Source of the DNA: Adlercreutzia hattorii
GTDB lineage: Bacteria; Actinomycetota; Coriobacteriia; Coriobacteriales; Eggerthellaceae
Direction: 5' to 3'
NCBI RefSeq assembly: GCF_011405655.1
Contig: NZ_AP022829.1
Coordinates: 1,597,001 to 1,661,000 of the forward strand
DNA length: 64,000 bases
The position numbers and the translations under genes were made by a program. Below, one piece after another: positions 1 through 64,000 of this stretch. How positions within the stretch are numbered: the first letter of the stretch is position 1; the number at the start of each line of letters is the position of its first letter. The notes beneath the pieces were generated by a model. That model was not told the origin of the DNA. It searched no databases and worked only from the letters and a program-made list of their open reading frames with translations.

Positions 1-799
1 CATTGTAGACCGACGCCGGATGCGGGCTCCTAAGAGCGATGAGCGCCAAAAGCAGCGTGACCAGAGTTGCAGCCGCGAGGGGTATCCACATATCCACGTC
101 GCCAACCAAATGTTCCGATTGGGAGCCAAGCACGGCGGTATGCAGGATGCCAACGACCCCGACGAGCGCGAAAACGCAAAGGTAGGCCAAGGTAAGGTCG
201 CGTCGTTCCGGCGGAACAGCAGGCATAGACGTCCGATGTTCGGGAAAACTCATGGTGCGCTTCTTGCGGGACAACAACCACGACGAGAGGCCCACCGATA
301 AAATGGGCAGCGTACAGGACCAAAAGCGCCCGAAGGCCACAAGGAGAGGGCTTGCTATGCATTGGACGACAAGGGCACCGACAATTTGCACCGTCGATGA
401 AGCAGTATCTTCCTCGGCGGCGAAGACGTCGAGCCAAACAGCATTGAGGATGGTCGACGAGTAGCCACACAGCGCACCACAGAGAGCGGCAGCAAAGCCA
501 TCGGGGGACCTAGAAAGCAAATCGCCGGCGCTGAGAAGAAACCCGGACGAGAGAGATATAACGGCGGGATACTGGCGCAGGGCGCCCGATAAGAGACGAC
601 GAGAGCGCACCATCAAAACGAGAGCAGAGGCCGTAAGAAGGGAAGAGACGAGCATAGGCACCATGAAGTTGAGCTCAGAGACAAAGCCGACAGTGGAGAA
701 CACCGATCCCATCGCCGTCATATAGGCAGCGCCAAGCGATGCCTTGCAAAAGCCGAAGCCAAAGATACCCAATGCCATTTTTGTCAGCCCATCGGCCAT
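1..799 (-). CDS. Membrane protein, N-terminal part of a probable LuxR-type regulator (cut by window edge)
   Basis: An open frame of about 266 codons starts at an ATG at 799, preceded by a good AAAGGAGG ribosome binding site, and runs off the left edge without a stop. The protein is strongly hydrophobic with many predicted membrane segments, short basic loops (VRSRR, SRKKR) and no signal peptide. It is divergent from the flavoprotein gene at 1082. In Eggerthellaceae such divergent membrane genes are often regulators with a 10-12 TM sensor half and a C-terminal LuxR helix-turn-helix. The helix-turn-helix would lie outside the window, so the family call is inferred from layout and from resemblance to the gene at 15713-17169. 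It could instead be a plain transporter. Confidence 0.6.
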   Translation of the reverse strand, partial: MADGLTKMALGIFGFGFCKASLGAAYMTAMGSVFSTVGFVSELNFMVPMLVSSLLTASALVLMVRSRRLLSGALRQYPAVISLSSGFLLSAGDLLSRSPDGFAAALCGALCGYSSTILNAVWLDVFAAEEDTASSTVQIVGALVVQCIASPLLVAFGRFWSCTLPILSVGLSSWLLSRKKRTMSFPEHRTSMPAVPPERRDLTLAYLCVFALVGVVGILHTAVLGSQSEHLVGDVDMWIPLAAATLVTLLLALIALRSPHPASVYN

Positions 800-925
800 C
801 CGCACCCTCCTTTCGCAATCTGCTCTATTTTACTGCTCGGGGCAGACCCTCCTTAGCCTTGATGCCTGTTTTTTCTCTAGACCATCGATTCCAAGACCCT
901 GAACAGTCATTTTGAAAAAAGTTAA

Positions 926-982
926 CCGATTTTCGGTCATGGTCTTCCGTGCCGTTCATGAAGGAAATGCACCGATTATCGG
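926..982. promoter_or_regulatory. Pair of CCGATTnTCGG palindromes in a divergent intergenic region
   Basis: Two 11-bp palindromes, CCGATTTTCGG at 926-936 and CCGATTATCGG at 972-982, lie 46 bp apart between the divergent membrane regulator and the flavoprotein gene. They are plausible operators for the regulator encoded at 1-799. The rest of the 282-bp gap shows only the two ribosome binding sites. Confidence 0.4.
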
Positions 983-1081
983 GGTCGCGGCGCACTTGAA
1001 AACCCTCCATACTCAGCGCTGCCTAGACCGCACCGACACAACGTTGCGGCGTCAACCATCCCAGAAGGAGGGAACTCAATC

Positions 1082-2965
1082 ATGGAATTCAACCGTAGGG
1101 ACTTTATCAAGGGGACTCTGGCTTTGGGCAGTATTGCCGCCGTAGGGGGACTTGCTGGATGCTCGAGTCCGCAAAATCAATCACCCGACTCCTCCCCTTT
1201 GGCAGATACCGGCTCCATCCCCGGTATCCCAGAGAGCTTCACCGACGGGAAATGGATCGGAACAGCCATGGGCCACGACGACGACCTGATAGTCGAGGTC
1301 GTCGTCGCAGGCGGCGACCTCGCCTCAGTTCGCGTCCTGCGCTGCGATGACACCATCGGCATCGGCACAACCGCAGCGCCTATAATGGCCTCACGAATCC
1401 TCGAGACGAAGAATCTAGACGTCGACACAGTGACAGGAGCGACAACCACCTCTATCGCCGTCAGAAACGCCGTCGCAGATGCGATCACGAACGCCGGCGG
1501 CAGCGTTTCCTCCTTCAGTTTGGGGACAACTGCGCCGACCGGGGGCGCCCCTCAAAACCTCGAGGTCGATGTCGCACTGGCCGGTGCGGGCACCGCGGGA
1601 CTCATCGCCGCCGTCCGTCTTCTGGAGGCCGGCAAGTCGGTCGTGCTCTTCGAGAAACAGGACATTGCCGGCGGCTCGATGCCGATGACCTACTCGGGCG
1701 TCGCGGCGGCGGAATCGCAGCTGCAATCGAACTATGCGCTGGGACGACACGATGAGAACCCCATGTTCAACAAAGCGGGTATGCTGGCTGTCATGAGCAA
1801 GTACCTCGTGCCCGAAAACGACCGTTTCAACGGCGCAATGCCCTATCAGACCGCCATGTACGACAATTCTGGCAAGCTGGTAGACTGGCTGCACGGCATG
1901 GGCGTGGGCTTCTACAGTCTCGGAGTGAACCCGGCCTACGGCGTGACCCCCTACCTCGCCCCCGGATGCTACATGGGTGGCTGCGGCTATGCCAAGGACT
2001 TCCTTGTCGACCGAGTGGGGGCGCTCGGCGGCCAGATCATCTACGCCACCGAGGTCACCGAACTCGTCCAGGAAGCCGACGGCCGAGTGACTGGTCTTTT
2101 GGCCCAGGGCCGCGACGGCTCAAGTTGGACCGTGGGCGCGAAAGCCGTTTGCCTCACCACGGGCGGATTCGCAGCCAACCCGGATATGATCGCCGAGTAC
2201 TACCCCGAATACGCCGATTACAAGTTCAACTGCGCGCCCGGATCCACGGGCGAGGGTATCCTCATGGGGCAGAAGGCCGGGGGCGCCATCGAGTGCATGG
2301 GGCGCGAGCTCGGCGCCTTCCTCTCGACGACGAGCCAGGCAGGCTCTAACTTCGAGATCGCGTTCCTTTATCAGACGACGCCGGGCATCATCGTGAACGC
2401 CTCGGGCGCCCAGTTCGGGAACATGATGTCCGACAACCACGGTATGCTCGGCCGCGGTCTGCGCGATGCGGCCAACGGAGGCGCCTTCTTCTACATCACC
2501 GACGAGTCGGGGCGCATCACCACCAACAAGAACGAGCTGTACGCCATGGACACCTATAAATGCCTGGAGCATCGCGGCGACATGGTCCATTACGACTCGG
2601 TCGAAGAGGCAGCCGAAGCGCTTGGCCTGCCCGAGCTGGCCTCCACCATCGAGACCCACAACGCCCACGCCCTCGCCGGCGAGGAGGACGAGTTCGGGCG
2701 TAAGAATCTCCCCTACATCGACACCTATAGCGGCATCTGGGTCATCAGCTGCCTTCCCACCTTCTACCTCACCACGGGCGGCCTTGCCATCGACACGGCC
2801 GGTCGGGTGCTCACCGAAGCCGGAGAGTCGATCGCGGGCCTGTACGCCGCCGGCGACGTATGCGGCTCCATCGAGGAGAAGGACGGCCGCCCCTACGCCA
2901 TGGGCTTCGATGCGGCCATGAACTACGGGTATCTCATGGCAGAGGCCGTCATCGCCGATATCTAG
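1082..2965 (+). CDS. Tat-exported lipoprotein flavoprotein reductase (FMN-binding domain then FAD-binding domain)
   Basis: The 627-residue protein starts with a twin-arginine signal (RRDFIKG, residues 5-11) followed by a lipobox-like LAGC with Cys27, so it is probably exported folded and anchored outside the membrane. An FMN-binding domain follows with the covalent flavinylation motif TGATTTS (118-124). Next come a Rossmann FAD-binding segment (VALAGAGTAG, about 164-173) and a C-terminal FAD contact region (GLYAAGDVCGS). This domain order is that of urocanate reductase and fumarate-reductase-like enzymes, which use an organic acceptor as an anaerobic electron sink; the substrate cannot be read from sequence. 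AAGGAGG lies 13 bases before the ATG. It stands alone, divergent from a membrane regulator, and ends at a terminator, so substrate-induced control is likely. Confidence 0.85.
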   Translation: MEFNRRDFIKGTLALGSIAAVGGLAGCSSPQNQSPDSSPLADTGSIPGIPESFTDGKWIGTAMGHDDDLIVEVVVAGGDLASVRVLRCDDTIGIGTTAAPIMASRILETKNLDVDTVTGATTTSIAVRNAVADAITNAGGSVSSFSLGTTAPTGGAPQNLEVDVALAGAGTAGLIAAVRLLEAGKSVVLFEKQDIAGGSMPMTYSGVAAAESQLQSNYALGRHDENPMFNKAGMLAVMSKYLVPENDRFNGAMPYQTAMYDNSGKLVDWLHGMGVGFYSLGVNPAYGVTPYLAPGCYMGGCGYAKDFLVDRVGALGGQIIYATEVTELVQEADGRVTGLLAQGRDGSSWTVGAKAVCLTTGGFAANPDMIAEYYPEYADYKFNCAPGSTGEGILMGQKAGGAIECMGRELGAFLSTTSQAGSNFEIAFLYQTTPGIIVNASGAQFGNMMSDNHGMLGRGLRDAANGGAFFYITDESGRITTNKNELYAMDTYKCLEHRGDMVHYDSVEEAAEALGLPELASTIETHNAHALAGEEDEFGRKNLPYIDTYSGIWVISCLPTFYLTTGGLAIDTAGRVLTEAGESIAGLYAAGDVCGSIEEKDGRPYAMGFDAAMNYGYLMAEAVIADI

Positions 2966-2994
2966 CAAACCGCAACCTGAGAAGCCCCCTCCTG

Positions 2995-3027
2995 CGCCGG
3001 AAGCTCAACGCTTCCGGCGTTTCTTTT
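2995..3027 (+). terminator. Rho-independent terminator of the flavoprotein gene
   Basis: Ten-base arms CGCCGGAAGC (2995-3004) and GCTTCCGGCG (3010-3019) with a 5-base loop are followed by TTTCTTTT. It sits between the convergent flavoprotein and hemH genes. Confidence 0.85.
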
Positions 3028-3043
3028 CCAGAAGGGAGGCGCC

Positions 3044-4219
3044 CTATTCGGTGTCGCCCACGTAGGGGGCGAGCACGGCAGTAAGGACCTTCAAGTGGGC
3101 CTTGGAGCGGTTCAGGCAGGGGACGTAGACGAAGGCCTCCTCGTCGGAGCGCTGGCGGTGGGCACCGCGGTGGAAATCCTCGACGGCTCGGCGGCGCCGG
3201 CGGGCGGCGGCCAAGTCGGCATGGGCGTCATCGCAATGGGAGGCGGCCTTGCCCGTATTCTCCAAGGCCCCCGGCTCCTCGTCCGCGTTCACCTTCTGGC
3301 CCGCGAGCACCGCCCGGTAGAGGGGCTCCAGCTCGTAGGGCACGTCGTAGAGCGTTTCCAGGCAGTCCACGGAGAAGTTGGGGCACACCATGAACAGGCG
3401 GCTGCCCGGCTCGGCGGCCTGGGCCAGGCGCTCTAGCGTCGGTCGCGTGAAGGGCGAAAGCCAGGTGCGGCCCTTGTCGAAGCGGCTCTGGTAGCTGATG
3501 GTCCAGGCACGGCGATCGAGCCCGAGCTCGCCGGCCACGGCCAAACTCGTGGCCCCGGTCTGCAGCTCGTAGGTATCCCCCGCCTCGATGTCCTTCAGCG
3601 GAATGGAGTGGAACGAGAACAGAAGGCGATCTCCCGACTCTTCGGAAAAGCCCGCGTTGCGGATGGAGGCGGCCACGGCCCGGACGTAGGTGGCGTCCTC
3701 GCCGTAACCGTCGATAAGGCGCACGTCGCCCTTGAACCTCGCGCGGCGCACCGCCTTGGCCACGCCGTCGCTCACCGAGCCGGTGGTGGAAAACGCCGAC
3801 TGAGGGTACATGGGCAGAACGACAAGCTCGGTGCAACCCTCCTCCTTCAGCTCTCTCACGGCCTGCTTGAGGGAGGGCTTTCCGTAGCTCATGCCGGCGC
3901 GCACGACCACGGGCAGCCCCTGTTCGGCGTAGTGCTCGTTCAGCCCGCGCTCCAGTGAGGCGGTGATGGCGATGAGCGGCGAGCCCTCCTCCGTCCAGAT
4001 CTTCTCGTACTTCTCCGCCGAGGCGCGCGAGCGCTTGCGCAAGATGCTCGTGTGCAGAAGCGTCCACCACACCGGGCGCGGCATGGGGCAGATGCGCGGA
4101 TCCATGAGGAACTGAGACAGGTACTTCTTCACGGCCTTGCGCGTTGGCGCCTCCGGGGTGCCCGTGTTGGCAATGATGACGCCCACCTTGCGCGGCGCGG
4201 CGGCCTTCTTCTTACTCAT
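3044..4219 (-). CDS. hemH: Ferrochelatase (HemH/CpfC family)
   Basis: Inserts ferrous iron into a porphyrin (protoporphyrin IX or, in many actinobacteria, coproporphyrin III) in heme synthesis. The family pattern is clear: an N-terminal NTGTPEAPT segment, the metal-binding histidine in FSFHSIPL (His204), and CLETLYDV with the acidic partner Glu288. The C-terminal VPCLNRSKAH motif is also present. At 391 residues it is longer than most members. The extra length is a polar insertion of about 55 residues (roughly 305-365) rich in Arg, His and Asp between the catalytic core and the last motif. The ATG overlaps the rluD stop by 8 bases, so it is the last gene of ileS-lspA-rluD-hemH and probably translationally coupled. 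Confidence 0.92.
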   Translation of the reverse strand: MSKKKAAAPRKVGVIIANTGTPEAPTRKAVKKYLSQFLMDPRICPMPRPVWWTLLHTSILRKRSRASAEKYEKIWTEEGSPLIAITASLERGLNEHYAEQGLPVVVRAGMSYGKPSLKQAVRELKEEGCTELVVLPMYPQSAFSTTGSVSDGVAKAVRRARFKGDVRLIDGYGEDATYVRAVAASIRNAGFSEESGDRLLFSFHSIPLKDIEAGDTYELQTGATSLAVAGELGLDRRAWTISYQSRFDKGRTWLSPFTRPTLERLAQAAEPGSRLFMVCPNFSVDCLETLYDVPYELEPLYRAVLAGQKVNADEEPGALENTGKAASHCDDAHADLAAARRRRRAVEDFHRGAHRQRSDEEAFVYVPCLNRSKAHLKVLTAVLAPYVGDTE

Positions 4220-5306
4220 CGGGTACCTCTCCTTCCACGGAAGGGACGGGAGAGGCGGCCATGAGCTCGGCCACCTCGCGCCCCGCGTCGGTCTTGCCCA
4301 GCGAGCGCTCGGCTAGCGCGTCAAGCGCCTCCTGCAGATCCTGCGGCAGGTTGTCGGCGAAGGCCATGGGCTCGCCGGTCGTCGGGTGCTCGAAGGCGAT
4401 GCTGTAGGAGTGCAGGAACTGTCGGCGCAGCCCCAGCTGGGCCCGGGCATCGCGGGGGCCGTGGGCGTTGTAGACCGGGTCGCCCACGATAGGATGGCGC
4501 GTGTACTGCATGTGCACGCGGATCTGGTGAGTGCGCCCGGTGAACAGCTTGCACTCGATGAGGCTGTAGCCGTCGTCCTTGGGGCCAGCTTCAAAGCGCT
4601 CGAGCACGCGGAAGGTGGTGATGGCCTCCCGGGCGCTCGGCGTATCGCGCACAGCCATGCGGCAGCGCTCGTCGGCCGAACGTGCGATGGGCGCGTCGAT
4701 CATGCCGGTGTCATGGGCCATGATGCCGTGCACGAGCGCGATGTAGTGGCGGTCGACCGCCCGATCCTGAATTTGCGCCATGAGCTCGCATCCGGCCTCG
4801 TCGGTCTTGGCCGCCAGCATGAGCCCGCTCGTGTCGCGGTCGAGCCGGTGCACGATGCCGAGCCGGTCGGCCTCCTCCCCCTGCACGTTGCACAGGTTCT
4901 CCTCGCCGCAGTGCCAGATAAGGGCATTGACCAACGTGCCATGGGCGTGATCGACGGAAGGGTGGCAGACGAGCCCGATCTGCTTCGAGAGCACGAGCAT
5001 GTCCTCGTCCTCGAAGCGGACATCCAGATCGATAGGCTCGCCGTAGACCACCACGGACTCCGGCTCGTCGTCCACCTCGTAGACGATGGTGTCCCCCGCC
5101 GCCACGGCATGCTTTTTGGAAACCGTGGCGCCGTTCACGAAAACGCGGCCCTCCTCGATGGCGCGCGCGGCGGCCGAGCGGGAAGCGTAGAGCCCCCGGG
5201 CGGCGCACAGGGCATCCAGGCGGTTTCCTGCGTCCTCGGTGGTGGCGATATGGCAAAGCGAGCGTGACATGGCATCCATTCTATCGACGTCCTGCCAGAG
5301 GGTCAT
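4212..5306 (-). CDS. rluD: RluA/RluD family 23S rRNA pseudouridine synthase
   Basis: Converts uridines of large-subunit rRNA to pseudouridine. An N-terminal S4 RNA-binding domain (about residues 28-75) precedes the synthase domain with HRLDRDTSG (153-161), where Asp156 is the catalytic residue, and the later TGRTHQIRVH motif. At 364 residues it is slightly long for the family. It lies 12 bases after lspA and overlaps hemH by 8. The start is uncertain: the ATG at 5306 has only a short G-run before it, and in-frame ATGs at 5279 and 5270 would remove 9-12 residues that are not conserved. RluD is the usual partner of lspA, but RluB/RluC-like specificity cannot be excluded. Confidence 0.88.
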   Translation of the reverse strand: MTLWQDVDRMDAMSRSLCHIATTEDAGNRLDALCAARGLYASRSAAARAIEEGRVFVNGATVSKKHAVAAGDTIVYEVDDEPESVVVYGEPIDLDVRFEDEDMLVLSKQIGLVCHPSVDHAHGTLVNALIWHCGEENLCNVQGEEADRLGIVHRLDRDTSGLMLAAKTDEAGCELMAQIQDRAVDRHYIALVHGIMAHDTGMIDAPIARSADERCRMAVRDTPSAREAITTFRVLERFEAGPKDDGYSLIECKLFTGRTHQIRVHMQYTRHPIVGDPVYNAHGPRDARAQLGLRRQFLHSYSIAFEHPTTGEPMAFADNLPQDLQEALDALAERSLGKTDAGREVAELMAASPVPSVEGEVPDE

Positions 5307-5318
5307 CCCCCGAACAGG

Positions 5319-5894
5319 CTACTTCTCCTCCGATGCGACCTCCTTCGCGGGCGCATCCCTCCTCATGGACCAGAGCATCCCCGCGAAGAACAGCACGAAC
5401 CCGCAGGTAACCCCGATGTCGGCAACGTTGAACGTAGGGAAACTGATAAACACCGTGTCGATGAAATCGACCACGTAGCCCAACGTGAAGCGGTCGAGCG
5501 CGTTACCCAAGCCGCCGGCCACAATCAGCGCGATCCCCACCGTCTCCATAACGCCGGCGCGCTTGCCGGCCGTGAACAAATACACCGTGAGCGCAACGCA
5601 GACGAGCACCGACATCACCCCGAGGGCGAAGGTCGATTCATCGAACATACCCCAGGCGGCACCGGTGTTGTGCACCAGGCGGAACTGCACCAGACCAAGA
5701 AAGGGACCAGCCACTACCTGGCCCACGGAGAAGCCGTTGAAGTAAGCTTTCGTGGCGATATCGAGGACAAGCCACAGCGCGGCAAGAGGAACGAAGATGG
5801 CGGCGTTGCGCTTGCGCCGGCTGGGAAGCCTCTCCTCCACGGCAGAGGCCTCCCCTTGCTCTTTCTCTATGGTTAACGTCTCGGGGGCGGCCAC
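5319..5894 (-). CDS. lspA: Lipoprotein signal peptidase (signal peptidase II)
   Basis: Membrane aspartic protease that removes signal peptides from prolipoproteins after diacylglyceryl transfer. The 191-residue sequence carries the family motifs in order: LDIATK in the first membrane helix, HNTGAAWG, GGLGNALDR with catalytic Asp134, VVDFID, and FPTFNVAD with catalytic Asp159. An N-terminal tail of about 30 polar residues is longer than in typical LspA. The GTG start directly follows the ileS TAA with no spacer, so translation is coupled. It would serve, among others, the two lipobox-bearing flavoproteins in this window if those are real lipoproteins. Confidence 0.95.
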   Translation of the reverse strand: MAAPETLTIEKEQGEASAVEERLPSRRKRNAAIFVPLAALWLVLDIATKAYFNGFSVGQVVAGPFLGLVQFRLVHNTGAAWGMFDESTFALGVMSVLVCVALTVYLFTAGKRAGVMETVGIALIVAGGLGNALDRFTLGYVVDFIDTVFISFPTFNVADIGVTCGFVLFFAGMLWSMRRDAPAKEVASEEK

Positions 5895-8741
5895 TTACTC
5901 GGCCCCGCCCTGAATGGCGTCCAGCGCGTCCCCGCAGCGCTCGCACACATCCGGATGGTTCGGGTTGCCGCCCAGCTCGCGAATGTTCCAGCAGCGCGGG
6001 CACTTCTCGCCCTCGGCCACCGTGACCGCCGCCGTGATCTCGTCGCCGTCGCCTTCCACGAACTGCACCTTGGCCACAATGAACAGCTCCTCGAAGACCG
6101 CCGGGTCGAAGGAGCCGGCCGTGGCCACCAGCGCCGCCGGGGCCGTCACGGTAAGCGACGCCTCCTGGCTCTTGCCGATGATCTTCTCGTTTCGCGCCTC
6201 CTCCAGCGCCTTGGTGACCACCTCGCGGACGGCCATCATCTCCTCCATGGTCGCCACTTGCGCGCCCGCATCGGCAGGCAGAGAAGGCACGAAGTCGCGC
6301 GCGCACGGCCAACCGGCCAGCTGCACCGAGGCCTCGCGGCCCTCGATGGCGCGGAAGGCCGGCGGGTAGCACTCCCACACCTCGTCGGTGGTGAACGACA
6401 GGATGGGGGCCATGACCCGCACGAGCACCTCCAGGATGTTCATGAGCACGGTCTGCACGGCCCGGCGGCGCGGCGAGGCCGGCGCCTCGGCGTACAGGCG
6501 ATCCTTGGTAACGTCCATGTACACGGCGGAGATGTCGTTCACGTAATCGTATAGGGCCCGGTAGACGCTGTTGAAGCGGTAAGACTCATAAGACGCCTCC
6601 ACATCGGCGAGCAGCTGCGAGAGGCGCACGAGGGCCCACTGGTCGAGCGGCTCGAGCGCGTCCCAGTCCTCCACGAAGTCATCCGGCGTGAAATCGTTCA
6701 AGTTGCCGAGCAGGAAGCGGAAGGTGTTGCGGAAACGGCGGTAGGCGTCCGAGACCTGCTTCAAGATGTTCTCCGAGATGGACACGTCCTGGGAGTAGTC
6801 GCAGGACGACACCCAAAGGCGCAGCACGTCGGCGCCGAACTTGTTGCACATCTCCTCCGGATCGATGCCGTTGCCGAGCGACTTCGACATCTTGCGGCCC
6901 TCTTCGTCCACGGTGAAGCCGCAGTGCATGACCGACTTGTAGGGAGGCACGCCGTAGGCGCCGATGGAGGTGAGCAGCGACGACTGGAACCAGCCGCGGT
7001 GCTGGTCGGAGCCCTCCAGGTACATGTCGGCCGGGAAGGTGAGGCCGTCGGTCTCGGCGCGATGGCGGCAGACGCTCGTGTGCGAGACGCCGGACTCCCA
7101 CCACACGTCCAGGATGTCCTTTTCGGGGATGAGCTCGGTGCCCCCGCACACCTCGCACTTGGTGCCGCGGGGCAGATACTCGCTCGGAGCCTCGGTGAAC
7201 CAGGCATCGGCGCCCTTGGTGTTGAACAGCTCGATGACCGCATCGAAGGTTTCGGCCGTGGCCACGGTGTTGCCGCACTTGGCGCACTTGAACACGGGAA
7301 TCGGCACGCCCCAGCTGCGCTGGCGCGAGATGCACCAGTCGGGACGGTCGGCCACCATGGCACCGATGCGGTTCTTGGCCCAAGCGGGAATCCACTCCAC
7401 TTCCGAGTTGATGGCGCGCAGGGCGTCCTCGCGCAGGGCGTTCTTGTCCATGGAGACGAACCACTGGTCCGTGGCGCGGAAGATGACCGGCTCGTGGCAG
7501 CGCCAGCAGTGCGGGTAGGAGTGGTTGATCTTCTTCTCGGCCACCAGCGTCCCCTGCTCGCGCAGCCAGTCGATGATGACCGGGTTGGCCTCGTCGGTGG
7601 AAAGGCCGGCGAACTGGCCCGCCTCGCCGGTGAACACGCCGTTGTCGTCCACGGGCATGAGCATGGGGATGTCGAACTCCAGCGCCACGAGGTAGTCGTC
7701 CTGGCCGTGGCCGGGGGCCGTGTGCACGGCGCCGGTGCCGGTGTCCAAGGTGACGTGGTCGCCGTAGATGACCGTGCCTTTGATGTCGCGGCGGACGGGC
7801 GCGGTGTAGGTGAGGCCGAACAGCTGCTTGCCCGTCAGCGCCACCGGCTCGCCGTCGGCGCCGCGCACAAAATCATAGTCCTCCCAGCCGGCCACCTCGG
7901 CCACGGTTTCCACCAGCTCCTTGGCCATGATGAGGTTGTCACCGCCCACCGTGACCATGACGTAGTCGGCGTCCGGCGCCAGCGACACCGCCGTGTTCGC
8001 CGGCAGCGTCCAGGGGGTGGTCGTCCAAATGAGCAGGTAGGCGTCGCCCTCGGCTCCGGAGGCCTCGAACACGCCGGGCATGGCGTCCAGCTTGAACTTC
8101 ACGTAGATGGAAGGCGACACCTCGTCGGAGTACTCGATCTCCGCTTCGGCGAGCGCCGTATGGCAGTGGGTGCACCAGTGGATGGGCTTGCGGCCGCGGT
8201 AGACCGAGCCTTTCAGGTACAGATCCTTGAAGATCTCCACGTTGCCGGCCTCGTAGTTCGGAATGAACGTGAGGTAGGGGTGTTCCCAGTCGGCGTTCAC
8301 GCCGAGGCGCTTGAAACCGTTGCGCTGGATGTCGACGTACTTCTCGGCCCACTCGCGGCAGCGTTGGCGCAGCTCCACCTGGGAGATCTCGGCCATCTTC
8401 TCTGGCCCGAGCGTCACCTCAACCATGTGCTCGATGGGCTGGCCATGGCAGTCCCATCCGGGGATGTAGGGAGTGAAGTACCCGCGCTGGGCATGGCTTT
8501 TGACGACGAAGTCCTTCAGGATCTTGTTGAAGGCGTGACCGATGTGGATGGGGCCGTTGGCGTAGGGCGGCCCGTCGTGCAGCACGAAGGGCTTGCCGTC
8601 GGCGTTCTTCTCCAGCACGCGGCGGTAGATGTCCATCTCTTGCCATGTGGCGAGCCGCTCCGGCTCGCGGGCCGGCAGGTTCCCGCGCATGGGGAAATCG
8701 GTCTCGGGCAGGTTCATGGTGTCCTTGTAGCTGTTTGACAC
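5895..8741 (-). CDS. ileS: Isoleucyl-tRNA synthetase
   Basis: Charges tRNA-Ile. The class I signatures are HIGH in GPIHIGHAFNK (residues 66-69) and KMSKS in GRKMSKSLGNG. A C-terminal zinc-binding Cys4-type region (CPRCWNIR, later CERCG) is also present. I place the start at the GTG at 8741, giving 948 residues beginning SNSYKDTMNLP, as in other IleS proteins. It has GAGGGAAG upstream, and a longer reading to 8861 would run through the promoter. First gene of ileS-lspA-rluD-hemH. I searched the leader for a T-box and saw none. Confidence 0.95.
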   Translation of the reverse strand: MSNSYKDTMNLPETDFPMRGNLPAREPERLATWQEMDIYRRVLEKNADGKPFVLHDGPPYANGPIHIGHAFNKILKDFVVKSHAQRGYFTPYIPGWDCHGQPIEHMVEVTLGPEKMAEISQVELRQRCREWAEKYVDIQRNGFKRLGVNADWEHPYLTFIPNYEAGNVEIFKDLYLKGSVYRGRKPIHWCTHCHTALAEAEIEYSDEVSPSIYVKFKLDAMPGVFEASGAEGDAYLLIWTTTPWTLPANTAVSLAPDADYVMVTVGGDNLIMAKELVETVAEVAGWEDYDFVRGADGEPVALTGKQLFGLTYTAPVRRDIKGTVIYGDHVTLDTGTGAVHTAPGHGQDDYLVALEFDIPMLMPVDDNGVFTGEAGQFAGLSTDEANPVIIDWLREQGTLVAEKKINHSYPHCWRCHEPVIFRATDQWFVSMDKNALREDALRAINSEVEWIPAWAKNRIGAMVADRPDWCISRQRSWGVPIPVFKCAKCGNTVATAETFDAVIELFNTKGADAWFTEAPSEYLPRGTKCEVCGGTELIPEKDILDVWWESGVSHTSVCRHRAETDGLTFPADMYLEGSDQHRGWFQSSLLTSIGAYGVPPYKSVMHCGFTVDEEGRKMSKSLGNGIDPEEMCNKFGADVLRLWVSSCDYSQDVSISENILKQVSDAYRRFRNTFRFLLGNLNDFTPDDFVEDWDALEPLDQWALVRLSQLLADVEASYESYRFNSVYRALYDYVNDISAVYMDVTKDRLYAEAPASPRRRAVQTVLMNILEVLVRVMAPILSFTTDEVWECYPPAFRAIEGREASVQLAGWPCARDFVPSLPADAGAQVATMEEMMAVREVVTKALEEARNEKIIGKSQEASLTVTAPAALVATAGSFDPAVFEELFIVAKVQFVEGDGDEITAAVTVAEGEKCPRCWNIRELGGNPNHPDVCERCGDALDAIQGGAE

Positions 8742-8830
8742 GGCGCTTCCCTCTTCCACTTCGAAATCGTCCTCTATGTCACGGCCTGCGCGCCGGTGGG
8801 GCGCCAGGCGTCTGTGAGCGCATCTTGCAA

Positions 8831-8861
8831 AGTATACGGCAAGGGGGCGCAACAGGGGCAA
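8831..8861 (-). promoter_or_regulatory. Probable ileS promoter
   Basis: On the minus strand a -10 box TATACT (8831-8836) lies 19 bp from TTGCCC (8856-8861). The spacing is wide but the -10 is good and lies 90 bp before the GTG start. It also shows that the ileS frame upstream of 8741 is not translated. Confidence 0.5.
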
Positions 8862-8988
8862 TGGTTACAACTTTTTCTCAGGAAAGGCTTCATTGGCCGC
8901 AGCCGGTGCAACGAACCCAATTTGCGCTAGAATGTCCCCAACGCAACTCGGGCGCCGCGCGCCGCCCCCTACCGATAAGGAGCCCTCC

Positions 8989-9861
8989 ATGGCCTTCGCT
9001 ATCGTCACCGATTCCTCCTCCAACCTCACCGAGGAGGTCATCGACCAGTTCGACCTGCATATCCTCCCCTTAACGTTCATGGTGGACGGCGAGGAGCACC
9101 ACAGCTACCTCAAGGGGCACAAAACCGACCTTAAGCAGTTCTATACCATGATGCGCGAGGGCAAGGTCATCACCACCTCGCTGCCGAACCTGAAGGATTC
9201 CCGCGAACTTCTGGAAGGACTTCTCGCCTCGGGCGAAGACGTGCTCTACATCGGGTTCTCCAGCGGGCTTTCCGGCACCTACCAGGCCATCGACCTTTTG
9301 CTGGCGGAACTGGCCGACGCCTACCCCGATCGCACGGTGCTTTCGGTGGACACCCTGGCCGCCTCCCTTGGCGAGGGGCTGCTCGTTTGGTATGCCGCCA
9401 AAATGCGCGAAGAGGGCAAGGGCATCCAGGAGGTTTGCGACTGGCTGGAGGCCAACAAGCTGCATCTGGCCCACTGGTTCACGGTGGATGACCTCATGTT
9501 CCTGTTCCGCGGCGGTCGCGTCTCGCGCACGAGCGCCTGGGCAGGCACCCTTCTGAACATCAAGCCGGTCATGCACGTAGACGACGAGGGGCACCTCATT
9601 CCGCTCGAGAAAGTGCGCGGGCGCAAGAAATCGCTGAAGGCGCTCGTCGACCACATGGAGCAGACGGCCACGGCGCCGGTGGCCGACCAGACGGTGTTCA
9701 TCACCCACGGCGACTGCATCGAGGACGCCGAGTACGTGGCCGACCTCGTGCGCGAGCGCTTCGGCGTCACCGACATTCTCATCAACTACGTGGATCCGGT
9801 CATCGGTGCCCATTCGGGCCCCGGCACCATGGCCCTGTTCTTCCTGGCCAGTGAGCGATAA
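8989..9861 (+). CDS. DegV family fatty-acid-binding protein
   Basis: DegV proteins (FakB in firmicutes) bind a fatty acid, in the best-known cases for phosphorylation by a FakA kinase. The 290-residue protein has the N-terminal TDSSSNL motif, the central FSSGLSGTYQ motif and a C-terminal HSGPGTM motif that together line the lipid site. The ATG at 8989 is preceded by TAAGGAG; an upstream in-frame start at 8893 would add 32 residues unlike the family. It is divergent from ileS and its end overlaps dinB by 11 bases. No fakA-like gene is in the window, so the partner is unknown. Confidence 0.9.
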   Translation: MAFAIVTDSSSNLTEEVIDQFDLHILPLTFMVDGEEHHSYLKGHKTDLKQFYTMMREGKVITTSLPNLKDSRELLEGLLASGEDVLYIGFSSGLSGTYQAIDLLLAELADAYPDRTVLSVDTLAASLGEGLLVWYAAKMREEGKGIQEVCDWLEANKLHLAHWFTVDDLMFLFRGGRVSRTSAWAGTLLNIKPVMHVDDEGHLIPLEKVRGRKKSLKALVDHMEQTATAPVADQTVFITHGDCIEDAEYVADLVRERFGVTDILINYVDPVIGAHSGPGTMALFFLASER

Positions 9862-11149
9862 CGGCGCTTGTCTGCCACCGTGGGAAGGGCCGGCCATCCT
9901 GCTGGTGGACCTGGACGCCTTCTTCGCCTCCGTCGAGCAGCTGGATCACCCGGCCTGGCGGGGCAAGCCCGTCATCGTCGGCGGCGACGCGGACGCCCAC
10001 GGAGTCGTCTCCACCTGCTCCTACGAGGCCCGCGCCTTCGGGGTGCGCAGCGCCATGGCCTCGTCGCTGGCGCGAGAGCTGTGCCCTGATGCCATCTGGA
10101 CCCACGGGAACTTCCACCGCTACCGCAAGGTTTCCGCCGCCATCATGGCCATCCTGAGGGACGAGACGCCCCACGTGCAGCAGGTCTCCATCGACGAGGC
10201 CTTCATGGACGTCACCCCCACCGCCGTGAACACCGAGCACCCGGTTCTCGTGGCCCAGCGCATCCAGGAGCGCGTGGCCGCCCTCGGCGTCACCTGCTCC
10301 ATCGGCGTGGGCACCTCCAAATCTGTGGCGAAAATCGCCTCGGACCGCGACAAGCCCCGAGGGCTCACCGTGGTCTTTCCCGGCACCGAGGCGGCGTTTC
10401 TGGAGAAGCTCCCCGTGCGCACGCTCTCCGGCGTGGGCGCCGCCGCCGAGAAGACGCTTCTTGCCCACGGCGTGCGCACCTTGGGAGATATGGGCCGGGC
10501 CGACGGTGCCCTGCTGCGAAAGATCTTCGGGAAGAACGGCGAGATGATGCGCGATAGGGCCCTGGGACGAGATCGGTCGGAAGTGGCCGAGGACGACGAG
10601 GTGAAGTCGGTCTCCAACGAGGTGACCTATGCGCGCGATTTGGAGACGCGCGAGGACATCGAGGCGGCGCTTTCCACTATTTCGGCGAAGGTGGGAAGGC
10701 GTCTGCGCCGAAAGGGGCTCAAAGGTCGCACCGTGGCCGTGAAGGTGCGTTACGACAACCGCACGACCCGCTCGGCCCAGTGCGCGCTTCCCGCTCCCAC
10801 CGACGACGACATCGCGTTCGCCCCCGTGGCGCACCGCCTGGCACAGGAGCTGTGGGCCCCGGGCATGAAGGTGCGCCTGCTCGGCGTGGCCGTGACCCAT
10901 TTCGAGGAGGACGGCGCGCCGGTGCAGGAAACGCTCTTCGACGCGGCCGCCCTCGGAGGCGACGACCGTGCAGACGCGACCCAAGGCGCAGCGCTCATCC
11001 GCGACGAGAAGAAGCGCCGCAGCCTTCTCGCCGCCACCGACGCTTTGCAGGAGCGCTTCGGCGATGGCACGGTGCGCTTCGGCTTCGAGCTGCGCCAATC
11101 CGGCAACACCACCGGCTCCTCCTCGAAAAACGTCGAGGACTACAAGTAG
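9851..11149 (+). CDS. dinB: DNA polymerase IV, Y family
   Basis: Error-prone translesion polymerase. The 432-residue sequence shows the Y-family catalytic motifs DLDAFFASVE (metal-binding Asp near the N-terminus) and SIDEAFMDVT (Asp-Glu pair). It also shows the STCSYEAR/FGVRSAM finger region and a little-finger domain towards the C-terminus. I choose the GTG at 9851, which lies inside the degV end and implies translational coupling; no strong ribosome binding site is visible. A longer reading from 9806 adds only residues antiparallel to DegV coding sequence. The C-terminus lacks an obvious beta-clamp motif. Confidence 0.92.
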   Translation: MSDNGACLPPWEGPAILLVDLDAFFASVEQLDHPAWRGKPVIVGGDADAHGVVSTCSYEARAFGVRSAMASSLARELCPDAIWTHGNFHRYRKVSAAIMAILRDETPHVQQVSIDEAFMDVTPTAVNTEHPVLVAQRIQERVAALGVTCSIGVGTSKSVAKIASDRDKPRGLTVVFPGTEAAFLEKLPVRTLSGVGAAAEKTLLAHGVRTLGDMGRADGALLRKIFGKNGEMMRDRALGRDRSEVAEDDEVKSVSNEVTYARDLETREDIEAALSTISAKVGRRLRRKGLKGRTVAVKVRYDNRTTRSAQCALPAPTDDDIAFAPVAHRLAQELWAPGMKVRLLGVAVTHFEEDGAPVQETLFDAAALGGDDRADATQGAALIRDEKKRRSLLAATDALQERFGDGTVRFGFELRQSGNTTGSSSKNVEDYK

Positions 11150-11194
11150 CTTCCCTTACAATAGACGTCAGTAAACGCGACAGAAGGAGCGAGC

Positions 11195-12022
11195 ATGGCG
11201 CTGGTTTTGGCGATCGACATACGGAACACGAGGACGAGAATCGGGCTGGCGCTTGACGGGCGGCTCGTCTCCCAGTGGGCCGTCCCCACCGATCCCGACG
11301 AGACGGCCGACGGCGCCGTGGCCTGCGTCCTCGGCTTCTTCGACGCCCTCGCCCGCGGCCTGGCGCCCATCGAGGAAGGCGCACCCGGCGCCATCGACCT
11401 TCCCGAGAGCGCGCCTTTGGCGGACGGGGCCATCATCGCCTCGGTCATCCCGGCCCTCACCGGCGTATGGGCCGACGCGGCGCGGCGTCTCACGGACGCG
11501 CGCCCGCTCACCGTGGGCCCGGGCCTGAAGACGGGCCTCAAGATGAACTTCTCCGATCCTGTGGCCGTGGGCGCCGACCGCGTCGCCGAGATGGTGGGCG
11601 CCAAGAGCACCTACGGCGCGCCGGCCCTCGTCATCGATCTGGGTACCTCCACCACCTTCGAGCTTTTGGACGAGACGGGAGCCTTCCGCGGCGGCATCAT
11701 CGCCCCGGGCATGAAACTCGGCGCCCAGGCGCTGGCCCGCGGGGCCGCCCAGCTGGCCGCCGTGGAGCTTCGAGCCCCCAAGTCGCTGCTCGGCCGCACC
11801 ACCGTCGAGGCCATGCAGGCGGGCATCGTCATGGGGGAGGTGGCCCGCATCGACGGCCTCATCGATATGATCTGGGCCGATTGCGGCTACACGACCCCCG
11901 TCATCCTCGTGGGCCAAGACGCCGAGACCATCGCCGCGCTCATGGCGCACGCCGTCACCGTCGACCAGACCCTCGCCCTCCGCGGCCTTCTGGAACTCTA
12001 TACCGCGAACACACGACGTTAA
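11195..12022 (+). CDS. coaX: Type III pantothenate kinase
   Basis: Phosphorylates pantothenate, the first step of coenzyme A synthesis, in an ASKHA-fold dimer. Recognisable motifs are DPVAVGADRVAE with the catalytic Asp, DLGTSTTFE (second phosphate-binding loop) and GGIIAPGM. The 275-residue length fits the family. The first phosphate loop is unusual: the normal D-[IV]-G-N-T reads DIRNTRT, with Arg in place of the loop glycine. GAAGGAG lies before the ATG. The gene converges with the glycosyltransferase and the two stop codons overlap. Confidence 0.88.
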   Translation: MALVLAIDIRNTRTRIGLALDGRLVSQWAVPTDPDETADGAVACVLGFFDALARGLAPIEEGAPGAIDLPESAPLADGAIIASVIPALTGVWADAARRLTDARPLTVGPGLKTGLKMNFSDPVAVGADRVAEMVGAKSTYGAPALVIDLGTSTTFELLDETGAFRGGIIAPGMKLGAQALARGAAQLAAVELRAPKSLLGRTTVEAMQAGIVMGEVARIDGLIDMIWADCGYTTPVILVGQDAETIAALMAHAVTVDQTLALRGLLELYTANTRR

Positions 12023-13038
12023 TTAAACTTGAAGATTTTCTGGGCGATCTGGTAGCCCTTGAGTCCGATCTTCTCGCCGGCCTCCGTGGGCAGATTCGTG
12101 GCCAGATTCAGCGCGTTGGAGCGGACCCGGCGGTACAGCGACGGGTTTTGCTCCTTCAAATAGGCCCATATGTCCTTCAGATCCTGCTCGTCGGTCTCGC
12201 CTCCGCGCATGCGCAGAAACACCGAGCAGATGCACATCATCATGGAGAGGTAGTTGCGCAGGTAGTGGCGCAGATGGCGGTTGCGCACGGCCTGCGGGTC
12301 CACGTTGTCAATCATCTGCCGTGTGACGCGCAGCTGCTGGTCCATGCGGCCCATCATGACCTTCTCGTTGACCGACTGGTCCTCGCGGCCGATGAAGTAA
12401 TGGTAGGCGTCCACGTTGAAGTAGCGCATGGTGCGCACGTAGACCAAGGGCTCGTAGACGAAGATGTTGTCCACGTAGAAGGTGTGCTCGGGCAGCTCAA
12501 GGTGCATTTTGCGCAGCATCTCGGTGCGATAGTACACCGAGTGCATGAGCAAATACTGACTCGGCAGGAAGGTTCCCACCTCGTCCCAGCCGAACTCGTA
12601 GCCCTCGGGCAGCACGTTGCCGTAGCCCATGACCTTCTGCTCCCCCTCGTCCACCTTGTCGTAGACGTAGTTGGCCACCACCATGTCGCAGGGCACCGGC
12701 GCATCCAGCTGGCTGCGCAGATACACCATGAGCGGAAACATCGCCGCGGGATCCAGCCAGTCGTCGGAGTCGACCACCTTGAAGTAGAAGCCGCTCGCGT
12801 TCGCGAGCCCCGTGTTCACCGCGCCGCCGTGGCCCTTGTTGGGCTGATGGATGGCGCGGACAATGTCGGGGTGCTCGTTCTGCCAGCGGTCGCAAATGGC
12901 CGCCGTGTCGTCCTTGGTCGACCCGTCGTCCACGAGCAGGATCTCGATGTCCTCGCCGCAGGCGAGCAGCGTCTCCACGCAATGATCCATATAGGCTGTC
13001 GAGTTGTAGCAGGGCACGGCGAACGTGATGGTCTTCAA
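12019..13038 (-). CDS. Family 2 glycosyltransferase
   Basis: A GT-A fold transferase using a nucleotide sugar. FAVPCYN opens the domain, LLVDDGSTKDD binds the nucleotide, KVVDSDDWLD is the DxD metal site, and GHGGAVNTGL is also conserved. I choose a TTG start at 13038 because AAGGAGG ends 4 bases before it and the domain begins at once; a GTG at 13080 would add 14 residues. It lies just downstream of glf, so it may add galactofuranose to a cell-surface glycan. That role is inferred from the neighbour. No membrane segments are seen. Confidence 0.85.
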   Translation of the reverse strand: MKTITFAVPCYNSTAYMDHCVETLLACGEDIEILLVDDGSTKDDTAAICDRWQNEHPDIVRAIHQPNKGHGGAVNTGLANASGFYFKVVDSDDWLDPAAMFPLMVYLRSQLDAPVPCDMVVANYVYDKVDEGEQKVMGYGNVLPEGYEFGWDEVGTFLPSQYLLMHSVYYRTEMLRKMHLELPEHTFYVDNIFVYEPLVYVRTMRYFNVDAYHYFIGREDQSVNEKVMMGRMDQQLRVTRQMIDNVDPQAVRNRHLRHYLRNYLSMMMCICSVFLRMRGGETDEQDLKDIWAYLKEQNPSLYRRVRSNALNLATNLPTEAGEKIGLKGYQIAQKIFKFN

Positions 13039-13093
13039 AAGCGCCTCCTTCGTCGGGGTCTCGGTGCGCGGGTGTTCCACCTCGCGCGGCGTC

Positions 13094-14323
13094 CTAGGCG
13101 TCGGCCGTCTCCGTCAGGATCTTCTCGGATGCGGCCAGGGCGTCGGCGACCACCTTGTCCATGTTGAAATAGCGGTACTCGGCCAGACGCCCCAGCGGAT
13201 GGAAGTTCGGCAGCGCGTCGGTCAGGCGGCGGTAGCGCGCGTAGAGCGCGTCGTTGTCATCGTTGATGATGGCGTAGTAGGGAATCTGGGTCGCCGGATC
13301 CTCGTAGGCCCGGGAGTACTCGCGCATGATGGTGGTCTTGTCGCCGGTCTGCTCCGTGAGCCACTTGAACTCGGTGATGCGGGTGTAGTCCTCGGTCACC
13401 GTGTAGTTCACGGTGCCGCAGGGCAAATGGTAGGTCTCGTCGAAGGTCTCGTAGACAAAATCGAGGGAGCGGTAGGGCAAGCGCCCGAAGCGTCCCAAGA
13501 ACAGCTCGTCGAGGGGGCCGGTGTAGACGATGGGTCCCTCGAAGGACGCGCCCTTGATATGAATGGCCTCCAAGGGGGCGTCTTCCTCGCGGCCGGCGAA
13601 GACGAGATCGAAGACGCTTTCCGCCTCGGTGCCCAGGCAGACGGTGATCTTCTCGTGGCCGAGCAGGTTCTCGAACAGGCGCGTGTAGCCATCGATCGGC
13701 ATCCCCTGGAAGGCGTCCTGGAAGTAGCGGTTGTCCCGGGAGATGAACACGGGCACGCGCGCGGTCACCGAGGGATCCACTTCCTCGGGAGTGAGGCCCC
13801 ATTGCTTCTGGGTATAGTAGAGGAACACGTTCTGGTAGACGAAGTCCGCCACCTCCTGAAGCTCCGGATCCTCCTGGGCGCGCAGCTCGTTGATGGTGAC
13901 CTTGCGCTCGTCGCCGAAGGTGTCGACGAGCTTCTCGATGAGCCGGGCCGCCTTCTCGTCGCCGAAGGCAATTTCCATGGAGTTCTTGTTGAAGGGCACG
14001 GGCATGTAGGTGCCATACCAATCGGCAAGCACCCGGTGCTGGTAGCTCGACCACTCGGTGAAGCGGGCAAGATAGTCGTAGGCGCGCTGGTCGTTGGTAT
14101 GGAAGATGTGCGGCCCGTAGCGGTGCACGAGCACCCCGGCCTCGTCGTACTCGTCGTACATGTTGCCGGCGATGTGCGCGCGCTTCTCGATGACGAGCAC
14201 GCGAAGACCGCCCTCTTCGGCAAGCTGCCGGGCACTGACAGCCCCGGCAAAACCGGAGCCGACAACGACGGCGTCGTAGTCTTCGATGGCGATATCGCGG
14301 AAATCGGCGTAATTAACGGCCAT
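13094..14323 (-). CDS. glf: UDP-galactopyranose mutase
   Basis: Flavoenzyme interconverting UDP-galactopyranose and UDP-galactofuranose, the precursor of galactofuranosyl glycans. The FAD-binding VVVGSGFAGAVSARQLAE is followed by the mutase signatures HRYGPHIFHTN, NYTV, TRITEFK and YYAIINDDN. The 409-residue reading starts at the ATG at 14323, after AGGGAGAG, about 18 residues before the Rossmann motif; a longer reading to 14461 would overlap the region upstream of pta. It is followed after about 55 bases by a glycosyltransferase, making a small surface-glycan operon. Confidence 0.94.
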   Translation of the reverse strand: MAVNYADFRDIAIEDYDAVVVGSGFAGAVSARQLAEEGGLRVLVIEKRAHIAGNMYDEYDEAGVLVHRYGPHIFHTNDQRAYDYLARFTEWSSYQHRVLADWYGTYMPVPFNKNSMEIAFGDEKAARLIEKLVDTFGDERKVTINELRAQEDPELQEVADFVYQNVFLYYTQKQWGLTPEEVDPSVTARVPVFISRDNRYFQDAFQGMPIDGYTRLFENLLGHEKITVCLGTEAESVFDLVFAGREEDAPLEAIHIKGASFEGPIVYTGPLDELFLGRFGRLPYRSLDFVYETFDETYHLPCGTVNYTVTEDYTRITEFKWLTEQTGDKTTIMREYSRAYEDPATQIPYYAIINDDNDALYARYRRLTDALPNFHPLGRLAEYRYFNMDKVVADALAASEKILTETADA

Positions 14324-14532
14324 AACGGGTTCTCTCCCTCGTACTCGTTGATGCGAATGGGGCGCCGGCGCTCGGGCGGCGTCGTTCGGAGGATATTGTA
14401 CCCAGCCCGCATCCGATGGCCTCCAAACCCCATACAAACCGAATAAATGAACCTGCCGCACGGTCGCGCCGTGCGGGGCGACGGCCCGTGCTCTATCATG
14501 AGGGCAGGATACCCGTGAGAAAGGACGTTCCC

Positions 14533-15525
14533 GTGAGCCAGTTCCTCGATTCCATGATCGCCCGCGCGAAGGCCGACAAGAAGACCATCGTGCTTCCCGA
14601 GGGCAACGACATCCGCACCCTCAAGGCCGCCGAGGCGATTCTCGCCGAGGGCATCGCCGACCTCATCGTCTTGGGCGACGCCGACGACATCACCGCTGCC
14701 GGCTGCAACTTGGAGGGCGCCCGCATCGTCGACTTCCGCACCTCCGAGCTGCGCGAGCCCTATGCCGAGAAGCTGGCCGAGCTGCGCGCGGCGAAGGGCA
14801 TGACGCTCGAGCAAGCCCTCGAGCTTATGGACAACGAGCTGTACTTCGGCATGATGATGGTGAAGATGGGCGAAGCGGACGGCCTCGTCTCGGGCGCCTG
14901 CCACTCCACCGGCGACGTGCTGCGCCCGGCCCTGCAGATCCTGAAGACCGCTCCTGGCGCGCAGATGGTGAGCTCGTTCTTCGTCATGAACGTGCCCGAC
15001 TGCGACTTGGGCCACCACGGCACCTTCATCTTCTCCGACTGCGGCCTGGAAGTGCAGCCCGACGCCGATCGCCTGGCCCAGATCGCCATCAACGCCGAGG
15101 CGGCGTGGCGGTCGCTGTTCGCCGATGCCGAGCCGGTCATCGCCATGCTGTCGCATTCCTCCTACGGCTCGGCCAAAAACGACGATTCCGACAAGGTGGT
15201 GCGCGCGACGGCCAAGGTGAAGGAGCTCGTGCCCGAACTCGCGGTAGACGGCGAGCTGCAGCTGGACGCCGCCATCGTTCCCGAGATCGGCGCGGCGAAG
15301 GCGCCGGCCTCTCCTGTCGCGGGTCGCGCCAACGTACTCGTGTTCCCGGACATCGATGCGGGCAACATCGGCTACAAGCTGGTGCAGCGCTTGGCGAAGG
15401 CCGAGGCGCTCGGCCCCATCCTGCAGGGTATCGCCGCCCCGGTGAACGACCTGTCGCGCGGCTGCTCGGCCGACGACATCGTGGGCGTGGTGGCCATCAC
15501 CGCCGTGCAGGCGCAGGGGAAATAG
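14533..15525 (+). CDS. pta: Phosphate acetyltransferase
   Basis: Converts acetyl-CoA and phosphate to acetyl phosphate, which AckA (19667-20890) uses to make ATP and acetate. The 330-residue protein is the short form without the N-terminal DRTGG domain. It shows KTIVLPEGND, VSGACHSTGDVLRP, SFFVMNVPD, SHSSYGSAKN and VFPDIDAGNIGYKL. The GTG at 14533 follows GAGAAAGGA at good spacing; GTG at 14515 is a less likely alternative. Unusually, pta and ackA are about 4 kb apart and oppositely oriented here rather than adjacent. Confidence 0.95.
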   Translation: MSQFLDSMIARAKADKKTIVLPEGNDIRTLKAAEAILAEGIADLIVLGDADDITAAGCNLEGARIVDFRTSELREPYAEKLAELRAAKGMTLEQALELMDNELYFGMMMVKMGEADGLVSGACHSTGDVLRPALQILKTAPGAQMVSSFFVMNVPDCDLGHHGTFIFSDCGLEVQPDADRLAQIAINAEAAWRSLFADAEPVIAMLSHSSYGSAKNDDSDKVVRATAKVKELVPELAVDGELQLDAAIVPEIGAAKAPASPVAGRANVLVFPDIDAGNIGYKLVQRLAKAEALGPILQGIAAPVNDLSRGCSADDIVGVVAITAVQAQGK

Positions 15526-15552
15526 CGCTCCTTCTTGCCTTTCCATCCCTCC

Positions 15553-15680
15553 GGGCGCGAGGTGGCCGAGGGGGTGTCGTGCTCAGACAACATTGAAGTG
15601 CAGGGCTCGACGCGGGTCGTCTCATTTTTCTATGCACTTCAATGAACTGCGCGCGGCACCCCCTCGGCCACCTCGCGCCC
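15553..15680. repeat. Nested long inverted repeat (128 bp)
   Basis: Perfect 24-base arms at 15553-15576 and 15657-15680 enclose a second perfect 12-base pair, CATTGAAGTGCA (15591-15602) and TGCACTTCAATG (15633-15644). It lies between convergent pta and the LuxR-type gene. It could act as a bidirectional terminator, though no T-tract follows either arm, or be a MITE-like element. Confidence 0.75.
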
Positions 15681-15712
15681 TGCTCTTCTGGGATTGGGCG
15701 GATTTCTCCTCT

Positions 15713-17169
15713 CTACCCTTTTTTCTCTTCTCTCTCGATGCCGAGTTTCTCGAAGAGTTCGTCGCGGCTGTGGACGCCGAGCTTCTTGTAGACGTGGCGG
15801 ATGTGCGACTTCGCCGTGCCGTTGGCCACGACCATGGCAGAGGCCACCTCGCTGGCCGAGCACCCCTCTAAGAGCAGCGTGAGCACCTCCTTCTCGCGCT
15901 CGCCCAAACCGCAGGCGGCGGCCACGCGATCCACTTTGGCGCGACGGGCCGCATCGAGATCTCCCGTCGCCTGCTCGCCCTCGAAAAGCTCCGCCGAACG
16001 AATCGGCGTGACGCCCCGTCTCACGAGGATGATCATGGCGGCGTTGGCAGCCAGAATAGACAGCAGAACCATGATGTTCGACGCGAATTGCTCGACGAGC
16101 GCGAAGCAGAGCGCCATGCCCAGGCGGCCGACGAGGCATCCGGCGGCGAAGGCCACCATAAGGCCCGTGAAGGCCGCAAGAGTGTGCCGTCGTGCTCCTG
16201 CGCGCTGGCGCACAGGAGCACGACGGCATAGGCGAGGAAAAGGAACATGCCAAGCGCCGCCAGATCAAAGGAAAGCGCAGGCTCGAGGTGAAGATAGGAG
16301 GCGGCTATGACGGCCACGATGATAGCGGGCACAGCGATGGTCGTCAGCGGGAGGACCGCCGCATTTGCCAAGAGCACCACGGCGCAGATGAGCAGCATCG
16401 GAGCGAAGAAATCCCCCGAAGCATAAGAAGCGCTGTCGCCCCCGATACCGGCAAAGGCGATGGCCGTGATGAAGGAGAAGCTGAACAGAAACGTCGCCGA
16501 GGCCGGGTAGCGGAAGGCATCCGCCGGCACGGCCGCGGGCACAGCCGCGGGCACAGCCGCGTCGTCTTCCTCCTTGGCCTGCTCCGAGCGCAGCTTGCGA
16601 GAGAGCACGAACGTCCCCACGAACATGAGCACTCCCATGCACACGCACAGCTTCACCGCCTCCAGGCCCGAGAACACCCAGATGACGAAGGAGGCGAACA
16701 CGCCCGCCAGCACGATATTCCAAATCACCGAAAAGGAGCGCCGATCGATATGCACGGCGAACCACGAGGTCATGGCCACGGGCAGATAGACGCCGAAGAT
16801 AGCGCCGCAAACCCAGTTGACAGGCTCGGGCACGTGGATGCCCGCCCCGAACAGCGCGCAGTACAGCACCAAGGTCGCCTGCACGAGCAGGGCCAGAACC
16901 CAAAGCAATCGACTGCCCACGACGAGCCGTCCCCCCCGTCGCAACCTCCAACCAAGCATAAGCGCGCAGAGGAGCTCGGCGACATAGGAGGCATCAGTAT
17001 AGGAGAACATAAACGCCGTAGTGTGCCACATAGACGGCCAGAAGTACACCTGACCCACGAAGGCCAAGTTGCAGGCCAGGCCCACGAACAAGCTAATGGA
17101 TCCAGCGCCCCTGAAATGCTCCTCGAACCCGAGGCGCAGCCCCGCGATCGTATTCCACAGACGTTTCAT
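15713..17169 (-). pseudogene. LuxR-type regulator with multi-pass membrane domain, frame broken near 16190-16213
   Basis: Read as one gene of about 485 codons, this encodes roughly ten or more membrane helices followed by a C-terminal LuxR helix-turn-helix (GLGEREKEVLTLLLEG through AKSHIRHVYKKLG). The first frame (ATG at 17169) is good to about VVLLCASAQEHDG; the rest, from LAAFTGLMV through the helix-turn-helix, is in the frame one base back, as if one base were missing. The break lies at a perfect 16-bp inverted repeat (16185-16200 and 16213-16228), a typical place for sequencing or assembly error. A second start at GTG 16213 could make the DNA-binding half alone. No slippery heptamer is visible. 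It is divergent from the flavoprotein at 17467, its probable target. Confidence 0.7.
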
Positions 17170-17264
17170 CGCTTACCCCTCCTCTTTTTTGCTATCCCCC
17201 ATGAAACCACAAATAGCAGATGAGCGCCAGCAGCAAAAATGGCAACCTTTCCTCATTTCCAGAA

Positions 17265-17333
17265 AGGTGGGTTAGCAAGGTGGGTTAGCAAGTTCCACCA
17301 CCGCTAACCTACAGGTTATCTCTCACGCTAACC
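17265..17333. promoter_or_regulatory. Cluster of four GGTTAGC half-sites between regulator and flavoprotein
   Basis: A 13-bp unit AGGTGGGTTAGCA is repeated in tandem (17265-17277, 17278-17290), giving GGTTAGC at 17270 and 17283. The inverse GCTAACC occurs at 17303 and 17327, and a small AACCTACAGGTT palindrome lies between. Two direct and two inverted copies form a likely operator for the divergent LuxR-type regulator. The rest of the 297-bp gap holds a weak hairpin near 17370 and the flavoprotein ribosome binding site. Confidence 0.6.
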
Positions 17334-17466
17334 TCAGCGCCGACGCTAAAGTGACCAGTGTGATCGGGGACACCGCGATCCCCGGAGCGCCGGAGCGAAT
17401 GCGTCACGCGACGTCTTCGCCAGACATCAACCCGGCGCGAAGACACCGACCACAAGGGAGTGGAAA

Positions 17467-19425
17467 ATGGGAAAATACACCCGCCGACAGTTCATCACCA
17501 GCGCTGGTGTCGGCATGGCCGCCGTCGCCGGCCTCGGCCTTGCCGGCTGCGCGCCGCAGACCCCGGCCGATAAGGCCATGGCCAACACGGGCAACGGGGG
17601 AACCACCTTCGCCGACACCATCGCTTGGGACGGCGAGTACGACGTCGTCGTCATCGGCTTCGGCGGTGCCGGTGCCGTGTCCGCCTGCTACGCCGCCGAC
17701 GCCGGCGCGAAGGTGTTGCTCATCGATAAGGCCCCTCAGGGCATGGAGGGCGGCAACACGCGCTTCTGCGGCCAGATCATCCTGAACTCCGACGACAAGG
17801 AGGCCATGCTCGCCTACAACAAGGCCATGGCCGGCGATTTCGCCGTCGACGACGAGCTCATGGACGCCTACGCCGAGGGCCTCACCCAGACGAAGACCAT
17901 GCTGCGCGACTTCTTCGGCGTCCCCGAGGAGAACTTCCTCGATTGGAAGGAGGACTCCTCCGCCCAGCCGATGATCGCCATGTTCGTCCCCGAGTATCCC
18001 GAGCTCGAGGGTGGCGATGCCCTGCACGTGCTGACCGTGAGCGACAACGTGTGCAACTCCGCTCTGTGGAAGACCTACCGCAACAAGGTCATGTCCATGA
18101 GCGACAACATCGACGTGTGGTACATGTCCCCGGCCACGAAGCTCTTCCAGGATCCGGTCAGCCGCGCCGTCATCGGCGTGGAGATCGACAAGGCCGGCGA
18201 GACCGTGAACATCCGCGCCAAGAACGGCGTCGTCATGACCATGGGCGGCTTCGAGAACAACAAGCAGATGGTCGAGGACTTCCTGGGCCTCACCAAGAGC
18301 ACGCCGGCCGGCACCCTGTTCAACACCGGCGACGGCGTGAAGATGGCCATGGGCGTCGGCGCCGATCTGTGGCACATGGAGGCCTATGAGGGCAACTGCT
18401 TCGCGCTCGGCGGCATCTCCTTCGTGGTGAACGAGGATCAGCACGCCAAGACGTTCAACGACCTGCGCAACCTCTCCGGCAGCGTCATCGTCGTGGGCAA
18501 CGGCGGCGAGCGTTACCTGCGCGAGGACGTGTACAACCGCCACGGACACGTGCCGAGCAACGGCGACTGGGTGAACGTGAAGCGCCCGCGCAACACCTAC
18601 ATGGTGTGGGACGCCGCCCAGAACGAGGCCATTGCCGAGTACCACGGCATCCCGGCCGGCTTTGAGGATCAGGTCGTCTCCGCCGCCACCATCGCGGAGC
18701 TTGAGGCCGCGCTCGGCATCCCGGCCGGCAAGCTGGAGCAGACCGTGACCGACTTCAATAAGATGGCCAACGATGGCTACGACCCGGCCTTCTTCCGCGC
18801 CGCCGAGACCATGCGCGCCTTCGGCGAGGGCCCCTTCTACGCCATCGAGATGATCCAGGCCTTCCTGAACACCCAGGGCGGCGCCCGCCGCAACGCCCGC
18901 GCCGAAGTCGTGGGCACCGACGGCGAGCCCATTCCGCACCTCTACTCCGCCGGCGAGTTCGGCGGCATGACCCCGTACCAGTACAACGGCGGCGGCAACA
19001 TGGCCGAGTGCCTCATCTTCGGCCAGCTGGCCGGCGTGGGCGCGGCGGCCGAGAAGGATCCGCTGCCGGTGCTCCCCATGGGCGTGGCCTCCGAGATCGT
19101 CTATACCCAGGGCAGCGGCAGCCACGAGGTCGATCCCGATCCGGCCGCTTCCGCAAAGCTCGGCGAGAACGAGTATCTCGGCACCTCCACCCTGTGCATG
19201 GGCAACGAGCTTGCCGTGAAGGTGAAGATGGAGGGCGACAAGATCGCCGCCATCGACATCGTGCAGCAGCAGGAGACCGCCGGTGTGGGCAGCTTGGCTC
19301 TCGAGGCCCTGCCGGCCCGGATCATCGAGGCCCAGTCCACCGAGGTCGACGCCGTTGCCGGCGCTACCGTTTCCTCCACGGCCCTGAAGGACGCCGTGAA
19401 CAACGCACTCGCCCAGGTGAAGTAG
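17467..19425 (+). CDS. Tat-exported lipoprotein flavoprotein reductase (FAD domain then C-terminal FMN-binding domain)
   Basis: The 652-residue protein has a twin-arginine signal (TRRQFIT, residues 5-11) and a lipobox-like LAGC with Cys28. An FAD-binding domain follows (DVVVIGFGGAGAVS, about 60-73). The C-terminal FMN-binding domain carries the flavinylation motif AGATVSS (631-637). The layout is the reverse of the related protein at 1082-2965, where the FMN domain comes first. It probably passes electrons through the covalent FMN to an organic acceptor in anaerobic respiration; the acceptor is unknown. AAGGGAG precedes the ATG. Expression is probably set by the divergent LuxR-type gene through the GGTTAGC sites. 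Confidence 0.85.
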   Translation: MGKYTRRQFITSAGVGMAAVAGLGLAGCAPQTPADKAMANTGNGGTTFADTIAWDGEYDVVVIGFGGAGAVSACYAADAGAKVLLIDKAPQGMEGGNTRFCGQIILNSDDKEAMLAYNKAMAGDFAVDDELMDAYAEGLTQTKTMLRDFFGVPEENFLDWKEDSSAQPMIAMFVPEYPELEGGDALHVLTVSDNVCNSALWKTYRNKVMSMSDNIDVWYMSPATKLFQDPVSRAVIGVEIDKAGETVNIRAKNGVVMTMGGFENNKQMVEDFLGLTKSTPAGTLFNTGDGVKMAMGVGADLWHMEAYEGNCFALGGISFVVNEDQHAKTFNDLRNLSGSVIVVGNGGERYLREDVYNRHGHVPSNGDWVNVKRPRNTYMVWDAAQNEAIAEYHGIPAGFEDQVVSAATIAELEAALGIPAGKLEQTVTDFNKMANDGYDPAFFRAAETMRAFGEGPFYAIEMIQAFLNTQGGARRNARAEVVGTDGEPIPHLYSAGEFGGMTPYQYNGGGNMAECLIFGQLAGVGAAAEKDPLPVLPMGVASEIVYTQGSGSHEVDPDPAASAKLGENEYLGTSTLCMGNELAVKVKMEGDKIAAIDIVQQQETAGVGSLALEALPARIIEAQSTEVDAVAGATVSSTALKDAVNNALAQVK

Positions 19426-19473
19426 CTCGCCTGATGCGATAGGGGCACCATCAAGCGCCCCGCACCCCTCCCC

Positions 19474-19512
19474 ACGAAATCGAGGCTCAAAGCGGGCCTC
19501 GATTTCGTTTTC
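19474..19512 (+). terminator. Terminator of the flavoprotein gene
   Basis: Thirteen-base arms ACGAAATCGAGGC (19474-19486) and GCCTCGATTTCGT (19496-19508) are followed by TTTTC. Confidence 0.85.
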
Positions 19513-19513
19513 T

Positions 19514-19642
19514 AGCCCCGAATCGACGGTTGTTTCATCAGAACCGTCGATTCGGGGCTGACATTTTCCCAAAACGGCCTAATTTGGAAGAAAAGAAGCC
19601 CCGGATCGACGATGTTGATAGAACAACCGTCAATCCGGGGCT
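19514..19642. repeat. Two related hairpins between convergent genes, the second probably terminating ackA
   Basis: Arms AGCCCCGAATCGACGGTT and its complement (19514-19531, 19542-19559) form one perfect 18-bp hairpin. A diverged copy beginning AGCCCCGGATCGACG (from 19597) pairs with 19623-19642. On the minus strand the second is followed by TTCTTTTCTTCC, so it can end ackA transcription. With the terminator at 19474 there are three hairpins in 170 bp. Confidence 0.7.
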
Positions 19643-19666
19643 AGCTTATATCTGAGCCTCAGGTGC

Positions 19667-20890
19667 CTAGACCAGCTCCGTGATCTCGAGCGTACCCTCC
19701 TTCACCAGCTGATAGGTGTCGCGGGCGATCATGTACTCCTCATCGGTGGGGATGATGACGATGCGCACCTCGGAATCGTCCGTGGAGATCTCGCGCTCGC
19801 CGCGCAGACCGGCTCGGTTCTTCTCCAAGTCGATCTTGATGCCGAGCGGCTGCAGACCCGCGAAGATCATGCGGCGCATCTTGTCGCAGTTCTCGCCCAC
19901 GCCGGCCGTGAGCACGATGGCATCGACGCCGCCCATGACGGCGATGTACTGGCCGATGTATTTCTTCGCGGAGTTCGAGTACATGTCGTAGGCGAGCTGG
20001 GCGCGCTCGTCGCCCTCCTCGGAGGCCTGGCGCACGCTGCGCAGGTCGTTGGAGATGCCAGAGATGCCCAAAAGCCCGCTCTTCTTGTTCATGAGGTCGT
20101 TCACCTCGGCCGCCGTGAGGTTCTCCTTCTCCATGATGAAGGGGACGATGGCCGGGTCGATGGCGCCGCAGCGGGTGCCCATCATAAGGCCATCGAGAGG
20201 CGTGAGACCCATGGAGGTGTCAACGGCCACGCCGTGGTCGATGGCGGAGATGGAGCAGCCGTTGCCCAGATGGCAGGTGATGAGCTTCAGATCCTCCAAG
20301 GGCTCGTCCATGAAGGCGGCCGCGCGCTCGGCAATGTAGCGATGCGAGGTGCCGTGGGCGCCGTACTTGCGGATGGCGTGCTTCTCGTACAGCTCGTAGG
20401 GCAACGGGTACATGTAGGCCTTCGGCGGAATGGTCTGGAAGAACGAGGTGTCGAAGACGGCCACCATGGGCTTGCCGGGCATCTGCTCGCGGCAGGCCTC
20501 GATGCCCATGAGCGCGGCCTTGTTGTGCAGAGGAGCGAGCTCTGCCAGTTCGTCGATCTTGGCGACGACATCGTCATCGATGAGCACGGAGCGATCGAAG
20601 TACTTGCCGCCCTGCACTACGCGGTGCCCCACGGCGTCGATGTCGTCCAGAGAGTCGATGGCCTTGGTGGGGCCGCTCGTCAGCGCCTCCAACACGAGGG
20701 CCATGGCGGCGTTGTGATCGGGCATGGGCGTGTCGATGACCACCTCATTCTCGTCGATGCCGTGCTTGTGGAAGGCCTCGGCGGAACCGACACGCTCGCA
20801 GATGCCCTTGGCGAGCACTTCATGGGTTTCAACATTGATGAGCTGGTACTTCAGAGAGGAAGAACCGGCGTTGAGGACGAGGACGTTCAA
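19667..20890 (-). CDS. ackA: Acetate kinase
   Basis: Makes ATP and acetate from acetyl phosphate produced by Pta. The 407-residue protein has the N-terminal LNAGSSSLKYQL phosphate loop, HRVVQGG, FDTSFFQTIP, ACHLGNG-type segment (TCHLGNGCSI) and a C-terminal GVGENCDKMR loop. The start is TTG at 20890, set by a strong AGGAGGT seven bases upstream; there is no better ATG. It is monocistronic, ending at a hairpin with a T-rich tract. Confidence 0.96.
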   Translation of the reverse strand: MNVLVLNAGSSSLKYQLINVETHEVLAKGICERVGSAEAFHKHGIDENEVVIDTPMPDHNAAMALVLEALTSGPTKAIDSLDDIDAVGHRVVQGGKYFDRSVLIDDDVVAKIDELAELAPLHNKAALMGIEACREQMPGKPMVAVFDTSFFQTIPPKAYMYPLPYELYEKHAIRKYGAHGTSHRYIAERAAAFMDEPLEDLKLITCHLGNGCSISAIDHGVAVDTSMGLTPLDGLMMGTRCGAIDPAIVPFIMEKENLTAAEVNDLMNKKSGLLGISGISNDLRSVRQASEEGDERAQLAYDMYSNSAKKYIGQYIAVMGGVDAIVLTAGVGENCDKMRRMIFAGLQPLGIKIDLEKNRAGLRGEREISTDDSEVRIVIIPTDEEYMIARDTYQLVKEGTLEITELV

Positions 20891-21036
20891 TGACTTACCT
20901 CCTAATCAATAGTTTCCCCTATTTTAGGAGTGCACGCAGGGCGCGTCGCACCTGCTCGCGTCCTTATCGGCAAGCGGAGCGCCGCTCACCGATTGACGTC
21001 CCGTCATCTTTTCCGTTGAATTGCGGAGGCGGCTCC

Positions 21037-21118
21037 CCGTAGGGGGCGACCTTGGTCGCCCCTTCCAACTGAAGACATCATTCCGGTCGAATGGGCAGAC
21101 CAAGGTCTGCCCCTACGG
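21037..21118. repeat. REP-doublet-like element, copy 1
   Basis: An 82-bp unit bounded by CCGTAG and CTACGG. Inside are two palindromes, GGGGCGACCTTGGTCGCCCC and GGGCAGACCAAGGTCTGCCC, separated by about 30 bp of non-conserved sequence. A second copy is at 47680-47758. The rest of the ackA-xseB gap shows nothing else recognisable. Confidence 0.8.
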
Positions 21119-21140
21119 AATCTGTCGCGCCGTCACCGTT

Positions 21141-21407
21141 CTAGGAGAGGGTCGTGTCCTGGGTCTCGTCGTCGGGGGCGGCCACCAGCTCGCCCATGAG
21201 CACCTCCACCTGCTGCTCGGCGGCGCCCAAGCGCTTCTGCAGCGAGCCCAAGAGCACCACGCCGCGCTCGTAGGCGGCGAGGGACTCCTCCAGTTCCAGC
21301 GTATTGCTCTCCAGCACGGAGACGATGGACTCCAGCTCGCTCAAGGCCTCGCGGAAGGTCAGCTCTTCCACCGGCTTCTTCTCGTCAAGGTTCGCGGCAT
21401 CGCTCAT
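21141..21407 (-). CDS. xseB: Exodeoxyribonuclease VII small subunit
   Basis: Helical subunit that coats the XseA catalytic subunit in exonuclease VII, which degrades single-stranded DNA. The 88 residues contain the family pattern FREALSELESIVSVLE, LELEESLAAYERGVVLL and a following helix. An acidic tail ends the protein. It lies 50 bases downstream of xseA and has AAGGAAGC before the ATG. Confidence 0.93.
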   Translation of the reverse strand: MSDAANLDEKKPVEELTFREALSELESIVSVLESNTLELEESLAAYERGVVLLGSLQKRLGAAEQQVEVLMGELVAAPDDETQDTTLS

Positions 21408-21457
21408 GGCGCTTCCTTTCTCATCGTTGCGTGTATCACTCGTCGCTGCGCGTATCG

Positions 21458-22909
21458 TCAGCCCCAGGCCTCGACGGCGCTGTGGATGCGGCGGACGTCG
21501 TTCACCGTGCAGTCCAGCTCACCGTCGGAGAGGGTCACCACGAGGCGCTCCCCCGCCGCGACGCCGTCCACCGAGCTCACCACTCGGCCGTCCTCCCCCT
21601 TGGCCATGGCGTAACCGCGGCCGATGATGGCCAGAGGCGACAGATCGTGCAGGCGCGCCGCGCTCACGGCCACCGACGCGCGATAGGGGTCGGTCATCGC
21701 CGCGCCGGCGCGCATCAGGCGCCCCCGGGCCCCATCGAGCTGCTGACGGGAGCGCTCGCCGAAGTGCTCGCCGAGGTAGCCGAGGCGCCCTGCAGCGGCG
21801 CCCACCGCTCCTCTGGGCGCCGAGAGCAGCCCGGGCAGCATGCGGCCCAGCGCCTCGCCGATAAGCCCCAGTCTGTGGCGATCCTCGCGCAGCGCCTCCG
21901 GCAGCGCGCGGCCGAGGCGGTCGGACAGGTCGTCCAAGGCCAGCGCCTCGCCGTCGAACAGGCGCGTCGGCTCGCGGAACAGCGGCAGGGAAGCCACCCG
22001 TTCCATCTTGATCGACAGCGCGTCCAAACGACGGCTCTCGGCATGGCCCATGGCGGCGCCGAGCCCCTGGATGCGGGCGGCGATCTCGCCCTGAGCCGGC
22101 GCCACGGCCTCAGCGGCCGCCGTGGGCGTCGAGGCCCGCACGTCGGCCACCATATCGGCGATGGAGGTGTCCGGCTCATGCCCGATGCCCGTCACCACGG
22201 GCACGGGACAGGCGGCAATGGTGCGCGCCAGCCGACGGTCGTTGAAGGGCATGAGATCCTCGAAGGATCCGCCGCCGCGCACGAGGAGCACCACCTCAGC
22301 GCCGGCAAAGACCACCTTGGCCAGACCGTCCACGAGCCCGTCGGCCGCCCCGGGGCCCTCCACGGGAACGCCGGCGAACAGGATGCGGGCCAGAGGATAG
22401 CGCCTGCGCAGGGTTCGCAGCACGTCGTGGACGGCGGCGCCGCGCGGCGAGGTGACGAGCCCTATGGCCTCGGGATAGGCGGGCAAAGGACGCTTGCGGG
22501 CCGGATCCATCAGTCCCATGGCCTCGAGCTCCCGCGCCAAGTTGGCCACCTGCAGCCGCAGCTGTCCTTCGCCGGCCAACGACACCGAGAACACGTCGAA
22601 GTTCATGCGCCCCTTGGCCGCGTACAGCGAGAAGCGCCCGGTGAGCTCCACCAGGGCGCCGACGGAAAGCGCCACGCCCGAGGCCTGGTAGCGGTTCATC
22701 CACATCATGCACGGAAGCGAGGCCTTCTCGTCCTTCACGGTGAAGTACACGGCCTTGTAGCCGGGCTTGTCGTTCACCTCGGAGACCTCGCCCACCAGGC
22801 GCACCACGACCTCTTCCAGGGCGTTTTTGGCCAGGCCCATGGCCGCCGACACCGACAGCGCCGGGGCGACCTCCTCTTCCGTTGTCGTCTCGCGCTCTTC
22901 CACCGCCAC
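21458..22909 (-). CDS. xseA: Exodeoxyribonuclease VII large subunit
   Basis: Catalytic subunit of exonuclease VII. An N-terminal OB fold (about residues 15-115, VRLVGEVSEVN and GYKAVYFTVKDE) is followed by the nuclease domain with IGLVTSPRGAAVHDVL, LLVRGGGSFEDLMPFND and VTGIGHEPDTSIADMVAD. At 483 residues it is typical. The start is GTG at 22909, 12 bases after the metallopeptidase stop. Order in the unit: metallopeptidase, xseA, xseB. Confidence 0.94.
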   Translation of the reverse strand: MAVEERETTTEEEVAPALSVSAAMGLAKNALEEVVVRLVGEVSEVNDKPGYKAVYFTVKDEKASLPCMMWMNRYQASGVALSVGALVELTGRFSLYAAKGRMNFDVFSVSLAGEGQLRLQVANLARELEAMGLMDPARKRPLPAYPEAIGLVTSPRGAAVHDVLRTLRRRYPLARILFAGVPVEGPGAADGLVDGLAKVVFAGAEVVLLVRGGGSFEDLMPFNDRRLARTIAACPVPVVTGIGHEPDTSIADMVADVRASTPTAAAEAVAPAQGEIAARIQGLGAAMGHAESRRLDALSIKMERVASLPLFREPTRLFDGEALALDDLSDRLGRALPEALREDRHRLGLIGEALGRMLPGLLSAPRGAVGAAAGRLGYLGEHFGERSRQQLDGARGRLMRAGAAMTDPYRASVAVSAARLHDLSPLAIIGRGYAMAKGEDGRVVSSVDGVAAGERLVVTLSDGELDCTVNDVRRIHSAVEAWG

Positions 22910-22921
22910 AGCAGGCTCCGT

Positions 22922-23587
22922 TTACTCCTGGCGCTGGCCGAGCAGCCACAGAAGCTGCAGAATGGAGGTGAGGGCGGCGGCCAGATAGGTGAAGGCGCAG
23001 GCGCGCAGAACGTCGAAGGCGCCCTTGCGCTCCTGGGCGGGCAGGCCGATCTGGCCCATGTAGACCATGGCGCGCTGGGAGGCGTTGAACTCGACGGGCA
23101 GGGTCACCAGCTGGAAGAGCACCACCACCGCGTACATGATGATGGCCGCGGTGGTAAGACCGGCGATGTTCAGGACGATGCCGGCCATGAGCAGGAAGAT
23201 CCAGGCGTTCGAGGCCAGGTTCACCGCCGGCACGATGGCCCCGCGGATCTTCATGGGCGTGTAGTCCTGGGCGTACTGGCAGGCATGGCCCACCTCATGG
23301 CAGGCCGTGGCCGTGGCGGTGATGGTGCGCCCGTCGAAGGCCTCGGGCGAGAGCGTCACCGAGTTGCTGCGCGGGTCGAAGTAGTCCTGGCCCGGGCCGC
23401 CGCGGAAGACCTGCACATTCGAGATGCCGTAGTAGGAAAGCATCTGGCGCGCCGCCTCGGCGCCGGTCAGCCCCGTGGAGTTCGCCACATGGGAATAGGT
23501 CTTCAGTTTGTGGTTCACGTACCACTGGGCGCCCATGCCGATGACGAGCGTCGCGACGATGAGCATGAGGTAACTGCTGGAAATCAT
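22922..23587 (-). CDS. Membrane zinc metallopeptidase (YugP/Zn_peptidase_2 family)
   Basis: A 221-residue membrane protein with one N-terminal helix, the zinc motif HEVGHACQ in a large cytoplasmic or extracytoplasmic loop, and three or so C-terminal hydrophobic segments. GLTGAEAARQML and NSVTLSPEAFDGRT are further family features. The substrate of this family is not known. AAGGAG lies 6 bases before the ATG at 23587; a start at 23614 would add nine poorly placed residues. It leads the xseA-xseB unit, a link that is probably only positional. Confidence 0.85.
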   Translation of the reverse strand: MISSSYLMLIVATLVIGMGAQWYVNHKLKTYSHVANSTGLTGAEAARQMLSYYGISNVQVFRGGPGQDYFDPRSNSVTLSPEAFDGRTITATATACHEVGHACQYAQDYTPMKIRGAIVPAVNLASNAWIFLLMAGIVLNIAGLTTAAIIMYAVVVLFQLVTLPVEFNASQRAMVYMGQIGLPAQERKGAFDVLRACAFTYLAAALTSILQLLWLLGQRQE

Positions 23588-23692
23588 AGGGTTCTCCTTG
23601 CGTATGCCTTGCATTTTTGGCAGTCAATTATAGGCATGGGAGCGCCCCGGTCGCCCGGGAGGCGCCGAAAGCGTGAAAGATACGTAACCGCC

Positions 23693-24841
23693 TCAGGAAC
23701 GCGGCGTCACCACGAGTCCTTCGGGGCCGAGGGACAGGGCGAGCCGGCCGGCGAGAAGCTCCAGCAGCTCGTCCCCCACCATGGCGCGGCGCCAGCCGCG
23801 CAGCACATCGACATCGGCGGTGTAGCCCCGGGCGACGCGGGCGAGCTCCGTCCGGGAGGCCAGCGTCTGCATGGCGATGTCGTTCTCCTTGGCGCGCAGC
23901 CGCACGAGCGCCTCCATGAGATCGAGCTCGGCATCGACGTTGCGCTCGCTCTTCGGCGACTTGTCCAGCTCGGGCCACGTATCGGGCGCGGCATCGAGAC
24001 CCCGGACGAGCACGGTGGCCACGGCCCGGGCGTCCCGAGTGTTCAGCTTCTCGCGCACGCCGCGGATCAGGAACAAATCGTCGATGGTGCGGGACTCGCG
24101 ACGGCAGGCCTCGACGATCTGCTCGTCGGTGAGCACCCACTTGCGCGGCATATCGCGCTCCTGAGCCGTCACCTCGCGCCAGCACGCCACCTCCCGCGCC
24201 GCCGAGAGCTGCCGGCGCGTAAGCTGGCCCACGCGCTTGAGCCGCTTGTAGCGCTCGAAGGGGTCGCTCTCGTAATGAGCCGGGTCGCTCATGGCGGCGA
24301 AGTCGTTGTCGAGCCAGTGCAGACGCCCCTTCGCCTCCAACTTCTCCACCATGATGCGGTACATCTTCGGCAGATAGATCACGTCGTCGGCAGCGTATTC
24401 CAGCTGGGAGGTGGAAAGGGGCCGGCGCGACCAGTCGGTGAACGAGTCGCTCTTCTTCAAGTTCACGCCGCACAGGCTGTGCACCAAAGGCCCGTAGCCG
24501 ATCTGCTGGGTGTGGCCCAAAAGAGTGGCCGCCACCTGGGTATCGAACAGGGGCGCAGGCAAAACGCCCAGCTCGCGATAGAGGATCTCCAAATCCTGGC
24601 CTCCGGCGTGGAAGAGCTTCACGATGGAAGAGTCGGTAAGCAGCGGGGCGAGCACCTTCATGTCCTCGATGGCGAAGGGATCCACGACGGCCACTTCCGC
24701 ATCCGTAGCCAGCTGAATGAGGCAGAGGTTCGCATAGTAGGTCTTCTCGCGCAGAAACTCCGTATCAATGGCCAAGACCGACGACGAGGCCGCTCTGCGC
24801 ACGAAGGCCTCCAGGTTTTCTTGGCTTGCAATGTATTCCAC
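23693..24841 (-). CDS. rnd: Ribonuclease D
   Basis: 3'-5' exoribonuclease that trims tRNA and other stable RNA ends. DEDD motifs are visible: AIDTEFLREKTYY, GQDLEILYRELG and the later YAADDVIYL. An HRDC domain follows in the C-terminal half. I use the GTG at 24841 (382 residues) because AAGGA lies at good spacing and the distance to DTEF then matches E. coli RNase D; an ATG at 24880 is possible but would lie almost at the transcription start. Divergent from the lipid kinase. Confidence 0.9.
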   Translation of the reverse strand: MEYIASQENLEAFVRRAASSSVLAIDTEFLREKTYYANLCLIQLATDAEVAVVDPFAIEDMKVLAPLLTDSSIVKLFHAGGQDLEILYRELGVLPAPLFDTQVAATLLGHTQQIGYGPLVHSLCGVNLKKSDSFTDWSRRPLSTSQLEYAADDVIYLPKMYRIMVEKLEAKGRLHWLDNDFAAMSDPAHYESDPFERYKRLKRVGQLTRRQLSAAREVACWREVTAQERDMPRKWVLTDEQIVEACRRESRTIDDLFLIRGVREKLNTRDARAVATVLVRGLDAAPDTWPELDKSPKSERNVDAELDLMEALVRLRAKENDIAMQTLASRTELARVARGYTADVDVLRGWRRAMVGDELLELLAGRLALSLGPEGLVVTPRS

Positions 24842-24882
24842 GACGGTCCTTGTCTGTAAGAGATGAGGTTGTAGTACCATCC

Positions 24883-24888
24883 TATAAT
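24883..24888 (+). promoter_or_regulatory. -10 box of the lipid kinase promoter
   Basis: TATAAT 20 bases before the GTG at 24908; no convincing -35 is visible. The complementary strand offers TATTAT for the divergent rnd gene, so the 66-bp gap holds two back-to-back promoters. Confidence 0.45.
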
Positions 24889-24907
24889 AGCAAGGGAAAG
24901 GATTTAT

Positions 24908-25846
24908 GTGAAACTCCTCATCGTGAACAACCTGGCCTCCGGCTTCCGCGACGGGGCCATTTACGACTTCATGCGCGCCTTTGCGTCCGACGGCGACGAG
25001 ATTTGCGTGCGCTGCACCGACGGTAACACCGACCTCGCCGATTTTCTGCGCGACGCCGAGAATTTCGACGCCGTGGTAGCCGCCGGCGGCGACGGCACGG
25101 TGGCCTCGGTGGCCTACCTTTTGGCCGAGACGGGCATCCCGCTGCTCCCCTTCCCCGCTGGCACCGCGAATCTGCTCGCCATGAACCTCGCCTCGCCGGC
25201 CGAGCCCCACGCGCTCGCCCATCTCATGCGCGAGCAGCGCCTCATGGATTTCGACATCGGGGAGATCGAGCTCTCCAATGGCGAGCGCTTCGGATTCTCC
25301 ATGATCGCGGGAGCCGGCTACGACGCCGCCATCATGGAGGGCGCGGAGCCCTCCAAGCGCCTTCTGGGCCCCATGGCCTACTTCACGGCGGCCTTCGCCA
25401 ACTTCGCGCCGCAGTTCTCCCGCATCACGCTCACCATCGACGGGAAGACCGTCGAGACCCAGGGCGTGGGGGTGCTCGCCATCAACTTCTCAAAGCTGCA
25501 GTTCGACATCTCGCTCGTCCACGAGAACCTGCCGCGCGACGGCATGTTCGACATCGTGGTCATGAACACCCACGACGCCGTGGGGCTTATCCCCGCGATC
25601 TTGAGCTGCATGCTCGACCGTGCCGGCGAGTTCCCGAGCCGCCCCGACGCCATGGAGGTGTTCCGCTGTCGGGAGTGCACCGTCGTCGCCGATCCGCCGC
25701 TGGCGGTGCAGTACGACGGCGAGGTCACCGGCACCATGACCCCGTTCACCGTGCGCATGCTGCCCGAGGCGGCCCGCTTCGTCGTGAGCGAGGAGTGCCT
25801 GGCCCTCTACGGCGAGGAGAGCGCCACGCCGCTCGACCTCGACTAG
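24908..25846 (+). CDS. Diacylglycerol kinase family lipid kinase
   Basis: A 312-residue member of the DagK/YegS/BmrU group, which phosphorylates a lipid alcohol using ATP. AAGGDGTVASVAYLL is the nucleotide-binding GGDGT motif, followed by PFPAGTANLLAMNL and a beta-rich C-terminal domain. The substrate (diacylglycerol, undecaprenol or other) cannot be told from sequence. GTG start at 24908 after AAAGGA. Monocistronic, ending at a two-way terminator. Confidence 0.88.
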   Translation: MKLLIVNNLASGFRDGAIYDFMRAFASDGDEICVRCTDGNTDLADFLRDAENFDAVVAAGGDGTVASVAYLLAETGIPLLPFPAGTANLLAMNLASPAEPHALAHLMREQRLMDFDIGEIELSNGERFGFSMIAGAGYDAAIMEGAEPSKRLLGPMAYFTAAFANFAPQFSRITLTIDGKTVETQGVGVLAINFSKLQFDISLVHENLPRDGMFDIVVMNTHDAVGLIPAILSCMLDRAGEFPSRPDAMEVFRCRECTVVADPPLAVQYDGEVTGTMTPFTVRMLPEAARFVVSEECLALYGEESATPLDLD

Positions 25847-25940
25847 GGCCGCGCACGACGGGGACCAGCCCTGACGGCCAAAGATTCGTTGCCCCTCCTC
25901 GCCTTTCGCCCGTGAATTCCCACCCATTCCTTCCACGCAA

Positions 25941-25973
25941 AAAGCGGCCCCGGAATTGCTCCAGGGCCGCTTT
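25941..25973. terminator. Bidirectional terminator
   Basis: AAAGCGGCCC (25941-25950) and GGGCCGCTTT (25964-25973) form a hairpin with A-rich and T-rich flanks, serving both the lipid kinase (+) and the permease (-). Confidence 0.8.
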
Positions 25974-25994
25974 CTCGTCTCAGTTGAAGCGCCG

Positions 25995-27494
25995 CTACAC
26001 GAGGCCGGGCGTCGTCACCAACAGGAAAATGGACAAACAGGCCGCCGCGACGATGATGACAAGCACCACCTTGTCCAGCGTGCTCTGGAAGTACTTCTCG
26101 CCGCGTTCCCTCTTGCCCCAGATGTACATGAGGATGCCGGGCACGTACAGCAGGCACATGAGGATGACGCCGAGCACGCCCGCGGCCCAGGACAGAAACA
26201 GGCTGTAGACGACGCCCACGCAGCCCAGGATGCGCCACATCAGGATGGGGCCGTTAAGACGCCCCTTGAACGCGTCGGGCTCTTTGAAGGCCACCTTCGC
26301 GAAGTAGGCGGCCGAAAGCAGGTACGGCAGAAGGATCATACCGGCGGACAGCGTGTAGAAGAACTGGTAGGTGGAATCGGTGAACAGCCAGGTGATGAGG
26401 AACAGCTCGATGATGATGTTCGTCACGACGAGGGTAACCACTGGCGCGCCCTTGTCGTTGGTCTTGGCGAAAGCCCTAATGAACACGCCCTCCTCGGCGG
26501 CCTCGAAGGGTGACTCGCTGGCGAGCACCGTATAGCCGAGCATGGCGCCGATGAGCGAGAGCGACACGGCAAAGTTGATCAGCACGGCGCCCCAATCGCC
26601 CACGGCGGCTTGCATCACGTAGGCCAGAGCCGGATTCTCGAGGTTGGCCAGCTCGGAGAGCGGCATGACGCCCATGGAGAGGATGGACACCGTCAGGTAC
26701 AGCGTCAGCACGCAGATGAACGCGATGATGGTGGCCTTGCCCACGTCCTTCGCCTTCTTGGCGCGGCCGGAGATGGCCACCGCACCCTCGATGCCGATGA
26801 ACACCCAGATGGTCACCATCATGGCCGTCTGTACCTGGTCGACGAAGGCCAGCGACGGGTCGGCTCCAGTGGTGAGGTTCGCGATGAAGATGTCGGGCTT
26901 GAAGGCGCCGATGAAGATGATGGCGATGATGCCGATGAGCAGGGGCACGAACTTCGAGATGGTGATGACCGCGTTGATGAGGGTCACCTCGCTGATGCCG
27001 CGGCTCACAAGGAAGGCGTAGAACCAGATGATGCAGGAGGCTCCGATGACGGCGTAGAGGTTCGTGCCGTTACCGAAGATCGGGAAGAAGTACGACAGCG
27101 CGCCGAACAGAAGCGCCGAGAAGCTGACCGTGCACAGAAGGGCCGAGATCCAGTAGCCCCAGGCACTGTTGAAGCCGAGGAAGTCGCCGAATCCCGTGGC
27201 GGCGTAGGTGTAGATGCCGCCCTTGAGGTCGGGCTTAACCCGGGAAAGCGCGAAGAACGTCATAACGAGGCAGAACACGCCGATGGCGGAAATGCCCCAG
27301 GCGGTCAGTATCGCCCAGCCGCTCGCGCCGCCGGCCGCCGCATCGCCCGACAGCGAGAACACGCCCGCGCCGACGATGAGCGTGATGACCGTGGTGACCA
27401 TTCGAAACAAGCCGATGCCCTTGGGGTTGGTCACCCCGTCCGCTGCGGCCTGGGGCACGGCGGCCCCTGTCGTGGTCATTGATTCTGTGCTCAT
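25995..27494 (-). CDS. APC-superfamily amino acid permease/antiporter
   Basis: A 499-residue protein with about 12-14 membrane segments. Family features are the TM1 loop LIVGAGVFSLSGDAA, GGIYTYA in TM3 and VFIGIEGAVAISGRAK in TM6, which resemble the basic amino acid/polyamine antiporter group (ArcD-like). Specificity is inferred only. ATG at 27494 after GAGGAG at a long spacing of 11; ATG at 27479 is an alternative. Monocistronic. It directly borders the accessory island. Confidence 0.85.
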   Translation of the reverse strand: MSTESMTTTGAAVPQAAADGVTNPKGIGLFRMVTTVITLIVGAGVFSLSGDAAAGGASGWAILTAWGISAIGVFCLVMTFFALSRVKPDLKGGIYTYAATGFGDFLGFNSAWGYWISALLCTVSFSALLFGALSYFFPIFGNGTNLYAVIGASCIIWFYAFLVSRGISEVTLINAVITISKFVPLLIGIIAIIFIGAFKPDIFIANLTTGADPSLAFVDQVQTAMMVTIWVFIGIEGAVAISGRAKKAKDVGKATIIAFICVLTLYLTVSILSMGVMPLSELANLENPALAYVMQAAVGDWGAVLINFAVSLSLIGAMLGYTVLASESPFEAAEEGVFIRAFAKTNDKGAPVVTLVVTNIIIELFLITWLFTDSTYQFFYTLSAGMILLPYLLSAAYFAKVAFKEPDAFKGRLNGPILMWRILGCVGVVYSLFLSWAAGVLGVILMCLLYVPGILMYIWGKRERGEKYFQSTLDKVVLVIIVAAACLSIFLLVTTPGLV

Positions 27495-27673
27495 GGAAAG
27501 ACCAACTCCTCGGTAGGGGAACATTGAGAACAATGATACCCCAGGTGAGGTTATTTCGCTTCCACAACTTTTCCACGTAAGGGCGGCGTTACAAAATCAG
27601 AGCGGCATAACATGCCATCTGCGAAAACTTCAGCTCATATTGCTCGAAACTCAAACTCAAACGTAGCAGATGC

Positions 27674-28099
27674 TCACCAATTAGAAATAGCTGCAACTCG
27701 CACTTCGCGAGGACTAACCAATAAAAGGCGTTTCTCGACTCGATCAATCGCGTGTTTTGCAGTATTTTGCTTAATTAGTCCTTCATTTGCAGTAGCCGCA
27801 AACTCGACCTTGTCTTTGCCCATTTTTGTCACAACCAACGCGATGTTCATGTTGGCCACACCAGCACCAACTACTGCCACGCATTCCATCCCATCATCCG
27901 ACTGTTCAATGACCTTGCCGACTTCCATGAATGCCTCGGCAAGCTTCTTCGGCGTACAGTCCTTCACCTCAACGGTTGCATAAGCACTGCCGTCAATCAG
28001 CTTCCTCACGGACTTGTCGGTAACGACGAACCCGTAGTCAGCCCCGTAGCGCCTCAAGGCCTCCTCGAGCTTTTGTGCTACTTCTTTCTCGTCACTCAT
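27674..28099 (-). CDS. Hypothetical protein, partner of the 645-residue protein upstream
   Basis: A 141-residue soluble, mixed alpha/beta protein with no motif I recognise. It begins with a charged helix (EVAQKLEEALRRYG), has an alternating hydrophobic centre (ECVAVVGAGVANMNIALVV) and a basic tail. Its start overlaps the end of the upstream gene by 8 bases, so the two are surely co-translated. Possible roles as an immunity or adaptor partner are speculation from this coupling. The surrounding DNA is less GC-rich than the core genome, pointing to transfer. Confidence 0.75.
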   Translation of the reverse strand: MSDEKEVAQKLEEALRRYGADYGFVVTDKSVRKLIDGSAYATVEVKDCTPKKLAEAFMEVGKVIEQSDDGMECVAVVGAGVANMNIALVVTKMGKDKVEFAATANEGLIKQNTAKHAIDRVEKRLLLVSPREVRVAAISNW

Positions 28100-30029
28100 C
28101 TAAACCACTACCTCCCAACTCCAAAGCGATGTCCATGACCACGGAATCGATGCTTTCCTCCATTAAATCCTCGCTGGGCGCCGCGATGCGCGGGCGTATT
28201 TTTACCTGCTCGTTCGCAAGTGGCTCGATGATACCTCTCGCATGCCAGTACCTGTCCTTGCTTGAATGCATCTTCTTCAATGCCTTCTCGTTAATCTTAG
28301 CCACAAGCTTGTCCGATATCTTCTCGGCCTCGTCTTGGCTCAGGAGGTACTCCTCGCTTACGTCCCGGAAGGCTGCCTGTATCAACCTGATCATCTTGTC
28401 GGTATCTGAGTCGAAGAACTTGCCGGTAGCCTTGTCGATTAGCACGCCAAGCCCACCGCCAGCAACCAGAGAACCCACAAGACCGCCCACGACCGTGCCG
28501 ACGCCGGGAAGCACCATCGTGCCCACGGTCGATCCGCCGAGCCATCCCGCCGTGCCCCCGACAACCGTTGTGGTCGTCTTGGCGAAGTTGACCGCCAGCT
28601 GCGCCCCGGAGATCCTGCCGAGCACTATGTCCTTGACGTCGAACGACGTCAGCACCGCGGTGGTCACCACAGCCGTGATAGCGTTGCCCTTCAGCAATTT
28701 GGCGGCGCTGTTGATCGCAGCCCCTCCCGTAAGCGTGGTTCCGCTCCTGAAGGCGTTCGCCAGCGCTGCGTAGGCCTTGGGGCTCAGGGTCTTCGCCAAC
28801 GCCTGAAAGCTGGGGGTCATCGCGCCGCTGATGCTGGACTTAGCGATCTGGCTTGCCAGGACGGTCGTGACCAGCGTCGTACCGCCTATCTTGATTCCGC
28901 TGAATGCAGCGTTCTTCAATGCAACGGTCGGCTCCTCGCCATTCCATATGCTAATGGCCAAGGTTATGGAGGCGCTTACCCCGAAGGCCGAGAGGGAGAT
29001 GACGGCTCCGGACTTCGCGTCATAGATGATGGAGTCCAGGTTCCCGGCTTTGGCGATGTTCTTCGCTTGCTGGTAGGTGAAGTGTCCCGGCTGCACTATC
29101 TCCTTGGCCTTCTCAGGATCCGTGACTCCTTTGACCTGCCCGTTTTCGATTTTGCCGGCCATCGCCTTGCGCGCATCTTCGATGGTGTCGGAGGCCACCT
29201 CGATGACCATGGGCTTTCCGTTGCTGTCGAAGTAGCGGAACTCGCCGCTGCCGCCGTTCTCGAAGCAGCCGTTTATGCTCGTTCTTCCGGTCGCGCAGTA
29301 CTTCGATTGGATTAGAACCTTTGCCCCGTCCGGCTGGTGGATCGCCCTATCAGGGCCGTTCTTGACGTTGTTATCGCCCTCGATGGTAGCTTTCTTGCCA
29401 TGCAGGCGGTCCTCTAGATTGTTTGCTCTTTCCGCGGCGAATCCGTGGCCTTGCCGAGCATGGAACCTCTCTTCGTCGTACACCTTATTGACGACGCCCC
29501 TGCTCCCGACGGTCAGGCCGCCTACTTCTATTCCAGCAGCTTCGTTCTCGTACTCCAGATTGACTCGGCTGTATTCCTCTGCCGCGGCACGGTTGATCCT
29601 CTTGATACTTTTGATGAGCTTTGTGATGGCCTCGCAGTCTACGACGTCGCATTTCCACAAATAATCGGCGTTGCTATCGAGCTCAAATTTTACCCCGTAG
29701 TCGAATCCTTCCTCAGTTCTCAATATCGCGATTCTACTAACCTCGTCGTACCAGACCTTCTGAGGTTTATTGCGACCGCCGTAGAAATAAGCTTTTGTGT
29801 CGCACACTAGAATGCCCGCAGTCGCATCGTGCCTCTTTGATACGTCGACGAGACCGATAACTCTATTCCAATCAAGCTGTGCCGCATATTGGTTGAGCCG
29901 ATTAGCAATCATCTTTCTTGTGCCATCATTTAAAGTTCGAGTAAATATACAGGACATGCCATCGTTAGCCCGACAGCATCTCCCAAACTCCTGCTGTATT
30001 TCTATGAAAGTAGTCATAAGTTGTTGCAT
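28092..30029 (-). CDS. Hypothetical protein with PD-(Q)XK nuclease-like motif and glycine-zipper membrane segment
   Basis: The 645-residue protein has three visible parts. Residues about 55-145 are beta-rich and resemble bacterial PH-like domains (GLVDVSKRHDATAGILVCD, then KVWYDEVSRIAIL). Residues about 185-330 contain GHGFAAE (Glu200), NGPDR (Asp227) and IQSKY (Gln241, Lys243), in the order and spacing of a PD-(D/E/Q)XK nuclease core. The C-terminal half is hydrophobic and glycine-rich, with a glycine-zipper run at about 491-529 as in membrane-inserting proteins, then a charged tail. I recall related uncharacterised proteins in diverse bacteria. The nuclease reading is inference. The ATG at 30029 has GAGG very close; ATG at 30017 is an alternative. 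It forms a two-gene unit with the 141-residue gene. Confidence 0.7.
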   Translation of the reverse strand: MQQLMTTFIEIQQEFGRCCRANDGMSCIFTRTLNDGTRKMIANRLNQYAAQLDWNRVIGLVDVSKRHDATAGILVCDTKAYFYGGRNKPQKVWYDEVSRIAILRTEEGFDYGVKFELDSNADYLWKCDVVDCEAITKLIKSIKRINRAAAEEYSRVNLEYENEAAGIEVGGLTVGSRGVVNKVYDEERFHARQGHGFAAERANNLEDRLHGKKATIEGDNNVKNGPDRAIHQPDGAKVLIQSKYCATGRTSINGCFENGGSGEFRYFDSNGKPMVIEVASDTIEDARKAMAGKIENGQVKGVTDPEKAKEIVQPGHFTYQQAKNIAKAGNLDSIIYDAKSGAVISLSAFGVSASITLAISIWNGEEPTVALKNAAFSGIKIGGTTLVTTVLASQIAKSSISGAMTPSFQALAKTLSPKAYAALANAFRSGTTLTGGAAINSAAKLLKGNAITAVVTTAVLTSFDVKDIVLGRISGAQLAVNFAKTTTTVVGGTAGWLGGSTVGTMVLPGVGTVVGGLVGSLVAGGGLGVLIDKATGKFFDSDTDKMIRLIQAAFRDVSEEYLLSQDEAEKISDKLVAKINEKALKKMHSSKDRYWHARGIIEPLANEQVKIRPRIAAPSEDLMEESIDSVVMDIALELGGSGLDE

Positions 30030-30278
30030 GCCTCAGTGAATTGCCACGTCGCCTTCGCTTTCTCCGGTTGGTTCATATGGCAACCTTAATCTCTGATCAG
30101 GAATGCCATTCATTGCTAGTCATTACAGGAGCGTTGCCTTCCAGCTACCTGAGACAAAGACAAAAACCAGGATAACCCACCTATAGACTCACAGCACTCG
30201 ATACAAGGTCTGACCATGCGGTCAGCAATCGGTGCGCAGTACGTCCACCGCAGCTTTAAAACATTACGTTCCTGCAAC

Positions 30279-30383
30279 CTAACGACTTAACTGGATTTGC
30301 GGTCGGCCGCATATTGATCCCTTCGATACCACCTCAACCACCTCGCGCAAGGTCTTGCCATCTTTGACTTCCTGCAGACCCAT
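30279..30383 (-). CDS. Small ORF, 34 residues, possibly a remnant
   Basis: ATG at 30383 preceded by AAGGTGAATAA encodes a short peptide beginning MGLQEVKDGKTLREVVEVV. It follows a decayed small gene by 4 bases. It may be the first part of a lost gene. Between this ORF and the 28092-30029 gene (30030-30278) I see no gene; only a short CTGACC/GGTCAG stem near 30210. Confidence 0.3.
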   Translation of the reverse strand: MGLQEVKDGKTLREVVEVVSKGSICGRPQIQLSR

Positions 30384-30387
30384 TTAT

Positions 30388-30640
30388 TCACCTTCCAGCG
30401 GAGCTATATCTTTCTAAATCATATTGGTTAAATTCATGCACGGTATCGCGTAGCAGCATGCGCGCGTGCTCAGCGATGGCATTGTAGATGCTTCAATCTC
30501 CAACAACTAGAAAACTCTCAGCTTGCCCTCACAAGAAACATACGTGGCAATAGCCTTCACGCCTGAGGTATCTTTGATTTTTCGAGCTTCATACCCGAAG
30601 CGTCACGGACTGTTGCGAGCGTTAAACTATAAGGTCGCAT
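30388..30640 (-). pseudogene. Decayed small gene, about 80 codons
   Basis: ATG at 30640 after AAAGGAAG begins MRPYSLTLATVRDASGM and stops at 30557. Reading continues sensibly in another frame (VKAIATYVSCEGKLRVF), then stops again, and a final stretch resembles a protein end (AEHARMLLRDTVHEFNQYD, ending at 30388). At least one frameshift and one stop interrupt it. Family unknown; the size suits a toxin-antitoxin or phage accessory gene. Confidence 0.4.
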
Positions 30641-30762
30641 CTTTTGCTTCCTTTCGTCAGCACAATTTATCACAAACTTTAGTAAAACTAAAAAAATAAT
30701 TGAGATTTTTTTAATTGGTAGTAAAATGCTCATAGAAATTGAGTTTCATTGAAGGAGGCGAT

Positions 30763-31434
30763 ATGGGTATCCCTGAAAACATTGATGCATTACTGGTCAA
30801 ATACGACATTAATCAAGACCATCTGGCACGAATAGCAGACGTGACACCCGGAGCGGTTACTGGCTGGCGCAAGGGCTCCACCCCCCGCAAAGATGCCGTG
30901 CGCAACATATGCGATTACTTCAATCTGAGCGAGGACGATATTCTCTCCGAGAATTACGGCCTAGCGGCAAAAGAGCATGGAGACTTTCCAGGAATATCTA
31001 ACGCCCGTCCCGCCGTAGGCATGGCCATGGGCCTAGCGCCGCGCCTGGGGAAGGTGCACGCGGGGGTTCTCGCCCAGCCGGACGTGTGCGACGAGGCCAC
31101 CATGGTGAGCATCCCGCAGTTTCTCGTGGACGAGGATCCCGACTGCTTCGTGGTGTCCAGCGAAGGCGATTGCATGGACAAGGTGCTCTCCGTCGGCAGC
31201 GACCTGGTAGTGTCGCGGAAGAAGCAGCCGCGCGACAACTCGATCGTGATGGCGTCGGTGGACGGCTGCGACTACATCGTGCGCCGGCTGCGCATGACGG
31301 CCAACACCATGATCCTCTCGCCGGAGAGCCACAACCCCGACCACGAGGACATCATCATAAGGCGGGACAGCGAGCACAGCCTAGAGATCCCGGGCGTGAT
31401 CACCTGGTATCAGGCCCCGAGGGAGATGGAGTAG
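30763..31434 (+). CDS. XRE/S24 LexA-like repressor with variant catalytic dyad
   Basis: The 223-residue protein has an N-terminal helix-turn-helix (about residues 15-60, HLARIADVTPGAVTGWRKG) and a C-terminal S24 peptidase-like fold. A candidate self-cleavage site Ala100-Gly101 (KVHAGVL) is present. The catalytic serine of GDSM is Cys137 (EGDCMDKV) and the lysine of VKRL is Arg174 (IVRRL), so RecA-style autocleavage may be lost, slowed or redox/pH dependent. GAAGGAGG precedes the ATG. It heads a tight operon with a DUF3800 gene 12 bases on and another gene beyond, suggesting it controls them. The promoter lies in the AT-rich 30660-30760 stretch. Confidence 0.85.
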   Translation: MGIPENIDALLVKYDINQDHLARIADVTPGAVTGWRKGSTPRKDAVRNICDYFNLSEDDILSENYGLAAKEHGDFPGISNARPAVGMAMGLAPRLGKVHAGVLAQPDVCDEATMVSIPQFLVDEDPDCFVVSSEGDCMDKVLSVGSDLVVSRKKQPRDNSIVMASVDGCDYIVRRLRMTANTMILSPESHNPDHEDIIIRRDSEHSLEIPGVITWYQAPREME

Positions 31435-31446
31435 GAGGACCCAGTA

Positions 31447-32214
31447 ATGGAGCACAGTTCGAACTACATTTCAGCGCAAAATTTTAACAGGATTTTCTCA
31501 GGATCTGAATTCAACGTCTACTGCGACGAGAGCTGTCATTTGGAGCACAGCTCATCCAATGCCATGGCACTTGGGGCCATATGGTGCCCGAAACAGAAAA
31601 CGCGGGAGATCAACCAAAGATTGATCGAGATCAAGAAGAAGCATCGCATAAAGCCAGAGGCCGAGGTGAAGTGGACGAAGGCCGCCCCGGGAAACCGATC
31701 TCTGTACGTCGATTTTCTCGACTACTTCTTCGACGACGACGATCTTCATTTCCGTGGCGTGGTCATACCGGACAAGAAGAAGCTCGATCACGCGCGCTAC
31801 GGTCAGACTCACGATGAGTGGTATTACAAGATGTACTTCGTGCTTCTGAAGGCGATATTCCGCCGAGATGCGAGGTACTACGTCTACATAGACATCAAGG
31901 ACACTCATTCGAGCGAGAACGCCCGTCGGCTCGAGGATGTGTGCGCCGCGAACGCCCACGACTTCAGCCATGAGATAGTGAGGCGCGTCCAGCCAATCCG
32001 TTCCGACGAGGTGCAGATCATGCAACTCGTTGATATCCTGACAGGAGCCATCTGCTACCGCCACAACAACCCCTATATCACCCCTCAGATGAACTCGACG
32101 AAGGTCGAATTGGTGAACAGGACCATCACTCGCTCGCAGATAAATCTCACGAACACCACGCTGTCGAGCGAGGACAAGCTGAACCTGCTGGTGTGGGAGC
32201 ATGATTGGAGGTAG
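31447..32214 (+). CDS. DUF3800 protein
   Basis: A 255-residue protein of the DUF3800 family, usually described as having an RNase H-like fold and found in phages and mobile DNA. Conserved acidic positions are visible: YCDES (Asp27, Glu28), KW (75-76), YIDIKD (Asp149, Asp152) and QLVDILTGA (Asp196). If the acidic set is catalytic, a metal-dependent nuclease is plausible; this is family-level inference. It lies between the S24 repressor (12-base gap) and the next gene (3-base gap). Confidence 0.8.
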   Translation: MEHSSNYISAQNFNRIFSGSEFNVYCDESCHLEHSSSNAMALGAIWCPKQKTREINQRLIEIKKKHRIKPEAEVKWTKAAPGNRSLYVDFLDYFFDDDDLHFRGVVIPDKKKLDHARYGQTHDEWYYKMYFVLLKAIFRRDARYYVYIDIKDTHSSENARRLEDVCAANAHDFSHEIVRRVQPIRSDEVQIMQLVDILTGAICYRHNNPYITPQMNSTKVELVNRTITRSQINLTNTTLSSEDKLNLLVWEHDWR

Positions 32215-32217
32215 ACC

Positions 32218-32784
32218 GTGGTTGAGGACTGGTGCTGGCTGCCTGATCTTCTCCCATGCGATGACCTTGCGCAATGGGAGGCTTACGAGGATCATCTGTA
32301 CGAGATATTCGAGCGCGACTTCCTGCTGACGAAACCCACCTTCGAGGGACTTCCCGTCAACACGCGAAGACATCCAATGGAGCACGGTCGCGAAGAGGCG
32401 TTCTGGCACATAACGTGCTGCGACTACGGAAAGGACGGGGAGAGGCAACCCGACATGAACCGGTGCGAGCGCATTAGATGGGCGCGAGCGTTCATCGAGA
32501 ATTGCGGCTGCAATCGCCCCGAATGCACGGAGTGCGAAGGAATGCTCGTATGGTCGACTCCTTACAAGGGGCACAGCCGGGTGAAGATGCTCCTTGAGGA
32601 CGAGCAGTATCTCGTCGTGCTAGAGAGGAGGGAGAAATACTGCCTCCTGATAACAGCGTTTTACGTCGATCAGGAACACAGGCTTGAGAAACTGAGGAAG
32701 GAATTTGACAAAGTGTCCAGAGAAGCAGGAAGCGCCCCGAGAGGGACGCAACCAGATACTCCTTCTACACTTACGAGTCGGTAG
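32218..32784 (+). CDS. Small protein with Cys cluster and BECR/RelE-like C-terminal signature
   Basis: A 188-residue protein starting with GTG three bases after the DUF3800 stop, with GGAGGT upstream. Residues about 60-105 hold many Cys (WHITCCDYGKDG, CGCNRPECTECEG), possibly binding zinc. The C-terminal part (YLVVLERREKYCLLITAFY, then HRLEKLRKEF) resembles uncharacterised phage and mobile-element proteins that have been grouped with Barnase-EndoU-ColicinE5-RelE-like RNases. That likeness is from memory and unverified. The tail looks disordered. Tight coupling to DUF3800 suggests the two act together. Confidence 0.65.
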   Translation: MVEDWCWLPDLLPCDDLAQWEAYEDHLYEIFERDFLLTKPTFEGLPVNTRRHPMEHGREEAFWHITCCDYGKDGERQPDMNRCERIRWARAFIENCGCNRPECTECEGMLVWSTPYKGHSRVKMLLEDEQYLVVLERREKYCLLITAFYVDQEHRLEKLRKEFDKVSREAGSAPRGTQPDTPSTLTSR

Positions 32785-33079
32785 ATGAGCTATCTCGATT
32801 ATAAGTTTGCAGCGCTGCAAAAGTAAAGGCACAAGATATTGAACGTTGATTTCGAATTTTGCAGAAAACCTTCCATAAATGAAGGATGAAACACAAGATG
32901 TTGCGGTTGAAGGATAGTGAACCTTTTCGCAACAAAACACTGTCTCGACAGTGCAACGGCAGTGCTCCGGCACTGTTCCGGCAGTGGGCGAGCAGTATTA
33001 AGAGAAGGAGCCCCGCTTTGATCTTGGCGGACTGGCGGGGCTCGCAGAAGAAATACCATCCTACGAATAGGAAGGCAAG
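32785..33079. other. Non-coding gap with several short stems upstream of the integrase
   Basis: No gene is visible. It is AT-richer at its start and holds a GTTGCG/CGCAAC stem (about 32900-32935), repeated CAGTG units (CACTGTCTCGACAGTG and two more CGGCAGTG/CGGCACTG words, about 32937-32988), and GAGCCCCGC/GCGGGGCTC arms (about 33010-33042). These could be operators or a terminator for the preceding operon. Confidence 0.4.
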
Positions 33080-34271
33080 GTGAATTGTACCATGGCCAAG
33101 GTAAAGGTTCGCGGCAAAGGCTCCGTGTACAAGATGGAGCGCGGCAAGTCGCGCGGCAAGTGCCGCAAGTGGCAGCTTCGCGCGGAGATCGATGGCGAGT
33201 TCGAGGGCGACGAGGGCTATGTCAAGACGAGGGTGTTCCACGGGACGTACTCCGAGGCGCAGGACGCCAAGGACGAGTTCGTGGCCGCCATCGAGCGCGG
33301 CGAGGTTAGGCGCGAGAGGGGGATGCTCTTCCCCGCCTACGCGGAGGCGTGGCTGGCCGAGCGGGCGGCGAAGGTCGCCTACGACACGTTGCAGAAGAAC
33401 AGGTGCCACATCGTGTGCGCCAATATGCACCTCTCTAAGGCCCGGATCGAGGAAATTCGGCCTGGGCGCACCTGGATGCGATGTACAAGGCCCTCAGAAA
33501 CGGCGAGAGCCCTTCAGGCAGGCCCTTGTCCGGAACCTACGTGCGCGACATATCCGTGACGCTCCACAGGATGTTCCGGGATGCGGTGAAGGGGGCGACG
33601 CCGACTCCAACCCGTGCGAGTACGCCGAGCCGCCGGCCATAGACACGGAGCAGCGCACCCCCCCTCCCGTCGAGGGCATCAGGGCGCTCGTCGATTCCCT
33701 CGATCCGAGGAAGCCCATGGAGTTCGCGCTTCGGGCGGCGGTCGGGTCGGGCATGAGGCGCGGCGAAATCGTGGGCCTAGACGTGCGGGACATAGACTTC
33801 GAGGCCGGAGAGATACACGTGGTGCACGGCACCGATAGCCTGGGGCGGCAGAAGGACACGAAGACCGCCGCGTCCAAGAGGGCGCTCCCCATGCCCGCGA
33901 GCCTCAAGGCGGACTTGAGGGAGCGCATTGCCGCCATAGAGGAGATGTTCGCGGAGACGCGGAAGGAGACGGGCAGCCCGTGGCCCGTCCTCGGAGACGA
34001 CACGCCGCTCATGTGCAACGAGCTGGGCGAGAGGATGCGGCCCCATTCCGTCACCCGGTGGTGGGAGTGTCACAGGGACGGCTACGGCTGCCAGGGCATG
34101 ACGCTGCACGATATGAGGCACAGCTACCTCACGGCCATGGCCCGCAAGAAGACCGACCCGAAGGTTCTCCAAGTGCTCGCGGGCCACGCGAAGTACTCCA
34201 CAACCATGGACATTTACACCCATGTGGACATGGCCCAGAAGCACGAGGCGGTGGAGGCGATGGACTGGTAA
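33080..34271 (+). pseudogene. Tyrosine recombinase/integrase with two frame breaks
   Basis: The protein can be pieced together from three frames. The N-terminal arm-binding and core-binding part (AKVKVRGKGSVYKMERGK to about SKARIEEI) is in the first. AHLDAMYKALRNGES through MFRDAVK is in the second. The catalytic domain is in the third, with GMRRGEIVGL (first Arg), HDMRHSYLTAMA (His-x-x-Arg), LAGHAKYSTTMDIYTH (His and nucleophile Tyr). Each change, near 33455-33466 and 33588-33600 (a GGGGG run), looks like one missing base. Either the gene is dead or the assembly has indels. It lies just beyond the 3' end of tRNA-Val, the usual attachment site. Start by GTG at 33080 (AGGAAGG upstream) or ATG at 33092. 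Confidence 0.85.
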
Positions 34272-34333
34272 TGAAGTCACGGGGGCGGATTTTGAGTCCA
34301 TTTTGCTTCCATTTGGACCCGGGAAAAGAAAAA

Positions 34334-34359
34334 GGTCAGAAGCTTTCAAGCCTCTGACC
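34334..34359 (-). terminator. Terminator of tRNA-Val
   Basis: GGTCAGAAGCTT pairs with AAGCCTCTGACC with one mismatch. On the minus strand it is followed by CTTTTTCTTTTCC. It may also stop the convergent integrase. Confidence 0.75.
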
Positions 34360-34369
34360 TGGTGTTTCA

Positions 34370-34444
34370 TGGTGCGCGATACAAGATTTGAACTTGTGAC
34401 CCCCACCGTGTCAAGGTGGTGCTCTCCCCCTGAGCTAATCGCGC
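34370..34444 (-). tRNA. tRNA-Val (anticodon GAC)
   Basis: A complete 75-base cloverleaf with acceptor GCGCGAT/ATCGCGC, anticodon stem CCACC/GGTGG with loop TTGACAC, T loop TTCAAAT and encoded CCA. Its 3' end faces the broken integrase, making it the probable attB of the island. No clear copy of its 3' end was found at the other side of the island. Confidence 0.95.
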
Positions 34445-34522
34445 ATTCGGGGTTGCCGCCTCGCTTTCGTTCAGCAGCGAGTTAGTAGTTTAACAGATCG
34501 CCGTTCCCTGTCAAAGGGTTTT

Positions 34523-34987
34523 TCAGGATTCTTTGGAATTGGCGGCAGATGGCGCGGATGCGGGGGCAGGAGCCTGGCTTCCCTCATCGGATGCAGGCTC
34601 CCCTTCGGGAAGCTCGCGGCCCGATGCCGGGGCAATCTTGTCGTAGTTCCAACCGTTGGTGTACTTGGGAGGCTGCACCACCGCATAGCGGGCGCCGCAC
34701 TTCTCGCAGATAACGACCTTGCCGGCCTTCGGGCGGAACATCCACCACACCACCCCGGCCGTGGCAAGGGTGACGACGACGGCCAGCACGATGAGCATAT
34801 CCATCATGCCCACCTCGGCAGCATCGCCGGTCGTGAAACCCGCCAGAGCCACGAGCACCCACAGACCGAGAATGTAGATGGCGAACCCGGCCACGAGGAC
34901 CTTCGCAACGCCCCGGGTCGGCAACGCCCCCTCGTATTGGGTGGCGCGAGCCTTGCACTCGCGGCATTTTACCTTGCTCGTCTCCAT
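34523..34987 (-). CDS. Small membrane protein with split zinc ribbon
   Basis: A 154-residue protein with CxxC near the N-terminus (CRECKA) and a second CxxC (CEKCG) after two membrane helices, so the two knuckles could meet on one face of the membrane. A Pro/Ala/Ser-rich, acidic tail follows. Function unknown. ATG at 34987 with AGAGG upstream; an extended -10 TGGTAGTAT lies at 35028-35036 on the minus strand, which rules out the longer start at 35029. Confidence 0.7.
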   Translation of the reverse strand: METSKVKCRECKARATQYEGALPTRGVAKVLVAGFAIYILGLWVLVALAGFTTGDAAEVGMMDMLIVLAVVVTLATAGVVWWMFRPKAGKVVICEKCGARYAVVQPPKYTNGWNYDKIAPASGRELPEGEPASDEGSQAPAPASAPSAANSKES

Positions 34988-35039
34988 GGGCAACCGCCTC
35001 TCACGGCCGAATCTTTTCCGTATCGCCATACTACCATAG

Positions 35040-35354
35040 GGTGACGCTCATTTTGTGCACGCGATCAACAATTGAGGATGGACGATCTCTCCGCGTGGTC
35101 GTACCATCGAACAAGCCACCCGCAGCCTGAGGCTCTCTTTTGCCAGTTCCTTTTCCCGCTTTAGACAAAACAGCCCCTTGGGCTACAGGTTGCAATTCGA
35201 AATCGGGCAAAAACCCGCAGCTGGACACTGAGTTCTGTCAGGCTGGTTGTAGCCAAAGGGGGCAAAATGTCGTAGCACCTATCGTTCGGGATAAAAAGCC
35301 ACGCTGGCACTGCGCTCTGCAGGCACGCTGCTTGACAAAAGCCCTCATACAGAA
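35040..35354. other. Gene-free gap with an imperfect inverted repeat
   Basis: No gene is seen between the zinc-ribbon promoter and the tRNA terminator. GCCCCTTGGGCTACA (near 35173) and a near-complement TGTAGCCAAAGGGGGC (near 35249) suggest a decayed hairpin element about 95 bp long. Confidence 0.3.
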
Positions 35355-35380
35355 AATCGAGAGCCCGCAGGCTCCCGATT
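35355..35380 (-). terminator. Terminator of the tRNA cluster
   Basis: AATCGAGAGCC and GGCTCCCGATT pair with one mismatch around a 4-base loop; TTTCTGT follows on the minus strand. Confidence 0.7.
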
Positions 35381-35390
35381 CGTGAAATCA

Positions 35391-35466
35391 TGGAGCGGAC
35401 AACGGGATTCGAACCCGCGACCCTCACCTTGGCAAGGTGATGCTCTACCAGCTGAGCCATGTCCGC
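35391..35466 (-). tRNA. tRNA-Gly (anticodon GCC)
   Basis: 76-base cloverleaf with acceptor GCGGACA/TGTCCGC, anticodon loop TTGCCAA and encoded CCA. Identical in sequence to the copy at 35621-35696. Confidence 0.96.
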
Positions 35467-35481
35467 ATATAAGTTCCAGGT

Positions 35482-35555
35482 TGGAGGCGACGCCCAGATT
35501 CGAACTGGGGGTGAAGGCTTTGCAGGCCTCTGCCTTACCACTTGGCCACGTCGCC
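35482..35555 (-). tRNA. tRNA-Cys (anticodon GCA)
   Basis: 74-base cloverleaf, acceptor GGCGACG/CGTCGCC, anticodon loop CTGCAAA, encoded CCA. Sits between two identical tRNA-Gly genes. Confidence 0.96.
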
Positions 35556-35578
35556 ATTCCCTGGCGGCTGTCATTGCA

Positions 35579-35610
35579 AAGGCCGGTCAAACAAGAGCCT
35601 GACCGGCCTT
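35579..35610 (-). terminator. Hairpin between tRNA-Gly and tRNA-Cys
   Basis: Perfect arms AAGGCCGGTCA (35579-35589) and TGACCGGCCTT (35600-35610). The T-tract is short (TTTGC), so it may be a weak terminator or a processing signal within the tRNA transcript. Confidence 0.55.
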
Positions 35611-35620
35611 CTGATGACAA

Positions 35621-35696
35621 TGGAGCGGACAACGGGATTCGAACCCGCGACCCTCACCTTGGCAAGGTGATGCTCTACCAGCTGAGCCATGTCCGC
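35621..35696 (-). tRNA. tRNA-Gly (anticodon GCC), second copy
   Basis: Same 76-base sequence as 35391-35466 with encoded CCA; first gene in the direction of transcription of the Gly-Cys-Gly cluster. Confidence 0.96.
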
Positions 35697-35826
35697 ATCG
35701 CGAGGAGATACTATAAGGGAAGCAGCCAGGCGATGCAAGCCCTAATTTCAAGAAATTCAAGACTCGTCCGCAAACGGCCGCCAAGGACGCCAGGAGCACC
35801 GAAAACGCCCTCCGACGCCCGCACCG

Positions 35827-36735
35827 CTAGTCGATCCGTTCGGCGTTCTCGATGGCGGCATCCACGCGGGCGCGGGCCTGCTCGCCCACCTTCGCCGGCT
35901 CCTCGCCGCCCTCGGCCTCGCGCACCGCCGCGTCGATGGCCTCGTCGGCCAGCTGCTTCTTCCACGCGTTCAGGCGGGAATTGAAGGCCATCTGTATGAA
36001 CTCCAAGACCACGGCGAAGATCATCGCGAAGTAGACCATGAGCTTCTCCATGTGCATGTCGAGCACCTCGATGGAGGTGTGGATGCCGGCGGAGTCGAGC
36101 ACGAGCAGAACGCCGATGGCGCAGATGAACACCAGTGCCAGGATCTTCATCTCCGGATGGCTGTTGATGAAGTTCGAGATGGGATCGATGAAGATCATCA
36201 TGATGAACACGGCGATCATGACGGCCAGAATCATGACGATAAGGTGCTCGGCCAGGCCCACGGCCGTGATGACCGAGTCGATGGAGAACACGAGATCCAT
36301 CACCATGATGGTGCCGACGGCCTGGGGCAGCCCGATGAGATGGCGAGCTTTGTGCTCCTCGGAGGTCTCGGCCTTGATCTCGGTGAGAGCCAGCACATCG
36401 GCCAACTCGCGGATGCCCTTGTAGATGAGGTAGCCGCCGCCGAGAAGCATGACGATATCGCGCACCGAAAAGCCGTGGCTGTAGGCGCCGAGGTTCACGG
36501 TGAACAGCGACGCGGTCATGTGCACCAAATAGGATGCGAAGCACAAAAACAGGATGCGCATGATGAGCGCCCCGGCCAGGCCCAGCTTGCGGCCGATATG
36601 CTGCTTCTCCGGTGGAAGGCGGTTGGTGGTGATGGAGATGAACACCAGGTTGTCCACGCCCAAAACTATCTCTAGGAAAATGAGCGTGAGGAGGCTGATC
36701 CAAGCCTCCGGCGTCAGAAAAATCGAAAGATCCAC
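35827..36735 (-). CDS. TerC family membrane protein (probable manganese exporter)
   Basis: A 302-residue protein with about eight membrane helices. FLEIVLGVDNLVFISI and VMDLVFSIDSVITAVG carry the paired acidic residues typical of TerC/YkoY proteins, several of which export Mn2+ or help metallate exported enzymes. A charged C-terminal tail (about 265-302) follows. I use the GTG at 36735 with AGGAGGAAGAC upstream rather than the in-frame start at 36777, which would lie in the riboswitch terminator region. The yybP-ykoY-type leader strongly supports a manganese role. Confidence 0.87.
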   Translation of the reverse strand: MDLSIFLTPEAWISLLTLIFLEIVLGVDNLVFISITTNRLPPEKQHIGRKLGLAGALIMRILFLCFASYLVHMTASLFTVNLGAYSHGFSVRDIVMLLGGGYLIYKGIRELADVLALTEIKAETSEEHKARHLIGLPQAVGTIMVMDLVFSIDSVITAVGLAEHLIVMILAVMIAVFIMMIFIDPISNFINSHPEMKILALVFICAIGVLLVLDSAGIHTSIEVLDMHMEKLMVYFAMIFAVVLEFIQMAFNSRLNAWKKQLADEAIDAAVREAEGGEEPAKVGEQARARVDAAIENAERID

Positions 36736-36777
36736 GTCTTCCTCCTCGGTCCGCGCGGGCCGGCCCATCCGACCCAC

Positions 36778-36945
36778 AAAAAAAGACTCATGGTGCAGAA
36801 CAGACCTTCGCGGTCAATCCTGCACCATGAGTCTCGCTAATTGAGGCTCGCCAGGTCCGCCGTTGCCGCCCATGCGCGCAACCGTGGCCACGATGTTGAC
36901 GAGCCGCGCCCGAAGGCGCCAGCTACTCCCCCATGGAGTCCGTTT
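36778..36945 (-). promoter_or_regulatory. yybP-ykoY-type manganese riboswitch with terminator platform
   Basis: On the minus strand the leader contains GGGGGAGTAGC (36923-36934), CGTCAACATCG (about 36891-36901), and CTGGCGAGCCTC then GCGAGAC, which fit the conserved loops of the Mn2+-sensing yybP-ykoY class. A strong hairpin follows, arms GACTCATGGTGCAG and its complement (36786-36799, 36821-36834), ending in seven T. Mn2+ binding would be expected to relieve termination and raise TerC expression. Limits of the aptamer are approximate. Confidence 0.75.
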
Positions 36946-36977
36946 ATCCTAGCAGAGAGCCAACGGGGAAGCAATGG

Positions 36978-36983
36978 TATAAT
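36978..36983 (+). promoter_or_regulatory. Extended -10 promoter for the gene at 37019
   Basis: TGGTATAAT places TG one base upstream of a perfect -10 (36978-36983), 36 bases before the ATG; no clear -35. Confidence 0.6.
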
Positions 36984-37018
36984 CGGCAGCAACACCGTAA
37001 CGTACAGGAGCGCCATTC

Positions 37019-37939
37019 ATGACCCAAGACGAGAACCTGCGCGATTCCGTAGATTCAACCGAAGCCGCTGTAAGCCGCGCCGAGGAGGCGCGCCGCCGCA
37101 AGGCCAGCCATGCCCGATCGGGCGAAGCCGAGGTGCCTCCCACCCGCCGTGCAGGCTTCCACCCGCTGGCCCGCGAGCCGAAGAGCACCGTGCAGATCGG
37201 GGACGTGCGCTACTACGACGGCGCCGAGCTCTCCCGGCCGTTGGAGACGCCCCCTCGCGTGAGGGCCATCATGCTGGCCGCGATGGTCGTGGCCGCCGTC
37301 ATCGGCTGCCTCTTTTTAGGTCGCTACTTCGACCAGATCATGAACGAGCCCATCCGCCAGCAGCAAACGCTGCAGGAGAATCTGGCCCGCGAGGTCTCCT
37401 ACGACTTCCCTTTGCTCTCGTCGCTCATGCCGCTTTCCGACGAGGAAATCATGACCGCGCTTACCGATGCCGGCTACACTTTATACGAGCGCACCCCCGT
37501 GGGCACCGACCCCGACGGTGGCTTCGAGGTCATCAAGCTGCCCGCCGACGTCTCCCTGGAAGAAGCGGGGCTCATGTACGTGCAGGGCATCGACAAGCTG
37601 TCGGCCGGCGACGCCGTGAAGCTTTTGAAGGGAGCCTGGACGCTCACCGTCTCGCGCAAGGCGGGCGACGACATGCGCCTGCGCTACGCCGATTTCGCCT
37701 CGGGCACCATTGAGAAGGCCGTCCAGGGGGCCATGCAGGTGGAGGGGCTGGAAAATGCCGAGGTCACCGACAGCGGCGTGGACGACTCGGGCAACACCTA
37801 CCAGGCCGGCGTCGTGTCCACGGACAACGGCACCTACAACTGGCGCGTGTCGGTCATCGAGCTGGACGAGGTCTACGACATTTCGGGCCTGCCGAACACC
37901 GCCTTCTACGTCGGCATCCGATTCACCGCCCAGGCCTAG
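37019..37939 (+). CDS. Hypothetical single-pass membrane protein
   Basis: A 306-residue protein with a polar, charged N-terminal tail of about 80 residues, one strong membrane helix (about 82-101, IMLAAMVVAAVIGCLFLG) and a soluble C-terminal domain of about 200 residues presumably outside the cell. No signal peptide or catalytic motif is recognised. It stands alone with its own promoter and terminator. Codon use is like its neighbours, so it is native. Confidence 0.75.
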   Translation: MTQDENLRDSVDSTEAAVSRAEEARRRKASHARSGEAEVPPTRRAGFHPLAREPKSTVQIGDVRYYDGAELSRPLETPPRVRAIMLAAMVVAAVIGCLFLGRYFDQIMNEPIRQQQTLQENLAREVSYDFPLLSSLMPLSDEEIMTALTDAGYTLYERTPVGTDPDGGFEVIKLPADVSLEEAGLMYVQGIDKLSAGDAVKLLKGAWTLTVSRKAGDDMRLRYADFASGTIEKAVQGAMQVEGLENAEVTDSGVDDSGNTYQAGVVSTDNGTYNWRVSVIELDEVYDISGLPNTAFYVGIRFTAQA

Positions 37940-37973
37940 GAAAGACGCCCTGGCCGTCCCCGCAGATTACCGA

Positions 37974-38009
37974 AAGCCGCCGCCCGCGAAATCGGACGGC
38001 GGCTTTTTT
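37974..38009 (+). terminator. Terminator of the 37019-37939 gene
   Basis: AAGCCGCCG (37974-37982) and CGGCGGCTT (37997-38005) followed by TTTTTT. Confidence 0.88.
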
Positions 38010-38012
38010 GCG

Positions 38013-38912
38013 CTAGCCCTCGGCGCGCTCGGCGGCCGTATCCGGCTCGATATGCACGAGCACTTCCTTGATTTGAGGGAAGGCCGCGGCCACGACACCT
38101 TCCACCTTATCTCCCAGGTCATGGGCGGCAAGCACCGTCATCTGCGGATCGACGAGCACGTGCAGATCGCAGTAGACCTCAGCCTCGGTGCCCCGGGTGC
38201 GCACAGCATGGATCGACCGCACGCCATCCACCTTCTCCGCCGCACGGGCGATGTCAGCGGCGGGAATGCGCGCGTGGTCGGAAAGGGTGCGCAGCCCCGT
38301 GCGGAACACGCCCACTGCGGAGGCGAGGATGGCCACGGTCACGAGCAGCGCCATAATGGGGTCGGCCATGGGGAACCCGGCCACGACGAAGCCGAGGCCG
38401 ACGATGACGCCGATGGAGACGAAAGCGTCGGAGAGCGTGTGGGCCGCATCCGCCGCGAGGATCTCGCTCTTGAGCCGCTTGCCCGCGCGGCGCTCGTACA
38501 AGGTCACGAACAGGTTCACCACGAGGGTTCCCACCATGACGATGAAGGACACGGGCGTCACCTGAGCCGTGTAGGTGCCGGCGACCAGCTTCTCCACAGC
38601 CGAGGAGCCTACTTCGAAGGCAGCGAAGAGGAGCAGCACGCCGATGGCGAGCGAACCGTAGGTCTCGAACTTGGAATGGCCGTAAGGGTGCCCCGCGTCG
38701 GCAGGACGCGCCGCCAAGCTGATGCCGACAAGCCCGATGACGTTGCCCAGCGAGTCGAATACCGAGTGGATGCCATCGGCCTGCATGGAGGCCGATCCCG
38801 ACGCCAGACCGTAGAAGTACTTGGAGGCGGCCACCACCAGGTTCAAGACGAGAACGATCCAAAGAACCCTCTCCACCTGCCGCCCATGAGCCGTCTTGCC
38901 ATCTGTCGTCAT
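38013..38912 (-). CDS. Cation diffusion facilitator transporter
   Basis: Exports divalent metal in exchange for protons. The 299-residue protein has about six membrane helices with the CDF metal sites ADGIHSVFDS in TM2 and AADAAHTLSDAF in TM5, and a C-terminal cytoplasmic metal-sensing domain (EAEVYCDLHVLVD, VLVHIEPD). Specificity (Zn, Fe, Mn) is unknown; the TerC gene nearby makes metal homeostasis a local theme. ATG at 38912 is favoured by AGAGGTG upstream. Confidence 0.9.
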   Translation of the reverse strand: MTTDGKTAHGRQVERVLWIVLVLNLVVAASKYFYGLASGSASMQADGIHSVFDSLGNVIGLVGISLAARPADAGHPYGHSKFETYGSLAIGVLLLFAAFEVGSSAVEKLVAGTYTAQVTPVSFIVMVGTLVVNLFVTLYERRAGKRLKSEILAADAAHTLSDAFVSIGVIVGLGFVVAGFPMADPIMALLVTVAILASAVGVFRTGLRTLSDHARIPAADIARAAEKVDGVRSIHAVRTRGTEAEVYCDLHVLVDPQMTVLAAHDLGDKVEGVVAAAFPQIKEVLVHIEPDTAAERAEG

Positions 38913-38976
38913 GCAAATCACCTCTTACTATTCAGAACCGGAGAAGAGCCCCGAAAGCGCCCAAGGAAGTCAGCGA

Positions 38977-39077
38977 GGTTCCGACAGGTGCCTGGAATTG
39001 CCCCGCCTTGGGGCCAAGTTGGCTTGGGCCAACGCCGTGCCCCAAACAAGGGGCACGGCCAGGTGCCTGTCGGAACC
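38977..39077. repeat. 101-bp inverted-repeat element
   Basis: Nineteen-base arms (GGTTCCGACAGGTGCCTGG at 38977-38995 and its near-complement at 39059-39077, two mismatches) enclose a perfect GCCGTGCCCC/GGGGCACGGC hairpin (about 39032-39059) and other short stems. Situated between tRNA-Leu and the CDF gene. Confidence 0.65.
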
Positions 39078-39094
39078 GCAGCATCGGCGAAATG

Positions 39095-39118
39095 AAAAGA
39101 GCCCTTACGGGCTCTTTT
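39095..39118 (-). terminator. Terminator of tRNA-Leu
   Basis: AAAAGAGCCC and GGGCTCTTTT with a 4-base loop directly downstream of the tRNA on the minus strand. Confidence 0.85.
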
Positions 39119-39126
39119 AATTTCTC

Positions 39127-39215
39127 TGGTGTCGGAGGCGGGATTTGAACCCGCACACCCGGTAAATGGGCACTAGCACCTCAAGCTAGCGTGTCTGCCG
39201 TTCCACCACTCCGAC
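39127..39215 (-). tRNA. tRNA-Leu (anticodon GAG)
   Basis: 89-base class II tRNA with long variable arm (TGCCCATTTACCGGGTG region), anticodon stem CTAGC/GCTAG with loop TTGAGGT, encoded CCA. Confidence 0.95.
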
Positions 39216-39278
39216 ATGCTTTTTGCAGCGACGATTATTCTAACAGAACCTGTCGCGCATGCAAGAAGAATTTTTCAA

Positions 39279-39533
39279 TTACTGGGTAATGGTTCCGTGG
39301 GGGTAGATGATCATGAGAACCACGAGGGAAAGCAGAAACACGATGGCGCAGCCGATGGTGATGCGGTCGAGGTTCTTCTCGATGATGCTCGTGCCCGTCT
39401 GGGTGGAGTACATGGAGCTCGCGATCATATCCGAGATGCCCGTGCCCTTGCCCGAGTGCATGAGAATGAAGATGATAAGGCCGATGCCGGACAGAACCAG
39501 CAGAACCAAGAAGACGATTACCAGGGGATTCAA
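39279..39533 (-). CDS. secG: Preprotein translocase subunit SecG
   Basis: Auxiliary membrane subunit of the SecYEG channel. The 84 residues have two helices flanking the conserved loop ILMHSGKGTGISDMI. It lies downstream of gpmI, a common placement in Gram-positive genomes, but has its own -10-like TATACT at about 39582-39587 on the minus strand. Confidence 0.9.
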   Translation of the reverse strand: MNPLVIVFLVLLVLSGIGLIIFILMHSGKGTGISDMIASSMYSTQTGTSIIEKNLDRITIGCAIVFLLSLVVLMIIYPHGTITQ

Positions 39534-39640
39534 CGTGTCACGCTTCCTTTACGTTTCCAGTGTTTTGCGTACGCAAGTCGACTAGTATAGCCGATGCCGC
39601 CAGCGCCATCAAGGGGCGCCGAGCGGCATCGGGATCAATT

Positions 39641-41221
39641 TCAAGCCAGAAGGCTCTCGCCCGTCATCTCGGCCGGCTGCGGAAGGCCTATCATCGCGAG
39701 CAGGGTGGGCGCGATGTCGGCCAGGCACCCCTCGGCTCCGGAAAGGCTCAGGTTCGACCCGCTCGCATCCACGAGCACAAGAGGCACCGGGTTGGTGGTG
39801 TGGGCCGTAAAGGCACCGCCGTCCTCGGCGATCATCTTGTCGGCGTTGCCGTGGTCGGCCGTGACGAGCGCCACGCCGCCCTTGCGCTTTATGGCGGAAA
39901 GAACCTTCCCCACGCCGGCATCCACCGCCTCGGTGGCCGCGCGGGCCGCCTCCACGATGCCGGTATGCCCCACCATGTCGCAGTTCGCGAAGTTCACGAT
40001 GTACACGTCGGCCTCGTCGGCGTCGATGGCCGCCGCCAAGGTGTCGGCCACCTCGGGCTCGCTCATCTCCGGCTGCAGATCATAGGTGGCCACCTTCGGG
40101 CTCGCGATGAGCCGTCGGCTCTCCCCCGCCTTCTCGGCCTCGCGACCGCCGTTCAAGAAGAAAGTGACATGGGCGTACTTCTCCGTCTCGGCGATATGGT
40201 ACTGGGCAAGCCCCGCGTCGGCGAGCACGTCGGCCAACACGTTTTCCGGGAACTCCTTGGGGAAGGCCACCGCCGCCGGGATCTCCGGATCGTACTCCGT
40301 GAGGCACACGAAATGCACGCTCGGCCACGCCTTGCGCGCAAAACCGGCGAAGTCGGGGTCGGTGAGGGCGCGGGTGATCTCGCGGGCGCGGTCGGGGCGG
40401 AAGTTGAAGAAGATGACCGCGTCCCCGTCGCGCATGCCGCGGGGATCTAAGGCCACGGGTTCCACGAACTCGTCGGTCACCTCGGAGGCGTAGGAGGCCT
40501 CCATGGCGGTCACGGCGGCCAGGTCGCGGAAGGGCTCGGCGCAGACGACGGCATCGTAGGCGCGTTCCACGCGTTCCCAACGATTATCGCGGTCCATGGC
40601 GTAGTAACGGCCCTCCACGGAGGCGATGGAAATCTCGCAGGGCGTGCCGTCCGGGGCCTTCGACGCGGCCCGTTCCAAATAATCCACGAGCTCGGCCATG
40701 TAAGCGGCCCCGCTGGCGGGCGGAACGTCGCGGCCGTCCGTGAAGCAGTGCACCATGACACGCGGCACCCCGGCCGCCACCGCGGCGTCCACGAGCGCGT
40801 AGAGGTGCTCGTTGGAAGAGTGCACGCCGCCGTCGGAGAGCAATCCCATGAGATGCAGCGCGGCTCCCGGCTTCTTGGCCGTCTCGAAGGCCGCGACGAT
40901 CTCCGGGTTCACGGCGATCGATCCGTCGCGGCAGGCGCGGTTGATGCGCGTGAGCTCCTGGAACACCACGCGCCCCGCACCGATGTTCAGATGCCCCACC
41001 TCCGAGTTGCCCATCTGCCCCTCAGGCAGGCCCACGGCCTCGCCGGAGGCCGCCAGGCGCGTGGTGGGCGCCTCGGCGAACAGGCGGTCGAGCACCGGCG
41101 TTGCGGCCAGCGAGATGGCGTTGCCCGGGCCCGGCTCGGCCAGGCCGAAGCCGTCCATGATGATGAGACAGGCGGGAAGGCGCAGCTCTTCGCGGGCCGG
41201 CGCCACAACAGGTCGTTCCAT
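39641..41221 (-). CDS. gpmI: 2,3-bisphosphoglycerate-independent phosphoglycerate mutase
   Basis: Interconverts 3- and 2-phosphoglycerate with two Mn2+ ions. The 526-residue alkaline-phosphatase-fold protein shows IIMDGFGL (metal Asp), GNSEVGHLNIGAGR with the phosphorylated Ser, HCFTDGRDVPP, FFNFRPDRAREIT, NFANCDMVGHTG and TADHGNADKM. The ATG directly follows the tpiA stop with no spacer. Fourth gene of gap-pgk-tpiA-gpmI. Confidence 0.96.
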   Translation of the reverse strand: MERPVVAPAREELRLPACLIIMDGFGLAEPGPGNAISLAATPVLDRLFAEAPTTRLAASGEAVGLPEGQMGNSEVGHLNIGAGRVVFQELTRINRACRDGSIAVNPEIVAAFETAKKPGAALHLMGLLSDGGVHSSNEHLYALVDAAVAAGVPRVMVHCFTDGRDVPPASGAAYMAELVDYLERAASKAPDGTPCEISIASVEGRYYAMDRDNRWERVERAYDAVVCAEPFRDLAAVTAMEASYASEVTDEFVEPVALDPRGMRDGDAVIFFNFRPDRAREITRALTDPDFAGFARKAWPSVHFVCLTEYDPEIPAAVAFPKEFPENVLADVLADAGLAQYHIAETEKYAHVTFFLNGGREAEKAGESRRLIASPKVATYDLQPEMSEPEVADTLAAAIDADEADVYIVNFANCDMVGHTGIVEAARAATEAVDAGVGKVLSAIKRKGGVALVTADHGNADKMIAEDGGAFTAHTTNPVPLVLVDASGSNLSLSGAEGCLADIAPTLLAMIGLPQPAEMTGESLLA

Positions 41222-41992
<771 letters not shown>

Positions 41993-42004
41993 ATTGCTTC
42001 CTTT

Positions 42005-43192
<1,188 letters not shown>

Positions 43193-43214
43193 GTCGTTCC
43201 TTTCCCTATAAGGG

Positions 43215-43245
43215 AAAACCCAGCCCGAAAGGCGAGCTGGGTTTT
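43215..43245 (-). terminator. Hairpin between gap and pgk
   Basis: AAAACCCAGC and GCTGGGTTTT arms form a terminator for gap; as pgk lies 23 bases on, partial read-through would set the gap:pgk ratio. Confidence 0.75.
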
Positions 43246-43267
43246 CGGATTCATTTCTTTGTGGAAG

Positions 43268-44284
<1,017 letters not shown>

Positions 44285-44435
44285 TCACAAGATACTCGCA
44301 AAGCCCGATGGGCACGTATCAGCTGTTAGGCCTCTCACAAGTTTACTACGAAGCTAAGCGATTCCCACCACGATAAAGCCGACGGCCCCGAAAACCGTCC
44401 CGCCTGCACAAAAGCGAGCGCAACAACTTGCTGCC

Positions 44436-44482
44436 TATTTCCTCCAGTAAATTGACTCGGGCACAACTTACTGGAGGAAATA
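44436..44482. repeat. Perfect 15-bp inverted repeat between whiA and gap
   Basis: TATTTCCTCCAGTAA (44436-44450) and TTACTGGAGGAAATA (44468-44482) with a 17-base loop; no T-tract. It might end the whiA transcript, act as an operator upstream of gap, or be a short mobile remnant. The rest of the gap shows nothing else. Confidence 0.6.
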
Positions 44483-44537
44483 CGGCACAAGGGAGAAGCT
44501 AGAGAGGCCGTTTACCACTTCGATGGGGCTGCCGGCG

Positions 44538-45476
44538 CTACTCCCCCGCGTCCAGCTCGGCGGCCATTGACTCGAGGCGGCGGACGCGGTGATAGACGGC
44601 GCTCTTGGAAAGGGGCGGCGTCGCCCGCTGGCCGAGCTCCTTCAGCGACGCCTCGGGGTAGGTGACCCGCAGGCGGATGAACTCCCGGATCGCCGGGGGC
44701 AAGTCCTCCATACCGTAGTGCTCCACCACCCGCCGGATGGCGTAAATCTGCTCTACGGCGGCGCTGGCGGCCTTCTGCTGGTTGGCCAGCTCGGCGTTGA
44801 TCTGGCGGTTCACGTCGTTGCGCACCGACTTCACGACGCGCTCCTCCTCCATGGAAAGCGCCGCCTGGTGGGCGCCGGTGAAGGCGAGGAACTCCGTGAT
44901 GGCGTTGCCGCTCTTCAGGTAGACCATGTACGAGCTGCGCCGTGCCATGATGCGGGCCGTGATGTCCTTGCGGGCCATGAGCTCCACGAGCCCCTCGGCC
45001 AGCGCCTCGGATTCCACGGTGATCTCGAAGTGGAAGTCGCTTTTGGGATTCGAGATGAAGCCGCTGCCCAAAAAGGCGCCGCGCAGGTAGGCCGCCGCGC
45101 AGCAGGGCTTGGCCACGAGCGATTCCTTGATACCCATCTCGAGGCCGCCCTCGGCCGAGAGCACCCCCATGTCGCGCAAGGCGTCGGCCAGATGGGGCTG
45201 GGCCGGCACCTCGATGAGGTAGTTCGGTGTCTTGTGCAGCACCGAACGGCGCATGGTGAGGTTCGTCTTCAACGAATAGATGCCGTGCAAAAGCCGCACG
45301 ACGAGCCGTGCTGAGGCCGGCGCGTCCGTGGCGATCTCCACCCGGTAGCGGGCAGGTCCGCTCACGAAGAGCGTCCCCTCGATGCGCACCAGCGCCGCGA
45401 GCGTCGCCTTCTCGCACTGCGGACAGGCGGGCATGACCCGGGCCAGCTCGTCTTTCACCTCGGACGTGAACGACAT
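44538..45476 (-). CDS. whiA: DNA-binding protein WhiA
   Basis: A 312-residue protein with an N-terminal LAGLIDADG-like double domain (AYLRGAFLGSGFISNPKSD is the degenerate homing-endonuclease motif) and a C-terminal helix-turn-helix (LKELGQRATPPLSKSAVYHRVRRL). WhiA controls cell division and sporulation genes in actinobacteria and links to division in firmicutes. It starts 3 bases after yvcK stops, in the conserved rapZ-yvcK-whiA set. Confidence 0.93.
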   Translation of the reverse strand: MSFTSEVKDELARVMPACPQCEKATLAALVRIEGTLFVSGPARYRVEIATDAPASARLVVRLLHGIYSLKTNLTMRRSVLHKTPNYLIEVPAQPHLADALRDMGVLSAEGGLEMGIKESLVAKPCCAAAYLRGAFLGSGFISNPKSDFHFEITVESEALAEGLVELMARKDITARIMARRSSYMVYLKSGNAITEFLAFTGAHQAALSMEEERVVKSVRNDVNRQINAELANQQKAASAAVEQIYAIRRVVEHYGMEDLPPAIREFIRLRVTYPEASLKELGQRATPPLSKSAVYHRVRRLESMAAELDAGE

Positions 45477-45479
45477 GGC

Positions 45480-46637
45480 CTAGCTCCGGCGCGCCCGCGA
45501 GAGCTTGATGACGTTCTGGAAGGCATCGCGCAGCGCGAAGGGCGAGTGCCACGTGGGCTGCTCGGCGTCCACGAGGTTTCGGCTGATGACGATGGGACCG
45601 CGGGACTGGATGGCGAGCATATCGGCGTAGGAGATGGAGATGGGACGCACCCCCTTGATGAGCTGGTCGTCGTTCAAGTCGCTCGTGGAAGCGTGCTCCA
45701 GCTCGGCCCCGGAGATGGCCGCGAAGCTGCCCGTGGCGGGGCTTTCGGCGCGCAGAGGCACCTTCGAGTGCACGAGCATGTAGTCGATGAGCCCCTCCAT
45801 GCCGTGGGCCGTCAGCGCCTCGAAGTGCTCGCGGGCCGTCAGCCCCCACGTCTCCCCTTGCACGTCGGCCAGGGCGCACACGAATAGCACGCGGCCCCGA
45901 GAGGCGCGGATGGCCTCGACGACGCCGGGGATGAGCAGGTTCGGGATGATGGAGGTGAACAGCGACCCCGGGCCCAGCACGATGAGGTCGGCCTCGCGGA
46001 TGGCCTGAAGCGCCGGCTCGTAAGGGCGCGGCGGCCGGCCGTCCTCGGCGGAGAGCCACACCTGCGCAAGCGCCGTCTTGGAATGGCAGGCCACGGCCTG
46101 ACCGTCCAGAATGCGCCCGTCCTGGGTCTGGGCCGACAACACCACGTGGTCCAACGTCGAGGGATACACGTGCCCCTGGGCGTCCACCAGCTTCTCGCAG
46201 ATGGCGATGGCCTCGGGAAACGACCCCGTCGCATCTTCCAGCGCGGCCAGAAGGAGGTTGCCCAGAGCATGGTCGCGGGCCACGGCGAAGCGGTACTTGA
46301 GCGCCCGCACAAGCGGGTCGGCGGGATCCTTCGCAAAGGCCACGAGGCACTTGCGGATGTCGCCGGGCGGCGTGACGTCGGCCTCCTCGCGCAAAACACC
46401 GGTGCTGCCGCCGTCGTCGGCCATGGCCACGACGGCGCTCGTCTGCACGCCTAAGGAGAGCAGCGTCCGGATGGAGACCGGAGCGCCGGTGCCCCCGCCG
46501 ATGACCACCGCCTTCAGTGCGCGGGCGTCCTCATCCAAAGGCCGCAGGTTCGGAAGCGCGCTGCGCAGGGCCGAGAACGCCGCCGTGGCCGCCGGATCAA
46601 CGCGGAAGGCCTCGGTGCTCTTCTTTATGCCGGCCAC
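45480..46637 (-). CDS. yvcK: YvcK/GlmR family UDP-GlcNAc-binding protein
   Basis: Homologues bind UDP-N-acetylglucosamine and tie central carbon flow to cell-wall synthesis. The 385-residue protein has VVIGGGTGAPVSIRTLL, MADDGGSTGVLREE, PPGDIRKCL, NLLLAALED and a later LGPGSLFTSIIPNLL motif. An N-terminal extension of about 40 residues precedes the domain. GTG start at 46637, three bases after rapZ. Confidence 0.92.
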   Translation of the reverse strand: MAGIKKSTEAFRVDPAATAAFSALRSALPNLRPLDEDARALKAVVIGGGTGAPVSIRTLLSLGVQTSAVVAMADDGGSTGVLREEADVTPPGDIRKCLVAFAKDPADPLVRALKYRFAVARDHALGNLLLAALEDATGSFPEAIAICEKLVDAQGHVYPSTLDHVVLSAQTQDGRILDGQAVACHSKTALAQVWLSAEDGRPPRPYEPALQAIREADLIVLGPGSLFTSIIPNLLIPGVVEAIRASRGRVLFVCALADVQGETWGLTAREHFEALTAHGMEGLIDYMLVHSKVPLRAESPATGSFAAISGAELEHASTSDLNDDQLIKGVRPISISYADMLAIQSRGPIVISRNLVDAEQPTWHSPFALRDAFQNVIKLSRARRS

Positions 46638-46640
46638 CTT

Positions 46641-47612
46641 CTACGCTTCCTTTCCGCCGCCGGCACGGGCGTCCAGCACGTTGTCGCTCTCGCGCTGCAC
46701 GTCGTGACCGCGCTCGGCCAGACGCAGATCGCGATGGGCAACGCTCACCCGATAGCCCTTCGACTTCAGGTAATCGCCCGTGGCCTCGGCAAGCGCCACC
46801 GACCGGTGCTGGCCGCCGGTGCAGCCCACGCCGATGGCCAGCTGCTGCTTGCCCTCGGCGACGTACCCCGGCATGACGACGTCCAAAAGGTCGTGCCACT
46901 TCTGCTCGAACTCGATGGTCTCCTCGCGCATGCGCACGAAGTCGCGCACCGGGGCGTCCAGCCCCGTCAGCGGCCGCAGTTCCGGATCGTAATAGGGGTT
47001 CGGCAGGAAGCGCACGTCCATGACGAGATCCGCATCGTAGGGGGCGCCGTGCTTGAAGCCGAAGGAGTACACGGTGACCGCAAGCCCCTTGCGCTCGCTG
47101 CCCGTGGCGAAGAGCCCCCGGATGGTGCTGCGCAGCTTCTGGGGCAGCATATCGGTGGTGTCGATGACGTAGTCGGCGCGGTCGCGAAGGCCCATGAGCA
47201 TGAGCCGCTCGCGCTGGATGCCCTGCCAGATGGTGGTGCCGTCGGTGCACAGCGGATGCCGGCGGCGGCTCGACTTGTAACGGGCGATGAGCTTGTCGTC
47301 GGCGGCATCGAGGAACAGCGTCTTGTAGGAGACGCCGGCCTCTCGCATGGAGGAAAGCTCGGCCTCCAGATCGCCGAAGAAGTCGCCGTTGCGCGAGTCG
47401 CAGACCACGGCCAGACGACGCCGGCCGCCCTCGTGCTCGGTACTCTCGTTCACGCGCACGAGCTCGGCGAGCAGGCTCGAAGGCAAGTTGTCCACGCAGT
47501 AGTAGCCCAAATCCTCGAAGACGTGCATGGCTTCCGTGCGCCCGGCGCCGGACATGCCCGTCACGATGACGAAGTCGGGCATCTGAGCCTCTTCCATTAC
47601 CTCCTCGGCCAC
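46641..47612 (-). CDS. rapZ: RapZ/YvcJ family nucleotide-binding protein
   Basis: P-loop protein of the RapZ family; in E. coli it steers RNase E to the GlmZ small RNA, and in Gram-positives its role is less clear. Walker A reads GMSGAGRTEAM, with Arg where Lys is usual, as in other actinobacterial members. DNLPSSLL, FLDAADDKLIARYKSSRRRHPL and the C-terminal GCTGGQHRSV are conserved. GTG start at 47612 with AAGGAGG five bases upstream. First of rapZ-yvcK-whiA, 140 bases after uvrC. Confidence 0.92.
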   Translation of the reverse strand: MAEEVMEEAQMPDFVIVTGMSGAGRTEAMHVFEDLGYYCVDNLPSSLLAELVRVNESTEHEGGRRRLAVVCDSRNGDFFGDLEAELSSMREAGVSYKTLFLDAADDKLIARYKSSRRRHPLCTDGTTIWQGIQRERLMLMGLRDRADYVIDTTDMLPQKLRSTIRGLFATGSERKGLAVTVYSFGFKHGAPYDADLVMDVRFLPNPYYDPELRPLTGLDAPVRDFVRMREETIEFEQKWHDLLDVVMPGYVAEGKQQLAIGVGCTGGQHRSVALAEATGDYLKSKGYRVSVAHRDLRLAERGHDVQRESDNVLDARAGGGKEA

Positions 47613-47679
47613 AAAGGCCTCCTTTCCTGAAAGGATCGCTCTTCTTCACAGAGGCTTTCCGTTTGTCTGAACGAGCTCT

Positions 47680-47758
47680 CCGTAGGGGGCGATCTTGGTC
47701 GCCCCTCATAAGCATGGCTATCCCGCTCGGAAGGGCAGACCAAGGTCTGCCCCTACGG
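47680..47758. repeat. REP-doublet-like element, copy 2, overlapping the uvrC stop
   Basis: 79-bp second copy of the element at 21037-21118: CCGTAG, GGGGCGATCTTGGTCGCCCC, a variable middle, GGGCAGACCAAGGTCTGCCC and CTACGG. Its outer CCGTAG supplies the TAG stop of uvrC on the minus strand. Confidence 0.8.
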
Positions 47759-49990
47759 GATGGTGTTCGCCAGGACGCTATCGGCCAGCTGTTCTTCCTT
47801 CTCTTCTTTCCGCTCATTATACTGCGCGAGAACGCGCACCAGCTCCTCGGCCACCTCTTCGGGGATGACCTTGGCGGCCTTGATGTCCTCGAGGCTCGCG
47901 GCCTTCAGGTTCTTGAACGACTTGAAGTGCTTCATCAGCGCCTTCTTTCGCACGGGCCCCAGACCCGCCACGTCGTCCAGAATACTCGCCGTCATACCCT
48001 TGCCGCGCAGCTCGCGGTGGAAGGTGATGGCGAAGCGGTGGGCCTCGTCGCGCACCTGCTTCACCAGGTACAGCGACGCCGAGCCTGAGGGCAGCACCAC
48101 CGGTCCCGTGTCCTGCCAAGGCACGAACAGCTCCTCGTCGCGCTTGGCCAGACCGCAAATGGCGATGTCGTCGATCCCCATCTCCTCGAACATGGCGAGC
48201 GCCGCCGTCAGCTGCGGCTTTCCGCCGTCCAGGATGATGAGGTCCGGCTTGCTGCCGAAGCGCTCGTCGCTCAAACGTTCCGGCGCGTAGCGGCGCCGCA
48301 TCACCTCCTGCATGGAGAGGAAGTCGTTGGCCTCGTCGAGCGGCGTCTTTATCTTGAAGCGGCGGTACTGGTTCTTGTCCGGCTTTCCGCCGGTGAACAC
48401 CACCATGGAGGCCACCGTGTAGGAGCCGTGGATGGTGGAGATGTCGAAGCACTCGATGCGCATGGGCGGCGCGTCCAAGGCCAGGGCGCTCTCCAGCTGC
48501 AGAAGGGCGTTGTTGATGCGCTTGTCGTCGTAGTTCGTGCGCACCTTGTAGCGCATGAGAACGTGGCGCGCGTTGGTCTCGGCCATGGTCAGAAGGTCGG
48601 CCTTCTCCCCCTTCTGCGGGGCGCAGAAGCGCACCTTGGCGCCGTGGGCCGAGTCGAGCTTGCCCGTGAGCCATTCCCCCATGGCCTCGGCGTCCTCGGG
48701 CAGTGCGCGCACGATCACCTCGCGCGGGATGGAGGTGGTGGTGTCGTAGTAGCGCATGAGGAAGTTGCGCAGCAGATCCTGATCGGGCACGTCGGTGCCA
48801 CGGTTCAAGACGAACTCGTTGGCGTTCACGATGCGTCCCTCGCGGATGACGAGCACGTTCACCCCGGCCACGGTCTCCTCGCGGAAGAACCCGACGACGT
48901 CGGCGGACAGGTCGCGCGAGGACACGGCGTGCTGCTTGTCGGCGAGCGAGTTGATGGTGTCGATGCGCGCCTTCAGCCGTCCCGCCCGCTCGAAGTCGAG
49001 CTCTTCGGCGGCCTCCTGCATTTCCGCCGTCAGCTCGTCGACGAACTCGCGGTGGTTGCCGGCGAGGAAGCGCTCGATGCGCCGCACGTTCTGGGCGTAC
49101 TCCTCGGGCGTAATGGCCCCGCAACAGGCGCCGGGGCCGAGGCCCACGTGGCAGTCGAAACAGGGACGCGCATCGCGCTTCAAGAAAGCGAGCGGGTCCT
49201 TCTCCAGCGCGCGCGTGAGTCCCCGCCAGTCGGCGCAGGTGGCGGCGCACAGGGGCACCACACGCCGGGCGATGTCGATCATCTCCCGGGCGGCGCGGGC
49301 GTCAGTGAAAGGACCGAAGTACTTCGTGTCGGACTTGTGTTTCTCGCGAGTGTACTTGATGGCCGGGAACACATCGCCTTTGGTGAGCGCGATGAAGGGG
49401 TAGCTCTTGTTGTCCTTGAAGTCCGCATTGAAAAACGGGCTGTACTGGTTGATGAGGTTCTTCTCCAGCACGAGCGCCTCGTGCTCGTTGTCGACGACGA
49501 GGTAGTCGAAGGAGTCGATGGCCTCCACGAGCAAGGGAATCTTCGCGCGATCGTCCTGGAAGTTCACGTACTGGCGCATGCGCGCCCGCAGCTGCTTGGC
49601 CTTGCCGACGTAGATGACCTCGCCGGCGGCGTCTTTCCACAGGTACACGCCGGGCTCGGTGGGCACCGCCTCCAGCTCGCGCTTGATGCGCGCGAGCTTC
49701 TGCTGCTGGGTCTCGCGGGAGCGACCGGGCTTGGCGCGACCGCCTTCGCCCACGGCTTCCGCGACGGCTGCCTCCGCGACCGCTCCCATGGCGGCCGCGT
49801 CGTCGACGACGTCCATGGCGGCCGCCTCGCCTTCGCCGTCCGCCCAGACTGCCTCCGCGACGGCCTCGTCAACAGCGTTGCCCGCGGCTTCATGATCGCG
49901 CACGGCGCGGGCGAGCGTCGGCCTCATGCGGCCCTCGCGCTCCAACTCGTCGGGGTATTCGTTTTCCCAGGAAATTCGTTCTTTACTCAT
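47753..49990 (-). CDS. uvrC: Excinuclease ABC subunit C
   Basis: Makes both incisions in nucleotide excision repair. The GIY-YIG domain (GVYLWKDAAGEVIYVGKAKQ), a UVR helix pair, the RNase H-like 3'-5' incision domain (CFDISTIHGSYTVASMVVF, later LIILDGGKPQL) and C-terminal HhH region are present. About 105 residues before the nuclease domain are low-complexity Ala/Val/Glu repeats not found in most UvrC. The ATG at 49990 (745 residues) is tentative because TATACT lies just upstream; ATG at 49927 with GAGGG five bases before is an alternative. A REP-like repeat provides the stop codon. Confidence 0.92.
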   Translation of the reverse strand: MSKERISWENEYPDELEREGRMRPTLARAVRDHEAAGNAVDEAVAEAVWADGEGEAAAMDVVDDAAAMGAVAEAAVAEAVGEGGRAKPGRSRETQQQKLARIKRELEAVPTEPGVYLWKDAAGEVIYVGKAKQLRARMRQYVNFQDDRAKIPLLVEAIDSFDYLVVDNEHEALVLEKNLINQYSPFFNADFKDNKSYPFIALTKGDVFPAIKYTREKHKSDTKYFGPFTDARAAREMIDIARRVVPLCAATCADWRGLTRALEKDPLAFLKRDARPCFDCHVGLGPGACCGAITPEEYAQNVRRIERFLAGNHREFVDELTAEMQEAAEELDFERAGRLKARIDTINSLADKQHAVSSRDLSADVVGFFREETVAGVNVLVIREGRIVNANEFVLNRGTDVPDQDLLRNFLMRYYDTTTSIPREVIVRALPEDAEAMGEWLTGKLDSAHGAKVRFCAPQKGEKADLLTMAETNARHVLMRYKVRTNYDDKRINNALLQLESALALDAPPMRIECFDISTIHGSYTVASMVVFTGGKPDKNQYRRFKIKTPLDEANDFLSMQEVMRRRYAPERLSDERFGSKPDLIILDGGKPQLTAALAMFEEMGIDDIAICGLAKRDEELFVPWQDTGPVVLPSGSASLYLVKQVRDEAHRFAITFHRELRGKGMTASILDDVAGLGPVRKKALMKHFKSFKNLKAASLEDIKAAKVIPEEVAEELVRVLAQYNERKEEKEEQLADSVLANTIP

Positions 49991-50060
49991 GGGTGCAGTA
50001 TACCCGCAGATTCCAGCCTGTGTCCTTCCAGACGATTTCTCACCCATTTTTTCGCCAAAA

Positions 50061-50215
50061 TTTCGAGTTGTTAGCATTGATGAGATCGCTTATGGCGTTC
50101 TTCGAGCTTCGCTGAAAGAATTTGCCTCATCGACTATTCGTTTATCGATAGTTTCAGCCTTCTTGTGGAATTGGTGGGATAGCGGGAGGCCATTCGCAAT
50201 GCTAACAACTCGAAA
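50061..50215. repeat. 155-bp element with perfect 19-bp inverted ends
   Basis: TTTCGAGTTGTTAGCATTG (50061-50079) and its exact complement (50197-50215) bound AT-richer DNA with an internal CGATAGTTTCAGC segment and no ORF. The size and ends suit a MITE. It lies between the divergent uvrC and LtaS-like genes and fills much of the gap 49991-50335. Confidence 0.7.
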
Positions 50216-50335
50216 ATTATGGCCCGAATTGCCATGGAGATTTTCCCGAGACGGGCGGGACGTTCCGTTCCGTCCAAAGCGAAGCAGCTCCAGCCGTGGT
50301 AAGTTGTTGTTTTACTCTTGAACCGGAGGGGTTAT

Positions 50336-52294
50336 TTGAATAGGGAACGAACTGAAACCAGCTCGGGCGCCACGGGGCGGCCGCGGGCAATGGACGCGCT
50401 GCGACGCAGCGTCTTCTTCGCGCTCGCCGTCGTTTTGGGCTTTCTGCTCCTCGAGCTGCCGTGGAACGGCGATGTCTTCGCCATTCCCCAGCGCTACGTC
50501 ATCGACAACCTGCTCATCCTGGGGCTGGGCTGCGCCATCACTTTTCTGGCGGGACAGCGCACCCGCGCATCGCTCGCCGCGTTCGTGGGACTGTGCCTTA
50601 TGTGGGGCACCGCCAACTTCTTCATCATCGCCTTCAAGGGGCAGCCCATCGTGCCGGCGGATCTGTTCGCCCTCGGCACCGCCGCCTCGGTGGCCGGCGG
50701 TTACAGCCTGTTTCTCACCGGTCGCCTCGCGTTCTGCTGGGCGCTGTTCGCCGCCTATTGCATCGCCCTGGCGAAGCTGTGCCCCCAACGAAAGCGCGCC
50801 CGCTGGGACATTGCCGCCAACATGCTGGCGGCGGCCCTGCTGGTGTGCCTCGGCGCCATGCAGTACCAGGCCATCGATATCAAGAAGGACTGCGAGGTGA
50901 CTGTGGACGTATGGGACGTGCGCGGCTCCTACGCCACCCAGGGCACCGCGCTCTGCTTCCTCTCGCGGGCCCAAGAGCTGACGCCCAAGCCTCCGGAGGG
51001 CTACTCCGCCGAGGCCGTGGACGCCATCCTGGCCCCCTTCGCCGAGGATCCGCTGACGGGAACGGACGGCACGGTGGCAGAGTCCCCCTCGCCCGACACA
51101 ACGGGCAACCAAAACTCAACGGCGCCCACCACTGGCGATGCAGCGCCGGAACAGCCCGAAGCACTCCCCTACGACGGCCCCAACGTCATCGCCATCATGA
51201 ACGAGACGTTCTCCGATCTCTCCGAATACCCCGGCCTTGAGGGAACAAACGCCGCGCCGACGTTCTTCCACGAGGTGGCCAACGATTCCCTGGCCGCGGG
51301 CGACGTGTACGTCTCGGCCATGGGCGGGGGCACCTGCAACAGCGAGTTCGAGTTCCTCACCGGCGCCTCCATGGGCAACATGGGCGGCGGCGTGTACCCC
51401 TACGTGCTCTACGATTTGGAAGGGGTGGACAACCTCGCCTCCTACTTCCGCAGCCTGGGGTACGGCACCCATGCGATTCACCCGGCCGAGGCGGCCAACT
51501 GGCGGCGCGACCGCATCTACGAGCAGCTCGGATTCGACGCGTTCGACGACATCACCACCATGGAAGACGCCGACACCTTCCGCGACCTCGTCACGGATCG
51601 CACCACCTACGAGCGCGTGCTGGAGAAGATCGACGAGGGAGAGGGGCCCCAGTTCGTCTTCGATGTCACCATCCAGAACCACGGCGGATACGACACGGGG
51701 CTCGTTCCCGCCGCTGATGCCGTGCATCTGGAATCGGACGAGGTGGAAAACCCCGAGGTGGACGAGTTTCTGGCGGCCATCCGGCGCTCGGATGAGGATC
51801 TGCGCTGGCTCGTGGACGAGCTGAACGCGCGGAACGAGCCCACCATCGTCGTGTTCTTCGGCGACCACCAACCCGGCTTCGCCGACTGGCTCTTCGAGGA
51901 GACCTTCGGCAAGCCCGTGGAGGACGCCGGCTTGGAAGAGGTGCAGGCACGCTACCGGACGCCCTATTTCATTTGGGCGAACGGCGCGGCCCGCGGGAAG
52001 TACGGGGACACGCTCACGCGCATCGAGGACGCCGACATCACGAGCTTGAACTATCTTTCAAACCTGCTTCTCGATGCAACGGGGCTGCCCCGCGACTCAC
52101 AAGCCCTGTACCGCTCGGCCCTGCGCCAGGCGCTGCCCGCCGTGAACCTGAACGGCTACCGGGATGCCGAGGGAGCGTGGCACTGGTTCGGCGAGACCGT
52201 GGAAACCGACGCCCAGCAGAGAGCCGAGGACGCCCTGAAGTCCTACGCCATCGTCCAATACGACCAGCTCTTCAAAGACCGCTCGAACCGATAG
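50336..52294 (+). CDS. LtaS-like sulfatase-fold phosphoglycerol transferase
   Basis: A 652-residue membrane enzyme. About five N-terminal helices (residues 25-170) are followed by a linker rich in Pro, Thr and Asp and an extracellular alkaline-phosphatase-fold domain. MGGGTCNSEFEFLTG holds the catalytic Thr, NETFSDLS an upstream metal site, and FFGDHQPGF the metal His-Asp pair, as in lipoteichoic acid synthase. It probably moves phosphoglycerol or a similar group onto a surface glycolipid; the acceptor is not known. TTG at 50336 is chosen because GGAGGGG lies four bases before; ATG at 50390 is possible. Confidence 0.87.
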   Translation: MNRERTETSSGATGRPRAMDALRRSVFFALAVVLGFLLLELPWNGDVFAIPQRYVIDNLLILGLGCAITFLAGQRTRASLAAFVGLCLMWGTANFFIIAFKGQPIVPADLFALGTAASVAGGYSLFLTGRLAFCWALFAAYCIALAKLCPQRKRARWDIAANMLAAALLVCLGAMQYQAIDIKKDCEVTVDVWDVRGSYATQGTALCFLSRAQELTPKPPEGYSAEAVDAILAPFAEDPLTGTDGTVAESPSPDTTGNQNSTAPTTGDAAPEQPEALPYDGPNVIAIMNETFSDLSEYPGLEGTNAAPTFFHEVANDSLAAGDVYVSAMGGGTCNSEFEFLTGASMGNMGGGVYPYVLYDLEGVDNLASYFRSLGYGTHAIHPAEAANWRRDRIYEQLGFDAFDDITTMEDADTFRDLVTDRTTYERVLEKIDEGEGPQFVFDVTIQNHGGYDTGLVPAADAVHLESDEVENPEVDEFLAAIRRSDEDLRWLVDELNARNEPTIVVFFGDHQPGFADWLFEETFGKPVEDAGLEEVQARYRTPYFIWANGAARGKYGDTLTRIEDADITSLNYLSNLLLDATGLPRDSQALYRSALRQALPAVNLNGYRDAEGAWHWFGETVETDAQQRAEDALKSYAIVQYDQLFKDRSNR

Positions 52295-52321
52295 GCTCGC
52301 TCCCGGCTCGACCCGATTTCG

Positions 52322-53248
52322 CTACAAATTCTCCCGGACCCAGGCTATGTTGGACTGGACAGTGGCGATGAGCTCGTCGGTGCTCTCGAAGGCGCGCATG
52401 GGGCGCAGCCATTCGATGAACTCCACCTCGATGTCCTGGCCGTAGATGTCCTCATCGAAATCGAGGAGGTGCACCTCAATGTTCTCCTTAGCCGTGTCGG
52501 CGAAGGTAGCGGGAACGCCCACGTTCACGGCCGCCTTGTAGCGGGCGCCTTCCACTACGGCATAGCAGGCGTACACCCCCTCGCCGACGGCGAGAAGCAT
52601 GGGCGGCACCTCCAGATTCGCCGTGGCGAAGCCGAAGTCGCGACCCTCGCCGCGGCCCGGGCGCACGAGGCCCGAAAGCTCGTAGGGGCGCCCCAGAAGG
52701 TCGGCCGCCTCGCGGGCCCGGCCCTCGGACAGAAGGCCGCGGATGCGCGTGGCCGTCACGGGGCGGCCGCCCTCGGAGAGGAGCTCGTGGCCGTGCACCT
52801 CCATGCCGCGCTCGGCGCCCCACACGCGCAAGCTCTCCACATTGCCCGCGGCCTTGCGACCGAAATGGAAATCGCTGCCGATGTGGATGTGGCTCGGCAC
52901 GCCGCCGCCGAAGCAGGCGTCGAGGAAGTCCTCGGGGCTCTGGGCCGCGAACTCGCGGGAGAACGGCAGCACCACGACCGCGTCCACATCCAGCTCGGCC
53001 AGCTTGGCGATGCGCGCCTCGTTGGTCATGAGCTTCTTCAGCCGATCAGCCGCGAACACCTCGTCGGGATCGATGTCGAAGGTGATGACGGCGCTCGCGC
53101 GCCCCTCTTCGCGGGCCGTGTTCACCGCCTCGCCGATGATGAAGCGGTGCCCCTCGTGGACGCCGTCGAAGACGCCGAAGGCCACCGAGGCGCGATCGAG
53201 CAGGGCCTCGTCGAAGGCGGGATCGTTCCTAGAGATCACTGCAGCCAC
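52322..53248 (-). CDS. ribF: Bifunctional riboflavin kinase/FAD synthetase
   Basis: Makes FMN and FAD from riboflavin. The N-terminal adenylyltransferase domain has FGVFDGVHEGHRFII, IGSDFHFG and VTATRIRGLLSEG. The C-terminal kinase domain has GRDFGFATANLEVP (with the PTAN-like loop), GVYAC and EVHLLDFDEDIYG. GTG start at 53248 overlaps truB by 20 bases. Last gene of the rimP operon; the two flavoproteins here are obvious consumers. Confidence 0.94.
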   Translation of the reverse strand: MAAVISRNDPAFDEALLDRASVAFGVFDGVHEGHRFIIGEAVNTAREEGRASAVITFDIDPDEVFAADRLKKLMTNEARIAKLAELDVDAVVVLPFSREFAAQSPEDFLDACFGGGVPSHIHIGSDFHFGRKAAGNVESLRVWGAERGMEVHGHELLSEGGRPVTATRIRGLLSEGRAREAADLLGRPYELSGLVRPGRGEGRDFGFATANLEVPPMLLAVGEGVYACYAVVEGARYKAAVNVGVPATFADTAKENIEVHLLDFDEDIYGQDIEVEFIEWLRPMRAFESTDELIATVQSNIAWVRENL

Positions 53249-54245
53249 GAGAAACTCCTATCGGGAACACGCAGCGGGGGGCGAAGCGCCCCTTATCGCT
53301 CTGATACTCGTATAATGCCACGATGCGGTTGTCGGCCACAAGGGCCACGACCTCGCCATTTTGCGGCGGCTCGCAGCTGGGGCGCACCCCGGCCGTGCAG
53401 GCGCACAGCTCCGCCGCCGGGTCGACGCTGCGGCGCTCGAAGAGCTCCACGGCGCGCCCGTTCAGCGGGTTGCCGTTGCGCACCCGCGCCGCGGCGGCAT
53501 CGTCGAGGTAGATGAAGCGCATGCCGAGCACCTTCAGCGGATCCAGGGCGGCGCGCTCCCCCATCTCCTCCAAGACCTCCAGCGTCACGCAGTCGGCGAT
53601 GCCGATCGCGCCGGCCGCCGTGCGGCGCAGCGCCCCCACATGGGCGGGGCACCCCAGGCTGTTGCCGATGTCACGGGCGAGTGCGCGAATATAGGTGCCC
53701 TTCGACACCTTGAAGGCGATGTCCCAGCGGGCCGGTTCCGTGCCGTCGGCGCCCCCGATGCCCAGAAGCTCGGCGGAGTACACCTCGATGTCGCGCGGCG
53801 CCAGATCGATAACGCGCCCCTTGCGAGCCGCATCGCAGGCCTTGGTTCCCCCCACCTTGATGGCCGAGTACACCGGCGGCAGCTGCTTGGACTTCCCCAC
53901 CAAACCGCCCACGAAAACGCTGGCGAAGAACGGGTCGAACACCTCATCGGGCACAACGCCCGTGCGGATGACCTCGCCGTCGCAGTCGTCGGTATCGGTG
54001 GCGGCGCCAAAGACGACTGAGACCACGTAGGACTTGTCGTGGCCGGTGAGGAACTGATCGAGCCGGGTGGCCGGCCCCACGCACAGAGGCAGCACCCCCG
54101 AGGCGAGTGGATCTAAAGTGCCCGTGTGCCCGATGCGCTTCTCGCCGAAGATGCGCCGGGCGCGGCTCACCACGTCGTGGGAGGTCATACCGCTCGGCTT
54201 ATCCACGGCCAGCACGAGGCACAGATCGGTCGTCCCCCGCTTCAC
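53229..54245 (-). CDS. truB: tRNA pseudouridine-55 synthase
   Basis: Forms pseudouridine 55 in the T loop of tRNA. GHTGTLDPLASGVLP holds the catalytic Asp, with VDKPSGMTSHDVV before it, and QLPPVYSAIKVGG and KGTYIRALARDIG after it. At 338 residues it is slightly long, with a C-terminal PUA-like region. Start ATG overlaps the nrnA stop by 4 bases. Confidence 0.95.
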   Translation of the reverse strand: MKRGTTDLCLVLAVDKPSGMTSHDVVSRARRIFGEKRIGHTGTLDPLASGVLPLCVGPATRLDQFLTGHDKSYVVSVVFGAATDTDDCDGEVIRTGVVPDEVFDPFFASVFVGGLVGKSKQLPPVYSAIKVGGTKACDAARKGRVIDLAPRDIEVYSAELLGIGGADGTEPARWDIAFKVSKGTYIRALARDIGNSLGCPAHVGALRRTAAGAIGIADCVTLEVLEEMGERAALDPLKVLGMRFIYLDDAAAARVRNGNPLNGRAVELFERRSVDPAAELCACTAGVRPSCEPPQNGEVVALVADNRIVALYEYQSDKGRFAPRCVFPIGVSRGCSDL

Positions 54246-55249
54246 AGACGCTCCTCCGGCAAGGTCGGGCTCTCGATGCCCAAACGGCGCGCGACGGTCT
54301 TCACGGCCCCGCGCAAATCGTCGTGAATGGTAAATCCAGCCGCGGCCTTATGTCCGCCGCCGCCGAACTCGCCGGCGATGGCGGCCACGTCGGTGTCGTC
54401 CTTGGAACGGAAGCTGCCGCGCACCTCTCCGTCCTGCTCCCGCAGCATGCAGGCAACGCGCACGCCGCGCAGGGAGCGCAAAAGATCGATCATGGGCTCG
54501 GCATCGGCCTTCACGGCCCCGCACTCGGCGAAATCGGCGAGCGAGAGCCACGAGAGCACCGCCTCGCCGTCGCCGGACAGGCTCATATGGCCCACCGTGC
54601 GCCCCTCCAGCTCGATAGAGGCGAGACTGCGGTTCTGATAGAACTCCCGGGCGATATCCCCGGGCCGCGCGCCGGCGGCCACCATCTCGGCCGCGCCCTT
54701 GAACGCGGCAGCGTCGGTGTTGCCGTGCTGGAAACGGCCGGTGTCGGTCATAAGACCGGTGTAGCAGCAGGTGGCGATGAGGCGCTCGCGATCGGCGCCC
54801 AAAAGCGACGCCAGCTCCCAGATGAGCAGCGACGTGGAGGCGGCGTCCGGATCGGTGTAGCTGAGGTCGCTCATGGCCCGGGGCACCGCATGATGATCCA
54901 CCGTAACGGTGAAGGGCGCCGCCTCGTGCAGGCGCGCCCCGTCGCCGAGTCGCTCCGGCGTGGGCACGTCCACGGCGATGAAGCACTCGCAGGGCCCTTC
55001 GAAGCCCGCAGCGGGAACGAGCCCGTCGGCCCCGGGCAGAAACATGAGGTCGCTCGGCGGCTCCTCGCCGCGGGCGAGAACGCACGCGACCTCCTTGCCC
55101 AATTGCCGCAGGGCCCAGGCGAGCCCCAGAGCCGAGCCAAGGCAATCGCCGTCGGGGCTCACATGGCCTCCGATGACGAAGTGGTCGCGCTCGGCGAGCG
55201 CGGAGGCGATCTCGGAAAGCGTCGTGTTGGTCTGGGGCGTCACCGTCAT
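54242..55249 (-). CDS. nrnA: DHH-family phosphoesterase (NrnA-like oligoribonuclease/pAp phosphatase)
   Basis: Degrades short RNAs and pAp in homologues. The 335-residue protein shows the DHH motifs GHVSPDGDCLGSALG, AVDVPTPERLG, VDHHAVPRAMS and YTGLMTDTGRF, and the C-terminal DHHA1 GGGGHKAAAGF. It starts 4 bases after rbfA and overlaps truB. Confidence 0.92.
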   Translation of the reverse strand: MTVTPQTNTTLSEIASALAERDHFVIGGHVSPDGDCLGSALGLAWALRQLGKEVACVLARGEEPPSDLMFLPGADGLVPAAGFEGPCECFIAVDVPTPERLGDGARLHEAAPFTVTVDHHAVPRAMSDLSYTDPDAASTSLLIWELASLLGADRERLIATCCYTGLMTDTGRFQHGNTDAAAFKGAAEMVAAGARPGDIAREFYQNRSLASIELEGRTVGHMSLSGDGEAVLSWLSLADFAECGAVKADAEPMIDLLRSLRGVRVACMLREQDGEVRGSFRSKDDTDVAAIAGEFGGGGHKAAAGFTIHDDLRGAVKTVARRLGIESPTLPEERL

Positions 55250-55253
55250 GAAA

Positions 55254-55643
55254 CTAGTACTCCCGATCTTCCCCGATGGTCTCCTCCTCGATGCGCTTCT
55301 CCTGATGCTCGCGCTCAGAATTCAGCGCCTGGGAGATGGCCTCTGCCTGATCGACAGACGTGTCCACGTAGAAGCGCAGCTCCGGCGCTACGCGCCAGGA
55401 GAGCTTCTTGGCCATGAGAGAACGGATGTGGCCCGCGGCGGCCTCGAAGGCGGCCTGGGCGCCGGCGTAGCGCTCGGGGTCGGTGGTGTAGTAGACGTTG
55501 CAGACGGAACGGTCGTAGCTGACCTCACAGCCGGTGATGGTGACCAAATGGAGGCGCGGATCGGACACGTCGAACAGAAGGATGCTCGCGATCACCTCGC
55601 GGGCCTGCTCGTTGACCTTGCGGTTGGAAGCGCTCTGCTTCAT
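55254..55643 (-). CDS. rbfA: Ribosome-binding factor A
   Basis: Assists late 30S subunit maturation and cold adaptation. The 129 residues have the KH-like pattern RKVNEQAREVIASILL, SDPRLHLVTITGCEVS, ATEAAAGHIRS-like segment (FEAAAGHIRSLMAKKL) and LRFYVDTSVDQ. It is separated from infB by a 232-bp gap holding an inverted-repeat element. Confidence 0.95.
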   Translation of the reverse strand: MKQSASNRKVNEQAREVIASILLFDVSDPRLHLVTITGCEVSYDRSVCNVYYTTDPERYAGAQAAFEAAAGHIRSLMAKKLSWRVAPELRFYVDTSVDQAEAISQALNSEREHQEKRIEEETIGEDREY

Positions 55644-55744
55644 GACGTCATCTCCTCAATCGAGGCGGACAGATAGTTTTAGTATAGAGTTGAAACCAAG
55701 AGCCATGCACCAGTCGTGGAAAACTAAGCAAAACTGTAACGGTA

Positions 55745-55864
55745 GGCGTCGAGGAAGCCCCGTGTCCCCGCGCGCAGGTTGCGCAGCGAACGGAACAGCC
55801 CAGTGGACTGTTCCGCCGAGCGAGCCATTGCTTGAGCACGGGGATGCGGGGCTTCCTCGACGCC
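55745..55864. repeat. 120-bp inverted-repeat element inside the infB-rbfA gap
   Basis: Twenty-six-base arms (55745-55770 and 55839-55864) match except for two positions; inside, GGAACAG and CTGTTCC form a second stem. The arm ends 12 bases from the infB stop. The element lies inside an otherwise tight operon, so it may lower rbfA-nrnA-truB-ribF expression or be a MITE insertion. Confidence 0.75.
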
Positions 55865-55875
55865 GGACAGTCGAG

Positions 55876-58611
<2,736 letters not shown>

Positions 58612-58614
58612 ATA

Positions 58615-58905
58615 TCACTCCTCATTCTTTCCCGGTGCCTCGGCGAGGGCAAGCTCGCGAAGAACGCGCTCGTAATCTTCGTCGGTCACTTTGCAGCGCA
58701 GGGCGCGCTCAAGCTTCCTGGTCTTTCTCGCCGCGGCGAGGCAGTCCTCAGAGCAGACGTAGGCGCCGCGGCCGGCGAGGCGGCCCGTAGGGTCGAAGCT
58801 CACAAGGCCCTCGCCGTTGCGCACGATGCGGTGAAGCGCGCCCTTCCCAAGGGTCGCGCCGCAGCCGATGCAGGTACGCTGGCGCTTTGTCGTCTGTACT
58901 GCCAT
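58615..58905 (-). CDS. ylxR: YlxR family RNA-binding protein
   Basis: A 96-residue DUF448 protein with the family motif [20 protein letters not shown] and [12 protein letters not shown]. Homologues bind RNA or act as nucleoid-type regulators. The ATG at 58905 is the right start because reading to 59058 would run through nusA. It lies between nusA and infB, as usual. Confidence 0.93.
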
Positions 58906-58918
58906 CAGGCTCTGCCCC

Positions 58919-60124
58919 TTAGGCCTCTGCCTCGGCATCGGCATGGACGCCGCAGTACTGGCTGTTCGGTCGGGCGTGGTTGCGGCAGCGGTTGCCATCC
59001 TCGTCGACGAAGATGCAGAAGCCGTCGTCCTCCTCCACCTCGTCGTCCATCTCGACATCGACCAAAGACGCGCCCTGGAAGCTCTGGGGCTTGATATCGA
59101 TGTGCCAACCGGTGAGGCGGGCGGCCAAGCGCGCGTTCTGCCCCTCCTTGCCGATGGCCAGCGACAGCTGGTCGTCGGGCACGATGACCGTGGCGTAGTT
59201 GTTGTCCTCGTCGATGCTCACGTGGCTCACCTTCGCCGGCGACAGGGCGTTGGCCACGTAGACCGCCGGGTCGGGGCTCCACTGGATGACGTCGACGCGC
59301 TCGTTGCGCAGCTCCTCGACCACCATGCGGACGCGGGAGCCCTTCGGCCCCACGCAGGCGCCCACCGGATCCAGGTTCGCCTCGCGGGAGAACACGGCCA
59401 CCTTGGAACGGGCGCCGGGCTCGCGGGCCACGGACTTGATCTCCACGACCCCCTCGTAAATCTCCGGCACCTCGATCTCGAAGAGACGGCGGATGAGGTC
59501 GGGGTGGGTGCGGGAGACGACGATGGCCGGGCGCGCCTGCTCGCCGCGGGCGCGGGGCGCGTCGGCGTTGGGGTTGCGCACCTCGATGATGAGCACTTTC
59601 AAGCGCTGGTTGTGGCGGTAGTGCTCGTTGGCCGGGCGCTCGTTGCGCTCGCCCGGGTTGCGCTTGGCGTCGTAATGGGGCAGCTCCGCCTCGACGCCCT
59701 CGCGGATCTTGATGATGGTGAAGTCCGGCGTGCCCTGCAGCACGGTGCCCGTGACCAAATCGCCCACGCGGCCGCGGAACTCGTCGTAGATGGACTGGCG
59801 CCCGGCCTCGCGCACGAGCGATGAGATGACGCCCTTGGCGTTCTGGGCGGCGATGCGGCTCACGTCGTCGGGGGTGACGTCGCGCTCCTCGAACTCGCTG
59901 TACTCGCCGGTCTCCTCGTCGGGCTCGCCCACGGGCACGAGCTCGTAGACGTAGATCTTGCCGGTCTGGCGGTCGATGGTCACGCGCGCGTCCCATTCCA
60001 GATCGAGGATGCGCTCGTAGCTCTTCGCCAGGGACTGCTCCAAGCGCTCGATGAGGTAGAACTCGTCGATCTTGCGCTCGTGGGCCAGTGCCTGCAAGGC
60101 CTCGATCAGTTCTGAAGTTGCCAC
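58919..60124 (-). CDS. nusA: Transcription factor NusA with C-terminal Cys/His finger
   Basis: Binds RNA polymerase and nascent RNA to affect pausing, termination and antitermination. The 401-residue protein has the N-terminal polymerase-binding domain, S1 domain ([16 protein letters not shown]) and two KH domains ([39 protein letters not shown]). After the second KH, an acidic linker leads to [11 protein letters not shown], then SQYCGVH, a C-x8-C-x10-C-x2-H pattern that looks like a zinc finger and is absent from most NusA. AAAGGA precedes the ATG. Confidence 0.95.
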
Positions 60125-60140
60125 GTATCTAATCCTTTCC

Positions 60141-60614
60141 CTAGGCGCTGAAGTCGATGGTGCCCTTAACGCGGGCCTTTTTGATGTTGTCGTACGGAAT
60201 GCGGAAGGTGTCGGCGCCGTCTGCGGCCACGATGACGCAGCCGTCCTCGAAGCCGAGAAGCTCGCCGGTAAACGAGCTGCGGCCGTCGATGGGGCCGGTC
60301 GTCTTCACCGTCACCGTCTCGCCGGCAAAGCGCGCGAAGTGCTCCGGCGTGCGCAGCGGCCGGTCGATGCCCGGAGAGGACACCTCCAGCATGTAGGCCC
60401 CGGGGAACGGGTCCAGCTCGTCCATGACGCCCCCGACCCAGGCCTGAGTGCGGGCCAGCTCGTCGAAGCTGATGCCGCCGGCCGCATCGATGTAGACGCG
60501 GATGGTCGGCGCCTTCTTCGAGCCGACGATCTCCAGCGTGACGATCTCGACGCCCTCGGAGGCCGCTCGGGGCTCCAAGGCGGAAAGAAGCGATTTCTCC
60601 TTGGCCGTCAGCAC
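60141..60614 (-). CDS. rimP: Ribosome maturation factor RimP
   Basis: Needed for 30S assembly. The 157-residue protein has an N-terminal domain (ASEGVEIVTLEIVGSKKAPTIRVYID) and C-terminal SH3-like domain (EVSSPGIDRPLRTPEHFARF, then VKTTGPIDGRSSFTGELLG). GTG start at 60614 after GGAGG. First gene of rimP-nusA-ylxR-infB-rbfA-nrnA-truB-ribF. Confidence 0.94.
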   Translation of the reverse strand: MLTAKEKSLLSALEPRAASEGVEIVTLEIVGSKKAPTIRVYIDAAGGISFDELARTQAWVGGVMDELDPFPGAYMLEVSSPGIDRPLRTPEHFARFAGETVTVKTTGPIDGRSSFTGELLGFEDGCVIVAADGADTFRIPYDNIKKARVKGTIDFSA

Positions 60615-60932
60615 CTCGTCTGCCTCCTTTTCCGTTGCCTACGCTCCCATACTTTCCGGGCCGCAAAAGGCCCCTACAACAAAAGAAAGCGGGAAAAGTC
60701 CCACTTTCTCCAGAAGCGAAAGTATGTCCGTGCAGTCGATCTGCACAGCAGGCCTATTTATACCACAACGGATCGCGCTTTGCCAGCCTCCCGCAACAAG
60801 TGGCCGCATACGGCGCAAAATGACCACAGACGGCAGTCAGACAGCCTGGAGGATCGGACGGGCTGGGCAGTCGAGCGACCAGACACCCAAACGTCCGCCG
60901 CACGTCCGTCTCGGCCGATCGGGCCCGGCGCC
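60615..60932 (-). promoter_or_regulatory. Leader and promoter region of the rimP operon
   Basis: On the minus strand a -10 like TATAAA (about 60759-60764) follows a weak TGGCAA, giving a leader of about 140 bases. The leader contains GTGCAG/CTGCAC (60737-60753) and GAAAGTGGGA/TCCCGCTTTC (about 60687-60710) stems. No gene is seen in this 318-bp stretch. Confidence 0.4.
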
Positions 60933-61862
60933 CTACTCGGCCGGCGCTGCCGGTAGCACCTGGCCGATGAGGTCGTTGCCCGGATAGGCCTTCACGAAGT
61001 CGATGAAGTCGGCCACGGCCCGAGAGTGCACGTGCTTCTTGTGGTAGGCCATATACACCGTGTAGAAGTGATCCGGGATGCCCTCGACGCGCACCTGGTG
61101 CAGGTTGCTGAACAGCTGGGCGCCCAGCGAGTCCAGCATAAGCGCTCCGGCGTTGCCGCCATTGTAGGAGAGGAACGACCCCATGGACACATCGTCGTCG
61201 TAGCCCAGGGACACGCCGCGCACGTCGGCCTCCTCGAGCATCTTCGCCACGCGCTCGCCGATGGGGATGCCCCGGCGGTAGGTGTGCAGATCCACCTCGT
61301 TCAGCTCGGCGAAGGTGATCGTGTCGGCAGACGCCAGCGGATGGTCGTCGCGCACGTAGAGGGCCAGTTCGCAGTGCTTCACCGGGAAGTAGGCGATATC
61401 GGGCTCGTTGTCGCGCTTGCCGCAGAAGGCCACATCCAGCGTGCCCCGATGCAGCTGCTCGGTGAGGTAGTTGGTGAATCCCTGGGACACCTTCACGATG
61501 ACCCGCTTGTCGAAGGCCTCCTCGAAGTCGCGGATGAGGCTCGGCAGGTAGTGGTCCTGGGTGGTGAAGGTGGTGCCGAGGTTCACGGTGCCGAAGGAGG
61601 CCGAGGAGCGCGCGCTCACGGCCGCCACGCCGTCGTCGATGGCGCGCAGGGCCAGGCACACGTGCTCGTAGAACACCTCGCCGTAGGGCGTGAGGAGCAC
61701 CGAGCGCCCGTTACGCTCGAACAAGGGAGCACCCAGCTCCTTCTCCAGAGACGAGATGGCCCCGGAGAGGGTCGGCTGGGTGATGAACAGCTCCTGCGCC
61801 GCTCGCGTGTAGTGAAGCACCTCGGCGAGCTTCTTGAAGTAGTTCAGCTGAGAGAGGTTCAT
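60933..61862 (-). CDS. LysR-type transcriptional regulator
   Basis: The 309-residue protein has the N-terminal winged helix (LSQLNYFKKLAEVLHYTRAAQELFITQPTLSGAISSLEKEL) and a C-terminal periplasmic-binding-protein-like effector domain. AGGGGGA precedes the ATG at 61862, so the longer reading from 61946 is not used. It lies downstream of the MFS gene in the same direction but after a terminator, so it may respond to the transported compound. The effector is unknown. Confidence 0.9.
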   Translation of the reverse strand: MNLSQLNYFKKLAEVLHYTRAAQELFITQPTLSGAISSLEKELGAPLFERNGRSVLLTPYGEVFYEHVCLALRAIDDGVAAVSARSSASFGTVNLGTTFTTQDHYLPSLIRDFEEAFDKRVIVKVSQGFTNYLTEQLHRGTLDVAFCGKRDNEPDIAYFPVKHCELALYVRDDHPLASADTITFAELNEVDLHTYRRGIPIGERVAKMLEEADVRGVSLGYDDDVSMGSFLSYNGGNAGALMLDSLGAQLFSNLHQVRVEGIPDHFYTVYMAYHKKHVHSRAVADFIDFVKAYPGNDLIGQVLPAAPAE

Positions 61863-61977
61863 GGTTCCCCCTAAGGCAACGGTAAGGCTGGTCGGCCCGT
61901 TCTCAGATTGCGCGATTCTACCTTGATCGTAGTTTATCAAACTCATCTTGGCTCATAGAGATTTCCTATAAGTGCGA

Positions 61978-62005
61978 AAAGCGGGGAGTCTCCACTCCCC
62001 GCTTT
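61978..62005 (-). terminator. Terminator of the MFS transporter gene
   Basis: AAAGCGGGGAG (61978-61988) and CTCCCCGCTTT (61995-62005); a short T-containing tract follows on the minus strand. Confidence 0.75.
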
Positions 62006-62040
62006 CCCGTTTAAGGCCGCCAGCGGTTCAAGGGATCGGA

Positions 62041-63321
62041 CTACTCGGTCGTCCAGTCCTTCTTGTAGCCGGCGGCGGCCTTGAAGATGTACAGGCCGAG
62101 CAGCAGGATGACCACGAGCATGGCCAGCGCCACGATGAACTCGACAGTGAAGCCGAACGACGAGCCGAGCCACGCCCAGATCATAGCGGCGAAGGCGGCG
62201 ATGAGGTTGAACACCGTGGAGACGCGGGAGTAGATGACCGAGTACTCGCGGGTGCCGAAGGACTGGCGGCAGATGACCGGCACGAGCACTACGGCGGTGG
62301 CGTAGCAGCCGCCGAAGATGAAGGCGCCCACGTACATCACGTACTCGGAGAAGGTGCCGAACCAGCACAGCAGGATGCCCGCCACGCCAGCGGCGAAGGC
62401 GAAGATGAGGGCGCCCTTGGCGTTCTTGTCGGCCGCCGCTCCCAGGACCACCTTGAAGATGGCCTGGCCCACCATCATGACCGAGGTCATGACGCCGCCG
62501 ACGACGGCCACATCGAAGGCCACGTCGGTGAGCGACTTGGTGTAGGTGGGGAACTGCATGGCGATGAGGATGGCGATGTTGATGAGGCCGGCGAAGATGC
62601 AGATGGCGTAGAACATCGGGGTCTTCATGACGAAACCGGCGGACAGGCCGGAGGGCTTGGCGGACACCTCAGCGCCCGAGGCCGCCTTCTGCATGGAGGC
62701 GCCGTAGGGGGCCAGCCCGCAGTCCTCGGGCGAGTTGCGCACGCAGAACAGCGTGAAGGGCAGGCTCGTGACGAGCGCGATGACGCCCCAGATGAGGTAA
62801 ATCGTGTGGAAGTCGACGCCCGAGGCGGTCAGCGCGGTGAACACGGCGGACCAGATGGCGCCGCCGATGCCGGTGAAGGCCATGCACAACCCGATGAAGA
62901 AGCCGGCGCGCTCCACGAACCAGCGGTTGATGAGCGTGGGGATGGCCAGCCACAGGATGGTGATCTCGCCCAGGCCCAGCATGACGGCGGCCACGTAGAA
63001 CAGCACGATGGTGTTCGAGAAGCTCATCAGCAAAAAGGCGCAGCCCACGAGGGCGGCGGAGGCGGACAAAAGGATGCGGATGTCCATGGTCTGCAGCAGC
63101 TTGCCCGCAAACGGCGAGGCGATGGTCATGGTCAGGTACATAACGGTGACGTACATGGCGAACGCGGTGACCTCAACGCCCAGGCCCTCAGCCACGACCG
63201 GCTGGAACAGGCCCCAGGTGGAGAAGCATAGAGCCGAGCATCCGAACGTGATCATGATGCCCGTCAGAACGACGAGAAGGTGACGCACGGTCAGCTTCTC
63301 TTTGGTAGCGGTCCCACTCAA
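62041..63321 (-). CDS. MFS transporter
   Basis: A 426-residue protein with 12 predicted membrane segments and a central loop (about 205-225). Resembles the oxalate/formate antiporter-like and monocarboxylate branch (TWGLFQPVVAEGLGV; GLGEITILWLAIPTLINRWF). Substrate unknown. GAGGTTTACC precedes the ATG. Probably regulated through the TGTCC sites about 140-195 bases upstream and the LysR gene next door. Confidence 0.87.
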   Translation of the reverse strand: MSGTATKEKLTVRHLLVVLTGIMITFGCSALCFSTWGLFQPVVAEGLGVEVTAFAMYVTVMYLTMTIASPFAGKLLQTMDIRILLSASAALVGCAFLLMSFSNTIVLFYVAAVMLGLGEITILWLAIPTLINRWFVERAGFFIGLCMAFTGIGGAIWSAVFTALTASGVDFHTIYLIWGVIALVTSLPFTLFCVRNSPEDCGLAPYGASMQKAASGAEVSAKPSGLSAGFVMKTPMFYAICIFAGLINIAILIAMQFPTYTKSLTDVAFDVAVVGGVMTSVMMVGQAIFKVVLGAAADKNAKGALIFAFAAGVAGILLCWFGTFSEYVMYVGAFIFGGCYATAVVLVPVICRQSFGTREYSVIYSRVSTVFNLIAAFAAMIWAWLGSSFGFTVEFIVALAMLVVILLLGLYIFKAAAGYKKDWTTE

Positions 63322-63463
63322 GGTAAACCTCCTCTATCGATTTTTTCTACTCTTGCGCAAACGTCGAACCCCTGTTGGCGTGAGCCGTGGACGGCGATCT
63401 TTCGCCGCTATCGTATTTGTACCGTAGAACGATTCCCTTGAGGATGGTCAAAAAGGGATGCTT

Positions 63464-63516
63464 TGTCCCATATTCTTTGCAAAAATAGGACAGATTTAGT
63501 TAATTTGTCCTAATAT
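63464..63516. promoter_or_regulatory. Three TGTCCyAATAT-like sites upstream of the MFS gene
   Basis: TGTCCCATATT (63464-63474), the inverse AATAGGACA (63484-63492) and TGTCCTAATAT (63506-63516) lie in AT-rich DNA. The latter two form an AGGACA/TGTCCT dyad. LysR-type binding is one explanation; a link to the neighbouring insertion element is another. Confidence 0.4.
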
Positions 63517-63553
63517 CGAAAGGATTTATGATTGATAGGTTTCACAAATCATG

Positions 63554-63715
63554 AACCACCCCTCAAAGGGGTGGTTTGCTCTGGGCCTATAAGGCCGAGG
63601 GGGGCCGGCAGCGTCTAAAGGCGCTGCCTCTCACTTCGTTCAAGCCGTACCGCCCTTGTCTCTCGCGGGCCGCACAAAGCGGCCCTCGTACTACCGGGCA
63701 GCCCCTAAAGGGGCT
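63554..63715. repeat. Array of five hairpins at the end of an IS200/IS605 element
   Basis: Consecutive stems: AACCACCCC/GGGGTGGTT (63554-63576), GGCCT/AGGCC (63584-63596), GGCAGCG/CGCTGCC (63607-63628), GGGCCGC/GCGGCCC (63667-63685), AGCCCC/GGGGCT (63700-63715). Loops are short and mostly contain AAA. The first resembles a terminal hairpin recognised by IS200/IS605 transposases. The array begins just after the tnpA stop. Confidence 0.75.
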
Positions 63716-63718
63716 CCC

Positions 63719-64000
63719 CTACTTCCTCTTGAACGGGTCCTCGTACTCCTTGACGCTCAACTTGTCCAGCGCGATGTCGTGGGCCTCCTGCTCCCTGATG
63801 TGCTTCGCTATCGTCGCCTCGTTCAGGCCGACGGTCGACACGTAGTAGCCCTCGGACCAGAAGTGCCTGTTGCCGAACTTGTACTTGAGGTTGGCGTGCT
63901 TGTCGAACATCATGAGCGCGCTCTTGCCCTTGAGGTAGCCCATGAAGCTGGACACGCTGATCTTGGGAGGTATGCTGACCAGCATGTGGACGTGGTCGGG
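63719..64000 (-). mobile_element. tnpA: IS200/IS605-family transposase TnpA, partial, catalytic Tyr replaced by His
   Basis: The visible 93 codons run in from the right edge with DHVHMLVSIPPKIS, where HVH is the HUH metal motif of Y1 transposases, followed by FMGYLKGKSALMMFD, RHFWSEGYYVSTVGLNE and the C-terminal helix. In the family that helix reads K-Y-I-x-x-Q with the nucleophilic tyrosine; here it is KHIREQ. A single T-to-C change explains it. This copy may therefore be unable to cut DNA. The N-terminus lies outside the window. No tnpB is seen on this side. Confidence 0.88.

What the first reader, a model, noticed from the sequence alone, without database searches (positions are those of the whole stretch)
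27674..30029. Two-gene unit: PD-(Q)XK-like protein with glycine-zipper membrane domain plus coupled partner
The 645-residue protein combines a PH-like N-terminal region, a motif set Glu200, Asp227, Gln241-x-Lys243 in PD-(D/E/Q)XK order, and a glycine-zipper segment at about 491-529. A 141-residue gene overlaps its end by 8 bases. A nuclease linked to membrane insertion with a co-translated partner would suit a phage-defence effector or a toxin with its immunity protein. It sits in lower-GC DNA in a mobile island. Seen: motifs, overlap, composition. Inferred: nuclease and defence roles.
Basis: partly seen in the sequence, partly recalled or inferred. Interest (0 to 1): 0.75.

Follow-up and report, generated by a model that had tools for sequence, protein, structure and literature searches.

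The report
Membrane-tethered nuclease-like family related to YeeR
A small mobile island carries a protein that looks like a DNA-cutting enzyme fastened to the cell membrane, together with a small partner gene; it belongs to a widespread family of unknown function that includes E. coli YeeR, and it may be a defence against viruses that infect bacteria.

Summary
ORF 28092-30029(-) encodes 645 aa and overlaps a 141-aa gene by 8 bp. Glu200, Asp227, Gln241 and Lys243 are invariant in 84 of 84 aligned sequences, and in 10 of 10 gathered without motif patterns. AlphaFold2 gives a confident alpha-beta-beta-beta-alpha-beta order with these residues where PD-(D/E)XK nucleases carry them. The N-terminus is a PH domain; residues 490-531 are a glycine zipper. 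No fold or profile search confirmed the nuclease fold independently.

The protein belongs to a large, sporadic, uncharacterised family that includes full-length E. coli YeeR (a match in 2554 of 5426 genomes; truncated in K-12). N-termini vary; the nuclease-plus-zipper part is constant. The partner, where present, lies directly downstream, but in only 17 of 87 distinct full-length loci. In one clade it is fused to a membrane protein. The island also carries candidate defence pair PDC-M04; two relatives lie beside PDC-M09 genes.

Best reading: a membrane-tethered nuclease that works like SNIPE but is not a SNIPE member, cutting invading DNA, with swappable sensors. Activity and defence are inferred. 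A toxin-antidote pair is the main rival.

The parts
28092..30029 (-). 645-aa YeeR-like protein: PH-like N-terminus, PD-QxK nuclease-like domain, hydrophobic helices, glycine zipper, helical C-terminus
29595..29948 (-). PH-like domain, residues 28-145
   Evidence: VIA-align 3dcx Z 8.6 and 3hsa Z 8.2; PADLOC BnzA N-terminal match, E 7.3e-6
29040..29462 (-). nuclease-like domain, residues 190-330, with Glu200, Asp227, Gln241, Lys243 (also invariant Tyr244, Glu277)
   Evidence: invariant residues; mean pLDDT 90-98 in each ten-residue block from 191 to 340; order H194-209 E213-216 E228-231 E237-243 H248-253 E275-278
28944..29039 (-). hydrophobic helix, residues 331-362
   Evidence: helix 331-362 in the model; Kyte-Doolittle peak 1.95 at 343-361; such a segment in 63 of 84
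28437..28562 (-). glycine zipper, residues 490-531
   Evidence: GxxxGxxxG at 491, 495, 511, peak hydropathy 2.05; pLDDT under 50 at 464-538, so its structure is not predicted
27674..28099 (-). 141-aa partner (P0002), start overlapping the end of the 645-aa gene by 8 bp
30739..31434 (+). LexA/CI-like repressor: HTH plus S24 peptidase, divergent from the unit
   Evidence: Peptidase_S24 1.4e-13, HTH_26 4.4e-6; phrog_4 repressor 7.4e-19
31447..32214 (+). DUF3800 protein = PADLOC candidate PDC-M04A
   Evidence: Pfam DUF3800 1.8e-13; PDC-M04A 6e-85
32218..32784 (+). PADLOC candidate PDC-M04B
   Evidence: PDC-M04B 3e-65; phrog_16230 'replication protein' 4.3e-21
33080..34271 (+). tyrosine integrase, reading frame broken (pieces lie in three frames)
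   Evidence: Phage_integrase 2.3e-20; three-frame translation
27600..34330 (.). inserted island, approximate ends, between a transporter-like gene (25995-27533, label by eye) and tRNA-Val (34370-34444)
   Evidence: relatives with the flanks close together; GC 0.554 against 0.645/0.649; tRNA

Best explanation
The 645-aa protein is a membrane-tethered nuclease of the PD-(D/E)XK type with a Gln-x-Lys active site. It belongs to a widespread, uncharacterised family that includes full-length E. coli YeeR. Its constant part (nuclease plus hydrophobic helices and glycine zipper) is the effector; its N-terminus, here a PH domain, is a swappable targeting or sensing part. It most likely protects the host, or the element that carries it, by cutting incoming DNA at the membrane, in the way SNIPE does with another nuclease. 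The 141-aa partner is a cytoplasmic regulator or adaptor, probably made from the same message, that sets when the nuclease acts. In one clade it is fused to a membrane protein with a further domain beyond the membrane helix, which suggests coupling to an envelope sensor. Shown: genes, residue invariance, secondary-structure order (predicted), PH fold (predicted), varying N-termini, linkage and fusion of the partner, island. Inferred: DNase activity, membrane insertion, defence, the partner's role. The odds given here and to the rivals overlap and do not add up to one.
For: Glu200, Asp227, Gln241, Lys243 invariant in 84 of 84 and 10 of 10. Confident alpha-beta-beta-beta-alpha-beta order with Asp227 just before strand 2 and Gln-x-Lys in strand 3. 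PH domain. Mean share of the commonest residue 0.62-0.69 from the nuclease through the zipper, 0.20 in the PH region, whose columns only 46% of rows fill. N-terminal length class changes at least 12 times on the tree (fewer than in 300 shuffles, minimum 21, so it follows the tree yet is swapped repeatedly). PADLOC candidate pair PDC-M04 in the same island. On a viral contig, PDC-M09A (2.4e-120) and PDC-M09B (1.2e-211) lie directly upstream of a relative (L106), and PDC-M09A is the third gene downstream of another (L072). Relatives themselves resemble PDC-M09B weakly: 20 of 84, best 5.5e-11. A phage record carries a relative between an endolysin and a DNA invertase gene, with small genes between. 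Sporadic: 9 of 100 genomes including its own, none of the 8 same-genus relatives. Partner same strand and directly downstream in 22 of 22 entries that have it; fused to a membrane protein in L072 and L078. SNIPE homologues show the same plan of conserved nuclease and variable N-termini with TM or PH domains (PMC13190303, section 9).
Against: No Pfam or NCBIfam family over its cut-off. Foldseek found no PDB match at E <= 0.001, and most of the 50 rows shown are PH-, PTB- or FERM-type proteins by title. Of the 50 VIA rows only 1y88 lies within the nuclease part, Z 6.3, rmsd 7.4. hhalign against nine Mrr_cat domains gave 0.4%, no better than 30 column shuffles, whose best was 9%. Three divergent relatives (L007-L009) lack the Glu200-Lys243 segment altogether. 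No enrichment statistic for defence neighbours: the PADLOC scans of neighbours have no control set, and the Pfam scans list many ordinary genes. PDC-M09A was sought in 45 genomes or records of relatives: 8 had a match, only 2 of these strong and beside the family gene. PDC systems are themselves untested candidates. The zipper is below pLDDT 50. E. coli copies sit with Ag43 and IrmA, linked in print to pathogenic strains, which could point to another role.
Confidence: 0.5

Rival explanations
1. Abortive-infection or toxin-antidote unit acting on the host cell: the nuclease cuts host DNA (or the glycine zipper opens the membrane) and the 141-aa partner is its antidote, released on infection.
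For: Overlapping co-directional genes. One order-level genome (G051) keeps a partner gene without any nuclease gene found, as orphan antidotes do. Divergent S24-type repressor in the island. In 100 related genomes three of the four with a partner also have the large gene.
Against: Most family members examined lack this partner: 70 of 87 distinct full-length loci with at least 500 bp downstream. The partner stays while the N-terminus changes between the window and its sister clade, so those two are not locked together.
Confidence: 0.25
2. Interbacterial toxin with immunity protein, the zipper carrying the nuclease across the target membrane as in the T6SS DNase effector Tde1 (PMC10240207, abstract seen).
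For: Nuclease-like plus glycine-zipper combination and adjacent small gene; a precedent exists in Tde1.
Against: No secretion family among the Pfam matches of P0001 at E <= 1; none in the 25 of 63 Pfam families shown for the 84 sequences. E. coli members have a long hydrophobic N-terminus that looks multi-spanning by eye (sequence), unlike a secreted cargo. Partner not constant.
Confidence: 0.08
3. Phage- or element-borne function other than host defence, for example superinfection exclusion or competition between mobile elements, using the same nuclease.
For: Relatives on a phage record, IMG/VR contigs, plasmid records and islands; in the phage record it lies between endolysin and DNA invertase genes.
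Against: Not separable from host defence by sequence alone.
Confidence: 0.12
4. Non-nuclease membrane protein in which the motif residues are structural.
For: No independent fold or profile match; relatives L007-L009 persist without the motif segment.
Against: Four catalytic-type residues invariant in order at the expected secondary-structure positions.
Confidence: 0.12

Closest known systems
E. coli YeeR (CP4-44 prophage; flu-yeeR-irmA cluster)
   Same: Homologous nuclease-like domain, hydrophobic part and zipper region; motif residues shared. In print the K-12 gene is called truncated and irmA is said to share a transcript with flu and yeeR (PMC6480617, passages), although in strain 042 irmA has its own promoter (PMC9431211, passages).
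   Different: E. coli form has a long hydrophobic N-terminus instead of the PH domain, and IrmA downstream instead of P0002. The K-12-type protein, 510 aa, ends inside the nuclease-like domain after the motif residues and lacks the zipper. I saw no function proposed in the passages read.
SNIPE (membrane-bound anti-phage nuclease)
   Same: Conserved nuclease with variable N-termini that carry TM or PH domains (PMC13190303, abstract and section 9).
   Different: SNIPE uses GIY-YIG plus DUF4041; neither was matched in P0001. Here PD-QxK-like residues, a zipper and a separate partner.
PADLOC candidate PDC-M09
   Same: Relatives show weak colinear similarity to PDC-M09B and two loci lie beside PDC-M09 genes.
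   Different: Window protein has no PDC-M09B match at E <= 1 and no PDC-M09A neighbour among the island proteins scanned; PDC-M09 is itself an untested candidate.
Bunzi BnzA
   Same: N-terminal PH-like part resembles BnzA positions 27-94 of 544; 28 of 84 sequences match, best 4e-26.
   Different: Only the N-terminal part matches in the six proteins whose ranges I saw; the remaining profile does not.
LeoB / LeoBC (PADLOC models)
   Same: Zipper region and following helices resemble LeoB positions 446-534; 43 of 84 sequences, best 7.1e-9.
   Different: No match outside that part where ranges were shown; composition may contribute.
Mrr-type endonucleases
   Same: Asp then Gln-x-Lys motif pattern (QxK in six of nine Mrr_cat domains); 1y88 is Mrr-like from recall.
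   Different: Profile comparison not significant.

Membership tests
PD-(D/E)XK nuclease superfamily | alpha-beta-beta-beta-alpha-beta core with acidic residue at strand 2 and (D/E/Q)xK in strand 3 | tested here: met
   Order and positions in the AlphaFold2 model, pLDDT 90-98 per block from 191 to 340; residues invariant 84 of 84. A predicted secondary-structure order, not a superposition
PD-(D/E)XK nuclease superfamily | structural similarity to a solved member | tested here: inconclusive
   Full-length search dominated by the PH domain; 1y88 Z 6.3, rmsd 7.4, 153 aligned.
PD-(D/E)XK nuclease superfamily | profile similarity to a known member family (Mrr_cat) | tested here: inconclusive
   hhalign probability 0.4%, within 30 column shuffles; no positive control run
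PD-(D/E)XK nuclease superfamily | metal-dependent nucleic-acid cleavage | not testable with these tools
   needs protein
YeeR family | homology over the nuclease-like and zipper parts | tested here: met
   tblastn 32.9% over residues 193-613, E 3e-43; same DNA annotated yeeR in C600 and NEB5-alpha; alignment A1
SNIPE | GIY-YIG nuclease domain and DUF4041 | tested here: not met
   No such Pfam family at E <= 1 in P0001
SNIPE | membrane-directing variable N-terminus | tested here: met
   PH domain here; N-terminal length class changes at least 12 times on the tree. Membrane binding itself untested
Bunzi | full-length BnzA plus BnzB | tested here: not met
   Only BnzA positions 27-94 of 544 match; partner has no PADLOC hit
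PDC-M09 | PDC-M09A with PDC-M09B | tested here: not met
   P0001 and P0002 match neither at E <= 1
Toxin with immunity protein | constant presence of the immunity gene | tested here: not met
   17 of 87 distinct full-length loci; 22 of 110 entries
Toxin with immunity protein | secretion or delivery domain | tested here: inconclusive
   None in P0001; only 25 of 63 families shown for the 84 sequences
PDC-M04 (neighbouring pair 31447-32784) | PDC-M04A and PDC-M04B adjacent | tested here: met
   6e-85 and 3e-65, three bases apart

The most novel reading that the evidence does not exclude
Full-length YeeR and its relatives form a bacterium-wide class of membrane-tethered PD-QxK nucleases that cut foreign DNA as it enters, gated by interchangeable sensors. 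The 141-aa partner is a new adaptor domain that, by itself or fused to a transmembrane protein with an extracytoplasmic domain, tells the nuclease of envelope disturbance. Laboratory E. coli K-12 carries a truncated copy.
Probability: 0.28. Interest if true: 0.82.

Novelty: new variant of a known kind. Interest (0 to 1): 0.6.

Why it matters
Membrane-bound nucleases that tell phage DNA from self by where it enters are a recently described defence strategy (SNIPE; PMC13190303, abstract and section 9 seen). This family would be a second, different nuclease on the same plan, with relatives in records titled as Coriobacteria, Bacillota, Pseudomonadota, Cyanobacteria and others. It would also give a testable function to YeeR, an island gene with a match in 2554 of 5426 complete E. 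coli genomes (short and truncated matches included) and truncated in K-12-type strains. That truncation may be one reason why laboratory work has not picked it up (my guess).

Tried and rejected
Fold searches with the full-length model: the PDB lists were filled mostly by PH-type proteins and the viral list gave nothing at E <= 0.001. Partner fold: best VIA rows are the Roco COR domain (3dpt, Z 9.4, rmsd 2.5, 94 aligned), AP2 appendage and similar platform folds, read as a common arrangement, not a relationship. PDB sequence searches with P0001, A2 and A3 gave nothing meaningful. An Mrr relative as query did not retrieve 1y88, so its Mrr label is recalled. hhalign to Mrr_cat negative. First viral scan with P0001 alone: no relative. 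No convincing att repeat at the island ends. Of the eight same-genus relatives, G005, G007 and G008 have the flank rearranged (in G007 and G008 the tRNA-Val lies close by but in the other orientation) and G003 and G006 have incomplete contigs at this site, so only three show the close-flank arrangement. Searches for the source of the PDC names gave no primary paper; a B. cereus survey calls PDC-x unpublished candidate systems (PMC11811056, passages). Literature searches for YeeR; for a membrane-anchored nuclease in defence. A review on anti-phage nuclease specificity (PMC12904381, passages) lists Zorya, Kiwa and SNIPE under membrane localisation.

Rows dropped: A2 used 83 of 88 loci L023-L110; L045, L069, L086, L108 and L109 were left out as fragments, odd or repeats. 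The 87 distinct loci leave out 13 repeats or further E. coli copies, fragments under 445 aa and loci with under 500 bp downstream. Neighbour scans used 273 of 329 candidate neighbour ORFs. The genome-contig scan kept 80 of 206 relatives. One search ended with an index error after printing what was needed. Most PADLOC families of neighbours were not shown (25 of 146 and 25 of 157 were). The tree is a quick one without bootstrap.
Full report
Observation. The two genes are ORFs at the stated places: 645 aa at 28092-30029(-) and 141 aa at 27674-28099(-), overlapping by 8 bases, with a GGGAGG ribosome-binding-like stretch before the second start. An in-frame stop lies just before the first start. 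GC is 0.556 and 0.500 against 0.645-0.649 in the flanks.

Island. In three same-genus relatives (G001, G002, G004) of eight searched, the transporter-like gene at 25995-27533 and tRNA-Val at 34370 are about 130-160 bp apart; here 6.8 kb lie between. The other five are rearranged or incomplete at this place. The island holds the two-gene unit, a divergent S24-type repressor, a DUF3800 gene and its neighbour that match PADLOC's candidate pair PDC-M04 (6e-85 and 3e-65), and a tyrosine integrase whose pieces lie in three frames. No convincing flanking repeat was found.

Family. Neither gene reaches a Pfam or NCBIfam cut-off. Relatives of the large protein were found in 9 of 100 genomes including its own, none of the 8 same-genus relatives; in 10 plasmid-collection records (some of chromosome size) and 1 phage record; in 206 places of genome contigs, a lower bound, of which 80 were kept; and in 8 IMG/VR contigs. 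Record titles name Coriobacteria, Lachnospiraceae, Bacillus, Shewanella, Desulfovibrio, cyanobacteria, Aliarcobacter and Parachlamydiales among others. The E. coli relative is the full-length form of YeeR. DNA of its core has a match in 2554 of 5426 complete genomes, with at least 80% covered in 2125. In C600 and NEB5-alpha the matching gene is annotated yeeR and only the first 300 bases of the query match. That shorter YeeR, 510 aa in C600, keeps the motif residues and ends before the zipper. Published passages call the K-12 gene truncated (PMC6480617); the main text of PMC9431211 does not contain the word nuclease.

Nuclease-like domain. Glu200, Asp227, Gln241 and Lys243 are invariant in 10 of 10 and 84 of 84 sequences, P0001 included. 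The second set is partly biased, because one search pattern fixed Asp227 and another Glu200. The AlphaFold2 model built on 84 sequences has mean pLDDT of 90-98 in each ten-residue block from 191 to 340, with helix 194-209 (Glu200), strand 213-216, strand 228-231 (just after Asp227), strand 237-243 (Gln241, Lys243), helix 248-253 and strand 275-278. That is the textbook order of the PD-(D/E)XK core (recalled). Independent confirmation is lacking. The full-length Foldseek and VIA lists are filled mostly by PH-type proteins; the one VIA row within the nuclease part is 1y88 with Z 6.3 and rmsd 7.4 over model residues 195-393. hhalign with nine Mrr_cat domains gives 0.4%, no better than shuffles, though it pairs the Asp and Gln-x-Lys motifs. 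Three divergent order-level relatives (L007-L009) have the earlier and later parts but not the Glu200-Lys243 segment.

Rest of the protein. Residues 28-144 are a PH domain of the bacterial kind (3dcx Z 8.6, rmsd 2.8) and resemble the start of BnzA. After the nuclease come hydrophobic helices and the zipper at 490-531: at least two GxxxG in 84 of 84, a TM-like stretch there in 78 of 84. The zipper itself is not modelled with confidence. The mean share of the commonest residue, gaps counted against it, is 0.68-0.69 in the nuclease, 0.62-0.65 from 331 to 531 and 0.20 in the PH region, which 46% of rows fill. N-terminal length class (35 long, 49 short) changes at least 12 times on a quick tree; 300 shuffles need 21 or more. 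The window and L023 carry the long N-terminus while their sister clade L047/L054/L056 does not. So the effector part is constant and the front is swapped.

Partner. P0002 is predicted with pLDDT 90 and pTM 0.85 as a small alpha/beta domain without a telling relative. A six-frame search finds it in 22 of 110 locus entries (18 after removing four repeats), same strand and directly downstream in every one. Among 87 distinct full-length loci with at least 500 bp downstream, 17 have it and 70 do not. On the tree it needs 6 changes, shuffled minimum 12 of 300. Because these loci were fetched through the large gene, they cannot show the partner elsewhere. The separate test is 100 related genomes, where it occurs in 4; three also have the large gene, one (G051) does not. 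In L072 and L078 it is fused to one TM-like helix and a domain beyond it; in L093 the two are separate neighbours; in L080 the membrane protein stands without it. So it is a linked but optional component.

Surroundings of relatives. WYL-type regulators recur near the gene, mostly upstream: a neighbour cluster that includes the L011 WYL protein reaches 14 loci, and WYL models match neighbours. On viral contig L106, PDC-M09A and PDC-M09B directly precede a relative; PDC-M09A is the third gene after another in L072. PDC-M09A was sought in 45 genomes or records of relatives; 8 had a match, the other six on other contigs, of unknown distance or weak. One E. coli copy lies about 4.5 kb from type I restriction genes, with a GTPase and Ag43 gene between. 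A phage carries a relative between endolysin and DNA invertase genes. These scans had no background control, and many neighbours are ordinary genes.

Mechanism. I favour a membrane-tethered nuclease that cuts entering DNA (0.5). SNIPE shows that such a strategy exists and that its homologues swap TM and PH N-termini around a fixed nuclease (PMC13190303, section 9). The window protein lacks SNIPE's domains, so it works like SNIPE at most. The partner is read as an adaptor or regulator because it is optional and, in one clade, wired to a membrane protein. A toxin-antidote reading (0.25) is kept alive by the overlap and by the orphan partner in G051. A delivered toxin (0.08) has a precedent in the zipper-bearing DNase Tde1 (PMC10240207, abstract) but lacks delivery marks here.

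Verdict. The nuclease call is likely (about 0.75 in my judgement), membrane tethering likely, defence plausible and untested. The novelty lies in the family: a widespread uncharacterised nuclease-like membrane protein with a name (YeeR) but no function that I found (searches, passages).

Noticed in passing
window 31447-32784: DUF3800 gene and neighbour match PADLOC's unpublished candidate pair PDC-M04 (6e-85, 3e-65), so the island carries two candidate defence units.
   Followed up: partly
window 33080-34271: Tyrosine integrase of the island is broken across three reading frames, so the island may no longer move by itself.
   Followed up: partly
L007, L008, L009: Order-level relatives keep the earlier and later parts but lack the whole Glu200-Lys243 segment: nuclease-less members of the family.
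   Followed up: partly
L072:4458-6062, L078:9521-10660, L093:6336-7112, L080:4769-5800: A protein with one TM-like helix and a conserved further domain beside the nuclease gene; fused to the partner domain in the first two.
   Followed up: partly
L085:9434-10345 and L087:9455-10378: Directly coupled downstream gene looks, by eye, like an HNH-type protein, an alternative partner in two distant bacteria.
   Followed up: no
L106:1144-5993: Viral contig with PDC-M09A, PDC-M09B and a YeeR-like gene in a row.
   Followed up: partly
window 30030-30738: Low-GC (0.453) stretch of 709 bp between the unit and the repressor without a clear gene; may hold remnants or regulatory DNA.
   Followed up: no
L162 (G051 C12): Partner gene without a nuclease gene found in that genome, between an unassigned 382-aa gene and a lipoprotein-like gene (labels by eye).
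   Followed up: partly
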